In this document: piece after piece, positions 1-64,000 of the stretch | Numbering within the stretch: position 1 is the first letter of the stretch | Layout of the letters: each line of letters begins with the position of its first letter | Assembly: GCA_030427885.1 (NCBI GenBank) | Contig: JAUICM010000002.1 | Location: 310,001 to 374,000 of the forward strand | From: Rhodothermia bacterium | Lineage (GTDB): Bacteria; Bacteroidota; Rhodothermia; Balneolales; Balneolaceae | Length of the DNA: 64,000 bases | Direction: 5' to 3' | Notes under the pieces: generated by a model | Seen by the model: only the letters and a program-made list of their open reading frames with translations | Database searches by the model: none | What the model was told of the DNA's origin: nothing | Made by a program: the position numbers and the translations under genes

Positions 1-1527
1 TCTTATCTCTTTTTTTTCTTCATCTGGTTTCTTGTCATACATATTTACCATGAAATTGGACCGGCCATTACTACTCATAGTATCCCTGTTTTGGTCTATA
101 AAATTCCAGTACAAATAGTTAAAGGGGCAGGCATTTTCCCCGGTCTTCTCCTTAATTGAATACGAACATTCTTTACAGTAATCGCTCATTTTATTAATGT
201 AATTTCCACCGGCGATATACGGTTTTGAGGCAAGTACACCTCCATCTGCATAAGTTGACATTCCCAGCACATTTGGAAGTACGACCCATTCATACGCATC
301 AGTATAAGCCAGCCAAAACCATTCATTCAGCTGTGCGGGATCCGTTTCTGTAAGGTTACTGAAATTACTTAATACCATGAGTCTTTGAATATGATGTGAA
401 TACCCGTTCTGGATTACAGGTCTTAGACATTCACTCATGCAATTCATATTTGTATCACCGGTCCAGTATATCTCGGGTAGTGAATTTCGGGAGTTAAAAT
501 GATTGGCATTTCTCACTTCCGGCATCATTGCTTCATAATAGATCCTCACAAATTCACGCCACCCTATGATCTGCCGGATTAGTCCTTCCACAGAATTCAG
601 TCTTGCCTTTCCATTTTCATATGCCAGTTGAGCTTTATCGCATATTTCCTGGGGTAAAAGCAATCCATTATTCAGATAGACTGATAATCCCGAGTGAAAC
701 AGTGTATCTCCTCTCACCGACATCGCATCCTCGTACGGACCAAATTGATCCAACCTTTTCTCAATGAATTCATCCAGCAGAATCTGAGCTTGTTTCCTCG
801 TTACTGCTAACCCAAAATCCTTTGTGCTTCCAAAATGATCGCTGAAATTCTTTTCTACCAAGTCTGTCACTTCCCTGGTTATTTCATCCGGCTCAAACTT
901 TTTTATTTCTGGCAGATCGATCTTAGCAGTTAATTTTTTCCTGTTTTGTTCATCGTAGTTCCATTCCCCACCTTCGGGTTCATTTTCATGCATCAGGTAC
1001 CCAGTCTTCTTTCTAATTTCGCGATAAAAGAACTCCATTCTGTATCCCTTTGTGATGTTTTCCTTGTACTCATTCACATCAGCCAGAAAAAAATTATTTC
1101 TTATCTCACTGCATCGATCTTCAAACTTGTTTTTTAATTGGCTTAATCTACGCCGGGTATTCCATTCGGATGGTGTCATATAGATCAAGTTTAACCCAGT
1201 ATGTTCTTCCAGAATTTTCTCCAGAGCCTTGTCATAATGGTCAACCGTTGAATGATAAAAAACCGGGAATCCCTGTTTTGAACACTCCGATGCAAAATGA
1301 CGCATACTACTCAACACATAGATCAACTTCTTCTTATGATAAGGTCTCGATTTCCCTTTGGCTTCCGATTCAATAAATATCAGCAAAGGTTTTTCTTTTT
1401 GAACCCATTTCGGCCAGGCACTCAAATTCAGCTGATCATGCAAAATAAATACGGCTTTAGTGTGGGCCTGAGGATCTGGCCGTTCAATATTCTGATCGAT
1501 TTGTGTCAGATATGGTCTGTGTTTCAT
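1..1527 (-). CDS. FeS-type (6-4) photolyase / bacterial cryptochrome, 3' end outside window
   Basis: Deoxyribodipyrimidine photolyase-related protein (DPRP, PF04244), a flavoprotein that repairs UV lesions in DNA, probably (6-4) photoproducts. I read 509 open codons from the ATG at 1527 to the window edge without a stop, so the C-terminus is missing. The central part carries the family hallmarks: an FGPYEDAM-like stretch, LNSVEGLIRQIIGWREF and HHIQRLMVLSNF. Four cysteines at residues 363, 451, 454 and 467 have spacings of 88, 3 and 13, the same as I recall for the 4Fe-4S ligands of Agrobacterium PhrB and Rhodobacter CryB. The N-terminus begins with the Rossmann-like antenna domain (AVFILHDQLN). 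It is divergent from the BlaI-like gene with about 100 bp between. Repair class is inferred from family; the cluster is well supported. Confidence 0.93.
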   Translation of the reverse strand, partial: MKHRPYLTQIDQNIERPDPQAHTKAVFILHDQLNLSAWPKWVQKEKPLLIFIESEAKGKSRPYHKKKLIYVLSSMRHFASECSKQGFPVFYHSTVDHYDKALEKILEEHTGLNLIYMTPSEWNTRRRLSQLKNKFEDRCSEIRNNFFLADVNEYKENITKGYRMEFFYREIRKKTGYLMHENEPEGGEWNYDEQNRKKLTAKIDLPEIKKFEPDEITREVTDLVEKNFSDHFGSTKDFGLAVTRKQAQILLDEFIEKRLDQFGPYEDAMSVRGDTLFHSGLSVYLNNGLLLPQEICDKAQLAYENGKARLNSVEGLIRQIIGWREFVRIYYEAMMPEVRNANHFNSRNSLPEIYWTGDTNMNCMSECLRPVIQNGYSHHIQRLMVLSNFSNLTETDPAQLNEWFWLAYTDAYEWVVLPNVLGMSTYADGGVLASKPYIAGGNYINKMSDYCKECSYSIKEKTGENACPFNYLYWNFIDQNRDTMSSNGRSNFMVNMYDKKPDEEKKEIR

Positions 1528-1594
1528 AGTGACTTAATCTCAGTACGGAACCAATTCGTTCCACTATCCGGAATAAAAAGTATTGGATTTTAAT

Positions 1595-1618
1595 TTAATA
1601 CTATTATATTAGTATTAA
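1595..1618. promoter_or_regulatory. Perfect 9-bp dyad, probable BlaI-type operator
   Basis: TTAATACTA at 1595-1603 and its exact reverse complement TAGTATTAA at 1610-1618, separated by TTATAT. It lies 15 bp upstream of the BlaI/MecI-like repressor start. BlaI/MecI/CopY repressors bind dyads of similar size and composition (TACA/TGTA or TACTA/TAGTA cores) in their own promoters, so autoregulation of the repressor-sensor pair is likely. The assignment of the protein to the site is inference. Confidence 0.6.
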
Positions 1619-1633
1619 CTAAATCGTTTATAT

Positions 1634-2011
1634 ATGAAAAAATCAATTACACCGCTTGGCGAAACTGAAATGGAAATCCTTCATCATGTTTGGGAGCTTG
1701 GAGAAGCAACCGTGTCTGATGTTCAGGAAAAGATCCTCGAAAGACGGAAAGTAGCCTACACTACTGTGATGACAATTATGAAGAACCTGAACGATAAAGG
1801 GTATCTGAAATTCCGAAAGGATGGAGTCACTTATGTATATAGTGCTGCTCAGGAACCTGAAAATGTTCAGTTCAATCTGATCGGTAAGTTAATTGAGAAA
1901 GTATTCAAAGGCTCTCCGGCCGCATTGGTGCAAACACTGGTCAAGAATGAGAACCTTACCAATAAAGAGAGAGATGAGATCAAAAAATTAATTGACGGTC
2001 TGGAGGAATAG
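1634..2011 (+). CDS. BlaI/MecI/CopY-family transcriptional repressor
   Basis: A 125-aa winged-helix repressor of the Penicillinase_R family (PF03965). Residues 6-75 form the DNA-binding domain (LGETEMEILHHVWELGEATV, then the recognition segment VAYTTVMTIMKNLNDKGYL); the C-terminal third is the dimerisation helix region with the LVKNENLT segment where the sensor protease normally cleaves. Length is standard for the family. The next gene encodes the cognate M56 membrane protease and starts 1 nt after this stop, so the pair is a single operon, probably autoregulated through the dyad just upstream. There is no beta-lactamase gene next to it; in Bacteroidota such pairs often control envelope functions rather than drug resistance, so the signal is unknown. 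Confidence 0.93.
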   Translation: MKKSITPLGETEMEILHHVWELGEATVSDVQEKILERRKVAYTTVMTIMKNLNDKGYLKFRKDGVTYVYSAAQEPENVQFNLIGKLIEKVFKGSPAALVQTLVKNENLTNKERDEIKKLIDGLEE

Positions 2012-2012
2012 T

Positions 2013-4046
2013 ATGCAATCACTTTACGAGTCTCTTCAAATTTTAGGGCTACAAAGTACCGATGCTTTCTGGTTTCCCATCGGGATTTGGACATTGGTCG
2101 CGCTTGTTGCTTTTGCATTCTTAAAAATGCTACACTATCTGAACCCGATCTACCAATATCACCTGAGAGCTGCCACCCTGGTTGCCGTTCCTTTTGGATT
2201 ATTGGTTACTTATCTGATCCAGTATATCAGTGAACATTTTACTGACAGCGGTGCTTTTGAAGGAGCAATATTCGTGGTCGAATCTTCTATGGCTACAGGA
2301 GTTACACCAACCCCTGCTGCTGCTTTTTCTCCAAACTGGATCGAGCCAAATTTTCTTATTGGCTTATTTACGGCAGTAGTGATCTTGGTCAGTGCATTAA
2401 TGCTTTTCAGGCTGACCTGGAGTTATTTTTCACTTAGGAACCTGTATCACTCACTTTCTAAGATCCCACTAGGAAAAGTACCCGGCACCAATTCTTTAGG
2501 ATTGACCGGAGTTAAGGTTGCTTATCACGACAACCCTTTGGTTCCTTTCACTTTCGGATGGAAGCAACCCATCATTGTGCTGCCCAACTCAATTAAAGAT
2601 GACCAGGAAAAGATCCGGATGGCCATTCAGCATGAACTCGTTCACATTAAACGGGGAGATTATTTACTGCAACTGATCTTATCCGTTATAGAATCTTTGT
2701 TTTGGTTCCACCCATTGGTACACCTTGGGTCAAGAGAGATCGAGACATACAGAGAGATATCATGTGATCAGGAAGTGCTGAATGTATCCGGAGTTTCCTT
2801 AAAGAAATACGCGTCCATGCTTTACGAACTGGTTCCGCTGAACCGGGGTTATGGAAATTTCTCCGTGAGTATGGCCGTGCAAAGCTCAACACTAAAAAAA
2901 CGAATAGAGACCATGACGTACCACCGTATATATAAAACATCGCTCAAGAGAAGTTTGCTCTTCCTGCTAACCATGATCATTGCTGTAACCGTACCCATTG
3001 CGTGTTCAGATCTTAGAGGCCCTGGAGCTATTGATGAGAGCGAGCTCGAAAGTATGAGTTTGGTAATTATTAACCCTCAATTCGAAATCAATGGAATTAA
3101 TTTAGATAAGCTTCCTAAAACAATGGAAGGAACAGGTATGGATGGTTTCCTATTTGGAGCAGAGAAGTATGGTTCGTTTCTAATTTCTCCTATACAATTT
3201 AGCGGAGCTATTCAAAATGGTCAGATCACGGATAATAAAATCCAATTTAACGTGAATAAGATGAAAGTGCTTGTCACCTCTGATCAAAAAATTACGGACC
3301 GTAACATTCCAATTTGGGTAAAACATATAGCTAGTGAATCACCAGGAATACTAAGCGGAACCCTTCCAAATCGTTTACTCCTAAGATCGGATGTTGACCG
3401 GTTTATGTCACCCCCCCCTCCCCCTACACAGGGTTTAAAAGATGATAGTGGCGACTTTTTCGTTGTAGTAGAAGAAATGCCCAAGCTGATTGGCGGGCTT
3501 AAAGGTATCCAAAGTAAAGTGATTTACCCTGAAATGGCCAAACGTGCCGGAATTGAAGGCCGGGTTACTCTTCAGTTCATTGTGAACGAAAACGGCGATG
3601 TTGAAAATCCTAAAGTAATTCGTGGAATCGGTGGTGGTGCTGACGAGGCCGCATTAGAAGTTGTATCTCAGGCTAAGTTTGAGCCCGGCATGCAACGAGG
3701 GAAACCAGTAAAAGTTCAATACAGCCTGCCTGTAGTATTCAAATTAAATGACTCTGAATTTACTGATGCTCCACCGGCTCCTACTAGTGGACAAACAGGT
3801 AGTATAATACCTAAGTTGCAATTTGAAATGATTCAGCAAAAAGATGGAATTCTTAAAATTAAAATTATGGATCAAAATGGGAAACCATTACCCGGGGCAA
3901 GTCTCGAGTTAACTGATGGAACAAAAGGTAGTGCTACAGATCAAGGTGGTATAGCATCCATATCTAACCTGGAAAAAGGTACACATTCTTTTAAAATGAG
4001 CTATCTAGGCTATCAGCAGAGTATTCTTAAAGCCGTAATTTTTTGA
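2013..4046 (+). CDS. BlaR1-like M56 membrane metalloprotease fused to TonB C-terminal and carboxypeptidase-regulatory-like domains
   Basis: A 677-aa integral membrane sensor-protease. The N-terminal about 300 residues hold four predicted membrane segments and the M56 zinc site HELVH at residues 207-211, followed by an EISCDQEVL motif. After the last membrane segment (SLLFLLTMIIAV) come a poorly conserved periplasmic stretch with a proline run (PPPPP), a TonB_C-like domain (IYPEMAKRAGIEGRVTLQF, then FEPGMQRGKPVKV), and a C-terminal carboxypeptidase-D regulatory-like fold (GKPLPGASLELTDGTKGS). I start at ATG 2013, preceded by TGGAGG, rather than the TTG at 1992 that lies inside the upstream gene. 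It presumably senses an envelope signal and cleaves the BlaI-like repressor. M56-TonB fusions are common in Bacteroidota; the ligand is unknown. Confidence 0.9.
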   Translation: MQSLYESLQILGLQSTDAFWFPIGIWTLVALVAFAFLKMLHYLNPIYQYHLRAATLVAVPFGLLVTYLIQYISEHFTDSGAFEGAIFVVESSMATGVTPTPAAAFSPNWIEPNFLIGLFTAVVILVSALMLFRLTWSYFSLRNLYHSLSKIPLGKVPGTNSLGLTGVKVAYHDNPLVPFTFGWKQPIIVLPNSIKDDQEKIRMAIQHELVHIKRGDYLLQLILSVIESLFWFHPLVHLGSREIETYREISCDQEVLNVSGVSLKKYASMLYELVPLNRGYGNFSVSMAVQSSTLKKRIETMTYHRIYKTSLKRSLLFLLTMIIAVTVPIACSDLRGPGAIDESELESMSLVIINPQFEINGINLDKLPKTMEGTGMDGFLFGAEKYGSFLISPIQFSGAIQNGQITDNKIQFNVNKMKVLVTSDQKITDRNIPIWVKHIASESPGILSGTLPNRLLLRSDVDRFMSPPPPPTQGLKDDSGDFFVVVEEMPKLIGGLKGIQSKVIYPEMAKRAGIEGRVTLQFIVNENGDVENPKVIRGIGGGADEAALEVVSQAKFEPGMQRGKPVKVQYSLPVVFKLNDSEFTDAPPAPTSGQTGSIIPKLQFEMIQQKDGILKIKIMDQNGKPLPGASLELTDGTKGSATDQGGIASISNLEKGTHSFKMSYLGYQQSILKAVIF

Positions 4047-4064
4047 TCAATTCACTTTATTCCA

Positions 4065-4098
4065 AATTAGCAGCTGGTTTATTTATCAGCTGCTAATT
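4065..4098. promoter_or_regulatory. Perfect 12-bp hairpin in the leader of the propeller gene
   Basis: AATTAGCAGCTG (4065-4076) and CAGCTGCTAATT (4087-4098) are exact reverse complements around a 10-nt AT loop. The hairpin ends 8 nt before the GTG start of the next gene and 19 nt after the M56 protease stop. There is no T-tract, so it is not a classical terminator; it could attenuate read-through, protect mRNA ends or mask the ribosome site. Confidence 0.55.
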
Positions 4099-4106
4099 CA
4101 TCTACC

Positions 4107-5252
4107 GTGAAAACTTCCACCCTTCTATTTATTCTTTGTTTTTCATTTACTCCCTCTCTTAATGCCCAGGATTTTGAGCTGCAATTAGAGGAATTATTTG
4201 TGATAGGCAAAGAATCCAGTGATACTACCGAGTATCTTTTCAGAGGAATAAGAACTGTTTCAGTACTAGAAAATGGAACGATTTTAATTGGTGATTCCGG
4301 AGAAGCAGCAATCAAAATCTTCGATCAAAACGGAAGATATGTATCTAAAATTGGTCAACATGGAAGAGGACCCGGAGATTTTAACGAAGTCACTTTTATT
4401 TCAGCATTTGAAAATAACACATTTGCCGTAGTAGATCGAATGCAAAACAGAGTTTCTCAATTTGATGTGGATGGTAAATTGATTAGTTCTGTTTTAACTG
4501 GTAAAGAATCAATGGGCACAATGCAATTTATATTCAGATCTCCAATTGATCATAAACTCATACTAGCCTATCGCGATTATATCAATTCTGAAAGTAATGG
4601 CCACTTTCTTCATCTTTATGATGCTTCTCTTTTAGATGAAGAGCGAGATTATTTTGATTTATTCGATCTCTTTTTTGATATAAAAATTCCATTTGAAAAT
4701 CGTCTTTCAACTTCACCCAGATATCACGCAACAAACTTTGGTAATAATCAAATAGCCATAGCCCCAACTATTTTTACTGGAACTATTGGGGTTTTCAACA
4801 TGTCTGCTTACAAATCATCCTTAATTGGTTCTGAGATTCAGAATTTTTATAAACTCTATGACTGGGAAAAGCGAAATGAAATTCGTAAAAAAGGGATACT
4901 AGGAGTAGCAAGTATGTCTGGACAAACAGGAAAATTCTTTTATAGAATGAAAGGTTCAACCTTTGGGATTGTTGGTAATAGTAAATTCCTTCTTCATTTT
5001 TATGCTCTTTTCGAGGATAATACTATCAAACCCTATCTTAATATCTATTCTTCTAGTGGTACAATTCTAGCTTCTATTCCATTAAATAACCCAATAATCA
5101 GATTCCCTGAAAATACACTTTCATTCAAGCCTCTTTTTCTAGATGAGAACAATATTCTTTATGTTCAGGATTATTATTATAAAAATTCCTTCCCGGCACT
5201 GATATTACTCAAAACTAATCTGGATAGTCTTCTTATTAAAGAACTTCGCTGA
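4107..5252 (+). CDS. Exported 6-bladed beta-propeller protein (NHL-like)
   Basis: A 381-aa exported protein of the Bacteroidota 6-bladed propeller type (PF17170-like). It starts with a signal peptide (KTSTLLFILCFSFTPSLNAQ); the start codon is GTG because no ATG lies in frame before the signal. Blade motifs of the form I-x-D-x-N-G-R-Y-V-x-x-I-G-x-x-G-x-G-P-G-(D/E)-F are seen at about residues 72-92 (FDQNGRYVSKIGQHGRGPGDF), followed by further FDVDGKL-like strands. No catalytic residues are recognisable. It lies 60 bp after the M56 protease gene on the same strand and may be co-transcribed. The coding sequence is visibly AT-richer than the neighbouring genes, which may point to a more variable or acquired gene. 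Confidence 0.8.
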   Translation: MKTSTLLFILCFSFTPSLNAQDFELQLEELFVIGKESSDTTEYLFRGIRTVSVLENGTILIGDSGEAAIKIFDQNGRYVSKIGQHGRGPGDFNEVTFISAFENNTFAVVDRMQNRVSQFDVDGKLISSVLTGKESMGTMQFIFRSPIDHKLILAYRDYINSESNGHFLHLYDASLLDEERDYFDLFDLFFDIKIPFENRLSTSPRYHATNFGNNQIAIAPTIFTGTIGVFNMSAYKSSLIGSEIQNFYKLYDWEKRNEIRKKGILGVASMSGQTGKFFYRMKGSTFGIVGNSKFLLHFYALFEDNTIKPYLNIYSSSGTILASIPLNNPIIRFPENTLSFKPLFLDENNILYVQDYYYKNSFPALILLKTNLDSLLIKELR

Positions 5253-5361
5253 TTTTAAATGGTTAGACTTCTATAGCCTTCAATTTTCCTGAACTTTTTT
5301 TGTAACATGTTTATTCCAGCTCCCGTACAATTGGGGCAATCGAAAATAAATATGTCTACAA

Positions 5362-5541
5362 ATGCCTGCTAAATTAAGAAAATCAAGGAAGGACAAGATG
5401 CTCGCCGGGGTATGTGGCGGCCTGGCAGAATATCTGGGATGGGACCCAACCATTGTAAGAATTCTATTCATCATATTAGCCTTCAGTTACGGATTTGCCG
5501 TTCTGCTTTATTTTATCCTTGCTGTAGTAATGCCCGACTGA
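5362..5541 (+). CDS. 59-aa PspC-domain membrane protein
   Basis: A short gene encoding a stand-alone PspC domain (PF04024). A basic N-terminus (MPAKLRKSRKDKMLAGVC) leads to the diagnostic GVCGGLAEYLGWDPTIVRI stretch at residues 15-33, then a single membrane segment (ILFIILAFSYGFAVLLYFI) and the typical ending VMPD. PspC domains anchor envelope-stress responses at the inner membrane; in Bacteroidota such mini-proteins are frequent and their role is not settled. The gene stands alone, about 100 bp after the propeller gene and 74 bp before the Rossmann-fold gene. Confidence 0.9.
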   Translation: MPAKLRKSRKDKMLAGVCGGLAEYLGWDPTIVRILFIILAFSYGFAVLLYFILAVVMPD

Positions 5542-5615
5542 TCTTATCTTACCGTTCTGATAGTTGGAAAATAGATATGCCATTTGCATTTTAAGTTCAA
5601 CTAAACAGAATATGT

Positions 5616-6470
5616 ATGAAAGTCGGTATAGTAGGAGACGCATCCCGGGGAATGGCCTGGGAACAACATCTTCGCCCTCATAGTATTGTAAGCCAGGTAG
5701 ATCTGGCCCCTTCACTCAAAGATCTGGATACAGCAGATGCCTGCTTTATTCTGGATGAATCCGAAAATAATCTTGATACACTTTTAGAAGGTATTCAGAA
5801 AGGATTCAATTGCTTTTTCATAGCAAAGCAACCCACTGATATTAAGAAACTCGATAAGATACACAGAGCCTCGAAAGAAGCCGGTGTTCTGGTACAGTTT
5901 GCTCATTGGCCAACACTTGCTCCTGCCACCCAGTGGATGATGGACAAGATCTCACGTCCGGGTTTTATACATATCGAAAAAGAAATAAGCCGGAACCAGA
6001 TCGTTGACCTCAAAACAGAATTCCGACATTTATGGATCGATGAATTCGGACTTTGCATTAAATGGATCGACAGTGGAATTCATCATATAGAGGCTAAAGA
6101 AGTTTCACTGAATGAAGACCAACCAATTTTGATCCATATCTTCCTTCGCTTCGACAGCGGAGCATCCGCCACTATCAATGTGTATTCCGGAGCTTCAGAA
6201 AATCGCCATAAGCGGCTTATCTCCAGCAAGCGGGAAATTCTGGAATGCAATGTTCCGGATCAAATTGTAAAACTGGGACGTATTAATGAAAGTAAACGCC
6301 TTTATTTTGAAAAGCAGGTCTTTGATCCTTCTAAAGCCGCTGAAAAGGCCGCTTTACTATTTTTGAAATCGGTTCAGTTGAATCGCGAAACAGCTTATAC
6401 CAGTTACGATGCCCTTCAATTAGCCATCCAAATTGAAAAAGTTGAACAACGCCTGAAACAATTCTCATAA
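5616..6470 (+). CDS. Gfo/Idh/MocA-like Rossmann-fold protein
   Basis: A 284-aa soluble protein with an N-terminal dinucleotide-binding start (MKVGIVGDASRG) and an architecture like Gfo/Idh/MocA oxidoreductases: a Rossmann half with an FIAKQPTD segment at the place of the usual (E)KP motif (residues 68-75), then a C-terminal half with LRFDSGASATINVYSG, matching the beta-sheet domain that normally reads 'F-x-x-G-x-x-x-x-x-x-x-S'. It is shorter than the usual 330-400 aa and the glycine motif is degenerate (GDASRG instead of G-x-G-x-x-G), so binding of NAD(P) is uncertain. No operon partner gives a substrate. I regard family membership as likely and activity as unknown. Confidence 0.65.
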   Translation: MKVGIVGDASRGMAWEQHLRPHSIVSQVDLAPSLKDLDTADACFILDESENNLDTLLEGIQKGFNCFFIAKQPTDIKKLDKIHRASKEAGVLVQFAHWPTLAPATQWMMDKISRPGFIHIEKEISRNQIVDLKTEFRHLWIDEFGLCIKWIDSGIHHIEAKEVSLNEDQPILIHIFLRFDSGASATINVYSGASENRHKRLISSKREILECNVPDQIVKLGRINESKRLYFEKQVFDPSKAAEKAALLFLKSVQLNRETAYTSYDALQLAIQIEKVEQRLKQFS

Positions 6471-6560
6471 CATTAAGTTTACCCTGAAGTAACATTTGCT
6501 TTACTTTGTGTTAACAATTTCTTAACATTGAAAAAGCAATTAAAACTGAGAGGTACTGCT

Positions 6561-6971
6561 ATGAGAAAATTATTTTTAGTTGTTGCTTTTATTGCATTTA
6601 GTACACTTGGTACTACCAATGCTCAGCAATCAACAACTCCCCCTGATGACCAAAAAGTGATAACACACACACGCGGTAACTATTACGATGTTGTTACTAA
6701 AACGACTGAAGGCAAAATTCTTCAGGAAGGTCAATATTATAAAGAGGGTGACAGATTTAAGGCTCATGGCATCTGGAAACTTTACGACCGGAATACTTCT
6801 GAGTTAGTTACCAAGGCCGAGTATGATAAAGGCCAACAGCTTTGGGTTGAAACCAAGGCAGACGATGGTAAGATCGTAAGAATAGATCAGCACGAGTTAA
6901 CAGTAAAAAGGCTTGAAGAGCGTATCGCTGTACTCGAAAAACAAATAGAAAAATTACAAGAGACACCGTAG
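6561..6971 (+). CDS. Exported protein with C-terminal coiled coil
   Basis: A 136-aa protein with a clear signal peptide (MRKLFLVVAFIAFSTLGTTNAQ). I take ATG 6561, with GAGAGG seven bases upstream, rather than the TTG at 6528, because it sets the signal peptide correctly. The mature part has a beta-rich segment in which phrases such as GKILQEGQYY and GIWKLYDRN look like a MORN-variant or toxin-antitoxin YwqK-like repeat, and ends in a heptad helix (KRLEERIAVLEKQIEKLQE). No catalytic motif is visible. Function is unknown; a periplasmic or cell-surface location is inferred. Confidence 0.75.
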   Translation: MRKLFLVVAFIAFSTLGTTNAQQSTTPPDDQKVITHTRGNYYDVVTKTTEGKILQEGQYYKEGDRFKAHGIWKLYDRNTSELVTKAEYDKGQQLWVETKADDGKIVRIDQHELTVKRLEERIAVLEKQIEKLQETP

Positions 6972-7008
6972 GGTATTACTCTTTTAATGATGTATAGAGG
7001 TAATTATC

Positions 7009-7176
7009 ATGAAAAAAGAAAAAACTAAGAGTTTATACGGGAACTATTACAAGCTAGGCTTTGAATATTATATCAATAAAGGTTTACTAGGATTGCACAA
7101 ACCAGATCGATCAACAAACATCATATATTTTGTATTGATGCTGGTTGTGGTATTCGTGGCTAATATTGCATTCTGA
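7009..7176 (+). CDS. 55-aa small membrane protein
   Basis: A short reading frame with TAGAGG eight bases upstream of the ATG. The product has a basic, aromatic-rich N-terminus (KEKTKSLYGNYYKLGFEYY) and one strongly hydrophobic C-terminal helix (IIYFVLMLVVVFVANIAF). Co-directional with the preceding exported coiled-coil protein, 37 nt downstream of it. Its TGA ends exactly where the convergent reductase gene's stop begins, with no spacer. Function not recognised. Confidence 0.6.
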   Translation: MKKEKTKSLYGNYYKLGFEYYINKGLLGLHKPDRSTNIIYFVLMLVVVFVANIAF

Positions 7177-8034
7177 TCATCGCCCTGATTTCATTTTAGC
7201 AAAGATTGCTTTCAATTTTTTGCGCGACATCAGCTCATTGATGAAATTGAACTGACCTGCTTTAAGTCGTTCCCCGCCATCAATTGTAACAGATTCCCCT
7301 GTAATATATGGAGCGAGATCTGACATCAGGAACACCGCCAAATTGGCTAATTCCCTGTGCTCTCCATATCGTTTCAGGGGGATTTTTTTTAGATAGAATT
7401 TATCCACCATTTTATCGGGTACCAGTCTTGTCCAGGCTCCTTTTGTTGGGAAAGGTCCCGGAGCAATAGCATTTACTCTGATCCCGTATTCTGCCCATTC
7501 ATAAGCAAGCGATTTTGTCATAGCGAGAACACCTGCCTTGCTACATGCTGAAGGTAATACAAATGCACTTCCGGTATTCTCAGCATAAGTAGTTACAATA
7601 TTAAGAATGCTTCCCTCTTTCTTCTGCTTTATCAGGTAATTCCCAAAAGCATGGGTACAGTTAAAGCTTCCATGCAATACGATATCTACCACTGCCTTAA
7701 AGCCACCCGGGGTAAGATCTTCAGAAGCAGACAAGAAATTTCCTGCCGCATTGTTTACCAATCCTTCGAGAGAACCGAAATCACTAACAATACTATCGAT
7801 CATACCTTTTACTGCATCGTGATCCCTCACATCAGTAACATAATATTTGGCAACACATCCTTCCCGTTCCTGCTTAATTTCGGAACAAGCTTTATGTAGC
7901 TTTTTTTCTGTTCTGCCACAAATTGCAATGCTTGCTCCGGTAGCTGCAAAACCTTTTGCCATTGCAAGGCCAAGACCGCTGCCACCTCCTGTTATTAAAA
8001 TTGTTTTTTCTGAAAGTGTATCTTCAGTATACAT
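7177..8034 (-). CDS. 2,4-dienoyl-CoA reductase, DECR1-type short-chain dehydrogenase
   Basis: A 285-aa NADP-dependent SDR that reduces 2,4-dienoyl-CoA intermediates so that polyunsaturated fatty acids can enter beta-oxidation. The glycine motif is TGGGSGLG (residues 15-22) and the structural motif NNAAGNF is the form typical of the mitochondrial DECR1 family. The active-site region reads TTYAENTGS...SACSKAG: the usual YxxxK tyrosine is absent and the Tyr of TTYAE is expected to act with the Lys, as in DECR1. I start at ATG 8034; a TTG at 8043 overlapping the thiolase stop is possible. It is the last gene of the fad operon. Confidence 0.88.
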   Translation of the reverse strand: MYTEDTLSEKTILITGGGSGLGLAMAKGFAATGASIAICGRTEKKLHKACSEIKQEREGCVAKYYVTDVRDHDAVKGMIDSIVSDFGSLEGLVNNAAGNFLSASEDLTPGGFKAVVDIVLHGSFNCTHAFGNYLIKQKKEGSILNIVTTYAENTGSAFVLPSACSKAGVLAMTKSLAYEWAEYGIRVNAIAPGPFPTKGAWTRLVPDKMVDKFYLKKIPLKRYGEHRELANLAVFLMSDLAPYITGESVTIDGGERLKAGQFNFINELMSRKKLKAIFAKMKSGR

Positions 8035-8039
8035 GGTGA

Positions 8040-9221
8040 TCAATCTAGATTTTCAAATAAACCTGCTGCACCCATACCACCACCAATACACATGGTCACC
8101 AAGCCATACTTTGATTTTCTCAACTGCATCTCATAGAGGATCTGTGTACTTAATTTTGCCCCGGTACAACCAAGTGGATGCCCCATCGCAATTGCTCCTC
8201 CATTTACATTGGTGATCTCCTCTTCCAGTCCAAGCTCTCTTATCACTGCCAGAGACTGTGATGCGAACGCCTCATTCAATTCAATAAGGTCTATCTCTTT
8301 TAATGAAACTCCGGTCTTTTTTAACAATTTTGGTACTGCTTCCACAGGTCCGATTCCCATTAATTCCGGCGCAACTCCTGCCACATCAAAACCAACATAT
8401 CTTGCCATAGGCTTTAGCCCAAGTTCCTTTACCTTTGATTCACTCATTACCAATACGGCAGCTGCAGCATCATTCATCTGTGATGAGTTACCTGCCGTAA
8501 CCGTTCCCCCGGTTTTAAACACTGGTCTCAAACCACGCAATACCTCTACCGATGTATCTGCTCGGGGGCCTTCATCTTTTTCAAAGCTGAAAGACTCTTC
8601 CAGTAATTCTCCTTCCGAACTGACTTTCTTTTCAACTACTTCAATAGCTGTTATCTGTTCGTCAAATCTTCCATTCTCCCAGGCATTAATGGCTCTCTGG
8701 TGACTCCTGTAAGCAAATGCATCCTGATCTGCCCGGCTAACATTGTATTTATCAGCTACATTCTCCGCGGTGAGTCCCATATTGATGTATACTTCCGGAC
8801 GATTATCTACCAGCCTTGGATTAGGCTGAAATGAGAATCCTCCCATTGGTACCATAGACATTGACTCTACGCCACCTGCGATTATTATATCGGCTCCACC
8901 TGACATGATTCGCTCGGCTGCCATCGCTATGGTTTGAAGTCCGGAGGAGCAAAACCTGTTCACGGTAACTCCAGGAACAGAATCCGGAAGCCCTCCAAGA
9001 AATGCTATTTGGCGTGCTATATTCAGTCCCTGCGAAGCTTCGGGAAAAGCACAGCCCATGATCACATCATCAACCTTAGATGGATCCAGTTCTGGCGTTC
9101 TTTTTAAAAGATCTTTGATCACTTCACCGCCCAGGGTATCCGGATAAGTAAACCTCAACGATCCTTTATTAGCTTTCCCACATGCCGTTCTTGTTGCTGC
9201 TACTATATATGCTGTTTCCAT
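8040..9221 (-). CDS. fadA: Acetyl-CoA C-acyltransferase (3-ketoacyl-CoA thiolase)
   Basis: A 393-aa thiolase catalysing the last step of beta-oxidation, CoA-dependent cleavage of 3-ketoacyl-CoA to acetyl-CoA. The nucleophilic Cys is C91 in NRFCSSGLQ; the second site is H348 in [11 protein letters not shown] and the proton-relay Cys is C378 in MCIGGGMG. Length and motifs are canonical. Only 2 nt separate it from the FadN-like gene upstream, and the reductase follows within a few bases, giving a tightly packed catabolic operon. Biosynthetic acetoacetyl-CoA thiolase activity cannot be excluded from sequence, but the neighbours argue for degradation. Confidence 0.95.
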
Positions 9222-9223
9222 AA

Positions 9224-11581
9224 TCAGATCATGAGTGGTTTACCGGTTTTAAGCATATGCCCGATCATTTTATGAGTCCGCTCATCTTTAAAACATTCCA
9301 GTATTGCTTCTCTTTCGAGTTTGAAAAGGTAATCTTCGGGCACCTGTTGTGGTTCACTTAGCTCCCCTCCGGACATTACACTCGCTATTCTGTCACCGAG
9401 TATCCTGCCATACTCACCCACAAATTTTGAATTATGGAGGATATAGGTCATCACTTTTAATGCGCTAAGTGATTTTACTCCATACACCTGAACTTCTTCC
9501 TTGGCCGGCGGTTGATACCCAGCTTCTATCATCGCCAATGCTTCTTCTTTAGCAACCTGGATTAGCAAATCCCGGTTCATTACTATAATGTCACTTTCCT
9601 TCAGATATCCCATTTCCCGGGCTTTTGCAGCACTATCTGAAACCTGCCCCATTCCGAGTACTTTAAATGCTTCTTTGATATAGGTAAGCGGATCTGCATC
9701 ACCTTTAACTTTAGACAGATATCGTCTCAACATTTCAGTAGTTCCACCACCGGCCGGAATCAAACCTACTCCGATCTCAACCAAACCCATATACAATTCA
9801 TGATGAGCAACTATTCTATCCGAATAAAGACTAAACTCTGTACCACCACCCAGTGCTCTTCCAAACGGGGCTGAAATCACCGGAAATGATGAATATCGAA
9901 GTTTTATCGCTGTTCTCTGGAAATTAGTAACTGCTGCAACTACCTGATCAAAATTACCTGTCTGCACAGCCTGAACTGCTTCAGCCAGATCTGCTCCGTA
10001 TGCAAAGTTTTCACCATCGTGGCTTATAACCAATGCTTTAAAGTATTTCTCAACCGTTCCAAGCGATTGCTCCAGTGACTGAACAAGCTCAAAACCAAGT
10101 GTAGCATTCTTAGTCTTGAACTCAAACAGTGCCACCCCATCACCAATATCATGCAGAGCAGCTGAATCATTTTCCAACACTGGTGATCTTGCACTTCGTA
10201 GATCCGTGATCTTAATTTCTCCTTCAGCATTGGCGGATCTTTTCACCATTTCTGATACGGTCGGATCATATACTTTGTCAGCGTCATAGAATGACTTAAA
10301 TCCGTTATGCAGCATTTTTGTGATCAATTCGGGGACTTCCCGGCCTTCTTCTTTGATACGTGCCACTACATCGTTAATGCCTAAGGCATCCCAGCGTTCA
10401 AAAGGACCAAGTTCCCAATTGAATCCCCACTTCATCGCGCGGTCAATCGATTCCGGTAATTCTGTTATCTCCGGAACCCGGTTTGCTGCGTAAAGCAACA
10501 GATCTCTTTGAATCTCCCAGGTAAATTTTCCGATATCAGAATCGTGAAAGCTCAGAAACTTAAGTCTCCGTTTTGAATTCCTGATCTTTTTTGCTTCCTG
10601 AACTACCTCACTATCAAGCTTTTCCTGAGATCCATACTCCAATGTTTCTGGATCAATTATCTGAAACTCTCTGCCTTCCTTGGTCTGAACTTTCTTGTAG
10701 AAACCCTGTCCATTTTTATTTCCAGTTTTCCCAGTCCTGATCATTTCCCTTAACTTATCTGGCAACTGGAAAACTTCCCTTTTTTCATCTTCAGGAATGG
10801 CCGGATATAAATTTGAAGCTACATGATCCAACACATCCAGTCCCACCATATCTCCGGTTCTGAAAGTAGCTGCTTTGGAATATCCAGTCAGGGTTCCGGT
10901 CAACTCATCAATATGCTCTGCCCTAAAATCGCCGTTAAAGAAATACGGAAGAATTGAAGCCATTGAAAACACACCCACACGATTGGCAATGAAGTTAGGC
11001 GTGTCTTTGCATCGAACCACTCCTTTACCGAGCATCTTTTCACAAAAACCTTTCATATATGACACTAACTTTTCATCTGTATCACTGGTTGGAATCAGCT
11101 CCAGCAGCTTCATATACCTGGGAGGGTTAAAAAAATGAGTGCCCATGAAATGTTTTCTGAAATCAGCCGAACAATCTTCACATATCTCTGAAATAGGCAA
11201 CCCTGAGGTGTTAGAACTCACAACAGTATGTTTGCTACGGATCTCATCGATCCTGGACATCATGTCTTTTTTGATATCCATTCGTTCAATGATAACCTCG
11301 CATATCCAGTCTGCTTCTGCGAGACTCTCGAAATCGTCTTCAAAGTTTCCCGTTTTGATCCTGTGTGAAAATTCAGGAAGTGCAAAAGGAGCCGGTTTCA
11401 TTTTCAGAATCTTCTGAATACTCTCTTCAACAATCTTGTTTGGCTTATTTGGGTCATCACTTTTTAAGTCCAGAAGTGTTACTTCCAAACCCGCATTTAT
11501 GCAATGGGCGGCAATCTGGCTACCCATCACTCCTGACCCTAATACTACTACTTTTCTGATCCTGTAATTTATTTCACTCAT
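9224..11581 (-). CDS. fadN: FadN-like 3-hydroxyacyl-CoA dehydrogenase / enoyl-CoA hydratase
   Basis: A 785-aa bifunctional beta-oxidation enzyme. The order is dehydrogenase first, hydratase last: NAD-binding [21 protein letters not shown] near residues 10-30, the [16 protein letters not shown] segment of the dehydrogenase around 145-160, a second HCDH C-terminal domain around 300-420, then a crotonase fold with [17 protein letters not shown] and [13 protein letters not shown] in the last 250 residues. This order and length match Bacillus FadN and not E. coli FadB. It starts inside the last 8 nt of the acyl-CoA ligase gene, so translation is likely coupled. No acyl-CoA dehydrogenase gene is present in this operon; that step must be encoded elsewhere. 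Confidence 0.93.
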
Positions 11582-13418
11582 CAGAAGCCTCTGCTTCCCT
11601 GTAAATTGAATTTATCTCGTCTTTATAATGCTCTTTTACCACACTCCGCTTGATGCTTAGTTTTGGCGTGAGCTCTCCCTTATCGATACTGAAAGGAGTT
11701 TCCAGTAACACAAATTTCTTCACTTTTTCCCAATGTGGAAGCTTTTTATTCACCTTATCTACTTCAAGCTGGATCTTATCGATCACCGTTTTATTATTCT
11801 TAAGGTCTTCTTTTGGATAACTAACTCCTTTTTGTGCGAACCTCTTTTCCATGTTGGTCCAGTCTGGTACGATGAGGGCTGCACAGAATTTCTCTTCACT
11901 ACCCAGAACAATTGCCTGATCAATAAAGCCACTGTTTATCAAAGCATTTTCTATAGGCTGCGGTGCTACATATTTACCCGTTGAAAGCTTGAACATTGAT
12001 TTCTTCCTGTCGGTAATGAACAGCCAACCATCTTTATCAATATGACCAATATCTCCGGTACAGAACCAGCCATCTTCGGTCATTACCTCTTTAGTTTTAT
12101 CTGGCAATTTATAATATCCAACCATCAGGTTAGGGCCTTTGGTTTGAATCTCACCGTCTTCCGCTATTCTGATCTCAACATCTTCAAGAGCTTTTCCTGC
12201 TGAGCCGATCCTGATCTGATCTTTCAGGTTTGCCGTCATTACCGGCGAGGTTTCTGTGAGTCCATACCCCATCCCGCATTTCAGGCCAATGCCGTTAAAG
12301 AAGCGCATCACATTCGGAGCAAGTGCTGCACCACCTACAGTTGTCCCGATCAGGTTTCCTCCCATTCCTTCCCTGATCTTAGAATAGACCATTTTATCCG
12401 CAAATTTCCATTTCAACAGATCGATCCCTGTTGGAGGATGCTCCGGATCATAGGATTCTGCAAAACGAATTGCCCAGTAATAAATGTTCTTTTTAACTCC
12501 GCTGAGTTCCTGTCCCCTTACTTTAAGTCCCGTCATGATCTTTTCGAGCAACCGTGGAACAGTTGCAAAGTAAATCGGCTTGATCGTAACCAGATCTGAT
12601 TTGAATTCCTGAACATCCTCCACATAATAGATTGAAGCACCCGAAAGGATAAACAGATAAGATGCGATCCGTTCCAGCATATGTGCAAGGGGCAGGTATG
12701 AAAGTACTTTAGGAGTTTCACTTGAATCTGTATCAAAAGGCATTCGTGCTAATGATGCCACTGCATTGGATGCAAGATTCATATGAGTAAGCATTACACC
12801 TTTGGGAACTCCCGTTGTTCCTGAGGTGTAATTGATATTTGCCAGATCTCCTGGTTCTATTGCGTTTCTTAGTTCATCAAAAAGCTCTGGGTGTTCTTTT
12901 CCGAATGCTTCTCCTGATGCAAGCGTATCTTTCCAGCTTCTTAATTTCTTATGAGCGGAAGGCTGTATACTTACAATCGCTTCAACGGTTTTGATGTCTT
13001 TGATAACATCTTTTACGCTCTCAAAAAGTCCGTCGTTAGACACAATGTGCACTTTGGCTTCCGAGTTCTCGAGAATGTATTTGATCTGATCGCCCGGCTG
13101 AGTAGTGTAAATCGCGACATTAACCGCGCCGATTGACAAAACTGCCTGATCACATATCAGCCATTCAGTACTGTTCTCGGAGTGAATAGAAACCCGGTCC
13201 CCTTTTCGGACACCCATCTCATATAGTGCACACGCAAGGTTTCTAACCTGTTTTTTGAAATCATCAACAGTTGTTTCAATCCACTGCCCGTTTCTTTTGA
13301 CAGCAGATAAAATCCCTAACTTATTTTTTCCCATTCCCTCTTCTATTAAAAGAGGTACTACCGCTGGATCATATTTCATACATTCTTTAAGCCTGGTTAC
13401 ACATACAGGTAAATACAC
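11574..13418 (-). CDS. Long-chain fatty acid-CoA ligase (AMP-forming)
   Basis: A 614-aa acyl-CoA synthetase that activates fatty acids with ATP and CoA. The ANL-family signatures are complete: P-loop YTSGTTGVPKGVMLTH, adenine motif GYGLTETSP, GWFCTGDIG with the ribose-binding Asp, and the hinge region ITDRKKSMFKLSTGKYV. The length and the C-terminal domain fit the eukaryotic-type/FadD15-like subgroup. The start is a GTG at 13418; a shorter form from an internal ATG (13379) would remove 13 residues. First gene of the operon ligase-fadN-thiolase-dienoyl reductase, with a dyad in the divergent promoter region upstream. Confidence 0.93.
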   Translation of the reverse strand: MYLPVCVTRLKECMKYDPAVVPLLIEEGMGKNKLGILSAVKRNGQWIETTVDDFKKQVRNLACALYEMGVRKGDRVSIHSENSTEWLICDQAVLSIGAVNVAIYTTQPGDQIKYILENSEAKVHIVSNDGLFESVKDVIKDIKTVEAIVSIQPSAHKKLRSWKDTLASGEAFGKEHPELFDELRNAIEPGDLANINYTSGTTGVPKGVMLTHMNLASNAVASLARMPFDTDSSETPKVLSYLPLAHMLERIASYLFILSGASIYYVEDVQEFKSDLVTIKPIYFATVPRLLEKIMTGLKVRGQELSGVKKNIYYWAIRFAESYDPEHPPTGIDLLKWKFADKMVYSKIREGMGGNLIGTTVGGAALAPNVMRFFNGIGLKCGMGYGLTETSPVMTANLKDQIRIGSAGKALEDVEIRIAEDGEIQTKGPNLMVGYYKLPDKTKEVMTEDGWFCTGDIGHIDKDGWLFITDRKKSMFKLSTGKYVAPQPIENALINSGFIDQAIVLGSEEKFCAALIVPDWTNMEKRFAQKGVSYPKEDLKNNKTVIDKIQLEVDKVNKKLPHWEKVKKFVLLETPFSIDKGELTPKLSIKRSVVKEHYKDEINSIYREAEASDE

Positions 13419-13463
13419 TTTCGCCCATTAACTTGAAAGCGTTTCCAACAAATAAATAATCAA

Positions 13464-13478
13464 CTTAACGGCGTTAAG
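13464..13478. promoter_or_regulatory. 15-bp dyad between fad operon and thioesterase
   Basis: CTTAACG-G-CGTTAAG, a perfect 7-bp dyad around one base, 46 bp upstream of the acyl-CoA ligase start and 8 bp upstream of the divergent thioesterase start. Size and symmetry suit a TetR-type or similar fatty-acid-responsive repressor. No such regulator gene is adjacent, so the binding protein is unknown. Confidence 0.5.
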
Positions 13479-13486
13479 CAAATTTT

Positions 13487-13915
13487 ATGGTTATAGAAGA
13501 TTCAATTCGTGAAAAGGTCGACTGGTTCCTGAATAATCTCACTGAGAATATGGGAACTGCAATGGGTATAAAATTCCTTAAAATCTCAAAAACAGAGATG
13601 ATTGCAGAGATGCCCGTTGATCACAGAACCATTCAGCCATTCGGCATACTGCATGGCGGAGCATCAGTAGCTTTAGCCGAGACTCTTTGCTCTATCGGAG
13701 CCTGGGCGAATGCAGCTGATGGTAAAACAGCCGTGGGTGTAGAAATCAACGCCAATCACCACCGGCCTGTTAAAGATGGCGGTAAAGTTACTGCAACATC
13801 AACTCCAATTCAGATTGGCCGTACGATCCATGTCTGGGAAACAAAGATCCTGGATGAGCGTGGAAAACTGGTCTGTACCTCACGTTGCACACTGGCTATT
13901 GTGGACCGCAAATAA
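13487..13915 (+). CDS. PaaI-family hotdog acyl-CoA thioesterase
   Basis: A 142-aa single hotdog-fold thioesterase (4HBT/PaaI, COG2050). The helix with the family motif reads FGILHGGASVALAETLCSIGAW (core HGGASVALAE at about residues 54-63), followed by the conserved GVEINANHHRPV strand; the Glu of the helix is the likely catalytic base. It would hydrolyse acyl- or aryl-CoA thioesters in the cytoplasm. It is divergent from the fatty-acid operon, and the shared 68-bp promoter region contains a dyad, so co-regulation with fatty-acid breakdown is plausible. The exact substrate cannot be read from sequence. Confidence 0.9.
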   Translation: MVIEDSIREKVDWFLNNLTENMGTAMGIKFLKISKTEMIAEMPVDHRTIQPFGILHGGASVALAETLCSIGAWANAADGKTAVGVEINANHHRPVKDGGKVTATSTPIQIGRTIHVWETKILDERGKLVCTSRCTLAIVDRK

Positions 13916-13939
13916 TGTTGTTGAACGGATTATACAAGC

Positions 13940-15385
13940 ATGGATAAAAATACTCTGGACCTGCCTGATGAGGAATTCCGGGATCTTCTCAACAAAGCTA
14001 CTGACCTTGTTCTGGAAAAATATACTGCTCTGGAAGGCCGCAAGGCTTTTCACTCTTTTGAACAGAAAGAGATCATGAGCTGGTTCGATGAGCCACTACC
14101 AGAATCCGGAATTGACCCTCAAAAAGTACTTAAAGAGACCAAAACTAAAGTGTTTGATTCTGCTACAGATAATATCGGACTCAACATGTACGCTTATGTG
14201 ATGGCAGGTGGATCACAACTCTCAATTATTGGGGAGTACCTGGCAGCAGCAATTAATCAAAACCTGGGCAAATGGCATTTGAGTCCCGGTATCTCTGAAA
14301 TTGAACGCCGCGTTGTACAGTGGGGAGCCGATATCATTGGTTATGGTGAAAATGTTGGCGGTGTTCTGGGAAGTGGTGGATCCGCTGCTAATCTTCACGG
14401 ACTCACGATCGCACGAAACATCTTTTTTGAAAAGAAAGGCATCCGTAAAAAGGGACTATTTAACCAGACTCCTTTCATTGTATATGCTTCTAAAGAAGTA
14501 CATGGTTGCATTGATAAAAGTGTGGAACTCCTCGGTATTGGCACCGATCACTTGCGAAAGATCCCCACAAACAATGATCACACTATTGACCTGAACGCTC
14601 TGACTAGCCAGGTAGATCAGGATATTTCTGATGGTTTTGAACCCTTTTGTATAGTTGGGACGGCCGGTACTGTTAACACCGGTGCAATCGACGATCTTGA
14701 TGCTTTGGCTGATATTGCTGAGAAATACCAAATGTGGTTTCATATTGATGGCGCTTATGGAGGCCTTGCTTCAACACTGGAACCATTAAAGCCAAAATAC
14801 AAGGGTTTAAAGCGAGCTGATTCTGTAGCTATCGACTTTCATAAATGGTTATATCAGACCTTTGAAGTTGGATGTGTACTCGTGAAAGACTGGGATACTC
14901 TAAGAAGGGCTTATTTTAAAAAAGCTGACTATCTAAACTCGCAACTGGAACAAGAAGGTCGCCTGGATTTTAATGAACACACTTTTCAGCTCTCCAGAAA
15001 TGCAAAATCCCTTAAGGTCTGGATGTCTGTTAAAACCTATGGTATGAAACGCATCCGCGAAATGATCCAAAAGGATATTGAGCTTACACATTATTTGTGT
15101 GATCAGATACAGGATTCAGAGGATTTTGAACTCAAATCACGTTCAGACCTGGCAGTAGCCTGTTTCCGTTATAAAGGCAATAATAATGATGAGCAGCAAA
15201 TAAGCGCGCTTAATGAACAACTGATCCCGGCTTTGGAAAATGATGGCAGAGTCTTCATTACCGGTACCCGTTTGAACGGAACCTTTGTTATCCGGGCATG
15301 CGTTATCAATCACCGTAAACAGAAGAAGGATATAGATTATCTGCTGCACATTATCAGAGAAGTAGCTAAAAGTCTTGAATCATGA
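13940..15385 (+). CDS. PLP-dependent group II amino-acid decarboxylase
   Basis: A 481-aa pyridoxal-phosphate enzyme of the group II decarboxylase family (glutamate/aromatic amino acid/2,4-diaminobutyrate type, PF00282). The PLP-phosphate site GVLGSGGSAANLHGL, the cofactor Asp in WFHIDGAYGG and the Schiff-base Lys in IDFHKWLYQTFEVGC are all present. The His stacking on the ring is in KEVHGCIDKS. The substrate is not evident; the family includes aromatic amino acids, Asp, Glu and 2,4-diaminobutyrate. It lies 24 bp after the thioesterase and overlaps the GNAT gene downstream by 4 nt (ATGA), so the three are probably one transcript. Confidence 0.9.
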   Translation: MDKNTLDLPDEEFRDLLNKATDLVLEKYTALEGRKAFHSFEQKEIMSWFDEPLPESGIDPQKVLKETKTKVFDSATDNIGLNMYAYVMAGGSQLSIIGEYLAAAINQNLGKWHLSPGISEIERRVVQWGADIIGYGENVGGVLGSGGSAANLHGLTIARNIFFEKKGIRKKGLFNQTPFIVYASKEVHGCIDKSVELLGIGTDHLRKIPTNNDHTIDLNALTSQVDQDISDGFEPFCIVGTAGTVNTGAIDDLDALADIAEKYQMWFHIDGAYGGLASTLEPLKPKYKGLKRADSVAIDFHKWLYQTFEVGCVLVKDWDTLRRAYFKKADYLNSQLEQEGRLDFNEHTFQLSRNAKSLKVWMSVKTYGMKRIREMIQKDIELTHYLCDQIQDSEDFELKSRSDLAVACFRYKGNNNDEQQISALNEQLIPALENDGRVFITGTRLNGTFVIRACVINHRKQKKDIDYLLHIIREVAKSLES

Positions 15386-15864
15386 TCATCCGAAAAGCCA
15401 ATAATGAAGATAAAGACACTGTTTGGGAAATCATTCAGGCCGTAATTTCAACGGGCGATACCTATGTATTTTCTCCGGATTCGCCCAAAGAGGAAATGCT
15501 TGAATACTGGTTCCATTCGGATACCCTCACTTTTGTAGCTGAAGAAGGGAATGAAATTGTGGGCACTTTTATCATTAAGGAAAACCAACCCGGACTGGGA
15601 TCTCACGTGGCAAATGCGTCTTATATGGTTTCTCCCCAGCATCGCGGAAAAGGAATCGGACGAAAAATGGGTGTCTTTTCACTGAGTGCTGCAAAAGATG
15701 TCGGCTACTTATCCATCCAGTTTAATATTGTGATCAAAACCAATGATGTTGCAGTGAAGCTATGGCAGGAACTGGGTTTTGATATCATCGGAGAAATAAC
15801 CGATGCCTTTCGCCATTCCGAGCTTGGCCTCACAAATGCCTACATTATGTCCAGGAAACTTTAG
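15382..15864 (+). CDS. GNAT-family N-acetyltransferase
   Basis: A 160-aa acetyl-CoA-dependent N-acyltransferase. The motif A region reads YMVSPQHRGKGIGRKMGVFSL (pyrophosphate-binding Q/R-x-x-G-x-G/A as QHRGKGIG), with a preceding FVAEEGNEIVGTF strand and the closing KLWQELGFDIIG motif B. Length is standard. It overlaps the decarboxylase stop by ATGA, so a linked role, perhaps acting on the decarboxylation product amine, is an attractive inference but unproven. It is convergent with the carboxylase gene downstream. Confidence 0.88.
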   Translation: MIIRKANNEDKDTVWEIIQAVISTGDTYVFSPDSPKEEMLEYWFHSDTLTFVAEEGNEIVGTFIIKENQPGLGSHVANASYMVSPQHRGKGIGRKMGVFSLSAAKDVGYLSIQFNIVIKTNDVAVKLWQELGFDIIGEITDAFRHSELGLTNAYIMSRKL

Positions 15865-15904
15865 AACGTTGAACTTCGATGGTTGAACATCGATCGTTCA
15901 ATAT
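15865..15904. repeat. Word-type hairpin between convergent genes
   Basis: TTGAAC (15883-15888) and GTTCAA (15896-15901) flank ATCGATC; a further GTTGAACTTCGAT copy precedes it. It fills nearly all of the 40 bp between the GNAT stop and the carboxylase stop. No T-tract follows on either strand. Member of the post-stop hairpin family described in the findings. Confidence 0.5.
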
Positions 15905-17455
15905 TTACAGCGGCAGATTGTCGTGTTTTTTCTTGGGAACGGAATCCACTTTATGCTGTGAGATCTCCAAAGCATTGATCAGCTTCTTCCTTGTTTCAGA
16001 GGGCAGGATCACATCATCAATAAATCCACGGGCAGCAGCTTTATATGGATGAGCAAATTCTTCTGAATACTGCTCTTCCAGTTCTTTTTGTTTGGCTTCC
16101 GGGTTCTTTGCCTCTGATATTTCTCTTCTGAAAATGATCTCGACAGCACCTTTAGTCCCCATTACTGCAATTTCTGAAGTAGGCCATGCCACGTTATAAT
16201 CGGCTCGAATATGCTTGGAGTTCATGACATCGTACGCTCCACCATATGCTTTCCGGGTGATCACGGTCATTTTTGGAACGGTTGCCTCACAGAAGGCATA
16301 CAGTAGTTTTGCGCCGTGTTTAATGATCCCACCCCATTCCTGATCAGTTCCGGGCAGGAATCCTGGTACGTCTTCAAATACAACCAGTGGAATATTGAAT
16401 GCATCACAGAAACGAACAAAACGGGCTCCTTTAAGTGAGGCGTCAATATCAAGGACACCGGCAAGTGAAAGCGGCTGATTTGCTACGATCCCGATACTTC
16501 TCCCCCCTAGCCGGGCAAAGCCAACTACGATATTATCAGCATGGTCTTTCTGAACTTCATAAAATGAATCTTTGTCTACAATGCCGCTGATCACATCATG
16601 AATATCATAAGGTTTGTTTGGATTCAGAGGTACCAGTTCATCCAGCGCTTTCGCTTTCGCTGAATCCGGATCTTTTGATTCGATCATTGGTACTTTTTCC
16701 TCACAATTCTGAGGAATATAGGACATGAGCTTTCTGATTTCCTGAATACAAACTGCATCATTAGCAGTAGCAAAATGAGCCACACCCGATTTGGTATTAT
16801 GCGTGGTAGCTCCGCCAAGTTCTTCTGAGGTTACTTCTTCGTGAGTTACCGTTTTAACAACATTCGGGCCAGTCACGAACATATAGCTGGTGTTCTCCAC
16901 CATAAATATGAAATCGGTAAGCGCCGGGCTGTATACTGCTCCTCCAGCACATGGCCCCATCACTGCTGATATTTGAGGCACCACTCCAGAAGCCATGCTA
17001 TTTCTCCAGAATACTTCTGCATATCCACCCAGTGATGAAACTCCTTCCTGAATCCGTGCCCCGCCGGAATCATTCAATCCAATAACAGGAATTCCATTTT
17101 TGAGCGACAAATCCATGATCTTGCAAATCTTCTCCGCGTGGGTTTCGGATAGCGAGCCACCAAATACTGTAAAATCCTGGCTGAATACATAAACCGGGCG
17201 ACCATTGATCTTACCATGCCCGGTTATAACTCCATCTCCCAAAAACTTCTGTTTTTCGAGACCAAAAGCCGTGCTTCTGTGTGTTACAAAGGCATCAATT
17301 TCTTCGAAGCTGCCCTTATCAACCAACAGATTAACCCTTTCTCTTGCCGTCAGTTTTCCTTTTTCATGCTGCTTGGCGATTCGAGCTTTTCCTCCGCCTT
17401 TAAGTGTTTCTTCCCTTAATTTTCTGAGGCGCTCAACTTTTTCGTTTGATTCCAT
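15905..17455 (-). CDS. pccB: Acyl-CoA carboxylase beta subunit (propionyl-CoA carboxylase type)
   Basis: A 516-aa carboxyltransferase subunit. It transfers CO2 from biotin to an acyl-CoA, most likely propionyl-CoA, giving methylmalonyl-CoA. N-terminal half: [29 protein letters not shown] and the oxyanion loop [19 protein letters not shown]-terminal half: [43 protein letters not shown] and [13 protein letters not shown]. The Asp of [11 protein letters not shown] sits at the position that favours propionyl over acetyl substrates. No alpha (biotin carboxylase/BCCP) gene is adjacent. The upstream 590-aa acidic protein ends 7 nt before its start, indicating an operon. Confidence 0.93.
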
Positions 17456-17462
17456 TCAACTC

Positions 17463-19235
17463 CTATTCGTTCGGTAGCTCATTAAAATACTGCTGCAGCC
17501 GATCGGTAAAATCAACTGTAGCTCCGGAAAATAAGTCTACATCATTCTTCACAAAAATATCTTTCTGAATAAAGGTAGAGGTTTCTTTCCAACCACCAAA
17601 ACCACTGATCTTTTCAACAGCCTTTACATAGCTATCTTCAGAGCCGGAAAAAACCACTTCCACAAACTCTTCTTTTCTGTCATCAAGAATACTGAACAAC
17701 TTTTCTGTAGAAGCCAAAGTATCTTTTGTTTTATCATCCGGGAGAAACCCATCCTCATCAATCTCTATCGGGTCTCCAAGATCAACTTCCTCTTCTTCAA
17801 TCACTTCTTCCGGGGCTTCATCAGATTCTACTTTTTTATCTGTATTTCGCTTTCCCCCCATCATCACTTCCATTTGATCAGAACTCAGGAACTGTGCCCA
17901 CATGGGCTTTTCCTCGCCCTCTGCTAAATCCGTTTCCTCCGGTTCTTCGTCAGCTACCAGGGGTTCTTCATCAATTATAAGTTCCCTGGTATCGCCGACT
18001 TCAATCACTTCTTCAGATTCGGACTCTTCTTCGTCTTCCTCATCTTTTATGTTCTCAAATGAATTTTTAGCCTGATCGAGAATTGATATCAGATTCTCCC
18101 GAAATTCCTTGATCTCTTCAGGTCCGCCATCTTTGTTCTTCTTGATATTTGCTGCGATCTCTTCTGAAGTTTCATACACACTGTCTTCCTCCTCATCCTG
18201 ATGAGAAAATAATTCATTCAGTGATTCAACCTGGTGATAAGAATCTGTATCCACAACGCCATCCTGAGCGATATCAGCAAGAAGTTCATTCATCTCATCA
18301 TCTGAAAGTCCACCATCAATATACCGCCCTGCCAGCGACTCAGATTCTTCATCCTTCTCTTCATCTTCACTTTTATCGTACTCGTAATCTCCAAAAAAGC
18401 TTTCCAGCAGTGATTGTTCTGGATCTTCTTTTACCGGTTTCTCTTTCTTCTGCTCAACATTCTTTTTTGAAACCGGTCTTTCTTCCTCATTCTCTGCTTC
18501 AACCACATTGAAGTCGGTAAGGTCCTCATTAGATATGATGTAGATAAAGTCCGTTTTGGTGACTGGTTTTCGCTTATACGAAAATTTATGTGCAATATTT
18601 CCCAGCCCTTTGTCTTCAAAGAAAGTAGCCAACAGCTTGGGTTCTATTTTCCCGCCAAAAAGCACAAATAACTGCTCCAGTTTCTGGGCCCAGTCCTGTG
18701 GGGTGTAAGAAGAAACAAGCTTAGCATCCAGTTTTTCTATAAGCATCTTACAACGCTCACGGCTCAGGACCTTAAGGCCTTTCTTCTTCATATAAAGAGG
18801 GATCGCAGTTGCAAAATGCTTGTAAATGGTGATCCTTGAACATCGAAGTGCCATCTCATTAAAATCGAGCTCATCATTATCCCTGAACACATAATCAGCA
18901 AAATTCTTTCGCGGTTCGATGAAAACCTTTATCACATCACCCACAATGATCTGCAACACAGAATACAGTTCTGTTTTCGGTATATGAGAAGTACTTATCG
19001 CCGCATGAACGAAATCGTTGAGCGATTCTTTCACCAGCTTTGATTCTGAATCAAACCAGGGTGATTTCAATCCTGAGAGATCTTCTTTGATCTTATCCTC
19101 CAGATGCAGACGTACTCTTTCCACAATAAACGAAGGAATGTTCGCCTTAAGCAACTCTTTTGGGTTGTAGTTACTCTTATCACTGGTTACCAAGCCGACC
19201 AGGTAATCCGTTATTTGATCTATTGTATTTTGCAT
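17463..19235 (-). CDS. 590-aa protein of unknown function with long acidic linker regions
   Basis: I do not recognise a known family. Residues 1-235 look folded and helical (LYSVLQIIVGDVIKVFIEPRKNFADYVF and similar), with no membrane segment or signal peptide. From about residue 240 to 510 the chain is rich in Asp/Glu with runs such as DEEEDSVYE, DEEDEEESESEE and EEVIEEEEVDLGDP, broken by short hydrophobic helical patches (GLSDDEMNELLADIAQDG, EIKEFRENLISILDQAKNSF, MWAQFLSSDQMEVMMGG). The last 80 residues are again folded (EKLFSILDDRKEEFVEVVFSG). The patches could be docking sites for partners. Same transcript as the carboxylase beta gene (7 nt gap), so a link with acyl-CoA carboxylase is possible but unproven. 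Confidence 0.85.
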   Translation of the reverse strand: MQNTIDQITDYLVGLVTSDKSNYNPKELLKANIPSFIVERVRLHLEDKIKEDLSGLKSPWFDSESKLVKESLNDFVHAAISTSHIPKTELYSVLQIIVGDVIKVFIEPRKNFADYVFRDNDELDFNEMALRCSRITIYKHFATAIPLYMKKKGLKVLSRERCKMLIEKLDAKLVSSYTPQDWAQKLEQLFVLFGGKIEPKLLATFFEDKGLGNIAHKFSYKRKPVTKTDFIYIISNEDLTDFNVVEAENEEERPVSKKNVEQKKEKPVKEDPEQSLLESFFGDYEYDKSEDEEKDEESESLAGRYIDGGLSDDEMNELLADIAQDGVVDTDSYHQVESLNELFSHQDEEEDSVYETSEEIAANIKKNKDGGPEEIKEFRENLISILDQAKNSFENIKDEEDEEESESEEVIEVGDTRELIIDEEPLVADEEPEETDLAEGEEKPMWAQFLSSDQMEVMMGGKRNTDKKVESDEAPEEVIEEEEVDLGDPIEIDEDGFLPDDKTKDTLASTEKLFSILDDRKEEFVEVVFSGSEDSYVKAVEKISGFGGWKETSTFIQKDIFVKNDVDLFSGATVDFTDRLQQYFNELPNE

Positions 19236-19368
19236 GAACGACGTAGAGGATTTGGCTGAAAATAACGCCTCCCCATTGGCATTACAACCTAATATTCGTT
19301 AATAATTATTGAGGATTTGTGAAGAAAATTGCCTTCTGTAATTAATATTGAACTTGCTACCTTTGAGG

Positions 19369-19992
19369 ATGCTTTCTCTTGAAGTTGAACATCTTACGAA
19401 ATCCTATAATCGCAGAACGGTTCTGAGCGAACTTTCTTTTATTCATTCTGAGGGGATACTTGGTATTTCCGGAGCAAATGGGAGTGGAAAATCAACGCTC
19501 ATGAAATGCCTCGCCTTCCTGGCCAGAGGAAACAAAGGCAGCATAACATGGAAAGATGGTAACTCCATGCTCAATAAAGAAGAAGTCAGATCAAAGATCG
19601 GGTACGCAGCTCCATACATCAATCTTTACGACGAACTCACGATCTCGGAAAATCTGGAATTTATTACTGAAGTAAGCGGACTCGATCAAGATCCTGCCAA
19701 AATCGCTGACCTCGTATCCTTTGTTCAGATGGAAGGGTTTGAAGATCAGCTATTCAAGCAACTATCAACCGGACAGCAACAAAGGATCAAAATAGCCACA
19801 GCTCTCATCAGAGATCCTGATATTCTGTTTTTGGATGAACCGGGTTCGAATTTAGATGAAAAAGGTCATGAATTGGTTTCAAAGGTAGTGGCTGGGTATA
19901 AAGCTCAAGATAGACTAGTGATCATCGCTTCCAATGATCCGAAAGAGATCGCCCTGTGTGATAATGTAGTGAACCTGACAAGTTTTGAGTGA
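19369..19992 (+). CDS. ABC transporter ATP-binding protein, CcmA-like
   Basis: A 207-aa single ABC ATPase domain. Walker A GANGSGKST (about residues 39-47), signature LSTGQQQR, Walker B DILFLDEP followed by GSNLDEKG in place of the D-loop, and a final switch segment VIIASNDPKE that lacks the usual His (Asn instead). Size and the simple domain fit CcmA-type heme exporter subunits, but no permease gene lies next to it. I use ATG 19369; a TTG at 19348 would add seven residues. Its stop is embedded in a TTTTGAGTGA repeat. The missing switch His may lower ATPase activity. Confidence 0.85.
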   Translation: MLSLEVEHLTKSYNRRTVLSELSFIHSEGILGISGANGSGKSTLMKCLAFLARGNKGSITWKDGNSMLNKEEVRSKIGYAAPYINLYDELTISENLEFITEVSGLDQDPAKIADLVSFVQMEGFEDQLFKQLSTGQQQRIKIATALIRDPDILFLDEPGSNLDEKGHELVSKVVAGYKAQDRLVIIASNDPKEIALCDNVVNLTSFE

Positions 19993-20074
19993 TGAGTTTT
20001 GAGTGATGAGTTATTACCTTCCATTGAATCTTGTGTAGTGATAACTCAAAACTATACACTCAAAACTTAAAACT
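19981..20074. repeat. Word-type inverted repeat after ABC ATPase stop
   Basis: AGTTTTGAGTGATG is present twice in tandem (from 19981 and from 19995), and complementary words AACTCAAAACT and CACTCAAAACTTA follow at 20043-20067, forming a long imperfect hairpin. The stop codon TGA of the ABC ATPase (19990-19992) is part of the first repeat word. No T-tract. Confidence 0.6.
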
Positions 20075-20086
20075 AATTTTACCGCT

Positions 20087-21193
20087 TTGATCTCACAGAA
20101 CAACCAGGACATGGCCACCCTTATCCTCGAACACAGCACCCAGCTCCAAAAAGGAGAAAATGTGATGGTGCAACTCATCGGACTTAATGGCATCGATCTG
20201 CTTCGTGCATTGGTCGAACAGATCCGTGATAAAGGAGCTCATCCTTTTGTACAGATCGAGGATACTGAAACGCAGAAACTGCTTGTTCAAAAGGGAGATG
20301 CTGACTTCTGGAAAAATCAGGCCTCAGTGGATCAGCTTCCCCTTATGAAGCAAATGGATGTATTCATTGGGATCAGAGCCTCAGAAAACATCTACGAAAA
20401 CTCACTGGCCAGTAAAGATGCCAATAAAGCGTACTCTGAGCATTTCCTTAAGCCTGTCCATTTTGATGAAAGAGTGAATAACACCAAGTGGTGTATCATG
20501 CGCTACCCTTCCCCATCGTTTGCCATGAATGCGAAGATGCCGACCCGCGAGTTCACTGAGTTTTATTACAAAGCCTGTCTGGTCGATTATGCCAAACTTA
20601 AGAATGCTATGGAGCCTCTGGAAGCCAGATTACGCAAAACTGATATCATTCATTTGAAGGGAGAAGGAACGGACATCAAGTTCTCTGTTAAAGGTCAGAA
20701 CTGGGTTCCTTGTTATGGTTCTCATAATATTCCGGACGGAGAGTTGTTTACTTCTCCGGTTCGTGATTCCGTGAATGGACAGATCACCTATGCTCCTTCT
20801 GTATATCAGGGTAAGCCTTTTGAGTTTGTGAAACTGGTGGTCGAAAACGGAGTTGTTGTAGACTTTGACTCTTCCAACAATGATGCTTTGAAAGACATTC
20901 TGGATACCGATGAAGGTGCCCGTCGTTTCGGGGAATTCAGTTTTGGAACCAATCCTGTGATCGAAAGCCCGATGTATGATATTTTGTTTGATGAAAAGAT
21001 CTACGGTTCGAATCACCTCACTCTCGGCAAAGATTACGAGATCGCTCCTAACGGAAACTCTTCCAATATTCACTGGGATCTGGTTTGTATTGGTGCGGAT
21101 GTATACCTGGATGGAGAACTCATTCGCAAAGGCCGGAAATTTGTAGTGGATGACCTGAAGGGATTAAATCCTGAAAACTTACTCGAGAGTTGA
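20087..21193 (+). CDS. M29-family metallo-aminopeptidase
   Basis: A 368-aa cytoplasmic aminopeptidase of family M29 (AmpS/AmpT/PepS, PF02073). The N-terminal domain begins DMATLILEHSTQLQKGENVMVQ; the C-terminal metal centre region shows NIPDGELFTSPV with a metal-binding Glu, NHLTLGKDYE and IHWDLVCIG, where the His-x-Asp is the conserved metal pair. Length is typical (360-415). The start is TTG at 20087, giving MISQNNQD before the conserved helix; ATG 20111 would cut into it, so I prefer TTG. It stands alone between two post-stop hairpins. Confidence 0.9.
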   Translation: MISQNNQDMATLILEHSTQLQKGENVMVQLIGLNGIDLLRALVEQIRDKGAHPFVQIEDTETQKLLVQKGDADFWKNQASVDQLPLMKQMDVFIGIRASENIYENSLASKDANKAYSEHFLKPVHFDERVNNTKWCIMRYPSPSFAMNAKMPTREFTEFYYKACLVDYAKLKNAMEPLEARLRKTDIIHLKGEGTDIKFSVKGQNWVPCYGSHNIPDGELFTSPVRDSVNGQITYAPSVYQGKPFEFVKLVVENGVVVDFDSSNNDALKDILDTDEGARRFGEFSFGTNPVIESPMYDILFDEKIYGSNHLTLGKDYEIAPNGNSSNIHWDLVCIGADVYLDGELIRKGRKFVVDDLKGLNPENLLES

Positions 21194-21240
21194 TGATTGA
21201 AAGTTGAGAATTGAACTCAATTCTCAACTTTCAACTCTCG
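21185..21240. repeat. Strong post-stop hairpin, 18-bp perfect arms
   Basis: Arms 21197-21214 (TTGAAAGTTGAGAATTGA) and 21217-21234 (TCAATTCTCAACTTTCAA) are perfect complements with a 2-nt loop. An overlapping GAGAGTTGA/TCAACTCTC pair (21185-21193 and 21231-21239) offers an alternative pairing. It begins at the stop codon of the aminopeptidase and ends 9 nt before the next start. There is no T-tract. Confidence 0.8.
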
Positions 21241-21248
21241 TCACCCAA

Positions 21249-21665
21249 ATGAAAAAAACCGTTCTCATATACGGACTGATCCTCGCTATTCTGGCTTTTG
21301 TGCTGGATTACTTCGATTACCGTTATCATGTTCGGGAACTGGATATCGAATTCTACATCCTTTTCATTGCGGTAATTTTCACAGCAACGGGGATCATGGT
21401 TGGCCGAAAGTTAAACAAGCCAGGAAATGAAACTTCTTCTTTTCAAAGAAACTCCAAAGCCATTAATTTTCTGGGGATCAGCGAACGGGAACTGGAAGTA
21501 TTGGAGCTGGTTGCGGAAGGTCTTTCGAACAAACAAATAGCCGGACAACTTTTTGTGTCAGTGAACACCATCAAAACCCATCTTTCTAATCTCTATGAAA
21601 AGCTGGAAGTGAAACGACGCACCCAGGCAGTTGAAAAGGCCAGATCACTTAGTTTGATAAAGTGA
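21249..21665 (+). CDS. Membrane-anchored LuxR-type transcriptional regulator
   Basis: A 138-aa protein with two N-terminal membrane helices (VLIYGLILAILAFVLDYF and FYILFIAVIFTATGIMVG) and a C-terminal GerE/LuxR helix-turn-helix (ISERELEVLELVAEGLSNKQIAGQL, then SVNTIKTHLSNLYEKLEV). No receiver domain is present. I use ATG 21249; an upstream TTG lies inside the hairpin. This membrane-LuxR plus DUF4199 arrangement is frequent in Bacteroidota. A pair of GGGTGA-type boxes between it and the DUF4199 gene may be its operator. The signal is unknown. Confidence 0.88.
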   Translation: MKKTVLIYGLILAILAFVLDYFDYRYHVRELDIEFYILFIAVIFTATGIMVGRKLNKPGNETSSFQRNSKAINFLGISERELEVLELVAEGLSNKQIAGQLFVSVNTIKTHLSNLYEKLEVKRRTQAVEKARSLSLIK

Positions 21666-21670
21666 TGATT

Positions 21671-21708
21671 GAGAGTTGAAAGTTTAGAAAATTCAACTTT
21701 CAACCCTC
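21671..21708. repeat. Post-stop word hairpin after LuxR gene
   Basis: GAGAGTTGAAAGTT (21671-21684) pairs with AACTTTCAACCCTC (21695-21708) with one mismatch around a 10-nt loop. It starts 5 nt after the LuxR stop. Its words are the same as those of the hairpin at 21185-21240. Confidence 0.6.
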
Positions 21709-21723
21709 ACTACTCACTCTTTA

Positions 21724-21779
21724 GGGTGAAAAAGCATCCCTTTTTGAAAAATCATACTTTCGGGTGACTAAGCTTTCCC
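21724..21779. promoter_or_regulatory. Two direct GGGTGA-NN-AAGC-TCCC boxes upstream of DUF4199 gene
   Basis: Box 1 GGGTGAAAAAGCATCCC (21724-21740) and box 2 GGGTGACTAAGCTTTCCC (21762-21779) share GGGTGA, AAGC and a closing CCC, 38 bp start to start. They precede the DUF4199 gene and follow the LuxR gene. Spacing of nearly four helical turns and GGG/CCC half-site symmetry suggest cooperative binding by a LuxR dimer. The binding protein is inferred. Confidence 0.45.
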
Positions 21780-21828
21780 GAATTTTTTGCAGCTTTGGAG
21801 TAATGGAACACAAACCAATTTCATCATC

Positions 21829-22386
21829 ATGAAAAAATTAATTCTTACCTATGGAGGAATAACTGGCCTGGTCATCATTTTAAGCATGACCCTGGGCATT
21901 TATGCAGCTCAGGCCGGAGGAAATTCATTCCTGGCTTCCGAAGCATTGGGATACTCTATTATGATCATTGGTTTCTCCACGATCTTTGTTGCTACAAAAA
22001 AATACCGGGATGATGAATTGGGTGGTATCATCGATTTTAAAACAGCCTTAAAAATAGGATTGGGTATTTCCCTGATAGCCGGAATCGTGTATGTGATCGT
22101 TTGGGAATTAAATCTGTATTTCACGGATTACGCCTTCATAAATGACTGGACATCCTCTCAGATACAAAAAGCTAAGGATGCAGGTATGACTGGTGATAAA
22201 TTGCAATCTGTGATAGATAATATGGAGGATATGAAAACTGCTTATGGCAATATTCTGTACCGTCTCCCAATGACTTTTTCCGAGATCTTCCCCATCGGCC
22301 TTGTTATTTCACTGATATCCTCTGTTCTTTTTAAAAATCCCAAATTTCTGGCAAGTAGTAAATCTGTTACATCAACTGAAAGCTGA
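21829..22386 (+). CDS. DUF4199-family membrane protein
   Basis: A 185-aa protein with four predicted membrane segments: residues about 5-25, 35-52, 72-95 and 150-170. The DUF4199 signature is seen in IDFKTALKIGLGISLIAGIVYVI and in the loop with TSSQIQKAKDAGMTGDKLQSV. I start at ATG 21829, the first residue of the first membrane helix segment (MKKLILTYGG); a TTG at 21787 would add an unlikely leader. Function of the family is unknown. It follows the membrane LuxR regulator, which is the usual neighbour in Bacteroidota. Confidence 0.88.
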   Translation: MKKLILTYGGITGLVIILSMTLGIYAAQAGGNSFLASEALGYSIMIIGFSTIFVATKKYRDDELGGIIDFKTALKIGLGISLIAGIVYVIVWELNLYFTDYAFINDWTSSQIQKAKDAGMTGDKLQSVIDNMEDMKTAYGNILYRLPMTFSEIFPIGLVISLISSVLFKNPKFLASSKSVTSTES

Positions 22387-22399
22387 GATAGGGTCCATC

Positions 22400-22855
22400 A
22401 TGAATATCGAAGCAAACAACCCAGAAGAGTACATCAGTAAAGTTCCGCCAGAACGTACAGGGGCAATAACAAAACTCCGTGAAGTCATCAATGAGAATCT
22501 TCCTGATGGGTTTGAGGAAATGATGAACTGCGGCATGATCGGATATGTAGTCCCTCACTCATTATACCCTGCGGGCTATCACTGCGATACCAATCAGCCC
22601 TTACCATTCATCAACATTGCATCTCAGAAAAATTTTATCGCTTTCTATCATATGGGTATTTACGCTAATGAAGATATTCTGAACTGGTTTAAAGCTGAAT
22701 ATCCGAACCATGTGAGTACTAAACTTGATATGGGTAAAAGCTGTATCCGTTTCAAAAACCCGGAAAAAATCCCCTTCGAACTACTGGGAGAACTTGCATC
22801 CAAAATCAGTGCTGAAGAATGGATCAATACCTACGAACAACATATAAAGCGTTAG
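22400..22855 (+). CDS. DUF1801 (YdhG-like) protein
   Basis: A 151-aa cytoplasmic protein. The N-terminal NPEEYISKVPPERTGAITKLREVI and the central FEEMMNCGMIGYVVPHS and NFIAFYHMGIYA segments fit the DUF1801/PF08818 fold (iron-chaperone-like Frataxin-type alpha-beta). KSCIRFKNPEKIPFELLGEL is the typical C-terminal part. No catalytic residues are established for this family. It is 13 nt after the DUF4199 gene and 1 nt before the AraC regulator, so it belongs to the same probable transcript. Confidence 0.85.
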   Translation: MNIEANNPEEYISKVPPERTGAITKLREVINENLPDGFEEMMNCGMIGYVVPHSLYPAGYHCDTNQPLPFINIASQKNFIAFYHMGIYANEDILNWFKAEYPNHVSTKLDMGKSCIRFKNPEKIPFELLGELASKISAEEWINTYEQHIKR

Positions 22856-22856
22856 C

Positions 22857-23663
22857 ATGATCTATGAGCGAGCCCTTGCCTCTGATTCCCTCAATGATCT
22901 GATCGATTGCTATTGGGTAGTCGAAAATGAAGATACTGAGATCTTTCCGCAGAAGATCATTCCGGATGGATATCCTGAGATCATATTTCACTATGGTGAT
23001 GCATATCGCATCAACATTTCGGGCACCTGGGAAATGCAGAGTAAAAAGCTACTGGCCGGACAGATCAGTAATCATTTTATGCTGGAGAATACCGGAGCTT
23101 CGGGGATGTTTGGTATTAAATTTAAACCTTACGCTCTTTCCCGTTTATTTGGTATCGATATGTCGCTATTCACGGATAAGGTAGTTGACCTTGATACTGT
23201 CCTTGCAGATGAATTTTCGGAATTAGGAAATTCTTTGTTGGAAGATCATTCTTTTGAAGAAAAAATTCGGATGAGTAATGAGTTCTTCACTGACCTGAAA
23301 CTTCCGCCGGACGAACAGGATAAAGCTGTTCAGGAGATCGTTGAACATATCATTCAGGAGAATGGGCTGAAATCAGTTTCTGAACTATCTGCTTCACTGG
23401 ATATCCATGAACGTAAACTCGGACGTATATTCAATCGCTATATCGGCGTCTCCCCAAAATTCTACTCCAGGATCGTACGCTTCGCCTATATCTTTTCAGT
23501 TGTGCAGGAGAAGAAAATGACATGGGGTGAAATTGCCCAGATGTCGGGATTTTTTGATCAGTCCCATTTCATAAAGAATTTCAGAGAATTTACAGGTGAA
23601 GAACCTTCAAAATATATTTTTGATGACAAGAACATGGCCAATTTTTTTATGAACCGGCCTTAG
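22857..23663 (+). CDS. AraC-family transcriptional regulator
   Basis: A 268-aa regulator. Residues 1-140 form the DUF6597-like sensor half (LNDLIDCYWVVEN, MFGIKFKPYALSRLFGI), and the C-terminal about 100 residues carry the double helix-turn-helix of AraC: SVSELSASLDIHERKLGRIFNRYIGVSPK followed by WGEIAQMSGFFDQSHFIKNFREFTGEEP. Both recognition helices are intact. No ligand can be assigned. It is one base after the DUF1801 stop. The downstream small exported proteins and VOC genes are candidate targets. Confidence 0.9.
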   Translation: MIYERALASDSLNDLIDCYWVVENEDTEIFPQKIIPDGYPEIIFHYGDAYRINISGTWEMQSKKLLAGQISNHFMLENTGASGMFGIKFKPYALSRLFGIDMSLFTDKVVDLDTVLADEFSELGNSLLEDHSFEEKIRMSNEFFTDLKLPPDEQDKAVQEIVEHIIQENGLKSVSELSASLDIHERKLGRIFNRYIGVSPKFYSRIVRFAYIFSVVQEKKMTWGEIAQMSGFFDQSHFIKNFREFTGEEPSKYIFDDKNMANFFMNRP

Positions 23664-23687
23664 TGTCGGTTTTTTACAATACCAAAT
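23652..23687 (+). terminator. Weak terminator after AraC gene
   Basis: AACCG, a 10-nt loop that includes the stop codon, CGGTT and a run of Ts. The stem is only 5 bp, so efficiency is doubtful. Confidence 0.35.
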
Positions 23688-23739
23688 ACAAAAACGGTTT
23701 TAGATTTGAGATTCAACCTCAACTTCTGAAACAACTACA

Positions 23740-24192
23740 ATGAAAAAAATATTCACTCTTTTACTTTTCTTTTCAACGGCATCATTATCTGCACAAACAT
23801 TGAGTGATCTCGATTTTCTGGCAGGTAACTGGACTGGTACTCAGGGCGGAGTAAGCATGCAGGAAATCTGGACATCATCTCCCGGAGGCATTATAGTTGG
23901 TCTTCATAAAGATGTATTCCCTAATGGACGTTCATCTTTTGAATTCCTGAGAATTGTTAAAACGGAGACCGGCATTACTTATCTGGCCAGCCCGGGTGGA
24001 TCTGAACCCACACCTTTTCCTCTTAAAGAAGTAAACGGTACAAAAGCAATATTTGAGAACCTCGAACATGATTTCCCTCAGCGTATCATATACACTCTTC
24101 AGGACAACAAACTGATGGTTCGTATTGAAGATGCCAGTGGCGACAAAGGCATGGGTTGGGTATGGACTAAAACAGCATTGGATTCCAAATGA
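23740..24192 (+). CDS. Exported DUF6265 protein
   Basis: A 150-aa protein with a signal peptide (MKKIFTLLLFFSTASLSAQ) and a lipocalin-like beta domain. The DUF6265 markers are LDFLAGNWTG, MQEIWTSSPGGIIVG, FEFLRI and FENLEHDFPQRIIYT. The tight W-plus-HDFPQR arrangement suggests a small-molecule-binding barrel, but no function is known. The stop overlaps the start of the next exported gene (ATGA), so the two are translationally coupled. Confidence 0.9.
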   Translation: MKKIFTLLLFFSTASLSAQTLSDLDFLAGNWTGTQGGVSMQEIWTSSPGGIIVGLHKDVFPNGRSSFEFLRIVKTETGITYLASPGGSEPTPFPLKEVNGTKAIFENLEHDFPQRIIYTLQDNKLMVRIEDASGDKGMGWVWTKTALDSK

Positions 24193-25040
24193 AAAATTAC
24201 CTCTGCTTACTGGCACTTATATTTTTATCCATTCCGGCATTAAATGCCAGGCAGGCACCTACCCAACTTAATAGATTTATCGGAAACTGGCAGGGTAAGG
24301 GAACTTTACTTGGAGCAGAGACAGAATTTGAGATGAAGTGGGACTGGGTGCTCGACCATCAGTTTTTAAAACTTGAGCTTACAAGTACCCGTTCCAATCC
24401 TGATGGAAGCACCATTTCATTTAACGGTCACGGATACTATCACTTTACGGGTAATACTTTCACCGGAACCTGGCTTGATTCAAGAGGAGTCAGCTTCCCC
24501 CTCACTGGAACAGTAGATGATCACAGTCTGATGAGTGAGTGGGGTTCTGAAGACCTTGAACAGGGACGGACCGAATACACACTCCACCGTAACGGTTCAC
24601 TTCAGGTCGACGATTATGTACTCCGGAACGGAGAGTTTACTCTTTTTAGCCACAGCATTTACTACCCCTCCTTTCCCGACAGGCTAAAAGGTTTTACTCT
24701 GGCTGCTTCAAAAATGTCTGAAATGGTTCTTTTTTACACCAATGTATTTGGTATTCGGTTTGAAGAAACAGAGGTCAATAACTTCATCCTTTACAGCGGG
24801 GAGTGGATGGGATTATCAATGCTGATATGTCCGGCTGAACTTGCACAAAATATGGCGAATCAAACCCGCCATCAGCTCGATATCAAAGTTTCGGACTTTG
24901 ATTCCACAATTGAAAGGATAAGGGAGCATGGTGGTTCTTTAATTGGCAATATCTCAGCTGAAAATGGAATTCGGTCTGTAGCATTCTACGACCCTGATGG
25001 AAACTCAATGACTTTGATTGAATCAACAGCTCAAAAATAA
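24189..25040 (+). CDS. Exported DUF1579-like / VOC domain fusion protein
   Basis: A 283-aa exported protein with signal peptide (MKNYLCLLALIFLSIPALNA). Residues about 25-150 are a lipocalin-like DUF1579 domain (LNRFIGNWQGKGTLLGAE, WDWVLDHQFLKL, NTFTGTWLDS). Residues about 165-283 are a vicinal-oxygen-chelate module (LAASKMSEMVLFYTNVFGIRFEE, then RSVAFYDPDGNSMTLIES). Metal-ligand His residues of active VOC enzymes are not obvious, so binding rather than catalysis is possible. I do not know this domain pair from described proteins. Coupled to the DUF6265 gene by ATGA and followed by another VOC gene with a strong AGGAGG site. Confidence 0.8.
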   Translation: MKNYLCLLALIFLSIPALNARQAPTQLNRFIGNWQGKGTLLGAETEFEMKWDWVLDHQFLKLELTSTRSNPDGSTISFNGHGYYHFTGNTFTGTWLDSRGVSFPLTGTVDDHSLMSEWGSEDLEQGRTEYTLHRNGSLQVDDYVLRNGEFTLFSHSIYYPSFPDRLKGFTLAASKMSEMVLFYTNVFGIRFEETEVNNFILYSGEWMGLSMLICPAELAQNMANQTRHQLDIKVSDFDSTIERIREHGGSLIGNISAENGIRSVAFYDPDGNSMTLIESTAQK

Positions 25041-25051
25041 AGGAGGATGAA

Positions 25052-25402
25052 ATGAGCGATCAATATGGTACCCACTCACTGTCACTGGCAGTAAAAAATA
25101 TAAAAGCTTCGAAAGAATTTTATGAGAAGCTTGGATTCAAAGCTCTGGAACAATTCGGATCGGTAGAAGAAAAGTGGCTCATCATGCAGCGGGATGAGTA
25201 TAAGATCGGGCTGTTTCAGGACATGTTTGAGGAAAATATCATAACCTTTAATCCGTCCGATGCACGTGCAATATACCACGATCTGAAAGGAAAAGACGTC
25301 GATTTCCTGATGGAGTCACCCTCTATTTCTGATGAAAGTGGCCCCTGCCATTTTTGTATTGCCGATCCCGATGGAAACCAGATACTTTTCGATCAGTTTT
25401 AA
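25052..25402 (+). CDS. VOC-family (glyoxalase/bleomycin-resistance fold) protein
   Basis: A 116-aa single-domain VOC protein. It reads SLSLAVKNIKASKEFYEKLGFKAL at the start and CHFCIADPDGNQILFDQF at the end, the standard beta-alpha-beta-beta-beta frame. The preceding AGGAGG at 25041-25046 is one of the clearest ribosome sites in the window. A divalent-metal or small-molecule binding role is inferred from the fold; substrate unknown. Confidence 0.88.
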   Translation: MSDQYGTHSLSLAVKNIKASKEFYEKLGFKALEQFGSVEEKWLIMQRDEYKIGLFQDMFEENIITFNPSDARAIYHDLKGKDVDFLMESPSISDESGPCHFCIADPDGNQILFDQF

Positions 25403-25439
25403 AGTTATTGGATTTGGTCATTAACTAATTCATACAACT

Positions 25440-25823
25440 ATGAAAAACATGATTGCCGTTTGCTTTGCCGGCCTGCTTGCTCTAACAAATTGTGACTTAG
25501 TGGGTAGTGATAACACTGATGTTAAAATCCGTGTTCAGAATTCGAGTGCTTACACTATTGAAAACCTTCGAATTAATACGGGTGGTGGTGAATATGTTTA
25601 TGAAGAAATTTCACCCGGAGAAGTTTCTGATTATAGTGAATATGATTACTCCTACAGCTATTTCTTCGTTTCGTTTTCAGTTGATACCACCAATTTTGTA
25701 AGACAACCTGTTGACTATGTCGGTGAGGCTAAGATCAAAAGTGGTAAATATACCTTCGATATAAGTTTTGAATCCTTTGAAAACCGACCTTTATATTTTT
25801 CCGGAGATTTGAAAAAAGACTAA
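25440..25823 (+). CDS. Small lipoprotein of unknown function
   Basis: A 127-aa predicted lipoprotein: a short basic start, hydrophobic core and lipobox LTNC with Cys at residue 18. The mature part is rich in Ser, Tyr and Asp, is mostly beta (VKIRVQNSSAYTIENLRINTGGG) and has the run SDYSEYDYSYSYFF. This looks like a small immunoglobulin-like or DUF-type sandwich. No family is recognised. It lies between two VOC genes on the same strand. Confidence 0.8.
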   Translation: MKNMIAVCFAGLLALTNCDLVGSDNTDVKIRVQNSSAYTIENLRINTGGGEYVYEEISPGEVSDYSEYDYSYSYFFVSFSVDTTNFVRQPVDYVGEAKIKSGKYTFDISFESFENRPLYFSGDLKKD

Positions 25824-25837
25824 CAAACCCAACAATT

Positions 25838-26266
25838 ATGAAAAGAAGAGTAACGGGAATTGGCGGAGTATTCCTGAAAGCAGACGATCCAAAAGCAACC
25901 AGTGAATGGTATGCGAAACATCTTGGAGTTAAATCAGGACAATGGGGTGGCAGCTTCATATGGCGACATGCCAACGATCCTGAAAAGAAGGGATATACTG
26001 CATGGAGTATGTTCAAGACTGACACAACCTATACCGATCCAAGTAAAAAGGACTCCATGATCAACTACCGGGTTGAAAATCTTGAGGAGCTCTTGAAAGT
26101 TCTTGCAGAAGAAGGAGTTGAGATCGTCGGTGAGATGGAAACTTTTGAGTATGGAAAATTTGGATGGATCATGGATCCCAATGGGTATAAAATAGAACTC
26201 TGGGAGCCCGTGGATGAAATCTATGACGGAATGGTTAACGAAGACGATGCAAATTTGATGGAGTAG
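25838..26266 (+). CDS. VOC-family protein
   Basis: A 142-aa VOC protein beginning VTGIGGVFLKADDPKATSEWYAKHLGVKSGQWGG and ending GWIMDPNGYKIELWEP. The layout is that of the glyoxalase_2/bleomycin-resistance subgroup; conserved His/Glu ligands are only partly visible (the Glu of IELWEP). It is 14 nt after the small lipoprotein gene. This is the third VOC domain within 2 kb. Function is unknown. Confidence 0.88.
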   Translation: MKRRVTGIGGVFLKADDPKATSEWYAKHLGVKSGQWGGSFIWRHANDPEKKGYTAWSMFKTDTTYTDPSKKDSMINYRVENLEELLKVLAEEGVEIVGEMETFEYGKFGWIMDPNGYKIELWEPVDEIYDGMVNEDDANLME

Positions 26267-26319
26267 CTTTCCGGAAGTTAAATGCAATTTGTATCATCAG
26301 CCTGAACTAATTCTGACTG

Positions 26320-27270
26320 ATGGACCATCAAAATAAAACACACCTGCTCAAAAATCTGACCTTTACCTTTTCAGTTATTGTAGCAGTGATTTGGGCCTTG
26401 ATATTTCCAGATCACTTTACAAGTTGGGGGAGTTTTAAGCTCGGTTCGCTCATCATTCCGCTACTCATGCTCATTATGTTTGGCATGGGAACCACTATGA
26501 GTATCAAAGACTTCTCTGGTGTGTTTAAAATGCCCAAGGCTTTGCTGATCGGTCTGGCCTGCCAGTTCTCCATTATGCCGATCGTAGGACTTCTGCTCGT
26601 GCTGGCAACAGGACTTCCAAATGAAATAGCTGCGGGGGTTATTCTTGTTGGTTCTTCCCCAAGTGGGCTCGCTTCCAATGTGATGAGTTTCATTTCCCGG
26701 TCTAACCTGGCGTTATCGATCACTCTTACAGCCTTTGCTACCATTCTCTCACCTTTTCTCACCCCCCTGCTGATGAAACTGCTGGCTAGTCACTATGTGC
26801 CCATTGATATACTAGCAATGCTATGGAGCATTACTAAGATCGTGATCCTGCCAATTGTAGCAGGGCTTGTATTTAATTATTTCTTCTATGCCCGTTTCAG
26901 GATTCTGGAAAAAGTAATGCCGGTGGTTTCTATGGCAGGCATTACTTTTATCATCGCCATTATTACGGCAGCAGGACGTGATTCACTTCTGTCAATTGGT
27001 GCTTTATTGATCGGAGTCGTGATTCTTCACAATTGCATCGGATATCTGCTGGGATTCAATCTTTCCCGTCTTGCCGGAATGGACAAAAAGTCAGCGAGGA
27101 CGATCGCCTTTGAGGTTGGACTTCAAAACTCCGGCCTTGCTTCAGGCATTGCTGTAGAAATGGGAAAACTGGCAACAATGGGACTGGCGCCTGCCTTATT
27201 CAGCATTATTCAGAATGTAACCGGATCACTGCTTGCCAGCTTTTGGAGGAAAGATGTTAAGGAGATGTAA
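26320..27270 (+). CDS. BASS-family Na+/organic anion symporter
   Basis: A 316-aa inner-membrane transporter with about ten hydrophobic helices, bile acid:sodium symporter family (PF01758). The hallmarks are FGMGTTMSIKDFSGVFKMPKALLIG, the broken-helix motif VGSSPSGLASNVMSFISRSNLALSI and the second crossover FEVGLQNSGLASGIAVEMGK. These place it with PanS/YocS-like bacterial members that carry ketopantoate, pyruvate or other organic acids rather than bile acids. It has 53 bp of space after the VOC gene. The substrate is not inferable. Confidence 0.92.
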   Translation: MDHQNKTHLLKNLTFTFSVIVAVIWALIFPDHFTSWGSFKLGSLIIPLLMLIMFGMGTTMSIKDFSGVFKMPKALLIGLACQFSIMPIVGLLLVLATGLPNEIAAGVILVGSSPSGLASNVMSFISRSNLALSITLTAFATILSPFLTPLLMKLLASHYVPIDILAMLWSITKIVILPIVAGLVFNYFFYARFRILEKVMPVVSMAGITFIIAIITAAGRDSLLSIGALLIGVVILHNCIGYLLGFNLSRLAGMDKKSARTIAFEVGLQNSGLASGIAVEMGKLATMGLAPALFSIIQNVTGSLLASFWRKDVKEM

Positions 27271-27377
27271 AATCTCACAAAAAAACCGCTTTTCTTTAAA
27301 ATTCTTTGTCACTTTTCACGTGGTACTCTCGTCTACGTGGTGGTCATCTGAAATAAATTAATTCAGAGGTTAACACC

Positions 27378-27563
27378 ATGGAACTTTTTAAATACGTTTT
27401 TATCATTATTGCGAGTATTACCCTTTTCAATATATTCGGCGGGCTTGAACCCGGCATCAGTTTTGGCGAAATGGCGCTTAAAGCTGTTTTTGTAGGTCTC
27501 ATTTTCGCCGCGGGGTTAGTGTTAAAGGAAGCCAAAAACGCTTTCTTAAATAAGATTAGTTAA
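27378..27563 (+). CDS. 61-aa two-helix membrane protein
   Basis: A short gene with AGAGG before the ATG and a clear intrinsic terminator 20 bp after its stop. The product has two hydrophobic helices (YVFIIIASITLFNIFGGL and ALKAVFVGLIFAAGLVLK) and a basic tail. No family is recognised. The own terminator and ribosome site support it as a real gene. Confidence 0.65.
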   Translation: MELFKYVFIIIASITLFNIFGGLEPGISFGEMALKAVFVGLIFAAGLVLKEAKNAFLNKIS

Positions 27564-27582
27564 TCATACCTATTAAGGATTC

Positions 27583-27616
27583 AGGTTTCGCTCCGGGAGG
27601 GGCGAAACCTTTTTTT
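27583..27616 (+). terminator. Rho-independent terminator
   Basis: AGGTTTCGC and GCGAAACCT form a 9-bp stem around TCCGGGAGGG, followed by TTTTTT. It ends the 61-aa membrane protein transcript. Confidence 0.9.
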
Positions 27617-27719
27617 ATGTCCTTTAGATTAGTCATACAGAGCATGTGCGATGGATCTGTACAATGCATTCCTCTCTGAGTAATTTTTGAAAAGGTTTTA
27701 CTGTTTCAAACTCTATCGC

Positions 27720-28463
27720 CTACTCCGGATAGGTCTTCAGTTTTATGAATTTGAAACCTGCTCTTTCCGTCAGATCCTGCATTTGTTTAACCACTTCCCC
27801 GGTAGACTTCGATACCCAGAACCAGGCTTTTGATCCTGAATTATAGTCTGTGAATATTTTCCAGGTATCAACTTCATTACCATCGGCCAAGGCAAATTGC
27901 TCGCTGCCTTCGACGGTAAATGTGTAATACTGTGGCGGCAAACTTCCTCCGGGATGATAGAAGTTGATCACTGTTGTTTTCAGTTCATTCCATCTTATTG
28001 CTTTCATAAACTCAAAATCGATCTCAAAGTTAAATGTAGGTTCGCTCAACTCGATGGAAAAATCTGAATTTATACTTTCAAGTTCAGGGTTCGAGATCAC
28101 CTTTTCACTGGAGTAAATATAAGATTCCAGGCCTTTATCAGTGGTACGGTTATGTGTGCTTGTTTCCAGTGTTAGTGGATCAATAAGAGTTTCCAAATGA
28201 TGTTTCTGATCTGCGGCAAAAATCTCCTGTTCTATCATCAACCTATTTCCTTCTTTAGTGATCGTATGTCTTTTTATCCCGAATGGTGATAAGCTCCCAT
28301 CGCCCATTTCCCGATACAGGATATATGTGCTTGTTCCTTCTTTTATGTTCTTATGATTCTTAAAAGTTTCCCCTACAACCAGGGTATCAACTTGTGCAAA
28401 GGTATTTATGGAGAATAAAGTAATGATGATGAATAGTGAAAGCTGTGATCTGTAATTCGGCAT
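27720..28463 (-). CDS. Exported DUF3108-like protein
   Basis: A 247-aa exported protein with signal peptide (YRSQLSLFIIITLFSINTFAQ). The mature chain is a beta-rich sheet with phrases such as TSTYILYREMGDG, ISNPELESINSDFSIELSE, YTFTVEGSEQFALADGNEVDTWKI and AWFWVSKSTGEVVKQ. These match the DUF3108/YbhP-like outer-membrane-associated beta proteins that bind lipophilic molecules, but similarity is weak. It is divergent from the acetyltransferase gene. Function unknown; periplasmic location inferred. Confidence 0.75.
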   Translation of the reverse strand: MPNYRSQLSLFIIITLFSINTFAQVDTLVVGETFKNHKNIKEGTSTYILYREMGDGSLSPFGIKRHTITKEGNRLMIEQEIFAADQKHHLETLIDPLTLETSTHNRTTDKGLESYIYSSEKVISNPELESINSDFSIELSEPTFNFEIDFEFMKAIRWNELKTTVINFYHPGGSLPPQYYTFTVEGSEQFALADGNEVDTWKIFTDYNSGSKAWFWVSKSTGEVVKQMQDLTERAGFKFIKLKTYPE

Positions 28464-28597
28464 ATCATATAGTTTTGTGAAATCTTAGCACACGAAAACT
28501 AATTCCGAAGGTTGAGTAAAAATTGTAAAAAGCTGACAGATACTCACCATTAACTGTAGAAGTAGCATCATATCTTTTGTTCTGAGTACATTCTGGA

Positions 28598-29083
28598 ATG
28601 AATCAGTTCTCATTTCGAAAAGCCACAATTAACGACCTGGAGCTTCTGCAACATTGGGATAAGCAGCCTCATGTTATTAATTCTGACCCAAATGATTGGG
28701 ACTGGGAAACGGATCTCCTGAATGAAAGTCCTTTTTCTGAAAAGCTTATCGCTATGCTTGAAAATAAACCTATTGGTTTCGTGCAGATCATTGACCCCGC
28801 CAATGAGGAAACACATTACTGGGGCGATGTCGAAGAAAACCTTCGCGCAATTGATATCTGGATTGGTGAAGCTAAAAACCTGAATAAAGGCTATGGTACA
28901 CAGATTATGAATCTCGCAACTGCCCGGTGTTTCTCGGATGAGCTAGTGAAGGCGATTATTATCGACCCCCTCACTTCTAACAAAGACGCTATTCGATTCT
29001 ATAAAAGATTCGGTTTTAGCTTTGTGGAATACCGAACCTTTGGTACTGATGAATGTTCCGTACTACGACTAAATCGTTCGTAG
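28598..29083 (+). CDS. AAC(6')-like GNAT acetyltransferase
   Basis: A 161-aa acetyltransferase resembling the aminoglycoside 6'-N-acetyltransferase subgroup of GNAT. Order of marks: FRKATINDLELLQHW at the N-terminus, KPIGFVQIID, the substrate-side segment IDIWIGEAKNLNKGYGTQIM with the acetyl-CoA binding NLNKGYGT, and IIIDPLTSNKDAIRFYKRFGF. The pattern 'ID-x-(W/F)-IGE-x-x-x-x-x-(K)G-x-GT' is characteristic of AAC(6'). A chromosomal homologue need not confer resistance; amine detoxification is equally possible. It stands alone, convergent with the M14 peptidase gene. Confidence 0.85.
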   Translation: MNQFSFRKATINDLELLQHWDKQPHVINSDPNDWDWETDLLNESPFSEKLIAMLENKPIGFVQIIDPANEETHYWGDVEENLRAIDIWIGEAKNLNKGYGTQIMNLATARCFSDELVKAIIIDPLTSNKDAIRFYKRFGFSFVEYRTFGTDECSVLRLNRS

Positions 29084-29104
29084 TATTTCAATGACTTATC
29101 CTCT

Positions 29105-30775
29105 TTACTTCAGCTCGAAATACTTAAACACCGGATATTCAACAGATCCATTATCGATGCCGTTTTCCTCGAAATACTCATCAAAAAAGTTCCAGACTAC
29201 TAATCCGTCATCCGATTGTGGTTCCAGCGTGTAGAAAATCAGATTTGCTAATGGCTGTGCCAGATCCACCCAATAATCGCCCGCTTCAAAAGTTTTTGAG
29301 ACTGGGGCGTATTCACCTTCAACCGAAACCATATTATGTTTCTCAAACTGACGACGGCTCTTATTGAATTCCGTAACTTCAAATGCTTCCCCGGTTGCGT
29401 GTACCGTTTTAGTAAGCTTTTTAACAACCGCACCCTGTTTTTCCAGATGTTCGGCTATATAACTCAACTCGGCCGGAATCAGATATCCACGTGGCAGGGT
29501 ACTTTCAACAGTAGCTTTAAATCCACTGTAATTTTTGATCCCGTGAAGAGTAACGATCTTTTGACCACGAACCAGTTTAACATCACTTCCGGAAGCATAT
29601 CCCATATCCTCAGCACTCAGGTAACCCGTTGAACTGTCTGTTTCGATATATGGGATATATTCGTAGCTACGATAATTCGGGATATCTTCGAGATACACCA
29701 TTTCGAAACGAACACCCTTCTTAACCTTTCCTGCCTGGGTTTTCACCAGATTGATCGCATCCCGTTCAGCTTTATCATTGACAGCCGCAATTTCTTTTCC
29801 ATGTTTATTGGTGAACTCCAGTATCTCAGTCACAAAAGCATGTGTCGAATTCATTCTTTGATACAGACGCTCGTGCGCAAAAGCTTCACTAAGTATTCCG
29901 ATCTTATTTCTCAATCCCATTTGATTTACGATGTACCTTGGATGGTGGTTATAGGTATAGATCGCAGTTACCGGCCAGCCATCACGTAAATTCTGATATC
30001 CATATGGCCCGATGAAAACATCGTATTTCTCTTCCACATTCTTTGTTACTTCCGGAAGCAATTTATCCCAGGTCATATCGTAAGGCCCCTTCTCTCCGGA
30101 AGTATGATAACTTGGTGCCCAGGTAAGCGAATAACCGTGCCAGGTTCCATTTGTGGTATGCAGATCAACCAGTATTTCAGGATCCCATTTCATCAGAATA
30201 TTTGTGACCAGCGCATTGGTCTCCAGTGTTTCCATTTTGATGCCATCCCGGTTCAGATCCCAGCCCTGACTATTTGCGCGAACACCCGTCTTCTCAGGGC
30301 TCCCTTCCTGACTTCGTCGAACTTCCACATCCAGCTTGTCGTTGGAGTCAGTATTGTAGATTGGAGCGAAAATAATGATCTGGTTATCGAGCAGATGTTT
30401 CTTATCCCCAAAAAGGATCTCACGCATCATGACCTGGAGCACTTCTTTTCCTTCTACTTCACCCGAGTGAATATTTCCCTGGATGTACATCACCGGCTTG
30501 CCCGAAACTTTTGCTTCTTTTGGTGAACTCACTTTTGGGTCGGCCATCACAACCACTGGGATATCTTTTCCTTCCAGGCTTTTTCCCATCGACTCCACAT
30601 GCACCAGATCCGAGTTCGCCTCTACTGTTTTGATAAAATCCACCACATCCGCATACATGGAAGTCTGAGTGTATTGAGTTTTCTCAGGAGTCGTGATCAG
30701 GTCCTGGGTGTATTGGGCGTTTGCGTGTATAACGAAAAGGGAAAGGGCAAAAGTGAAAAGCAGTAGTCGTTTCAT
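29105..30775 (-). CDS. Exported M14-family zinc metallopeptidase
   Basis: A 556-aa exported protein: signal peptide MKRLLLFTFALSLFVIHANA, then an N-terminal M14 domain. Zinc ligands are H and E of GNIHSGEVEGKE (about residues 95-106) and the His of DLHTTNG; the catalytic Glu is likely in IGILSEAFAHE. The stretch AVYNTDSNDKLDV-like (IYNTDSNDKLDVEVRR) and the second half with beta-rich accessory sequence (VTLHGIKNYSGFKATVESTLP) fit the larger secreted M14 proteins of Bacteroidota. Likely a periplasmic or surface carboxypeptidase used in peptide scavenging. Confidence 0.88.
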   Translation of the reverse strand: MKRLLLFTFALSLFVIHANAQYTQDLITTPEKTQYTQTSMYADVVDFIKTVEANSDLVHVESMGKSLEGKDIPVVVMADPKVSSPKEAKVSGKPVMYIQGNIHSGEVEGKEVLQVMMREILFGDKKHLLDNQIIIFAPIYNTDSNDKLDVEVRRSQEGSPEKTGVRANSQGWDLNRDGIKMETLETNALVTNILMKWDPEILVDLHTTNGTWHGYSLTWAPSYHTSGEKGPYDMTWDKLLPEVTKNVEEKYDVFIGPYGYQNLRDGWPVTAIYTYNHHPRYIVNQMGLRNKIGILSEAFAHERLYQRMNSTHAFVTEILEFTNKHGKEIAAVNDKAERDAINLVKTQAGKVKKGVRFEMVYLEDIPNYRSYEYIPYIETDSSTGYLSAEDMGYASGSDVKLVRGQKIVTLHGIKNYSGFKATVESTLPRGYLIPAELSYIAEHLEKQGAVVKKLTKTVHATGEAFEVTEFNKSRRQFEKHNMVSVEGEYAPVSKTFEAGDYWVDLAQPLANLIFYTLEPQSDDGLVVWNFFDEYFEENGIDNGSVEYPVFKYFELK

Positions 30776-30935
30776 CTCAAAATGTTTGGTTCGGCAAAGT
30801 ATAGGAAAATGTGAGGGATTAAGCTTTGGATGAGTTGTTAATTAATATTTCATGTTATGAGCTCCTGCCCCTCCTTGCGCGAAGGAATGAATCTCTTCGC
30901 TTGTAGACTTACCTGATCCTAATACAGTGGAAACT

Positions 30936-30953
30936 TACTAGATCTCACTAGTA
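30936..30953. repeat. Small dyad in 240-bp intergenic region
   Basis: TACTAG-ATCTCA-CTAGTA within the 30776-31016 spacer between the divergent M14 and GH43 genes. A second inverted pair GCGAAG/CTTCGC lies about 40 bp before it. Probably part of the divergent promoter region; no protein can be named. Confidence 0.35.
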
Positions 30954-31016
30954 GTTGAATATCCTGTCAGCCTGACTTATACTCACACCACCAATTCAAA
31001 CCAGCCAGTTTCCTTA

Positions 31017-32075
31017 ATGAAATCCACACTGTTCACTGTCCTCTGTTTACTGATCACTGTTTCCGCTTGCACTAAATCCGAGCCACAAAACGAATTTTCA
31101 GGAAATCCTGTAATTGAAGGCTGGTACGCTGATCCTGAAGGGATCATTTTCGGGGATGAATACTGGATCTTTCCAACCTACTCCGACCATTACGGAGAAC
31201 CCGATACTTCATCGGTATTCACAGAAGAACAGAAAGCCAAACGGGCACTGGCCATCAACGATCAGTATCTGATCCAGACTTTTTTCGATGCTTTTTCATC
31301 CAAAGATCTCGTGAACTGGACCAAGCATTCCAAAGTGCTGGATATCAAAGATGTAAAATGGGCTTCGTATTCGATGTGGGCTCCCTCCATCATCTCTGCC
31401 AACGACAAATACTACCTGTTCTTTGGAGCGAATGACATTCAGAGCAATGAGGAATATGGAGGGATTGGTGTCGCTGTTTCCGACAAACCTGAAGGTCCGT
31501 ACAAAGACGCCCTTGGCAAACCACTCATCAATGAATTCCATAACGGAGCTCAACCTATCGATCAGTTTGTGTTCAAAGATGATGATGGACAGATATACAT
31601 GTTCTATGGAGGATGGAGACATTGTAATGTGGTTAAACTCAGCGATGATCTGCTTAGCCTCGAACCTTTCGAAGACGGTGAGTATTACAAAGAGATAACT
31701 CCTGAGAACTACGTAGAAGGCCCTTTTGTATTCAAAAAGAATGGAAAATATTATTTCATGTGGTCGGAAGGCGGCTGGATGGGACCGAATTACAGCGTAG
31801 CCTATGCGATCGGGGATTCCCCTTTTGGTCCGTTTGAACGCATTGGCAAAGTACTGCAGCAGGATTCGACCATTGCCCGTGGCGCCGGACATCATTCCGT
31901 GATCATCTCCCCTGACAAAGAAGATTATTACATGGTATACCATCGTCGCCCCATCGATACCAATGATCCACACCACCGGGAGGTCAGCATCGATTACATG
32001 TACTTTGATGAGGATGGCTACATCAAACCTATCGTGATGACAAATGAAGGGGTGAAGAGGAAGGAATTGAACTGA
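31017..32075 (+). CDS. GH43-family glycoside hydrolase lipoprotein
   Basis: A 352-aa predicted lipoprotein (lipobox VSAC, Cys at residue 18) with a five-bladed propeller of glycoside hydrolase family 43 (alpha-L-arabinofuranosidase/beta-xylosidase type). The catalytic base Asp is in EGWYADPEG, the pKa-modulating Asp in PIDQFVFKDDDG and the acid Glu in YVEGPFVFKKNGKYY, in correct order. MWAPSIISANDKYYLFF and GHHSVIISPDKEDYYMVYHRR complete the pattern. It likely acts on arabinan or xylan fragments at the cell surface. No SusCD pair or transporter is adjacent; it is an orphan. Confidence 0.92.
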   Translation: MKSTLFTVLCLLITVSACTKSEPQNEFSGNPVIEGWYADPEGIIFGDEYWIFPTYSDHYGEPDTSSVFTEEQKAKRALAINDQYLIQTFFDAFSSKDLVNWTKHSKVLDIKDVKWASYSMWAPSIISANDKYYLFFGANDIQSNEEYGGIGVAVSDKPEGPYKDALGKPLINEFHNGAQPIDQFVFKDDDGQIYMFYGGWRHCNVVKLSDDLLSLEPFEDGEYYKEITPENYVEGPFVFKKNGKYYFMWSEGGWMGPNYSVAYAIGDSPFGPFERIGKVLQQDSTIARGAGHHSVIISPDKEDYYMVYHRRPIDTNDPHHREVSIDYMYFDEDGYIKPIVMTNEGVKRKELN

Positions 32076-32102
32076 TCTTGAAAAAATCACCAAATCGAAA
32101 CA

Positions 32103-32122
32103 GATCCTGAAACAAGTTCAGG
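32103..32122. repeat. Dispersed palindrome GATCCTGAAACAAGTTCAGG
   Basis: CCTGAA and TTCAGG form a 6-bp stem. On the minus strand the surroundings read GTCGTCCTGAACTTGTTTCAGGATC-like, matching a palindrome I know as widespread in Bacteroidota genomes. A related TACTGAA/TTCAGTA hairpin lies in repeat copy A at 56196-56214. It sits between the GH43 gene and clpB. Confidence 0.55.
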
Positions 32123-32157
32123 ACGACGACTAGTGGGATTCCTATCCCTAATTCGTG

Positions 32158-32182
32158 ATTGAACAATTCTTAATTGTTCAAT
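32158..32182. repeat. Post-stop hairpin after clpB, 11-bp perfect arms
   Basis: ATTGAACAATT and AATTGTTCAAT with loop CTT. The right arm overlaps the clpB stop codon on the minus strand. There is no T-run on the clpB side. Confidence 0.7.
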
Positions 32183-34818
32183 TACTCCTCCACCCATTCC
32201 TCTACATCGCTTACTACTTCTGCAAACTCAATGTATTCTCCGTTTTTGCTGATGGTTGCATCGTACTCAACCGGGGTTTCACTATCGCGCATCAGTAGCT
32301 GGGAAGCCAGTGTATTAGTGATGTTTTGCTGGATTACCCGTTTCAGTGGCCTGGCCCCATACACAGGATCATAACCACGCGCTGCCAGCCAGTCTTTCAC
32401 TGCATCCGGCACCACAAGAGTCACATTGTTCTTAGCAAGCAACTGATGAACCCGTTTGAGCTGAATATCCACAATAGAACGAATATGTTCTCTTCCAAGC
32501 GGATGGAATACAATGATGTCATCCACCCTGTTCAGAAACTCAGGTCGGATGGTCATCTTAAGCTGGTCGATCAGCTGGTTCTGGAGTTTATCGTACTGTT
32601 CATCACTAAGCTCACCTTTGGTCTTCTCCATCTCATTCACAATGAGGTGTGAACCTATATTAGAGGTCATGATGATAATGGTGTTCTTGAAATCGACTGT
32701 TGTTCCCTTGTTGTCGGTAAGTCGGCCTTCGTCCAGCACCTGCAACAGAATATTGAACACATCCGGGTGAGCTTTCTCCACTTCATCCAACAGGATCACA
32801 GAATAGGGATGTCGACGGGCGGCTTCGGTAAGCTGACCACCTTCATCATAGCCAACATATCCCGGAGGCGCTCCGACCAGACGACTCACACTGTGTTTCT
32901 CCATGTACTCGCTCATATCGATGCGGATCATGGCGTTGGAGTCGTTAAACAGGAACTCCGCCAGCGATCGTGCCAGCTCCGTTTTACCCACACCGGTCGA
33001 TCCAAGAAAGAAAAAGGAACCGATCGGGCGATCTTCATCCTGTAAACCTGCTCTTGAACGGCGTACCGCATTTGAAACAGCTTCGATCGCCTTATCCTGA
33101 CCGATCACCCTTTTATGAAGTTCTTCCTCTAGCAGCAGCAATTTCTGCCGCTCGCTTTGAAGCATTTTCTTCACAGGAATACCGGTCCATCGGGCCACTA
33201 TATCAGCAATGTCTTCGGCGTCCACTTCCTCTTTAAGTAATGCCTTGCGTTCCTGCATCTCATCGAGTTGCTTCTTGGCCGATTCCAGGTCTTTCTCCAG
33301 CTGGGTGATGGTTCCGTATCTCAGTTCAGCCACCTTTTCATAGTTACCGGCTCGTTCAGCTTTATCGGCTTCGTTTCGGGTGGTCTCAATAGCCTGCTTC
33401 AGTTCACGTGCTTTCTGGATCAGGTCTCTTTCCTGCTCCCATTGTACCCGCATTGAGTTACGCTGCTCTTCCAGGTCGGCCAGCTCTTTTTCGATCCCTT
33501 TGATCTTGGACTGATCTTTTTCACGCTTTAATGCCTCCCGCTCAATTTCCAGCTGACGAATGGCACGTTCGATGGCGTCCAGTTCTTCCGGCAGAGAATC
33601 GATCTGCAATCGAAGTCTGGAAGCTGCCTCGTCAATAAGATCGATAGCTTTATCCGGCAAAAACCGGTCTGCAATATATCGGTGAGAAAGTTCGGCCGCA
33701 GCTACAATGGCCGCATCTGTAATTCGAACACCGTGATGCACTTCATAGCGTTCCTGTAATCCTCGAAGAATCGAAACCGTGTCTTCGATAGTAGGCTCTC
33801 CCACCAGCACTGTTTGAAGACGACGCTCAAGTGCCTTGTCTTTCTCGATGTACTTCCGGTATTCATCCAGTGTGGTGGCACCAATAGCGTGCATTTCTCC
33901 GCGTGCCAGTGCTGGTTTCAGAATGTTGGCTGCATCCATCGCACCCTCAGTAGCACCCGCACCAACCAGTGTATGGATCTCATCAATAAAAAGAATGAGT
34001 TCACCATCCGATTCCGTTACTTCCTTAACAACGGCTTTAAGTCGTTCTTCAAATTCTCCACGGAATTTGGTTCCGGCCACCAAAGCTCCCATATCCAGAG
34101 CCACAATTCGCTTTGATTTGAGTCCTTCCGGAACATCTCCTCTCACGATTCTCAGAGCCATACCTTCTGCGATAGCTGTTTTACCCACACCAGGTTCTCC
34201 GATAAGAACAGGATTGTTTTTTGTTCTTCTGGTCAGGATCTGCATCACACGGCGAATTTCCTGATCTCGCCCAATAACCGGATCCAGTTTGTTCTTCTCT
34301 GCCAGTTCATTAAGATCACGGGCATATTTTTTCAAAGCCCCGAATCGGCTCTCGGCATTTGGGTCGTCTACTTTCTGACCACCCCGCACATCATTCAGAA
34401 CCTTCAGGATATTATCCTTGTTAACTCCCTGATCTTTGAGTACTGAAGCTGCCTCACCTTTTGTTTGTACCAAACCCAGTAACACATGTTCTGAACTGAT
34501 GTATTCATCCCCCAAAGCAGTGGCTTCTTTCTGCGCAGTGTCGAATGCCTCTTTTGCTGTAGTTGAAAGATACTGACCTGAAACAGAAGCCCCCTGAACC
34601 TTAGGAAGTCTCTCCAGCGCTGCATCCACAACCTTAGCAATAGCCTGTTCATTAGCCCCCAGCTTATTTAGTAGCGTATGGATGATATTGTCGTTATCCA
34701 GTAAAAAGGCTTTGAGCACATGAACTGGTTCCAGGGCCTGATTATTACCAGACTGTGCCAGTTCCAATGCCTTTTGCACTGTTTCCTGAGCTTTTAATGT
34801 AAATTTATTCAGATTCAT
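32182..34818 (-). CDS. clpB: ATP-dependent disaggregase ClpB
   Basis: An 878-aa AAA+ chaperone. N-terminal Clp-N repeats (residues 1-145), NBD1 with Walker A GEPGVGKT and Walker B LILFIDEI, the long coiled middle domain (residues about 405-525, rich in Glu/Lys/Arg), NBD2 with GSTGVGKT and [13 protein letters not shown], and the arginine-finger NRVDD region are complete. It rescues aggregated proteins with DnaK. The ribosome site AGGAGGG lies 12 nt upstream of the ATG. It forms a heat-shock block with HtrA and Hsp20. No CIRCE element is seen upstream, so control is by another mechanism. Confidence 0.97.
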
Positions 34819-34915
34819 AATTAATTAACCCTCCTGTTGTAATCTGTATCATGTTAGTCCAAAACCGTGCCTATCTGAACGCCTTGACAACTTTACAGTA
34901 CCCAAAATTTTTTCA

Positions 34916-34931
34916 TACTAAATTATTAGTA
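34916..34931. promoter_or_regulatory. TACTAA/TTAGTA dyad in the clpB-lipoprotein promoter region
   Basis: TACTAA-ATTA-TTAGTA lies between clpB (minus) and the first tandem lipoprotein gene (plus). It resembles the shorter core of the BlaI-type dyad at 1595-1618. Which gene it serves cannot be decided. Confidence 0.3.
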
Positions 34932-34999
34932 GGTATCGTTCTTTTTTAAGATATTCACAGTAATAACAATGCTATGGTAATAAACAATGAGAGATTAAT

Positions 35000-35458
35000 A
35001 TGAAGCATTTTAAACTTATACTGATACTATGCGCTACTTTTCTGTATAGTTGTGCCACTTCAGGATTAGGTGTAGAAGACCCTCACTTATACAAAACCTC
35101 GTTTAGTTACATGCTTACTTCGGTAGATCAGGCGCTTAAACTAGGTCACCTTAGAGCCGTTGAATCTTATATGGCAGACGACAATACCTATTACGTTCGC
35201 TATTGCCTGAGTGACAATGCCAATTATGAATTAAGTAGTGATCCTTCAAACCGTTATTCCGGAGATGCAGCTCATTCTGCTGAGATGACCATAAAAAAGA
35301 TCGGGGATGGAATGATAGAGATCACCGTTAAAGAAGATGAACAGCCAAATCTGGTTCCAGGAGAATTCAAGGAGCAGCTCGCACGGGATTTCTACCGACA
35401 GCTCGACAAGATCCTTGAACCTTATGAGCCTGAAGAACAACTATCCGCAAACAACTGA
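35000..35458 (+). CDS. Tandem-family lipoprotein, copy 1
   Basis: A 152-aa predicted lipoprotein with lipobox LYSC (Cys at residue 18). Family marks shared with the next two genes: the V-(E/R)-(D/E)-P-H-(L/I)-Y start (VEDPHLYKTSF), a mid Y-Y-V-R-Y strand and a C-terminal EDEQPNLVPGEFKEQLARDFYRQLDKI. The mature chain is probably a small alpha-beta fold on the inner or outer membrane. The family is not known to me. It is divergent from clpB, with a 180-bp spacer. Confidence 0.8.
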   Translation: MKHFKLILILCATFLYSCATSGLGVEDPHLYKTSFSYMLTSVDQALKLGHLRAVESYMADDNTYYVRYCLSDNANYELSSDPSNRYSGDAAHSAEMTIKKIGDGMIEITVKEDEQPNLVPGEFKEQLARDFYRQLDKILEPYEPEEQLSANN

Positions 35459-35510
35459 TCTTTTCTGCGGTTATATTTGAATAACTACGATTTTATGCTT
35501 TTCATCAAAT

Positions 35511-35963
35511 ATGAATAATAAATTAATTCAGAAAATCTGCTGTATTCTTTTTCTGGCATTTGCTTACTCCTGTAGCAGTACAAAGCTGAGTGTCAGAGAC
35601 CCTCATATTTATCAGAATTCCTATTCTGAAGCAATGAATGCTGTATACCAGTCTTTGGAACTCGCGCATATGCGAATAGTTGAAAAAAGGACCATTAGCA
35701 GCAACGAATATTTTATTCGATATCGCTTAGCGGATGGTGCTGTAAACATATTGAGTTCCCGTGAAAGTGTGACCGATCAAACAGGTGAATTTGGTCTGCA
35801 TGGGTATTTAACTATTACAAGATTGCAGGATAACCAAGTCAGGATACAGATTCGTGAAGATGAACAACCTGATAAGGTACCATCAAGTTTCCGTCAAAAC
35901 CTCGCTAAAGATGTATATCGGCAACTCAATGAAAAGTTAACCTTACTCGAAACACAAAATTAG
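35511..35963 (+). CDS. Tandem-family lipoprotein, copy 2
   Basis: A 150-aa paralogue of its neighbours. The lipobox is AYSC; the family start reads VRDPHIYQNSY, the middle strand is YFIRYRL and the tail EDEQPDKVPSSFRQNLAKDVYRQLNEK. It differs mainly in the stretch between the two conserved blocks (DGAVNILSSRESVTDQTGEF). It lies 52 bp after copy 1. No catalytic residue is visible; function unknown. Confidence 0.8.
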   Translation: MNNKLIQKICCILFLAFAYSCSSTKLSVRDPHIYQNSYSEAMNAVYQSLELAHMRIVEKRTISSNEYFIRYRLADGAVNILSSRESVTDQTGEFGLHGYLTITRLQDNQVRIQIREDEQPDKVPSSFRQNLAKDVYRQLNEKLTLLETQN

Positions 35964-36031
35964 TTGGCATTTTTAATGCTTATCAATAGCTTCTGCGTAC
36001 CAAAGAGAACTTTAAACTAACCTAGTCCGCT

Positions 36032-36475
36032 ATGTCTTTAAAATCGGCGCGTAGTCTTACACTATTGAGTATTATTTGCATAACACTTTTTTCTGCCTGT
36101 GCATCCTCATCATACAGTGTGAGAGAACCTCATATTTACAACAACACTTTTCAGGAAACTGTTGACGGTGTTAAACAAGCACTACAATTGGCACATATGA
36201 AAGCTCAGGAGGCTAAATTCCTGGATAATGGTGATTACTTCGTTCGATACCTTCAGTCGCGATATGATCTTCCGGAAAGAAATGAAGGAGCTGCATTCAC
36301 AGCAGATTTGACCATCACAAAACTTGATGACTACCGAACCGAAGTTACGATCGTTGAGGAAGAACAATCCAATTTTGTACCGGGAGAGTTCAAGAAAAAA
36401 CTAGCCAAGGATGTATATCGTCAACTCAATGAGATCCTGGACCTAAAGCCCAAAAATCAACCCGACGCACAATAA
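36032..36475 (+). CDS. Tandem-family lipoprotein, copy 3
   Basis: A 147-aa paralogue. The lipobox is FSAC; the family start reads VREPHIYNNTF, the strand YFVRYLQ and the tail EEEQSNFVPGEFKKKLAKDVYRQLNEI. It is closer to copy 2 in the tail and to copy 1 in the VPGEFK segment. 68 bp after copy 2, 46 bp before the Cys-rich protein gene. Function unknown. Confidence 0.8.
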   Translation: MSLKSARSLTLLSIICITLFSACASSSYSVREPHIYNNTFQETVDGVKQALQLAHMKAQEAKFLDNGDYFVRYLQSRYDLPERNEGAAFTADLTITKLDDYRTEVTIVEEEQSNFVPGEFKKKLAKDVYRQLNEILDLKPKNQPDAQ

Positions 36476-36521
36476 TTTCGCGATTGGTTAACATTTATCA
36501 TTCTTTTTTCTATTCTGAGGT

Positions 36522-37094
36522 ATGCTGAATAATTTTTCGGACATACCTCTTCTTTTTTACTCGAGTGAGACTTCCACTCCTATCCGTCATTGCCTTGTTT
36601 GTGACCGGGATCTTTTAGAAGGTGCAGAATATATGATCGAGAAGGCCTTCGTGAATTACCCATCTGTGGGAACCAAAGACCTGGTATGGGAATTCGCTGT
36701 TTGTTTTGAGTGTATGCATGATATGAAAAGTGATTATTCTGAAGAATCACATCAGCGACTCACTGAATTCTTTCAGGTAAACATGCATTTTGATCTTCAA
36801 GTTGATCTGGAGGCTCAGCAAAACACCAATGCAGAAGACTGGATCTCACGATGTGCGATAACCGGAAAGCATATCGATGAATGTTCTCAGTACCAGATCT
36901 ATGCTTATTGTGTGGGAAATCTGTGCGCGTTTGAGAATGCCCCATTTATGATCAGCGGAGAAGCTATGGATCAGTTAATTCCCCTGATCAGCAATAAAAC
37001 TTTGGGAGCAATGAATGATTTCAGAGACCGCTACTTCCCTCCCCCCCAAGATCTTAGCCCCTTACTAAAAGACAGAGATTTTGTATTCATTTAA
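36522..37094 (+). CDS. Cys-rich protein with probable zinc sites
   Basis: A 190-aa cytoplasmic protein without signal peptide. It has two cysteine pairs: C-x-x-C in HCLVCDRDL and CFECMH, and later CAITGKHIDEC with a further C-x-x-x-x-C (YCVGNLC). The arrangement C-x2-C...C-x2-C strongly suggests zinc ribbons or knuckles. The rest has no known motif. The transcript ends at the terminator at 37098-37137, after the tandem lipoproteins. Function unknown; a nucleic-acid or protein-binding role is inferred. Confidence 0.75.
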   Translation: MLNNFSDIPLLFYSSETSTPIRHCLVCDRDLLEGAEYMIEKAFVNYPSVGTKDLVWEFAVCFECMHDMKSDYSEESHQRLTEFFQVNMHFDLQVDLEAQQNTNAEDWISRCAITGKHIDECSQYQIYAYCVGNLCAFENAPFMISGEAMDQLIPLISNKTLGAMNDFRDRYFPPPQDLSPLLKDRDFVFI

Positions 37095-37097
37095 TAA

Positions 37098-37137
37098 AAA
37101 AGCCCAGATCGTATCAGGACCTGGGCTTTGGCTTTTT
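37098..37137 (+). terminator. Terminator between Cys-rich protein gene and htrA
   Basis: AAAGCCCAG and CTGGGCTTT form a 9-bp stem with a 13-nt loop, followed by GGCTTTTTC. It sits between convergent genes and may serve both strands, since A-runs precede it. Confidence 0.85.
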
Positions 37138-37165
37138 CGGGGTACAATAATTGGTCAACAATAAC

Positions 37166-38641
37166 TTAAATCTCGAAAGCGATAAATTGTTTCAAATTTT
37201 TTCGCTCAACGGTTAATAAAATTGCTTTGTCACCATTTTTGATGCTTTTCTGAACTTCATCATAAAATTCTTCTGGTGTTTGCACTTTTTTACGTTTTAC
37301 AGAAGTAATAACGTCCCCTTTCTGTAATCCGCGCTCAAATGCGTTGCTTGATTCCTTAATTCTATTAACCACAACTCCTTCTACCTCTTCAGTAATTTCA
37401 AGCTGCCTTTTAACATCAGAATCAAGCTTGGCAACCGTAAAACCTAATTTTTCGGTAAGCTCTTCATCTTTAACAGTAACTGACGCAACCTCTTCTTCAT
37501 TGCGTTTTCCTAAAGTTACGACAATTGACAACTCTTGTCCATTCCTAATTACACCAAGATCAACTTCATCGCCGGGCTTCATACTTGCGATCTTGGTTCT
37601 GAAGGCATCCCAGTTTCTTATTTCATCACCGTTTACACTAACAATGATATCCTCTTCTTTAAGGCCTGCTTTGTCTGCAGGTTCGCCTTCCAGAACTTCA
37701 CCTACGATAATCCCTCTTGAGACATCTAATCCCATTGCATTTGCCATGGTCTGATCTACTTCACCGGCAGTCTGAATTCCAAGGTATCCTCGCGAAACAG
37801 TACCATTCTCGATAATGTCATCCATGATCCTTTTTGCCAGATTTACGGGAATCGCAAAACCAATTCCATCATTTCCGCCAGATCGTGACGCAATAGCCGA
37901 GTTGATACCTACCAGTTCGCCATTCATATCTATCATAGCACCACCGGAGTTTCCGGGGTTGATAGCGGCATCCGTCTGAATGTAGTCACCATAAATCGTA
38001 AGATCATTGAGCGACCTGCCTCGTGCACTCACAATACCAAATGAAACGGTATGGGCAAGATTCTCACTCAACGGACTTCCGATAGCAAGTACAAAAGACC
38101 CCACTTTAAGATCGTCACTGTTTCCGATCTTAACGGTCGGCAGATTATCAGCTTCAATCTTGATAACAGCAACATCAGTCATAGGATCGGTTCCTACTAA
38201 AGTAGCAGAAACTTCGTCTCCGTTATATAATCTCACTTTGATCTCATCTGTATTAGCGATCACATGATTGTTTGTGAGTACATATCCCTCTTCGGATACG
38301 ATTACACCTGAACCGAGTCCTCTCTGGGTATATTCACGGGTCTGTGGTCCTGGCCGTTGCTGTCCGAATGGGTTCCTGAACATGGCGAACGGATCCATTA
38401 CCTGTACTTCCTGTGTCTTTTCGGTGGTAATGGTAACAACCGCAGGATTTGTCTTCTCTGCGATATCTACGATCGAGTTATTGAGGTCTTTTAATGTGGT
38501 TACTGATCGGTTTTCGGCTGACGTTACATCTGTGTTATAATCGGGCAGGCTTACTCTGGTCTCATTAGTGGCAAATTTAAACCCTAACAAAACAAGAATT
38601 GCAGCTGCTACTCCGAAGAAATTTTTAACTGCAGTATTCAT
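37166..38641 (-). CDS. HtrA/DegQ-type serine protease
   Basis: A 491-aa envelope protease with an N-terminal signal/anchor helix (NFFGVAAAILVLLGFKF). The catalytic triad is His in TNNHVI, Asp in DPMTDVAVIK and Ser in NPGNSGGAM. Two PDZ domains follow: the first ends near residue 390 (GIIVGEVLEGEPADKAGL), the second carries GVVVNRIKESSNAFERGLQKGDVI. The DegP-like Q-rich linker MFRNPFGQQRPGPQTREY is the LA-loop. It degrades misfolded periplasmic proteins. Convergent with the Cys-rich protein gene; upstream of hsp20, from which it is separated by hsp20's terminator. Confidence 0.95.
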   Translation of the reverse strand: MNTAVKNFFGVAAAILVLLGFKFATNETRVSLPDYNTDVTSAENRSVTTLKDLNNSIVDIAEKTNPAVVTITTEKTQEVQVMDPFAMFRNPFGQQRPGPQTREYTQRGLGSGVIVSEEGYVLTNNHVIANTDEIKVRLYNGDEVSATLVGTDPMTDVAVIKIEADNLPTVKIGNSDDLKVGSFVLAIGSPLSENLAHTVSFGIVSARGRSLNDLTIYGDYIQTDAAINPGNSGGAMIDMNGELVGINSAIASRSGGNDGIGFAIPVNLAKRIMDDIIENGTVSRGYLGIQTAGEVDQTMANAMGLDVSRGIIVGEVLEGEPADKAGLKEEDIIVSVNGDEIRNWDAFRTKIASMKPGDEVDLGVIRNGQELSIVVTLGKRNEEEVASVTVKDEELTEKLGFTVAKLDSDVKRQLEITEEVEGVVVNRIKESSNAFERGLQKGDVITSVKRKKVQTPEEFYDEVQKSIKNGDKAILLTVERKNLKQFIAFEI

Positions 38642-38729
38642 GATTTCAATTGATGATTAGTTGAAATTTATAATCAACGGTTACAACGATCGGACTATCA
38701 AAAATTGTCTCACTTTACAAGTTATAACC

Positions 38730-38761
38730 AAAAAAATACCAGAGCCCCAATCACAGGGCTC
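38730..38761 (-). terminator. Terminator of hsp20
   Basis: On the minus strand, GAGCCC-TGTGATTG-GGGCTC is followed by TGGTATTTTTTT. It is 30 bp downstream of the hsp20 stop. Confidence 0.8.
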
Positions 38762-38790
38762 CAGGGTCACCTTAACCTATTGATCGAAAT

Positions 38791-39219
38791 CTATGCTATT
38801 TCGATCTGCTTCTTAACTTTCTCTTCACTTTTATTGATAGTGATATTCAGAATACCATCTTCATATTTAGCTTTGATACTATCCTCATCGATGGTATCAG
38901 GTAAATAGAATGAACGGCTGAATTTTCCGTACTGAGTTTCAACTCTGTGGAAGTTCTTGCCTTCTTCTTCATTCTTGAATTTTCTTTCTCCACTGATCGT
39001 GAGACGGCCTTTTTCAAGGTCTACCGCAATATCCTCTTTTTTCATGCCAGGAAGTTCTACTGATACTTCAAACTGTGTGTCTGTTTCAGAAACATCCACG
39101 CTGGGCATAAAGTTATCTTTTCGATAATTACCTGTTCCATTGAAGAATTCATCTACAATGTCGTTGAAGTTTCTTGAAAAAAGATCTGTGTTTGGTCTGC
39201 TATATTTAATAAGTGCCAT
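38791..39219 (-). CDS. Hsp20 / alpha-crystallin small heat-shock protein
   Basis: A 142-aa small heat-shock chaperone. The alpha-crystallin domain spans about residues 40-142: MPSVDVSETDTQFEVSVELPG at its start and the A-x-x-x-(N/D)-G-(V/I)-L motif as AKYEDGILNITI near the end. The short N-terminal arm (MALIKYSRPNTDLFSRNF) is typical. It binds unfolding proteins and hands them to DnaK/ClpB. The upstream region contains a sigma-54 like promoter candidate. It lies between HtrA and DAHP synthase on the same strand. Confidence 0.95.
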   Translation of the reverse strand: MALIKYSRPNTDLFSRNFNDIVDEFFNGTGNYRKDNFMPSVDVSETDTQFEVSVELPGMKKEDIAVDLEKGRLTISGERKFKNEEEGKNFHRVETQYGKFSRSFYLPDTIDEDSIKAKYEDGILNITINKSEEKVKKQIEIA

Positions 39220-39269
39220 GATTGATCCTCTTTTGATTTGTTAATGTTGTTCAAATTCGTTGCTGTAAA

Positions 39270-39286
39270 TGCAACGGATATGCCAA
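39270..39286 (-). promoter_or_regulatory. Sigma-54 like -24/-12 promoter of hsp20
   Basis: Minus strand TTGGCAT-ATCCG-TTGCA fits the YTGGCAC-N5-TTGCW consensus except at the last base of the -24 box. The -12 GC is followed by about 12 nt to the likely start site, giving a 5' leader of about 40 nt before ATG 39219. No activator gene is adjacent. Spacing is exactly right; biological relevance is inferred. Confidence 0.5.
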
Positions 39287-39442
39287 GAGGATCTGAATAG
39301 AAACGTCTGTCAGCGCGACAAACTTAGTATGAACTTTTTTCAGAGTGATTTTTGAACGCTGGAAATGATGTCAGACGGAGTTTGACTGTACGGCAGAGGC
39401 TGGTAAAAATGACAGACTAAGAATTAAGAATAGTTCAATTAT

Positions 39443-39485
39443 CAATTAAGAATTAATCATGCAAGGCATTGTTAATTCTTAATTG
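39443..39485. repeat. Post-stop word hairpin after DAHP synthase gene
   Basis: CAATTAAGAATTAA (39443-39456) and TTAATTCTTAATTG (39472-39485) are perfect 14-bp arms with a 15-nt loop. Additional GAATTAAGAATAG words flank it. It begins 16 nt after the DAHP synthase stop on the minus strand. No T-run. Confidence 0.75.
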
Positions 39486-39501
39486 AAACATTGTTAATTG
39501 G

Positions 39502-40860
39502 TCAGGAGTAGCTTTGTTTCCACTCTTTAGAGACAAGGAACGCCATTTCCAGTGATTGCTGATAGTTCAGGCGGGGGTCACAGAATGTCTCATAATTAAT
39601 ATCCAGTTCTGATTCATTCAGCCCTTTGGCGCCTCCAACACATTCGGTAACATTATCGCCGGTAAGCTCCAGATGGACACTACCCAGATAACTACCCTCA
39701 GAACGATGGATGGCAAACGCTGACTTGATCTCATCCAGAATATGATCGAAGTTTCTTGTCTTATAGTTATTTGCTGCAGAAAATGTATTCCCATGCATTG
39801 GATCTGCACTCCATACTACTGGGAATCCCTCCCTGCGTACTGCTTTGATCAGTGACGGAAGACCATTCTCGATCTTCTCTTTCCCAAAACGGGTGATCAA
39901 GACGATCTTACCAGCTTCGTGGGTTGGGTTAAGAGTTTCGATAAGTTTGAGCGTATCATCAATAGTGAAAGGAGGGCCGACTTTAATACCGATCGGATTC
40001 TCAATTCCTCTGAGATATTCCACATGTGCATCATCGAGGTCACGTGTGCGATTACCCAGCCACACCATGTGTGCGCTCAAATTATAAAAGCCGGGCTTTC
40101 TCGGTACTTTTCTGGTTTGTGCTGAATCGTAGTACAAATTTAATGCTTCGTGTGATGTATAGAAATCCACTTTTTGAAGGGTAGCGAATTTATCCGGGGA
40201 GATCGCATCTACGAAGCGCACCGCTTTCGTGATAGACTCAACCATCGCTTCATATTCTTTGTAATACTGATTATTCTTCATGAAGTCCATCTCCCACTGC
40301 TCCGGATGGTGAAGATCAGCAAAGCCCTCATCAGCCAGTGCTCTCAGGAAATTCAGAGTCAATCCAGCCTTGTGATATCCTTCAATCAATCTGCGCGGAT
40401 CTGGAGTACGCGCTTCTTTGGTAGCTTCAAAGCCATTTATCAGATCTCCGCGATAGTTATGGATCTTCTGGCCATTCACCTCTTCAAAATCCTGTGATCT
40501 TGGTTTCGCATATTGTCCCGCGATGCGACCAACTCTTACTACCGGAACACCCATTTCATGGATAAGAATAAAACTGGTTTGCAGTAACACCTTAACCATA
40601 TTAACAATCTTGGAAGACTTGGTAAGGTGAAAGCTCTCCGCACAATCGCCACCCTGAAGTAAAAATGCTTTTCCGGCTGAAACCTGGGCCAGCTTATTTT
40701 TTAACGCTTCAATTTCCCATGAGGTTACCAGAGGCGGGAGTGTCTTGAGTGTTTCAAAACTTTCGTCAAGTAAAGCCTGATCCGGGTATTCGGGTAGCTG
40801 CTTGATCGGTTTTTCAAGCCAGCTGGTTGGGGTCCAGTTTTTTTGTAAAGTGTCTTCCAT
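39502..40860 (-). CDS. Class II 3-deoxy-7-phosphoheptulonate synthase
   Basis: A 452-aa enzyme condensing phosphoenolpyruvate and erythrose-4-phosphate, the first step of aromatic amino acid synthesis. Class II (plant/Mycobacterium type) marks: the metal/substrate segment GKAFLLQGGDCAESF, the RVGRIAGQYAKPRS segment (PEP and phosphate binding), SAHMVWLGNRTRDLDDAHVEY and GNTFSAANNYKTRNFD. Length 452 is standard, and no N-terminal regulatory extension is apparent. It is divergent from the adenylate-cyclase regulator, with AGCAAACTT boxes between them. Confidence 0.95.
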   Translation of the reverse strand: MEDTLQKNWTPTSWLEKPIKQLPEYPDQALLDESFETLKTLPPLVTSWEIEALKNKLAQVSAGKAFLLQGGDCAESFHLTKSSKIVNMVKVLLQTSFILIHEMGVPVVRVGRIAGQYAKPRSQDFEEVNGQKIHNYRGDLINGFEATKEARTPDPRRLIEGYHKAGLTLNFLRALADEGFADLHHPEQWEMDFMKNNQYYKEYEAMVESITKAVRFVDAISPDKFATLQKVDFYTSHEALNLYYDSAQTRKVPRKPGFYNLSAHMVWLGNRTRDLDDAHVEYLRGIENPIGIKVGPPFTIDDTLKLIETLNPTHEAGKIVLITRFGKEKIENGLPSLIKAVRREGFPVVWSADPMHGNTFSAANNYKTRNFDHILDEIKSAFAIHRSEGSYLGSVHLELTGDNVTECVGGAKGLNESELDINYETFCDPRLNYQQSLEMAFLVSKEWKQSYS

Positions 40861-40881
40861 GTCTAATAAATTTGGTCGAAC

Positions 40882-40967
40882 AGCAAACTTAAGGTTTTTT
40901 TTAGTTAATGGAGCTAAAAAATCAACAGTATAAAACTTACCCAGTTTGCTATATATTTCAGCAAACT
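40882..40967. promoter_or_regulatory. AGCAAACTT boxes between DAHP synthase and cyclase genes
   Basis: AGCAAACTT at 40882-40890 and again at 40960-40968, with its inverted partner AGTTTGCT at 40943-40950 making an 8-bp dyad (AGTTTGCT...AGCAAACT) around a 9-nt gap. Three half-sites in a 118-bp divergent spacer suggest a shared operator. The binding protein is unknown. Confidence 0.4.
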
Positions 40968-40978
40968 TCTACAGAATA

Positions 40979-42265
40979 ATGTTAGAGACGAATCCTAGAA
41001 TTTTAGTAGTTGATGATTACCCGGCTTTGGTAACCATCACAAGGCACAAACTCCTTAAGAATGGGTACGATGTGATCACCGCCCAAAACGGACAGGATGC
41101 CTGGGAACTGGTGCAAACGAAGTATCCTGACCTTGTTATTTCTGATGTTGAAATGCCTGTGATGGATGGTTATGAACTTTGCAAAACCATTAAAAGTGAC
41201 CCAAACTACCGTAAAATCCCTGTTATTTTGGTTACTTCGCGGATCCAGACTTCCAGCCTCATGAAAGGTATTGAAGCCGGAGCAGACAACTATCTTACTA
41301 AGCCTTATGATGATGACACCTTGTTTTCCAAGGTTCACGAACTCCTCAATAATCCGATCGCGATCTCAGATGTAAACGAAAAAGTCTCCGTTCGGATCGA
41401 AGATGAAGACTACGATATCAGAGCAGATTATTCTCACCTGGTGAATCTTCTTGTATCTACTTATAAGAACGCACTCGCACAAAATGCGCGTCTCGAGAAA
41501 ATGCAATCCGGGCTGAACGCAACCAATCAGGAGCTTGAACTCACTAAGAAAGAGCATGAGGATCTGCTTCAGAATATATTCCCGAAAAAGATCGCCGAAA
41601 GCCTTTTGGCCTATGGCACCGTTGCGCCCGAACGATATCAGGATGCGACTTTCATGTTTACTGATTTTGATGACTTCAGTAAAATCGTTCCTGACCTGAC
41701 ACCTGAAAAACTTATTGAAAGCCTGAGTTTCTATTTCGATAAGTTTGATGAATTTGTGGAGCAACACAATCTGATTAAGATCAAAACTATTGGCGATAGT
41801 TACATGGCTGCCGGAGGAATTCCTGAACGCAACAAGACTCATCCAATTGATACTATCCTGGCTGCCCTAAAAATGAAATACTTTGTTGATGCCCTCAAGA
41901 TCTCAAAGCCGGATGATATCCCTTACTTCCCTCTCCGCATTGGTATTCATACCGGCCACTCTGTAGTTGGGGTGATCGGTAAACGCCGTTTTGCTTACGA
42001 CGTTTGGGGAGAAGCGGTAAACCTGGCAGCACGAATGGAACAGAATTCCGAAAGTGAATTTATCAATATCTCACAGGAGACCTATGAAAGGGTTAAAAAT
42101 TTCTTTGTCTGTGAACCCCGGGGCGAGATTGAAGCTAAGAATATCGGTAAGGTGCCAATGTACTTTGTGAAGCGGATCAAACCAGAGCTTTCCGAAGATC
42201 AGGCCGGTGTCTTTCCAAATCGTTTGTTCATCCGCGACTATAACATTCTTACCAGATCTCATTGA
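40979..42265 (+). CDS. Response regulator with class III adenylate cyclase output domain
   Basis: A 428-aa soluble signalling protein. Residues 1-125 are a receiver domain with phospho-acceptor D56 in LVISDVEMP and conserved Lys in LTKPYDDD. A coiled-coil linker (LEKMQSGLNATNQELELTKKEHEDLLQ) leads to a class III cyclase domain: metal Asp in FTDFDDFSKI (D229) and GDSYMAAGG (D273), base-specifying Lys269 and Asp341 (YDVWGEAVNLAAR), and transition-state Asn348 and Arg352. The Lys/Asp pair favours ATP, so cAMP synthesis is expected on phosphorylation. The ATG at 40979 is chosen over an upstream TTG at 40946. No partner kinase is adjacent; class III cyclases in Bacteroidota often link to CRP-type regulators. 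Confidence 0.9.
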   Translation: MLETNPRILVVDDYPALVTITRHKLLKNGYDVITAQNGQDAWELVQTKYPDLVISDVEMPVMDGYELCKTIKSDPNYRKIPVILVTSRIQTSSLMKGIEAGADNYLTKPYDDDTLFSKVHELLNNPIAISDVNEKVSVRIEDEDYDIRADYSHLVNLLVSTYKNALAQNARLEKMQSGLNATNQELELTKKEHEDLLQNIFPKKIAESLLAYGTVAPERYQDATFMFTDFDDFSKIVPDLTPEKLIESLSFYFDKFDEFVEQHNLIKIKTIGDSYMAAGGIPERNKTHPIDTILAALKMKYFVDALKISKPDDIPYFPLRIGIHTGHSVVGVIGKRRFAYDVWGEAVNLAARMEQNSESEFINISQETYERVKNFFVCEPRGEIEAKNIGKVPMYFVKRIKPELSEDQAGVFPNRLFIRDYNILTRSH

Positions 42266-42356
42266 TGCTCTCAATTTTTCTCTGAAAGGAATTAAGTAAT
42301 TGTAGCTGCTGTTGTTTACCTTTCAAGTTGATCTGAATTCCAAACGGGTAAGTCCA

Positions 42357-45191
42357 TTGCAGCAGAATATTGTAATCAGAGGCGCACGAGAGCATAACCT
42401 TAAAAATTTTGATATCGACATCCCCCGGGACCAGTTAGTTGTGATTACGGGTCTGTCGGGTTCCGGCAAATCATCACTTGCCTTCGACACCATTTATGCT
42501 GAAGGACAACGACGCTTTCTTGAATCTCTCTCTGCTTATGCCCGTCAGTTCCTGGGAATGATGGAGCGCCCTGCTGTTGACTTCATCGACGGCCTATCTC
42601 CAGTTATCTCGATCGATCAAAAGACAACTAACCGAAATCCACGATCAACGGTTGGAACCGTAACTGAGATCTATGATTTTCTGAGGTTGCTCTATGCGCG
42701 GGTGGGAATCCCCTATTCCTACATTTCTGGTAATAAAATGGAAAAACAATCAGCCGACCAGGTTGTGGCCTCTGTGATGGATATGCCAAAAGGAACAAAA
42801 GCTTATTGCCTTGCACCGGTTGTTCGTGGGAGAAAAGGTCACTACCGGGAGTTATTTGAACAAACTATCAAGCAAGGATTTGTAACCGCACGAATTGACG
42901 GCGAACTCACAGAACTGGAAGACGGCATGATGGTTGACCGTTACAAGACACACAACATTGAAGTAGTAGTTGACCGGTTTGTTATTAGCCCAAAAAGTGA
43001 AAAAAGAATAGCAGATAGTATCCGACTGGCACTTGAAATGGCGGATGGAAATGTGATACTTGCTGTACAGGAAGAAGAAGGCAATTTCAAAGATCGCCTG
43101 TTTTCTCAGAAATTATTCGATCTGGAGAGTGGCTTAGCGTATGAAGATCCTGCCCCAAATCTGTTTTCTTTCAATTCGCCTTATGGTGCCTGTCCACAAT
43201 GTGATGGCCTTGGGCATACGTATGATGTAAGCTGGGAACTCCTGGTTCCGAATGAATCACAATCTGTCAATGATGGGGCTATTCGTTATCTCGGTCCACC
43301 CAGAGATATCTTTGCCTTTAAGCAACTGAAAGCCGTTCTGGAGAGTTTTGATCTCGATTTTGATACTCCTTTCAGGAAATACTCCGAGGAAGCACGTGAA
43401 GTTCTCATGCATGGTTCGGGTGAAAAGAAATATTCAGTAAGCTACGATTTCAAAGACAATTCTGTAACGTATCAGCATAAGTTCGAAGGCCTGCGTAATA
43501 CTATTATTGAACAGTACGAGAACAGTAAATCCCCAAAACAGCGGGATAAGGCCAAGGCTTTCATGAGTAAAGTAGTCTGCCCGAAATGTGACGGCGGGCG
43601 CCTCAACCAGGAAGCTCTTTCTTACAAGATCGATAAGTACAATATCCACGATCTGGTCAAAATGGATATTCAGGGTTTACGTGATGCTTTGTACGACCTG
43701 ACTCTTACCGAACGACAGCAACTAATCGGAAGCCAGGTATTAAAGGAGATCCGTGACCGACTCGATTTCCTTCTGAATGTTGGTCTTGATTACCTGAACC
43801 TCGACCGGGAAGCTCAAACACTCAGTGGTGGGGAAGCACAGCGTATCAGGCTTGCTACTCAAATTGGTACTCAACTGGTGGGAGTACTTTACATTCTGGA
43901 TGAACCCAGTATCGGCCTTCACCAGCGCGACAATATAAAACTGATCCGTTCACTTGAAACATTACGTGATCTGGGGAACAGCGTGATCGTGGTTGAACAT
44001 GACCGGGAAACTATTGAGCATGCCGATTTTGTGGTAGATATGGGGCCGGGAGCAGGCGTTAACGGAGGCCATATTGTTTCGGCAGGAAAACCTGATGAGC
44101 TTAAAGCTGATTCCATGACTGCCCGGTTCCTTCGTGATGAAGAAATGATTGCCCTTCCGGAAAATACTCGCAAAGGAAATGGTAAAAGTATAATGATCCA
44201 CAATGCCCGTGGCCATAATCTCAAGAATGTCGAGATTGAAATTCCATTAGGTAAATTTATCTCGGTAACCGGCGTTAGCGGAAGTGGTAAAAGCTCGCTT
44301 ATCAATCAAACTCTGGTTCCGATACTTTCCAATCATTTTTACAAATCGAAAAGTGTGCCCCTGCCCTTTGATACAGTTGATGGACTCGATAACGTAGACA
44401 AGATCATATCTATTGATCAAAGCCCGATCGGTCGTACCCCCCGTTCTAATCCCGGAACTTACACCAAAGTATTTGATCATATCCGCAGGCTGTTTGCTGA
44501 ACTTCCTGAGGCCAAAATTCGGGGATATGACCAGGGACGTTTTTCATTCAATGTTAAAGGTGGACGATGCGAAACCTGTCAGGGTGATGGTGTTCGTAAG
44601 ATCGAAATGAACTTCCTTCCGGATGTATACGTGACCTGCGAAACCTGCAATGGAAAACGATACAACAGGGAAACACTGGAGATCTACTACAAGCAAAAGA
44701 ATATCTCCGAAGTTTTAAATATGCCCATCAGTGAGGCGGCTGAGTTTTTTGATGCCCAGCCAGCTATTTCTCGTATTCTCCAAACTCTGAATTCCGTTGG
44801 GCTCGGATATCTCACACTTGGACAATCATCTACCACACTTTCAGGAGGTGAGGCACAGCGAATAAAGCTGGCGCGTGAACTTTCCAAGATCGGTACGGGT
44901 GATACCTTATATGTTATGGATGAACCCACCACTGGTTTGCATTTTCAGGATGTAAGCATGCTGGTGAATGTGATCCAGCAACTGGTTGACAAAGGTAACA
45001 CCGTTATGGTGATCGAGCACAACCTGGATCTAATCAAAGCCTCTGACTGGATCATCGACCTGGGACCGGAAGGTGGTAAAGGCGGTGGGCAGATCATCGG
45101 AACCGGCACACCTAAAGACCTCGCCAAAAAATCTGATTCTTATACCGGAAAATTCCTCAAACAGGAATTCGATCGGTTACAGACCGCCTGA
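42357..45191 (+). CDS. uvrA: Excinuclease ABC subunit A
   Basis: A 944-aa nucleotide-excision-repair ATPase that scans DNA for bulky damage. Both ABC modules are complete: GLSGSGKSS and GVSGSGKSS Walker [17 protein letters not shown] and [15 protein letters not shown] signatures, and the [14 protein letters not shown] and [14 protein letters not shown]...CETCNGKRY zinc fingers. I start at TTG 42357, giving [17 protein letters not shown], which restores the usual N-terminus; the TTG at 42312 would add 15 residues and is less likely. The first zinc-finger region and the DRFV segment of the UvrB-binding domain are normal. Independent gene between the cyclase and kinase genes. Confidence 0.95.
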
Positions 45192-45214
45192 CCTTTTGTC
45201 TTATTCCCTTTCTT

Positions 45215-45252
45215 ATATATATTAAGCCCGATTTTAACGGGGTAATATATAT
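45215..45252. promoter_or_regulatory. Two-tier hairpin upstream of histidine kinase gene
   Basis: ATATATATTA (45215-45224) pairs with TAATATATAT (45243-45252), and inside it CCCG (45227-45230) pairs with CGGG (45238-45241), leaving a 7-nt loop. It lies 9 bp before the kinase start and 24 bp after the uvrA stop, with no T-tract. It may act as a leader structure or operator. Confidence 0.5.
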
Positions 45253-45260
45253 TTCGGGGT

Positions 45261-48200
45261 ATGTCTAGGAAATTTCTTTTGGCGACTTTATTGTCGCTCA
45301 TTTCAATATCTGGATTCGCACAATCAATTGTGAACTATACTTCTTATTGGGATAATTATCTGATAAGAAATATCTCACGCGAACAAGGTTTATTTCGTGA
45401 TGAAATCTATGATAGTATACAGGATAGTTCAGGCTTTATATGGATGGCCAATTATTCATTTACATTCAAATACGATGGGTTGTCGTTGAAAGAAGTTGGC
45501 AAGGATCTTGCCCTTGGAACTGTAAATGAATTTGAAATTGACAAACATGGCAATATTTGGGTCTCCGGTACAGAATCAGGGCTACACCGGATAGTCGGCG
45601 ATTCTGTTACACACTATACTCAAAAAAACGGAGTACAGGGATTCTCAACCGGACCATTTAGTTTTACTAATGGAGATTCGGTTTTTATCGGGGACTATCT
45701 GAAAGGAGTAAGTGTTCTTTTCCAGGATACGGTAGTTGCTCATCTTTCGGTTGAAAACGGACTCTCAGGAGATCGAATCGCAAAAATAATTACTGACTCA
45801 AATAACAGAGTCTGGATAGGCTCTAATGATGGGTTGGATATTTTCCACAATGGATCCATAACATCCTTCACCACAAAAAACGGTTTGCCGCAAAATTCAG
45901 TTCGAAGCATTCATGAGATGTTGAACGGGGAAGTTTGGGTGGGTACTGAAACCGGGGGAATTGTAGTTTTCAAAAATTATTCTCCTGTTAAATATTTTAA
46001 TCAAGAGAATGGAGCAGGTGAATTTCAGGCTGAATACATGGCTCAGAATCCTGAAGACAGCTCAATAATAATCGGTTATTACGGGGGAGGTCTTGACCGT
46101 TTCTATAAAGGTACTTTTGAGAAACTTACTACCGAAGACGGAATCATTTCAGATATTGTAAACAGTGTTAGATTTGGAAAAAATGGGATCATTTATATTT
46201 CCACAGATTTTGGACTTTCTCTCCTTACTCCCAGAAAAATAGATCTTATTGACTCTTCAAATCCGGGATTTGGGGAAGCGGGACTTGAAGGAGTTCTACA
46301 GGATAGCGAGGGAACGATCTGGGCTTCTACTACCGGTGATGGGATTAAATACTTTGATGGTAAAAAATGGGCTTCCGCTGAGAATTCGATTTTGTCGAAT
46401 CAAAGTGGGCGTTCATTCAAAGAATTGACTGATAAAAAAATGGCTGTTGCCACCGGTAGTGCAGGTTTAGTAGTCTTGAAAGACAAAAAACTGTTTAAGC
46501 ATATTTCAAAAAAAGATGGTCTTTTAGGTGATGAGGTTCTTTGCCTCGAAACCGATAAACGAAATAACCTTTGGGTTGGTACTTTCAATGGTTTTAATAA
46601 GCTGGACGAGGATCTGAACATAGTCAGTTCCTTCACATTATCAGATGGCATACCTGACGATAAGTGCCTGAACATGACCAGTGATTCGGAAGGTAACATC
46701 TGGATTGCTTCTCTGAATGGTGGCCTGTTTAAAATGCAGGATGATAAACTTACTGCTTCTTATGATACTTCAGATGGCCTTAGCAGTACACGAATCTTCG
46801 GATTATACCGCGATAATGATGACGCGATTTGGTTCTCCGCCATTGGCCTGGGTTTATACAAAATCAAAAATGGCAAATTGAGCAGTTATCCGGGGTTACC
46901 TCAAAATGTTGTGAGTATTGTTGAAGATGATCAGAATAATTTCTGGCTTTCTTCAAATGGATTCCTCATTCGGGTTGAAAGAGAAACTTTTGAGAAAATG
47001 GACAGGGGTGAATTACAAAACCTCGATTACCAGGTCTTTACAACAAACGACGGGATCCCTTCCACCAGGTTTGCTTATGGAAACAGCTCCACATCAACGA
47101 AGATTAATTCAGGTGAACTGCTTTTTCCCGCTAAACGGGGAATGGTCGTTATAAAACCTGAAAAGGCTATCTTTAATACCAGTGATTTCCGCACCTATAT
47201 TGATGAGTTTCTTCTGGATGGAGATGCCAGATCTGTCAAAGATCAGATAACGATCCCTCCCGGGAATAATAAAATTGAAATAAAGTACTCTGCCATCAAT
47301 CTTGAATCGCCCGAAAAAACAAGATTTCGCGTTATGCTTAAAGGGATAGATAAAGATTGGACTAATGTTGGGGACAGAAGAACAGCTTTTTATGATTTTT
47401 TGCCTGATGGCAACTATGAATTTCTTGTTTCCGCTATAGGTCCTGATGGAAACTGGAGCCCCGAAATTGCATCCCTTTCTTTTACAGTACTCCCCCCGTT
47501 TTATAAAACCTGGTGGTTTGCTGCAATGTGTCTTTTGAGTTTCGGGGGAGCTGTTGCCGGAGGCGTGCAAATCCGATCTAATATAAAGCTGCAGGCTTTG
47601 AACAGAGAACTTACTCTACAACAAAAAATTCATGAGGAACGGGAACGTATTTCCAGAGACCTTCATGATAATGTGGGAGCTCATATTACAAACCTCATCA
47701 CGGGTATTGAGATAAGTAATCTCCATCTGAAAAAAGAACAGGTTGATAATGCCTTGGGTATTTTAGCTAATCTGGATAGTGATGCACGGAATGCTATGTC
47801 TGAACTAAGAGAAACCATCTGGCTTCTCGACAGAGATGAAGTTTCTTTTCAGGATTTTAAAAAATACATCAATAAGTACATTCAGGGTCAAAAACATTAC
47901 CTGGAAGGTATATCTGTAACTCTATCAGAAGTTGATTCCAAGGAACCGATTATGCTTAACCCGACTCAGTCGCTGCATCTTTTGAGAATAATCCAGGAAG
48001 CACTAAACAACTCACGAAAATACTCTGAAGGAGATGAATTCGGCATTCTATTTTTCAAAGACAGTAATATTTTCTCTGTGGTACTCAAAGACAATGGCAT
48101 TGGATTTGAACCCGGGGATCTGCAAAATACCGGTAATGGCCTGAAAAATATGAACCGCCGGGTCTCGGACTTAAATGGCACCATAAGCATCAAAAGTTCC

Positions 48201-48266
48201 CCCGGAAATGGGGTTGAAATAAAGATTGCTTTCCCGCTCATAATTCAACAGAATAACAACCTTTAA
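45261..48266 (+). CDS. Two-component sensor kinase with two-component-regulator propeller and Y_Y_Y sensor region
   Basis: A 1001-aa inner-membrane kinase. Signal peptide (FLLATLLSLISISGFAQ), two seven-bladed Reg_prop propellers built of NGLSGDRIAKIITDSNNRVWIGSNDGL-like repeats (residues about 30-610), a Y_Y_Y domain (ETYRFRVMLKGIDKDWTNVGD-like; about 640-740), a membrane helix (TWWFAAMCLLSFGGAVAGG) and a HisKA_3 phosphotransfer domain with H802 in RISRDLHDNVGAH, followed by a catalytic domain with DNGIGF and GNGLKNM. Unlike hybrid HTCS proteins of Bacteroides it has no C-terminal regulator; the NarL-type regulator is a separate gene downstream. The ligand, usually a polymer fragment, is unknown. 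First of the kinase pair with near-identical DHp sequence. Confidence 0.93.
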   Translation: MSRKFLLATLLSLISISGFAQSIVNYTSYWDNYLIRNISREQGLFRDEIYDSIQDSSGFIWMANYSFTFKYDGLSLKEVGKDLALGTVNEFEIDKHGNIWVSGTESGLHRIVGDSVTHYTQKNGVQGFSTGPFSFTNGDSVFIGDYLKGVSVLFQDTVVAHLSVENGLSGDRIAKIITDSNNRVWIGSNDGLDIFHNGSITSFTTKNGLPQNSVRSIHEMLNGEVWVGTETGGIVVFKNYSPVKYFNQENGAGEFQAEYMAQNPEDSSIIIGYYGGGLDRFYKGTFEKLTTEDGIISDIVNSVRFGKNGIIYISTDFGLSLLTPRKIDLIDSSNPGFGEAGLEGVLQDSEGTIWASTTGDGIKYFDGKKWASAENSILSNQSGRSFKELTDKKMAVATGSAGLVVLKDKKLFKHISKKDGLLGDEVLCLETDKRNNLWVGTFNGFNKLDEDLNIVSSFTLSDGIPDDKCLNMTSDSEGNIWIASLNGGLFKMQDDKLTASYDTSDGLSSTRIFGLYRDNDDAIWFSAIGLGLYKIKNGKLSSYPGLPQNVVSIVEDDQNNFWLSSNGFLIRVERETFEKMDRGELQNLDYQVFTTNDGIPSTRFAYGNSSTSTKINSGELLFPAKRGMVVIKPEKAIFNTSDFRTYIDEFLLDGDARSVKDQITIPPGNNKIEIKYSAINLESPEKTRFRVMLKGIDKDWTNVGDRRTAFYDFLPDGNYEFLVSAIGPDGNWSPEIASLSFTVLPPFYKTWWFAAMCLLSFGGAVAGGVQIRSNIKLQALNRELTLQQKIHEERERISRDLHDNVGAHITNLITGIEISNLHLKKEQVDNALGILANLDSDARNAMSELRETIWLLDRDEVSFQDFKKYINKYIQGQKHYLEGISVTLSEVDSKEPIMLNPTQSLHLLRIIQEALNNSRKYSEGDEFGILFFKDSNIFSVVLKDNGIGFEPGDLQNTGNGLKNMNRRVSDLNGTISIKSSPGNGVEIKIAFPLIIQQNNNL

Positions 48267-48297
48267 CGTGGCCTGATCTATTTTTAAGGAAGCAACA

Positions 48298-50103
48298 ATG
48301 TTAAAACGCATATTCCTTTTTCTGACAATATCACTTATAACCCTTGAGGGGTATGCCCAGAATACCGGTTCTAACAATCCGAAACTTACTGCCAGAGTAG
48401 ATTCTATTATTGCTGAAATGACCTTTCAGTATATCACTACTAATCCGGAAGAAGCGGAACCCATCCTGCTTGAAGCGAAAGCTTTATCCGATTCTATTGG
48501 ATATAAAAGAGGACTGGCACTAGCACTAGCGAATCTGTCAACTCTGTATAATTACCTCAGTAGATTCGATGTTAGTGTTGAATCCCATTTACAGGCGATA
48601 CGACTGCTTGAGGAAATCGGTGATATGGAAGAAGTGGGTTTCCAATATTCTGAATTGGGATATCGTATGCGCAGAAGAGATATGGATCGGGGCGAGTATT
48701 TCATGCGTACAGGCATCAGGATATTGAAAGAGTTTGAAGAAGATATACCCATAGCAAATGCATACAATAACTATGGAATGCTTAAACTGGAAAAAAAAGA
48801 AACGGACAGCGCCCGCATATTTATCCAGAGATCTCTTGATATTAAAAAAGCTGAAAATGATACCTTGGGAATGGCTTACTCCTATGGTTATCTCGGTGGG
48901 ATAGAAATGCAGTTAGGTAATTATGAGAGAGCCATCCAGTACACCGAACAGGGATATGATATGCGAAGGGTTCTGGGAGACACTTCAGGGATGGCGATCG
49001 ATCTTCATAATATCGGATTCGCACATCTCGAATTAGGTAATTTCGACGACGCTATATTCTATTACAAGACCTCCCTTAAACTGGCTACCAAGATCAAGTA
49101 TCATCGGCTAGCGGAATTTAATTATGGTACCATAGCAGAGACATTTGAAGGTGCTGGAAAACTCGACTCAGCCCTATTCTATCAGCGCGAATACTCTGCT
49201 TACCACGACGCCAGGATCGATGAAGCCGCTAATAACCGGGTAGCTGAACTTGAAGTTCAGTTTGAGACTGAACAAAAAGAGAAAGAACTTGCCCAGAGAA
49301 ATGTCCAGCTGGCTGAGGAACGTCTTAAGGTTGAACAAAGGAACTGGTTTTTAGGTGTAATGGGTGGGCTCTTCATGTTCGGACTGGTTGTCACCGGTTT
49401 GATCATACGCCAACAACGGATCAAACAGCGAAACCTGAAACGGGAAAATGAATTAAGGATTCAGCTTACCAACGCTGAAATGGAAAACAAGATCCATCAG
49501 GAACGGGAACGTATTTCCCGGGATCTGCACGATAATGTTGGCGCTCACATTACCAATCTCATCACCGGAATTGAGATAAGTAACCTTCATCTTCAAAAAG
49601 ATCAGACGGAAAGCGCGATAGACCTGCTTGGTAACCTCGACTCGGATGCACGAAATGCCATGAACGAGCTTCGGGAAACTATCTGGCTCCTCGATAAAGA
49701 TGAAGTGACCCTTTCGACTTTTATAGAACACGTGAAGGCGTATCTGAAACGTCAGGAACGATATCTTGGAACGATGAAAACAAGTGTGAATTCCTCCGTT
49801 TCGGGTCAGCTTATCATTAATCCGATTCAGTCATTAAACCTCATTCGGATCATCCAGGAATCGCTGAATAATTCAAAAAAATACTCTCAGGCTGAACTTT
49901 ACGAAGTTTCTTTCACAAATTCTGATGAAGGAATAAAGATCAGTTTAAATGATAACGGAATTGGCATGGACCTGGATGTCCGCCCTTCTTTCGGTAACGG
50001 ACTTCGCAACATGCAATCCAGGGCTGAAGAGATAGGCGGGGAATTCAAATTAACGAGCAGCCCGGACGAGGGTACTCAGATCATGGTTCAGTTACCTCTT
50101 TGA
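48298..50103 (+). CDS. TPR-domain sensor kinase paired with the propeller kinase
   Basis: A 601-aa kinase. A signal peptide (RIFLFLTISLITLEGYAQ) precedes a periplasmic TPR superhelix (about residues 20-310; repeats such as GMAYSYGYLGGIEMQLGNYERAIQYTEQG), a membrane helix (WFLGVMGGLFMFGLVVTGLII) and a cytoplasmic HisKA_3 domain with H411. The catalytic domain ends DNGIGMDLDV...FGNGLRNMQSR. The phosphotransfer region is about 83% identical, by my hand alignment, to that of the preceding kinase, so the two probably feed the same regulator. Different sensor modules imply two input signals. It lies 31 bp after the propeller kinase. Confidence 0.93.
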   Translation: MLKRIFLFLTISLITLEGYAQNTGSNNPKLTARVDSIIAEMTFQYITTNPEEAEPILLEAKALSDSIGYKRGLALALANLSTLYNYLSRFDVSVESHLQAIRLLEEIGDMEEVGFQYSELGYRMRRRDMDRGEYFMRTGIRILKEFEEDIPIANAYNNYGMLKLEKKETDSARIFIQRSLDIKKAENDTLGMAYSYGYLGGIEMQLGNYERAIQYTEQGYDMRRVLGDTSGMAIDLHNIGFAHLELGNFDDAIFYYKTSLKLATKIKYHRLAEFNYGTIAETFEGAGKLDSALFYQREYSAYHDARIDEAANNRVAELEVQFETEQKEKELAQRNVQLAEERLKVEQRNWFLGVMGGLFMFGLVVTGLIIRQQRIKQRNLKRENELRIQLTNAEMENKIHQERERISRDLHDNVGAHITNLITGIEISNLHLQKDQTESAIDLLGNLDSDARNAMNELRETIWLLDKDEVTLSTFIEHVKAYLKRQERYLGTMKTSVNSSVSGQLIINPIQSLNLIRIIQESLNNSKKYSQAELYEVSFTNSDEGIKISLNDNGIGMDLDVRPSFGNGLRNMQSRAEEIGGEFKLTSSPDEGTQIMVQLPL

Positions 50104-50118
50104 GTATTTGCAGTTCAT

Positions 50119-50136
50119 ATACCCTGTTCAGGGTAT
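50119..50136. promoter_or_regulatory. Perfect 8-bp dyad before response regulator gene
   Basis: ATACCCTG-TT-CAGGGTAT, 34 bp upstream of the regulator ATG and 16 nt after the second kinase's stop. Size is right for a NarL/FixJ dimer, so an autoregulatory operator is plausible. It could equally be an RNA hairpin. Confidence 0.5.
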
Positions 50137-50170
50137 TTGAGCCGAGTCATTTTTTTTACACCTTTATGCT

Positions 50171-50830
50171 ATGAGTATTCGAATAGCAATAGTTGAAGAC
50201 GGGCATCAGATCCGTAAAAATCTGATCACCAGATTTTCATTTTTTGATGACATAGAGGTGGTTTTTGATGCCCCGAATGGAATTGAATGCCTCGAGAGTC
50301 TGAAGCATATCCGCAAAGAGGAACTTCCCGATATCCTGTTAATGGATATTGAAATGCCTGGGTTGAACGGCATTGAGACCACAGCTAAAGTGAAGAAGGA
50401 TTATCCCGGCATCGATATTATGATGCAAACAGTATTTGAAGATCGGGATAATCTGTTCAGATCTATACAGGCCGGAGCTTCCGGTTATCTGCTTAAAGAC
50501 GACCCTATCGAAAAATATGTGGATGCTCTCCGGGATATGAAAGACGGCGGAGCCCCTGTATCACCGGCAATGGCACAAAAACTGCTGGATCATATGCGGC
50601 ATCAGGCCGGAGAACATAAATCCGGTGAAGAAGATTTTGATCTCACCAGCCGTGAACTGGATATTTTGCAATGTGTTGTTGATGACCTCACCGAAGCCCA
50701 GATCGCAGACCAGTTATATATAAGTCCACATACCGTTCGCACTCATATCAAGAATGTATATAAGAAATTACATGTCCATTCCCGTGCCTCCGTCGTGCGG
50801 GTAGCCTTAACCAAAGGGCTGATATCTTAG
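50171..50830 (+). CDS. NarL/FixJ-type response regulator
   Basis: A 219-aa regulator. Receiver: phospho-acceptor D59 in ILLMDIEMPG, Thr in MMQTVFED and Lys in YLLKDDP. C-terminal LuxR/GerE helix-turn-helix: LTSRELDILQCVVDDLTEAQIADQLYISPHTVRTHIKNVYKKL. The recognition helix is canonical. It is the natural acceptor for both upstream kinases. Ends at a good intrinsic terminator 28 bp after the stop, so the three genes likely form one regulatory operon. Confidence 0.95.
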   Translation: MSIRIAIVEDGHQIRKNLITRFSFFDDIEVVFDAPNGIECLESLKHIRKEELPDILLMDIEMPGLNGIETTAKVKKDYPGIDIMMQTVFEDRDNLFRSIQAGASGYLLKDDPIEKYVDALRDMKDGGAPVSPAMAQKLLDHMRHQAGEHKSGEEDFDLTSRELDILQCVVDDLTEAQIADQLYISPHTVRTHIKNVYKKLHVHSRASVVRVALTKGLIS

Positions 50831-50857
50831 AACAGAGCAATCAGAGATGACCAGAGG

Positions 50858-50886
50858 AGACCGTTTGAACAGACGGTCTTTTTTTT
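50858..50886 (+). terminator. Rho-independent terminator after response regulator
   Basis: AGACCGT-TTGAACAG-ACGGTCT followed by TTTTTTT. Confidence 0.92.
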
Positions 50887-50950
50887 GTGATATTTCCTGC
50901 AAATAACAAATTGCTAATTGGATGCATACTTAAGTATCTTTCGTCCCCTT

Positions 50951-51505
50951 ATGAAATATTTCCGTTCACATATAGCTCGTTTGACCGGTTTCTTCATGCT
51001 GATGGTTGGTATGGCATTGCACCATACTTTGCCTTCAGAAAATGAATCCGGCCAAAATGGATTTACTTCCTGGTTGGGATCACACCTGAAAACTCAGGAC
51101 GATTCAGTACTTGATAAGATCGATGAGCTCACTTCTGGTGATCAGGAACTTGACGATGTGATCCGTAAGGCATCTGAGATCGTTTATAGTCATTCTGATG
51201 ATTTTGAACTTCCAGTTTCAGACGATAGTGATGCTACAGAAGAAGATCTTTATAAACTGCTTCTGACGGAATGGAATAGTTTCAGAAATTCAGGTAATGG
51301 TATGGGGAAAGCTGTTCTTATCGAACACATGAAACCTCAGACTGTTATCCCTTCTGATGGACACCTTCTTGGTTTCGCCATCACGAAAACAACTCCCGGT
51401 TTTGACATCTATGATGAATTTGCTCTGTACAATTTTGAGCTTTCATCGTCAGAATCATACATCCTTTCTCCTCTGAAAAGCGGCACTGCAATAGGAGCCC
51501 CTTAA
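50951..51505 (+). CDS. Protein of unknown function with N-terminal membrane helix
   Basis: A 184-aa protein beginning MKYFRSHIARLTGFFMLMVG with one hydrophobic helix (residues 9-27), then an acidic mostly helical chain (DELTSGDQELDDVIRKASEIV, SDDSDATEEDLYKLLLTEWNSF). The C-terminal half, KPQTVIPSDGHLLGFAITKTTPGFDIYDEFAL, is beta-rich. No family is recognised. I start at ATG 50951 instead of the TTG at 50918. The gene lies between the regulator terminator and secD, in its own small unit. Confidence 0.7.
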   Translation: MKYFRSHIARLTGFFMLMVGMALHHTLPSENESGQNGFTSWLGSHLKTQDDSVLDKIDELTSGDQELDDVIRKASEIVYSHSDDFELPVSDDSDATEEDLYKLLLTEWNSFRNSGNGMGKAVLIEHMKPQTVIPSDGHLLGFAITKTTPGFDIYDEFALYNFELSSSESYILSPLKSGTAIGAP

Positions 51506-51630
51506 CAGTTATCAGTGAACAGTGTACAGTTACTACTGAGCTGTTTCAATATCTGAACTTCCTAACCATTGCGTATTCTCTGATCGAATACTGCAATTCA
51601 AAATTCATCATTTAAAATTTAGAATTTATT
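51506..51630. repeat. Word-type repeats between the 184-aa gene and secD
   Basis: The stretch starts with AACAGTTATCAGTGAACAG and TGTACAGTTA words directly after the stop and ends with TTCAAAATTCATC and TTTAAAATTTAG words before the secD start. Dyad potential is modest. Belongs to the post-stop word family. Confidence 0.5.
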
Positions 51631-53445
51631 ATGCAAGGCAACGGATTTAAAATCGGTGTCATTGTAGCGTTTCTTGCGCTGACACTTTACTACTTGTATC
51701 CAACCGTAATTTGGAACCTGGAACAAAAACAAATTAGTGAGCTTTCTGAATCGGAAGCAGAACAATACAAACAGGACAACGCCGAAAAACTGGCGAACCT
51801 GAAAGAAAACATCCTCTCTCTGGGTCTTGACCTCCAGGGCGGTATGCACGTTACTCTTGAAGTGGGAACGGCTCAACTTATTCGTGAACTGGCCGGCTCT
51901 GATGCTGATGCGGTCCTCAATGATGTGATCGATGAAGCGCAGGCTACTGCCACCGAAAACGACACAGATTTCATTGATGAAATGCAGGCTGCTTTTGAAG
52001 CCCGTGATCCAAACGCAAGATTGAGCCGCTATTACCGTAGCGATGCAGATGATATCACCCGTCGTTCTACTAATGACGAGATCGCAGCATATCTGAAAAC
52101 ACAACGGGATGCTGCCCTCGACCGTGCTATCGAGATCATTCGTACCCGAGTTGACCGTTTCGGTGTAACTGAACCTTCTATCATAAAGCAGGGTAACAGC
52201 CGTATTGTGGTTGAGCTTCCCGGTGTTGATGACGGTGATCGTGTTCGAAACCTACTTAAAGGTACTGCACGCCTTGAATTCAGAACCGGTGCTGATGCAC
52301 AGGATTTCACAAACTTCAGAACTAATGCTATCGAGTTTTACAACGTAACTCCGGATAGCACGGCTGACAGTCTTAATACTCAACCAGAAAACGAACTGCT
52401 TGAGCACCTTGGTTTTGTTCAGGGGCAAAGTTCGTATGTATTTGGTTATGCAAGTGAAAACGACACCGCAGCAGTAAGAGCCCTTCTGGGTGTTCCTGAA
52501 GTTCAACGAATGTTGCCAAGAAATACTGAGATGCTCTGGGGTTCAAGTCCGGTCTCATTCAATGACGGCGTAGAGTCTTTTGCATTATATGGTGTACACA
52601 GAGATGCTGAATTGACTGGTGAAGTGATCGAAAGTGCAAGTGTTCAGTTCGACCCAACCACTAACGTTCCTGAAGTAGCAATGGGAATGAACAGTGAAGG
52701 AGCCCGTATCTGGAGCCGTATCACTGGAGCCAATATCGGCAAACCAGTTGCTATCGTACTTGATAACTATATCGTTTCATATCCTAATGTTGTTACCAAG
52801 ATCAATAATGGAAATTCATCTATTACAGGTCTTGAAAATGTAGCTGAAGCCGAGGATCTGGTTAACATACTGTTATCCGGTGCGCTGCCAGCTCCACTTG
52901 AAATCATTGGAAGCAGAACGGTAGGTGCTACGCTGGGTGCTGAATCTATCAGTGCCGGATTAAACTCAATTCTTATTGGTTTAGGAATTGTAGCCATATT
53001 TATGATCGTCTATTACCGCACTGGCGGTGGTGTAGCTGATCTGGCCCTGATCCTGAACGTGATCTTTATTCTTGGGATCCTCGCTGCTTTTAAAGCCACT
53101 CTAACCCTTCCGGGTATGGCTGGTATCGTACTTACTATTGGTATGGCGGTAGATGCTAACGTGCTCATCTTCGACCGTATCAGGGAAGAACAGCGTGGTG
53201 GTAAAACCATGAGAGCTGCTATATCTGCAGGTTACTCCAACGCTATGAGTGCTATTGTTGATGCCAACGTAACCACTGGTTTTGTTGCCATCATTCTGAT
53301 GAGTTTTGGTTCAGGACCTATTAAAGGTTTCGCTGTAACACTGCTTGCTGGTATCGTTTGTTCACTCTTTAGTGCAATCGTGATAACCAGAGTAGTTATT
53401 GATTACCTGACCCGTGACAACGCCGATGCTGTGAGCTTCGGATAA
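51631..53445 (+). CDS. secD: Preprotein translocase subunit SecD
   Basis: A 604-aa inner-membrane protein that drives late stages of Sec export using the proton/sodium gradient. First membrane helix near residues 5-25, the periplasmic P1 domain with GLDLQGGMHVTLE (D1 motif), then the P1 head and six-helix C-terminal half with GMAVDANVLIFDRIREE (D5/D6 type motif) and LSGALPAPLEIIG. Motifs agree with RND-type SecD. The gene is followed by secF after a 36-bp gap, as usual for a secDF operon. Confidence 0.97.
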   Translation: MQGNGFKIGVIVAFLALTLYYLYPTVIWNLEQKQISELSESEAEQYKQDNAEKLANLKENILSLGLDLQGGMHVTLEVGTAQLIRELAGSDADAVLNDVIDEAQATATENDTDFIDEMQAAFEARDPNARLSRYYRSDADDITRRSTNDEIAAYLKTQRDAALDRAIEIIRTRVDRFGVTEPSIIKQGNSRIVVELPGVDDGDRVRNLLKGTARLEFRTGADAQDFTNFRTNAIEFYNVTPDSTADSLNTQPENELLEHLGFVQGQSSYVFGYASENDTAAVRALLGVPEVQRMLPRNTEMLWGSSPVSFNDGVESFALYGVHRDAELTGEVIESASVQFDPTTNVPEVAMGMNSEGARIWSRITGANIGKPVAIVLDNYIVSYPNVVTKINNGNSSITGLENVAEAEDLVNILLSGALPAPLEIIGSRTVGATLGAESISAGLNSILIGLGIVAIFMIVYYRTGGGVADLALILNVIFILGILAAFKATLTLPGMAGIVLTIGMAVDANVLIFDRIREEQRGGKTMRAAISAGYSNAMSAIVDANVTTGFVAIILMSFGSGPIKGFAVTLLAGIVCSLFSAIVITRVVIDYLTRDNADAVSFG

Positions 53446-53481
53446 TCTCAAGAAATTTAAAAGATATAAAAGGAACACATT

Positions 53482-54393
53482 ATGAGATGGTTTGAAACTC
53501 CAACCTTCGACTTTGTAAATAAGCGCAAACTCGCTTACACATTCTCCGGGGTCCTTTTTCTGGCTTCCCTGGTTATTATTTTCACACAAGGCCTTCAATA
53601 CGGTATCGACTTCAAAGGTGGTAGTGAATTTGTTTACAAGTTCTCTGAGCCCGTTAATACCGTTGAATTGCGCAGCACACTTACCGATCCATTAGGATCG
53701 GCACCCGAAGTAAAACTCTTCGGTACTGATGTAGAAGTACTCATTCGTACCGATAACACTGCACCTAAAGAAGAAGTGCAGCAGATCATTCAGGATACCT
53801 TTGCATCAGCTATGCCGAACATTACGTATGAAACCGAGTCTGGCAGTTATATCAGTCCCCGGTTTGGTGATGATCTGAAGTCTGGTGCATTGCAATCGGT
53901 TATCTATGCTATTGTAATCATCTTCCTTTACATCCTGATCCGTTTCCGTAACTGGACCTTCTCATTAGGTGCTGTTGCCGCTCTGGTTCATGATGTTACC
54001 ATAACCCTGGGAGTGTTTACTATTCTGAACAATCTAGTTTCATTCAGCTTGCTGATCGATCAGAATATCATTGCTGCATTCCTGACCATTGTGGGTTATT
54101 CTCTGAACGATACGGTGGTAGTATTCGACCGTATTCGTGAGAATAGCATTGTACATAAAGGAATGGAATTTATACCGATGATCAACAAGAGTCTGAACGA
54201 CACGCTCAGCCGTACTGTGATAACTTCACTAACTACCTTGTTTGTAGTAGTTGTGCTGTTTATTTTCGGTGGTGAGGTGTTGAAAGGATTATCTTTTGCC
54301 CTTATTATCGGTATAGTAATTGGTACGTACAGCTCATTGTTTGTAGCAAGCCCGTTGGTGCTTGAACTTGATAAACGTACCAGAAAATCATAA
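53482..54393 (+). CDS. secF: Preprotein translocase subunit SecF
   Basis: A 303-aa SecF with the amino-terminal helix (YTFSGVLFLASLVIIFTQG), the DFKGGSEFVYKF motif, and the five C-terminal helices with NDTVVVFDRIREN and LNDTLSRTVITSLTTLFVV. Standard length. Directly after secD; pairs with it to form SecDF. The STAS protein follows 22 nt after its stop, with its own AGAGGAA site. Confidence 0.97.
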   Translation: MRWFETPTFDFVNKRKLAYTFSGVLFLASLVIIFTQGLQYGIDFKGGSEFVYKFSEPVNTVELRSTLTDPLGSAPEVKLFGTDVEVLIRTDNTAPKEEVQQIIQDTFASAMPNITYETESGSYISPRFGDDLKSGALQSVIYAIVIIFLYILIRFRNWTFSLGAVAALVHDVTITLGVFTILNNLVSFSLLIDQNIIAAFLTIVGYSLNDTVVVFDRIRENSIVHKGMEFIPMINKSLNDTLSRTVITSLTTLFVVVVLFIFGGEVLKGLSFALIIGIVIGTYSSLFVASPLVLELDKRTRKS

Positions 54394-54415
54394 AAGAATA
54401 TTTTAAGAGGAAATT

Positions 54416-54760
54416 ATGGCTTTTAATACATCAGAACGCTACGGCTGTGTTGTTATCGAATTCAAAGGTAACGTAATGGGTGGGCCCGACGCGGTTAGCC
54501 TCAACGAAAAACTTCATGAGCTTATCGACGCGGAGAAAACCAATATCGTGGTGGATCTGGGAAAAGTGAAGTTTATGAATTCCTCCGGACTCGGTATGCT
54601 TATCGGTGCGCTAACCACTATGCGTAAATCAGGTGGTGACCTGCGTATTGCTAATGCAACCGACAAAATTCAGAGTCTGTTGATCGTTACCAAGCTTATC
54701 ACGGTATTCAAACATTTTGATTCTGTTGATAAGGCGGTAGAGTCTTTCAATGAAGAATAA
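54416..54760 (+). CDS. STAS-domain anti-sigma-factor antagonist
   Basis: A 114-aa single STAS domain of the SpoIIAA/RsbV type. The phospho-acceptor region is KFMNSSGLGMLIG; the two serines in NSSG are candidates for kinase-dependent control. It would bind a partner anti-sigma kinase, which is not encoded in the window. The ribosome site is AGAGGAA. It follows secF closely and ends before a strong terminator. Confidence 0.93.
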   Translation: MAFNTSERYGCVVIEFKGNVMGGPDAVSLNEKLHELIDAEKTNIVVDLGKVKFMNSSGLGMLIGALTTMRKSGGDLRIANATDKIQSLLIVTKLITVFKHFDSVDKAVESFNEE

Positions 54761-54782
54761 CAGACCATACTAAACTAAACTC

Positions 54783-54814
54783 AAAAGGGGTGTACCTTAC
54801 TACACCCCTTTTTT
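54783..54814 (+). terminator. Rho-independent terminator after STAS gene
   Basis: AAAAGGGGTGTA-CCTTAC-TACACCCCTTTT, 12-bp stem, 6-nt loop and T-run. It separates the secDF-STAS transcript from purA. The A-run before it would also allow a weak reverse-strand terminator. Confidence 0.95.
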
Positions 54815-54831
54815 ATTGCAATCTTGTTCTT

Positions 54832-56106
54832 ATGTCAATACGTGTTGTTATTGGAGCCCAATGGGGTGATGAAGGAAAAGGTAAGATCGTTGACCTGCTT
54901 AGTGATAAAGTAGAATATGTAGCCCGGTTTCAGGGCGGAGCAAATGCAGGCCATACCCTTAAATTTGACGATAAAGAAGTAGTTTTACATCTCGTTCCTT
55001 CCGGAATATTTAATGGTGACGCCACCTGCGTGATCGGAAATGGTGTAGTGATCGACCCGATCGCCCTTGTAAAAGAAATTGAAGGTGTTAAAGAAATGGG
55101 CTTCTCTCTTGAGAACCGGTTCTTTATCAGCCAGACTGCACACGTGATCCTTCCTTATCATAAAGTCCTTGATCAGCTTAAAGAAAAGAGACGCGCTAAA
55201 GATGCCATTGGCACCACAGGACGTGGGATCGGACCTGCTTATGTAAGTAAAGTAGCCAGGGTGGGTATCCGTATGGTGGACCTGCTCGACCGTTCAGTAC
55301 TGCGTAAGAAAATCACCCAAAACGTAGAAGACATTAATTATTCGCTCGAAAATCTGTACAACGAACCGGTCATGAATGTTGATGACATCATGAACGAAGT
55401 AGAAGAATCCATTCAGATCCTCGAACCTTACATTTGCAACACTTCCAATATCCTGCATGAAGCAATTGAAGCAGGAGAATCTATATTACTTGAAGGCGCC
55501 CAGGGATGTCTGCTTGATGTGGACCACGGAACCTATCCGTATGTGACTTCTTCTTCTCCTACCTCTGGTGGAGCATGTACCGGAACCGGTGTACCTCCAA
55601 CTGCCATCACACACGTTATGGGAATCACCAAAGCGTACTGTACCCGTGTGGGTAACGGACCTTTTCCTACAGAACTGGAAGACGAAACCGGTGAAGAACT
55701 CCGCAAAAAGGGACATGAATTCGGTGCAACCACCGGCCGACCACGTCGCTGTGGCTGGCTGGATCTTGTAGCCCTGAAATATGCTGTTCGAATCAATGGC
55801 ATGAATGAACTCACCCTTACCAAGATGGATGTGATGGACGGCTTTGAGGAGATCAAAGTATGTACCAGCTACAAGATCAATGGCAAGGAAACCAAAGTAT
55901 TCCCACTCTGCCTCGATGAGGTTGAAAATGTGGAACCGGTATACACAAGTCTTCCGGGCTGGGATAAAGATATCTCAGGCATGACTACCTGGGATGAACT
56001 ACCGGCCAATGCCAAAAGCTATATTGAGTTCGTGGAAGAGTATCTGGGTGTGAAGTTCACCATCATTTCTACGGGTCCGAAGAGAAAAGAGACGATCGTT
56101 CGGTAA
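54832..56106 (+). CDS. purA: Adenylosuccinate synthetase
   Basis: A 424-aa enzyme converting IMP, aspartate and GTP to adenylosuccinate in AMP synthesis. P-loop VVIGAQWGDEGKGKIVDLL (residues about 5-24), IMP site segment TTGRGIGPAYVSKVARVG, ARRG-type loop EFGATTGRPRRCGWLDLVALK and the guanine site TKMDVMDGF are complete. Start at ATG 54832 (MSIRVVIGAQWG); a TTG at 54790 lies in the upstream terminator. Its 3' side enters the repeat island. Confidence 0.97.
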   Translation: MSIRVVIGAQWGDEGKGKIVDLLSDKVEYVARFQGGANAGHTLKFDDKEVVLHLVPSGIFNGDATCVIGNGVVIDPIALVKEIEGVKEMGFSLENRFFISQTAHVILPYHKVLDQLKEKRRAKDAIGTTGRGIGPAYVSKVARVGIRMVDLLDRSVLRKKITQNVEDINYSLENLYNEPVMNVDDIMNEVEESIQILEPYICNTSNILHEAIEAGESILLEGAQGCLLDVDHGTYPYVTSSSPTSGGACTGTGVPPTAITHVMGITKAYCTRVGNGPFPTELEDETGEELRKKGHEFGATTGRPRRCGWLDLVALKYAVRINGMNELTLTKMDVMDGFEEIKVCTSYKINGKETKVFPLCLDEVENVEPVYTSLPGWDKDISGMTTWDELPANAKSYIEFVEEYLGVKFTIISTGPKRKETIVR

Positions 56107-56174
56107 AAACGACGGCAGACTACTGACGATTGACGAACGGGTTATTTACCCAGCTCAACTTTAATACACGTAAT

Positions 56175-56325
56175 AGTCCTCCCTCGAGAAGCCTGTACTG
56201 AACTTCTTTCAGTAAGGTGGCATTTTTGGTTTACCAAAAAGACAGAAGGTGTCGTACTGGGTACATAATTTGGAAGCAAACCCGACACCCCTCCCGCTTC
56301 GCGGCTCTCCCCTCAAGGGGAGACT
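56175..56325 (+). repeat. Structured repeat, copy A (DUF559-associated)
   Basis: Begins AGTCCTCCCT and ends GGGGAGACT (outer AGTC/GACT). Internal parts: TTTTTGGT-TT-ACCAAAAA hairpin (56223-56240), 41-bp core from GGTGTCG to CCGACAC (56248-56288), and CTCCCCTCAAGGGGAG at the right end. The left stem is interrupted by an insertion carrying TACTGAA/TTCAGTA (56196-56214). The right end contains the last three codons and the stop of the DUF559 gene. The same 41-bp core is exactly repeated in copy B. Confidence 0.9.
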
Positions 56326-56687
56326 TCTTCTATTTTATGAATCAGAAATTGAATCACTGAGTTCAGGTTCTTTTTTATATCAAGGTCACTAATTCTGATA
56401 ATATGAACCCCTAATTGAGAAAGGTGATAATCCTTTAGCCTGTCCTTTTCAAATTGAGAGTCGGTGTCATGAGAAGTGCCATCTACTTCTATTCCTATCA
56501 TCAGCTCGTGGCAATAGAAATCAATTATGAAATTTCCTATCGGGACCTGTCTGTGAAACTGAACCCCAAGCTTCCTTCCTTTTATTGCTTTCCAGAGTAA
56601 TATCTCCCCTATAGTAGAATTCTTTCTCAGATCTCTGGCAAACTTCCGCAAACCCGGATTATATGGTATGATCTTGTTTCTGGTCAT
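56313..56687 (-). CDS. DUF559-family PD-(D/E)xK endonuclease-like protein
   Basis: A 124-aa protein of the DUF559/MTES_1575 group, related to Vsr-like very-short-patch endonucleases. A helical start (LRKFARDLRKNSTIGEILLW) is followed by the nuclease core: FHRQVPIGNFIIDFYC with the first Asp, and IGIEVDGTSH with the Glu-x-Asp that completes PD-(D/E)xK. The chain then ends in the short helix (LNSVIQFLIHKIEEVSP). The last residues VSP and the stop TGA are encoded by the right end of repeat copy A. A 7-bp dyad overlaps its start codon. DNA nicking or cleavage is likely; target unknown. Confidence 0.88.
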   Translation of the reverse strand: MTRNKIIPYNPGLRKFARDLRKNSTIGEILLWKAIKGRKLGVQFHRQVPIGNFIIDFYCHELMIGIEVDGTSHDTDSQFEKDRLKDYHLSQLGVHIIRISDLDIKKNLNSVIQFLIHKIEEVSP

Positions 56688-56699
56688 ATCTGTATGACC
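56682..56699. promoter_or_regulatory. Dyad over the DUF559 start codon
   Basis: GGTCATA-TCTG-TATGACC, perfect 7-bp arms. The gene's start codon (minus strand ATG at 56685-56687) lies in the left arm. It could be a self-recognition site for the protein or a hairpin that limits translation. Confidence 0.5.
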
Positions 56700-56745
56700 C
56701 GGAACTAACTATATCCTTACAAGATTTTTTAGGAAGGGTAGGAAA

Positions 56746-56857
56746 AGTCCTCCCTTGAGGGAGGTGGCATTTTGAGTTTACTCAAAAGACGGAGGGTGTC
56801 GTACTGGGTACATAATTTGGAAGCAAACCCGACACACCTCCCCCTCAAAGGGAGACT
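56746..56857 (+). repeat. Structured repeat, copy B (DUF559-associated)
   Basis: The outer ends are AGTCC and AGACT. Left stem CCTCCCTTGAGGGAGG (56749-56764), second hairpin TTTTGAGT-TT-ACTCAAAA (56770-56787), core GGTGTCG...CCGACAC (56795-56835) identical to copy A over 41 bp, and right stem with CTCCCCCTCAAAGGGAG. It lacks the extra CCGCTTCGCGG segment found in copies A and C. It lies on the 5' side of the DUF559 gene, in the same orientation as A, so the gene is framed by direct repeats. Confidence 0.9.
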
Positions 56858-56900
56858 TTTAAATTGCCAATGAAATTAATTATATGTACAAATAAAAAAC

Positions 56901-57458
56901 ATGTTAATTATGCAATTATATGAACTTTTATTGGTTTTAAATCCTTCTCCACATATTTCTGTTCATATCAGAGATGAAAAAGAGTGGTTCAAAAGTAATT
57001 ATGGATATTTTGAATCATATTATTCTACTCCTCATATTACTTTGTCTAACTTGTTAATACTACCGGATAAGACTTCTACTTTTCTGAACTCATTGAGAGA
57101 AAAGCTGCTTACAGTTGAACCTTTCGATGTTAATTTAGCTGGTTATGGTTCTTTCGAAACAGGTAAAACTATACATGTTAATGTTATAAAGGATAAGTTT
57201 TACGAAAAATTATTAATGCAACTGGCTTTACAAAAAGCTGAATTCTTCAACCGAAGGCATTTCAATATTATTAATGAGCCCCATCTTACCATAGCAAAAA
57301 ATTTAAGCCCCTTTATACTTATGAGGGCACGAAATGAATATTACAAACGAGATTTCTTTGATTGTTTTGAAGCAAAAAGTATTACTGTTCTTTCAAGATC
57401 TTACAATGAAGTAAAAACCAAGTGGTCTTTTCTGGAAGAATTAAGTCTAAAGAACTAG
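56901..57458 (+). CDS. 2H phosphoesterase (2'-5' RNA ligase-like)
   Basis: A 185-aa protein of the 2H superfamily (LigT/2'-5' RNA ligase, PF13563). The two catalytic H-x-T motifs are PHITLSNL (near residue 48) and PHLTIAKNL (near residue 136), at a spacing typical of the fold. Substrate could be a 2'-5' or cyclic phosphodiester of RNA. The gene is clearly AT-richer than its neighbours and has an unusual AT-rich leader. It sits between repeat copies B and C, so it looks like cargo of the island. The start may be ATG 56901 or 56910. Confidence 0.85.
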   Translation: MLIMQLYELLLVLNPSPHISVHIRDEKEWFKSNYGYFESYYSTPHITLSNLLILPDKTSTFLNSLREKLLTVEPFDVNLAGYGSFETGKTIHVNVIKDKFYEKLLMQLALQKAEFFNRRHFNIINEPHLTIAKNLSPFILMRARNEYYKRDFFDCFEAKSITVLSRSYNEVKTKWSFLEELSLKN

Positions 57459-57475
57459 TCATACAAAATCATTTT

Positions 57476-57601
57476 AGTCCTCCCTTGAGGGAGGTGCGGT
57501 TTTCCGCTTGCGGAAAAAGCGGAGGGTGTCCGGTGGGGAAGATACTTTGATACAACTCCGACACCCCTCCCGCTTCGCGACTCTCCCCTCAAGGGGAGAC
57601 T
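57476..57601 (+). repeat. Structured repeat, copy C (island end)
   Basis: The ends are AGTCC and GAGACT. Left stem CCTCCCTTGAGGGAGG (57479-57494), second hairpin TTTTCCGC-TT-GCGGAAAA (57500-57517), inner GGGTGTCCGG...CCGACACCCC with a different loop from A/B, CGCTTCGCG and right stem CTCCCCTCAAGGGGAG. It is a third, more diverged but perfectly stem-conserving copy. It sits between the 2H gene and the convergent sulfotransferase gene. Confidence 0.9.
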
Positions 57602-57640
57602 AATTTGTGGCTTTAATTCTTTTCTACCACAACGAGTTAT

Positions 57641-58354
57641 TTATTTTTGGACCAACTTCCCATAATAAAACTCGCACTCTTTGAGGAGTTCCTGCAGGTG
57701 TTCGGGGACTTCTTCGTTCTTGGCTTTGTAGGGCTGAAAGCCAGTGCTTTTGTGGACGTTAGAATACCAGTGTGGTGCCCAGATGCCGTCTTCGGGAATA
57801 GGACCTGCTTCCCATTGAAGCATGTTCTCGTCAAATGGAATACCAATGTATTCGCAGATCTCGGTGAGTTTAGCCTTTGGGTCCATGAGGATCTCTTTGG
57901 AATCGACCACCAGCGGAGTTTGTCCCAGTTCATTTCTCAGGTACTCGATCAATTCCGCCTGCATTCCGTAGCCGGTATCAGCCAGACTTGGAGCTTCGAT
58001 CTGCTTAATGAAGGAAGTGATCATTTCCTTGGGCTCACGTGTAAGAATGATATTGATGGTATCCTTCATGAAGCTGTAATCCAGATCCACCAGATGATGG
58101 GTCATATGCTTGAACATGACTACCGGAGTGTCATAGTCACCGAATACCACATCTTCAATTACCTTTTGGGCATCATTCTCCTGATCGGCTACGACTTCCT
58201 CTCCACCAGGATGATAAGCTACTGCTCCGGTGTGACTGAGGTAGTATCCATATAATGGCTCATCCACTACAGTGGTGTCTTCGCGCTGTGCAAAGGAATA
58301 CATCAATGCCGTTGAGATATTACGGGGACTGCACCAAAAACAGACTCTTTTCAT
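57641..58354 (-). CDS. Sulfotransferase-family P-loop protein
   Basis: A 237-aa protein of the sulfotransferase fold. The PAPS-binding segment is FWCSPRNISTALMYSFAQ (residues about 6-23), followed by a helical core and the 3'-phosphate side with IILTREPKEMITSF (residues about 108-121), then VVDSKEILMDPKAKLTEICEYIGIPF. The pair of this type of sulfotransferase with a class IV aminotransferase (next gene) is found fused as one protein in plants, as I recall. Substrate is unknown. Minus strand, downstream of the aminotransferase. Confidence 0.85.
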   Translation of the reverse strand: MKRVCFWCSPRNISTALMYSFAQREDTTVVDEPLYGYYLSHTGAVAYHPGGEEVVADQENDAQKVIEDVVFGDYDTPVVMFKHMTHHLVDLDYSFMKDTINIILTREPKEMITSFIKQIEAPSLADTGYGMQAELIEYLRNELGQTPLVVDSKEILMDPKAKLTEICEYIGIPFDENMLQWEAGPIPEDGIWAPHWYSNVHKSTGFQPYKAKNEEVPEHLQELLKECEFYYGKLVQK

Positions 58355-58370
58355 ATTGAATTCAAGATGA

Positions 58371-58438
58371 AAAATTCAAAATTAAAAATTGGTTTCCGGA
58401 GTCCAACCTATTTTTAATTTTAAATTTTGAATTATTAA
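58371..58438. repeat. AT-rich post-stop word hairpin after aminotransferase
   Basis: AATTCAAAATTAAAAAT words (58373-58389) face ATTTTTAATTTT and AAATTTTGAATT (58410-58433) across a loop with GGTTTCCGGAGTCC. It starts directly after the aminotransferase stop on the minus strand. Confidence 0.6.
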
Positions 58439-59362
58439 TTACACGCTCGCGTGATCGACGTCTTCTTTTATCGCTCCTTCATACAGGTTTTGAAGCAAGC
58501 CAGTCATAGTGCCGGGAACTGAATCGGAGATCTTTCGTCCGTCTACTTCTGTAACCGGAGTTAAACCACCGAAGCTTCCTGTTACAAATGCCTCATCAGC
58601 ACCATACACATCAAACAGAGAGAAATTCTTCTCAAATACCGTGATGTTATTCTTCTCACACACTTCGATCACTTTTCCCCGGGTGATCCCGTTCATGCAA
58701 TACTGTCCGGTGGAGGTCCATACCTCACCATTTTTCACCATAAAGAAATTGGTAGCGTTACAGGTACTCACAAAACCGTGAATGTCCAACATTAGCGCTT
58801 CGTCGGCTCCGGCTTCCAGTGCCTGAATGAGTGCCTGTACTTCATGAAGTTTACTGTGGCAATTCAGACGTGGATCCAGATAATCCGGTGAACCACGACG
58901 GATGGTGCTGGTAAATAACTTCACGCCTTTATCTCTGGTAGTTGGATCAGCTTTCTTGTGCTCAGCGATGATCACTACATTCGGCCCGGAGATGGTAAGC
59001 CTCGGATCCTGACTTGGAGTCTTTTTGATCCCACGCGTGATCATGATCCGAACGTGAACGCCATCCTCCATATCGTTGGCATCCAATACTTTTTTTACCG
59101 CTTTGTACAAGTCCTGACGAGTCATCTTCAGATCCATACCAACCGAAGCAGCTCCCTGCCAGAGACGATCCATATGTTCATCCCAGAAAACCAGGACTCC
59201 GTGATGCAATCTCAATCCTTCCCAGATTCCATCTCCTACCAGATACCCACTGTCAAAAACCGAGATCTTTGCCTCATTTCGTGGAAAAAGTTCCCCGTTA
59301 ATTGAAATGAGAACGTTTTCGTTTCTTGGATCTGCAATTGCGTTGTGTGTGCCGTGTGTCAA
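58439..59362 (-). CDS. Class IV aminotransferase (branched-chain type)
   Basis: A 307-aa PLP enzyme of fold type IV. Marks: FDSGYLVGDGIWEGLRLHHG at the start, the PLP lysine in LNCHSKLHEVQALIQA, DEALMLDIHGFVSTCNATNFF as the cofactor phosphate/loop region and MNGITRGKVIEVCEKNN near the end. The family covers branched-chain and D-amino acid aminotransferases and aminodeoxychorismate lyase; the sequence is closest in feel to the branched-chain type. It lies upstream of the sulfotransferase and probably shares its transcript. Confidence 0.88.
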   Translation of the reverse strand: MTHGTHNAIADPRNENVLISINGELFPRNEAKISVFDSGYLVGDGIWEGLRLHHGVLVFWDEHMDRLWQGAASVGMDLKMTRQDLYKAVKKVLDANDMEDGVHVRIMITRGIKKTPSQDPRLTISGPNVVIIAEHKKADPTTRDKGVKLFTSTIRRGSPDYLDPRLNCHSKLHEVQALIQALEAGADEALMLDIHGFVSTCNATNFFMVKNGEVWTSTGQYCMNGITRGKVIEVCEKNNITVFEKNFSLFDVYGADEAFVTGSFGGLTPVTEVDGRKISDSVPGTMTGLLQNLYEGAIKEDVDHASV

Positions 59363-59453
59363 TTTCTTAATTCTGAATTATGGATTATGAATTTTGAATT
59401 GAGGTTAACGATTCAAAATTCACTAATCAACACACAGTCACTTTTTTGAGATT
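59363..59453. repeat. Post-stop word hairpin after the 149-aa gene
   Basis: GAATTTTGAAT (59389-59399) and ATTCAAAATTC (59411-59421) are perfect 11-bp arms with an 11-nt loop. Located in the spacer between the 149-aa gene's stop and the aminotransferase start on the same strand. A second AATTCTGAATTA word is adjacent. Confidence 0.6.
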
Positions 59454-59903
59454 CTACTTTTGGCAAAAACCAGTAAAATAAGCCGTATTACTTTTATGCA
59501 TTGTTGTGAACCCGGATATTCTTCCTTCCTGAACCTGCACATACGTGATCACCTTTCCTCCCTTTATTACTGTGTATAGATTTTTTGTTTCTAAATCTTC
59601 AGGTACAAGTTCCATTTGTTTCTCTTTGTTCTGTTCTGAGAATTTTTTAAAACTTACATCCATTAAGCCCTGACTTACAAAAGCTTCCCTATATAAAGAG
59701 AACACCTCTTCGAACGATACTTCCCCTTCAGAAATGTGAACATCTTCACATAAATACTTATCTACGATTATTGGTAACTCTGTCTTTTCATGATCAAGAG
59801 ATGAAATAAATCTTTCAAGTAATTCGATATCACTTTCCTGAGATTTTCCTGTAAAAGGAATCAATGTTATTAATATTAAAATCAGGAGTTTCATCTCTAA
59901 CAT
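59454..59903 (-). CDS. Exported protein of unknown function
   Basis: A 149-aa protein with signal peptide (MKLLILILITLIPFTGKSQ from the second Met). The mature chain is helical at first (IELLERFISSLDHEKTELPIIVDKYLC) and then beta (NLYTVIKGGKVITYVQVQEGRISGF). One Cys near residue 51 and another near the end. The family is not recognised. The promoter region holds the 86-bp palindromic element at 59926-60011. Confidence 0.7.
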   Translation of the reverse strand: MLEMKLLILILITLIPFTGKSQESDIELLERFISSLDHEKTELPIIVDKYLCEDVHISEGEVSFEEVFSLYREAFVSQGLMDVSFKKFSEQNKEKQMELVPEDLETKNLYTVIKGGKVITYVQVQEGRISGFTTMHKSNTAYFTGFCQK

Positions 59904-59925
59904 TTATGATCATGAATTGTGTTCT

Positions 59926-60011
59926 GTCATTTCGAAGGAGCCTGTCGACTGAGAAATCTAAAAAGTTATATACCAACACTTTGCGGATTTCTCGCATCCG
60001 CTCGAAATGAC
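59926..60011. repeat. Dispersed palindromic element GTCATTTCGA type
   Basis: GTCATTTCGA (59926-59935) and TCGAAATGAC (60002-60011) are perfect ends, and GAGAAATC (59951-59958) pairs with GATTTCTC (59986-59993) inside. A third small pair GCGGAT/ATCCGC is nested near the right side. This form is a palindrome I know to be widespread in Bacteroidota genomes. It lies in the 130-bp spacer between the 149-aa and class I aminotransferase genes. Confidence 0.75.
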
Positions 60012-60032
60012 AATGAAAGCTGTGCAAAATAA

Positions 60033-61331
60033 TCAGCTGTCTAAATATTGGCGAATTGAATCTCGCAGGGTACCGAAAGTCTTTTTAAGCAAGTCTTCAT
60101 TCTCTTCTAACAGTGTGATCCTGAAACCTAGCAAATCAGAGCAAAAGGATGAGATCGGAACCACGCAAATACCAGTAGCTCCCAGCAGATAGTACACGAA
60201 ACGGGTATCCAGTGATACGCCTTGCACCCATTCTTCTACTTGTGCTTTTACTTTAGGGTTAATGATCTCGAGTTTCTGATACACATTAAGAGTTCCCTTT
60301 TTAAAAACGATGGTATTGTAGAAGGCGCCATAGGTCGGGTTGAAGGTAAGCTCCGGAACTTCCTGCAGGGTCTCTGAGATAAATCTGCTTCGCCAGCCAA
60401 TCTTCTCGTTCAAATCCTTTCGATACGCTTCATATCTCGAATCTCCTAGTATCTTCGGAATGGCCATCTGTGGCAGGGTCGTTGAACACACCTCGATCAT
60501 CTTGGCATCATCCAGTGTCTTGCAAAGCCGGTCGAATTCTGAATCTTTGCCTCTGTTATAGCACTCGATCCAGCCGCAGCGTGCTCCCGGCCAGGGCAGT
60601 TCTTTTGAAATGCCTTTCATCGCAATTCCAGGAACATCTTTGATCACTTCAGATAGCCCATATGCCCTGGCTCCGTTGTAGGTGATCTGATTATAGATCT
60701 CATCCGATATCAGGAACAGATTATATTCTTTCGCCAGCTCCACGATCTCTTCCAATATATCTTTTGGATACACCATCCCGGTCGGGTTATCCGGGTTGAT
60801 CAGCAGGATCGCTACGATATTAGGATTGTACTTCACCTTATTACGAAGGTCATCCATATCCGGATACCAGTGATTATCAGGATCCAGCTTGTAGGTTAAT
60901 GGATGATGATTGGCATGCGCTGCTTCCGCTGATGAATGTGTAGAATAAGCCGGAGACGGACCAATTACCCGCGTTGTGGGCGCCAGGTAGTGATAGAGTG
61001 TTGCAATGGCATCTCCCAGTCCGTTAAAAAACAGAATATCATTGGGTGAGATCTGAGCACCCCCAAGAGCATTCGTTCGCTCGGCAAGAAACTCCCTGGT
61101 TTCCAGTTCCCCTTTGGAATCACAGTATCCATAAGATTTATCATCGAGGGTGAGGTTTGTTACGATCTTTTTGATCCATTCGGGTACTTTGGCGTTTTTC
61201 TGGATCGGGTCACCGATATTTTCCCATGAGATCTCCACCCCTTCCTTTTGAAGAAGCTTCGCCTTCTTTACGATCTCTCTGATCTCATAACTAAGTTCGT
61301 TAGCGCCGGCGCTAAGCAGTTTCTGTCTCAT
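60033..61331 (-). CDS. Class I/II PLP-dependent aminotransferase
   Basis: A 432-aa fold-type I aminotransferase. Key segments are the cofactor Asn in NPDNPTGMVYP, the Asp-x-x-Tyr-x-x-Ile region LISDEIYNQITYNG, and the Schiff-base Lys in MKGISKELPWPGARCGWIE with the substrate Arg downstream. The order and length agree with AlaA/AspC-like enzymes; substrate is not certain. It is the third transaminase-like gene of this block, on the same strand as the class IV enzyme but separated by the palindromic element and the exported protein gene. Confidence 0.9.
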   Translation of the reverse strand: MRQKLLSAGANELSYEIREIVKKAKLLQKEGVEISWENIGDPIQKNAKVPEWIKKIVTNLTLDDKSYGYCDSKGELETREFLAERTNALGGAQISPNDILFFNGLGDAIATLYHYLAPTTRVIGPSPAYSTHSSAEAAHANHHPLTYKLDPDNHWYPDMDDLRNKVKYNPNIVAILLINPDNPTGMVYPKDILEEIVELAKEYNLFLISDEIYNQITYNGARAYGLSEVIKDVPGIAMKGISKELPWPGARCGWIECYNRGKDSEFDRLCKTLDDAKMIEVCSTTLPQMAIPKILGDSRYEAYRKDLNEKIGWRSRFISETLQEVPELTFNPTYGAFYNTIVFKKGTLNVYQKLEIINPKVKAQVEEWVQGVSLDTRFVYYLLGATGICVVPISSFCSDLLGFRITLLEENEDLLKKTFGTLRDSIRQYLDS

Positions 61332-61346
61332 AAATGGTTGCGGGGC

Positions 61347-61838
61347 TTAACCTTCCCGACTGTTTGATTGATATTCAGGATGTGACGAAATAAACGCATT
61401 TAATGACTTAGCTGCTTGATGCTGAACTTTATTTTTTAAAAAACCTGACCATCCTAAAAGTAAACCCGGGATCCCCAGTGCCTGCTTCGACCAATCCCAG
61501 AAATTGAACGAGTCCACATGTTCGATGATCTTACCCTCTTTGAACACAAACCGTGCATTGATCTTATTGACCACTTTCCTCTTGGTCGCTGAGAATGTAT
61601 AGGTAGCCTCCCAGTAAGCACTCCCTTTTCCATCATTGGCTTTTATATCTGTAAATATGAGTTCCAGATCTTTCCCGTTCTGGCAAAGCATATGCCACAT
61701 GGCTTGAATTTGTAGACCTTTCAGCTCAAATACCTCGTCCCTGAAGGTAGCTTCTTCAGCGTAGAAACTGTTCATAGTCTTGTAGTCCCGCTTACTGAAC
61801 GCGGAATAGAATTCGGATATAATCTCTTCGTTATACAT
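61347..61838 (-). CDS. NTF2-like (SnoaL-type) protein
   Basis: A 163-aa nuclear-transport-factor-2 fold protein. It begins NEEIISEFYSAFSKRDYKTMNSFYAEEATFRDEVF, the standard NTF2 helix-strand start, and carries ARFVFKEGKIIEHVDSFNFWDWSKQA, a typical SnoaL end. The C-terminal extension is basic. Function is unknown; such proteins bind small hydrophobic ligands. 15 nt separate it from the symporter upstream and 15 nt from the aminotransferase downstream, so it is part of a symporter-NTF2-aminotransferase transcript. Confidence 0.88.
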   Translation of the reverse strand: MYNEEIISEFYSAFSKRDYKTMNSFYAEEATFRDEVFELKGLQIQAMWHMLCQNGKDLELIFTDIKANDGKGSAYWEATYTFSATKRKVVNKINARFVFKEGKIIEHVDSFNFWDWSKQALGIPGLLLGWSGFLKNKVQHQAAKSLNAFISSHPEYQSNSREG

Positions 61839-61853
61839 ACCATTACCTGTTAT

Positions 61854-63392
61854 TTACGCTGCTTTTCTGATCCTGGCGCTGATCATTCCAGTGCTTATTA
61901 CCACAACACTTCCAACTAACGTATACAGTGGCCAGGCTATTATCAAACCTTCGCCCGGTAAAATATTCTGAACCGGACCATTCACCATAAACAGTAATGT
62001 TATCATTCCACAAAGGAAGCCGATCACAGCATCTTTTGATCCTGGGTATTTGAAGAACATTCCAAGCAGAAAGCTTCCCAGTAGTCCACCATAGGTATAT
62101 GAGGCAATGCCCAAGCCCAGTTCCACAACTGTTGGCCTTTGTCCCTCCTGCAACTGCAGAACGGCAAACAGGAAGGCTGAGCCTGTCAGTATCACTCCCC
62201 ATATCAGGGTAATAATGCGCGAAGCCTTAAGATCCTGTTCAGGAGTATTATTCTTACCGAAGTAGGGTTTATACAGGTCAAAGTTGGTAGCTGATGCCAG
62301 AGAGTTCAGAGAAGAACTCAGGCTGCTCATGGCTGCCGCAAATAGAGCCGCGACGATCAGCCCTGAAATGCCACCTGGAAGTTGTTCGACGATAAATTTA
62401 GCAAATATTTCATCCGTGGTGGCCAGGCCCAATCCTTCAGCACTCATTCCGTTATAAAAAGCATAGAGCATTAACCCTATGCAGAGAAATAAACCAAATT
62501 GAAGAATGACAACCCCTCCACTCCAGATCAGGGCTTTTTGTCCCGACTTCAGATTTCCTGTTGCCAACACCCGTTGTACCAACAACTGATCTGTTCCATG
62601 GGACGCCAGAGTGAACACAGCCCCTCCAATCAAGGCAGTGAAGAATGTGTAGGGCTGAGCTATGAATTCTTTGAATGACAAGTCGAATCCCAAACGAAAT
62701 ATCTGAAGCTTATGATCCGGGCTTGCAATGGCAAGCACATCTGACCAGCCTCCCGGTATTTTATTCAATAGAATGATCATGGCTAATACTGCCCCTCCCA
62801 GATATACTCCCAACTGAACCACATCCATCCAGACCACTGCTTTAATCCCACCAAAAAAAGTATACACCAAAGTAATTCCGGCAATCAAAGCAATGGAGAG
62901 CATATATAGCTCCAGGTCGCCCCAACCGGTAAATGCTCCTCCTAAGCGTAGGATGATAGCCAGTGGAATAGCAGTTGCAAACAACCGAACACCATCAGCC
63001 AGCAAACGGGTGATCATGAAGGTAGTACTGGTCACATTTCGCATAACCGGACCAAACCTACGTTCTAAAAACTGATATGCGGTATACATCTCCCCGTCAT
63101 AATATTTAGGCAGGAAGAACAGAGCCACAAACACCCGTCCGATGAAATATCCGATCGTAATTTGAAGAAAAGTCAGGTTTCCACCATAGGCCACGGCAGG
63201 AATACTAATAAAAGTCAGCGTGCTGGTTTCTGTTGCTACAATTGAGAATAGCACAGCCCACCAGGGAATACCATCACCACCAAGAAAATAATCTTTGGTA
63301 GAATTTTGTTTACCTGAGGCTTTTAGTCCAAATACCGCTACTCCAACGAGGTACAGAACAAGAACGATGTAGTCTGTGATTCCAAATTGCAT
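61854..63392 (-). CDS. Sodium:solute symporter (SSS family)
   Basis: A 512-aa transporter with about 13 membrane helices. Marks include KDYFLGGDGIPWWAVLFSIVATETS (unwound helix of the first repeat), GRVFVALFFLPKYYDGEMYTAYQFLERRFG, and the second-repeat LIVAALFAAAMSSLSSSLNSLASA, the SSS signature with the Na+-site serines. The family includes sialic acid, proline and glucose carriers; the substrate here is not evident. First gene of the symporter-NTF2-aminotransferase transcript. Upstream region contains the 14-bp tandem repeats. Confidence 0.93.
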   Translation of the reverse strand: MQFGITDYIVLVLYLVGVAVFGLKASGKQNSTKDYFLGGDGIPWWAVLFSIVATETSTLTFISIPAVAYGGNLTFLQITIGYFIGRVFVALFFLPKYYDGEMYTAYQFLERRFGPVMRNVTSTTFMITRLLADGVRLFATAIPLAIILRLGGAFTGWGDLELYMLSIALIAGITLVYTFFGGIKAVVWMDVVQLGVYLGGAVLAMIILLNKIPGGWSDVLAIASPDHKLQIFRLGFDLSFKEFIAQPYTFFTALIGGAVFTLASHGTDQLLVQRVLATGNLKSGQKALIWSGGVVILQFGLFLCIGLMLYAFYNGMSAEGLGLATTDEIFAKFIVEQLPGGISGLIVAALFAAAMSSLSSSLNSLASATNFDLYKPYFGKNNTPEQDLKASRIITLIWGVILTGSAFLFAVLQLQEGQRPTVVELGLGIASYTYGGLLGSFLLGMFFKYPGSKDAVIGFLCGMITLLFMVNGPVQNILPGEGLIIAWPLYTLVGSVVVISTGMISARIRKAA

Positions 63393-63440
63393 TCGATGAA
63401 GAAATGACTTTGGGCGATCAATTGAAAGGGTTGAGTGAAA

Positions 63441-63496
63441 GTAGAGAGTTGAGAGTAGAGAGTTGAGAGTAGAGAGTTGAAAGTAGAGAGTTGAGA
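63441..63496 (+). repeat. Tandem array of four 14-bp units
   Basis: GTAGAGAGTTGAGA at 63441, 63455, 63469 (one change, ...GAAA) and 63483. The array is uninterrupted. It lies between the symporter start and the rdgB stop and is an expanded form of the word repeats. Length variation between strains is expected. Confidence 0.85.
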
Positions 63497-63514
63497 GTTG
63501 GTAAGAGAAGTTAA

Positions 63515-63592
63515 GTCATACTGATCCGCCGACTGGCGGAGAAGGATCTGGCCGGTTCAACGATTAGGTCCTTCGCTTTCGCTCAGGATGAC
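63515..63592. repeat. Dispersed palindromic element GTCATNCTGA type
   Basis: Ends GTCATACTGA and (reverse complement) GTCATCCTGA. Inside are TCCGCC-GACT-GGCGGA and the words GAAGGATC / GGTCCTTC. Known in Bacteroidota as a widespread palindrome of the GTCATCCTGAGCGAAG class. It sits between the 14-bp array and the rdgB stop. Confidence 0.7.
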
Positions 63593-63607
63593 TGCCTGGT
63601 TCTACCT

Positions 63608-64000
63608 TCACTTATTCAAAAATTCAATAAACTTCTGAACGGCTCTTCCCCGGTGGCTGATCTCATTCTTGATCTCTGAACTTAACTCTGCGAAGGTTTG
63701 ATCATAGCCTTCAGGCTTAAAAACCGGATCGTAGCCAAAGCCTTTATCGCCTCTTTGTTCGGTGAGGATTTCACCATTACAAACTCCATGAAACAGATTT
63801 TCATCTTCGGAAGTCACCAGCGCAACCACTGTTCTGAACCGGGCACTTCGTTCTTTCTCTCCTTCAAGCTCTGTCAATATCTTCAACACATTATCCTGAT
63901 AAGTTACATTCTCGCCTGCATATCGTGCTGAGTATACTCCCGGAGCACCATCCAAAGCATCCACTTCCAGGCCGGTATCATCCGAGAGTGATGGCAGTCC
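63608..64000 (-). CDS. rdgB: RdgB/HAM1 non-canonical purine NTP pyrophosphatase, 5' end outside window
   Basis: Open for 131 codons from the window edge ([21 protein letters not shown]) to TAA at 63608. The (S)[23 protein letters not shown] block is the Mg2+/substrate motif of the HAM1/RdgB family, and [11 protein letters not shown] and ISHRGRA are the other two hallmark segments, all in correct order. The N-terminal about 70 residues are missing at the edge. It cleans XTP/dITP from the nucleotide pool. The downstream side carries palindromic and tandem repeats. Confidence 0.95.

Follow-up and report, generated by a model that had tools for sequence, protein, structure and literature searches.

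The window analyzed here is a 64,000-nucleotide stretch of DNA from a Rhodothermia bacterium of the family Balneolaceae. Toward its end, between purA and a sulfotransferase gene, lies an island in which two genes alternate with three structured repeats, designated A, B and C:

56175..56325, plus strand: 151-bp repeat unit A, immediately 3' of the DUF559 gene (fold z -3.4)
56223..56240, plus strand: covarying hairpin H2 of A (TTTTTGGT/ACCAAAAA)
56313..56687, minus strand: DUF559 nuclease gene, 124 aa (Pfam PF04480, 4e-23), between A and B
56746..56857, plus strand: 112-bp repeat unit B, on the 5' side of the DUF559 gene (fold z -4.3)
56770..56787, plus strand: covarying hairpin H2 of B (TTTTGAGT/ACTCAAAA)
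56901..57458, plus strand: 2H phosphoesterase gene, GC 0.30 (PF13563, 9.7e-11), between B and C
57476..57601, plus strand: 126-bp repeat unit C, on the 3' side of the 2H phosphoesterase gene (fold z -4.6)
57500..57517, plus strand: covarying hairpin H2 of C (TTTTCCGC/GCGGAAAA)

A preliminary description of this DNA had reported three repeats in one orientation, a frame of AGTCC...(G)GAGACT around each, and the identities of the two enclosed genes and their two outer neighbors, all of which we found in the sequence. Units A, B and C each start AGTCCT and finish GGAGACT, and the 41-bp core GGTGTCGTACTGGGTACATAATTTGGAAGCAAACCCGACAC is, as described, identical in A and B. In the window we counted two occurrences of the 23-nt opening motif (0.00 in shuffles) and five of the 15-nt closing motif (0.13 expected). 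The DUF559 gene is the only gene between A and B; its stop and last codons lie inside A, its position is intergenic, with no intron or intein, and Pfam finds no known transposase in the unit. The immediate neighbors of the gene include no methyltransferase, and an Rfam scan of the window matched no family. The 2H phosphoesterase was considered as a partner in the system, but no homologue occurs at the other DUF559 loci examined, and the gene is probably incidental to what recurs elsewhere.

Compensatory change in the second hairpin, claimed from the three window copies, was confirmed over 15 copies from the window genome. There, 99.2% of cells are paired, and at four pairs both sides are altered (21 cells in all). 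Neither the percentage paired nor the covariation score was reached by any of 500 shuffles, and slid controls came nowhere near. G-U pairing is rare, at 2 cells in 120. Two details of the preliminary description needed amending: the TT loop, called constant, is not kept throughout the family, one copy having CT, and the hairpin series is present in each repeat except that the first hairpin of copy A is replaced by another palindrome. At 56191-56217 in copy A, and likewise at loci L008, L274 and L276, a second palindrome of the CCTGTGCTGAAC...TTCAGCACAGG type sits within the first hairpin, which gives the unit the look of having received an insertion from a different repeat family.

Single full units fold better than their dinucleotide shuffles (z -3.0 to -8.7, DNA energies). 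In their plan, a long stem (GGAGGGTGT...ACACCCCTCC) whose loop varies stands at the center, with a variable hairpin on each side of it and an outer hairpin at each end; the outer arms are, in addition, mutually complementary. Inverted ends are present both in the window family (AGTCC...GGAGACT) and in a second family, from genus g4 (CGACCTC...GAGGTCG), which has a comparable plan with two inner hairpins and both-side changes at 8 of 26 pairs. Units of the window start with AGTCC and those of subfamily S with CGACCTC; to the subfamily S covariance model the window repeats are barely visible (16.7 bits, E 0.05), and the repeat families are therefore too divergent for one model.

DUF559 is carried by 65 of the 92 genomes of the window's taxonomic family. 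The window genome itself has five DUF559 genes, each amid GC-rich palindromic repeats of a different sequence family. When both 400-bp flanks of each gene were compared, with other ORFs of the same contigs as controls, a repeat common to the two flanks was found for 57 of 104 small DUF559 genes and for 15 of 891 control ORFs; the 57 comprise 52 direct and 5 inverted repeats. The fifteen strongest control matches include three Y1_Tnp genes, recognized by their NH.H and NP motifs, so the metric picks up known repeat-associated genes unprompted. The remaining 45% of small DUF559 genes had no shared flank repeat at the threshold used; among them, 64% have a GC-rich hairpin in a flank, versus 13% of controls. 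Shared repeats are rare around large DUF559 proteins of at least 260 aa (1 of 8), the sole case being a 1449-aa protein with a DUF559 domain at L087 in genome G018 (score 91).

The pairing extends well beyond this family. Eighty loci were taken from named genomes outside it; of the 77 DUF559 genes that could be tested, 36 were repeat-flanked, versus 8 of 175 controls, and the flanked genes include ones from Nitrospinota, Thermotogae, Chlorobiota, Hydrogenedentes and a Firmicute (Pelosinus). The module CCCCTCTTGAGAGGGG ... GGGGTGTGT is common to many of them. Repeat-flanked genes are spread throughout the DUF559 tree, with 27 changes of state.

The DUF559 gene is flanked by its own cognate repeat family, one of the features by which REP/RAYT systems are judged. 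Median flank similarity was 135.5 between the two flanks of one gene and 22 between the flanks of different DUF559 genes in one genome. At non-syntenic sites, a repeat family is shared by 86% of pairs with at least 70% protein identity, by 49% at 60-70% and by 2-4% at 30-50%; repeats and proteins have diverged jointly (Mantel p 0.001 for repeat against protein similarity at such sites). Repeat and gene are co-oriented in 43 of 49 comparisons, or 14 of 16 with each locus used once, and the repeat starts a median of 14 nt past the DUF559 stop codon.

The preliminary description held that the association would be due to chance if the repeat were equally common in genomes without DUF559 and showed no covariation beyond the three copies. 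The repeats proved not to be equally common where the cognate gene is missing: a one-family covariance model gave matches in all 13 genomes with the cognate DUF559 clade (5-37 each, median 22) and a median of 0 in the 79 genomes without it (within-genus permutation p 0.003), the counts being rough since both strands of palindromic units were counted and about 37 candidates were scored per genome. Orphan repeats lacking a cognate gene persist in G024, G029 and G046. Within a genome, DUF559 genes are few and repeats many: in the 4.15-Mb window genome there are 22 matches to the window repeat, and gene-less copies are widely dispersed, with up to 37 model matches per genome. We conclude firmly that the association of DUF559 genes with these repeats is real, specific and general.

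Occupation of sites in relatives was also proposed as a check. In genus g4, the intergenic site that separates two genes identified from their sequence as enoyl-CoA hydratase and thiolase exists in filled, solo-repeat and empty versions. It holds four units and the gene in G023, and units and a gene in G022 and G028; gene-less versions have one solo unit (G024, G021) or several units (G029); and G027, G025 and G026 have neither unit nor gene, the flanks in G027 being 93-94% identical to those in G023. Gene-plus-repeat units have also been duplicated. In G017, a 540-bp segment with the DUF559 gene is present twice, 99.6% identical, with a repeat end (CAATCCTCC) as its left border and unrelated outer flanks. 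The unit is missing from G016 at the first site and from G011 at the second, where the empty site has no repeat at all. G064 and G048 each carry two DUF559 units with unrelated flanks, whose ends are inverted hairpin half-modules (hairpin outside, GGGGTGG-like motif inside); the gene of these units thus lies in the loop. Two DUF559 units, L296 and L297, lie about 1.7 kb apart on one contig; they are about 84% identical, with unrelated flanks, and each is bounded by inverted half-modules. Among 15 copies inspected, for which there was no clean empty site, neither a target-site duplication nor a preferred target was evident beyond AT-rich flanks.

The window DUF559 protein is, by profile and model, a small Vsr-like PD-(D/E)XK nuclease fold. 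Profile searches matched PDB 3hrl (7e-30) and the homing endonuclease I-Bth0305I (3r3p, 8.8e-8). A Foldseek search with the AlphaFold2 model (pLDDT 91.7) returned the same two structures as best nuclease matches (3r3p at prob 1.00), and AbaSI, Vsr, PvuRts1I and TnsA more weakly. E28, D56, E67, G70 and D82 are invariant in twelve diverse members and D69 nearly so; E28, D56, E67 and D69 are the putative catalytic residues. Close gene pairs are under purifying selection (dN/dS 0.08-0.42). There is also a weak RAP-domain match, and the model (m00963f51ca54) resembles in fold chains of apicomplexan and ciliate mitochondrial ribosomes, which are probably RAP-like domains. A role in anti-phage defense was considered and rejected, the protein giving only weak, partial matches to large PADLOC models via the shared nuclease domain.

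Of the two explanations offered in the preliminary description, a mobile element moved by the nuclease and a structured RNA acting with it, the first is favored by the specific and general link between gene and repeat, by the filled, solo and empty versions of one site, and by the G017 duplication; the cleavage it calls for is a step that we infer. We think it probable that the DUF559 gene and the AGTCC...GGAGACT repeats form one two-part mobile system, with the nuclease acting on its own folded repeat. The repeat is a 110-170-bp unit made of two structured half-modules, inverted around a variable spacer. The DUF559 protein, as the enzyme of the system, would recognize its own repeat family when folded as a hairpin or cruciform, and would cut or nick there, with single-stranded or cruciform DNA as the presumed substrate, and host repair or replication would then copy or move the unit. 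Most genomic copies are solo and gene-less; at a few sites, the gene travels along, lying between a pair of co-oriented units, as it does in the window, or else inside the loop that separates two inverted half-modules. We count against this system the lack of an evident target-site duplication or preferred target, the orphan repeats, the correlation of repeat number with RAYT copy number, the small DUF559 genes without a shared flank repeat, and the repair role apparent for other DUF559 proteins, as for VsrA (PMC12907096).

We also advance, tentatively and as a possibility short of a conclusion, a broader reading in which DUF559 nucleases mark out a class of autonomous miniature mobile elements present in several phyla. 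Each would consist of a single 120-aa PD-(D/E)XK gene with hairpin half-module ends, the gene lying in the loop between, or beside, inverted half-modules, and would have gene-less derivatives genome-wide.

Alternatively, DUF559 might be a homing endonuclease that cuts pre-existing repeats, so that break repair copies the gene in with the flanking repeats as homology arms; the nuclease would then spread itself and not the repeats. The detectable homology to the nuclease domain of I-Bth0305I (PDB 3r3p), with its matching fold, is in keeping with this, as are the direct repeats around the gene and the solo repeats at the same site in relatives. However, homing needs a second mechanism to disperse solo repeats, and some empty sites (those of G027, G025, G026 and G011) have no repeat whatever to be cut. 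Gene copies per genome are few and repeats many, and, unlike I-Bth0305I, DUF559 is not encoded in an intron and is tied to a dispersed structured repeat. We regard homing as unlikely to be the whole account, although it is close to the two-part mobile system and may be part of it.

Because RAYT and DUF559 gene numbers correlate, RAYT is the strongest rival among known systems: the repeats would be REP-like and spread by a RAYT (TnpAREP, Y1_Tnp), perhaps of subclass 2.6, with DUF559 as a passenger. Across the 92 genomes of the window's family the two gene numbers correlate at rho 0.75, yet their repeats differ. Repeat number tracks RAYT copy number about as well as DUF559 number (rho 0.69 for RAYT; partial correlation given DUF559, 0.40), and PMC6006769 describes "atypical secondary structures" beside RAYT subclass 2.6 genes in Bacteroidetes. 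Co-occurrence alone does not separate RAYT from DUF559. Flanks and RAYT-less genomes disfavor RAYT as the driver. At 19 of 20 scored RAYT loci the flank repeats differ from those of DUF559 genes in the same genome (similarity 20-31; one locus reaches 40). Moreover, G009, G017, G020 and G050 have repeat-flanked DUF559 genes and no Y1_Tnp match, and the recent unit duplication took place in one of these, G017, where no RAYT gene is detectable. The repeats are specific to the DUF559 clade, and the units lack a GT[AG]G foot. A RAYT-driven origin is, in our judgment, quite unlikely.

The DUF559-repeat system works like REP/RAYT (TnpAREP, REPtron) but is not a member of it. Both pair a small nuclease gene with a repeat family of its own, structured and palindromic, that flanks the gene and is also dispersed in gene-less copies; in both, each repeat family has few genes, and gene and repeat diverge jointly. 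The enzyme, in contrast, is a Y1 HUH protein (PF01797) there and a PD-(D/E)XK DUF559 protein (PF04480) here; the REP is one hairpin of 20-40 nt with a GT[AG]G tetranucleotide at its foot, whereas the units here span 110-170 bp, hold several hairpins and are without that tetranucleotide. RAYT genes of the same genomes carry other repeats. The gene-less units likewise resemble MITEs in sharing their ends, which are inverted, with gene-bearing units, as MITEs do with their parent insertion sequences. Unlike those, the DUF559 unit contains no DDE, HUH or other known transposase, and its ends are hairpins; a target duplication was not evident by inspection of the 15 copies.

The second proposal of the preliminary description, a structured RNA acting with the nuclease, fits less well. 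In this account, selection acts at the RNA level and the repeat is an attenuator, a terminator or another cis-regulator, or the RNA partner of a Vsr/RAP-like protein. The RAP-domain and mitoribosomal similarities noted above would suit such a role, as would a co-oriented repeat directly after the stop codon. Against this, most copies are solo and dispersed, at sites present or absent between species; G-U pairs are rare, no Rfam family matches in the window, and the putative catalytic residues are kept. An RNA role explains dispersal and empty sites less well than a mobile element does, and we consider it very unlikely. Lastly, we regard as highly improbable the view that DUF559 has an ordinary Vsr-like function, in repair or linked to methylation, and that the repeats only mark permissive intergenic sites. 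The mismatch-repair role proposed for the DUF559 protein VsrA of Caulobacter (PMC12907096) would suit this view, but it predicts neither private repeat families nor co-orientation nor joint divergence. VsrA and structure 3hrl share family and fold with the window protein but have no reported link to repeats, as far as the available text of PMC12907096 extends for VsrA.

The preliminary description judged repeat-nuclease pairs of this kind little described, and our literature search agrees: in the open-access literature searched, we found no description of a DUF559-repeat pairing. By title and abstract, none of the papers listed there as mentioning DUF559 concerns repeats, and the core motifs of the repeats are absent from the texts searched. 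DUF559 is a common bacterial family whose role is largely unknown, and mobilization, if true, would give it a function; it would also account for a large class of intergenic repeats, so far unexplained, that occur in Bacteroidota and in other phyla, and would mean that the REP/RAYT arrangement has more than one origin, with enzymes unrelated to each other. The autonomous-element reading, if true, would add a form of DNA mobility without DDE, HUH, serine/tyrosine recombinase or reverse transcriptase chemistry. There would be technical interest, too, in so small a nuclease paired with a folded-DNA partner of its own. As each gene has its own repeat, cleavage specificity is directly testable by repeat swaps.

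GTAG- and CGTC-tagged palindromic repeats, the CGTC class being reported without transposase-gene association (PMC3733652), are likewise small, dispersed and palindromic, but they measure 20-40 bp, carry a tetranucleotide tag and come with no mention of a DUF family in that report. L156 and L158, versions of the g4 site described above, contain palindromes of the GTAG type (GTAGAGACGCGATGCATCGCGTCTCTAC and one related to it), a type associated with RAYT, and at L158 the palindrome adjoins a DUF559-type solo unit. Near the end of the window, at 63436-63505, there is in addition a tandem array of a 14-bp unit (TGAGAGTAGAGAGT).
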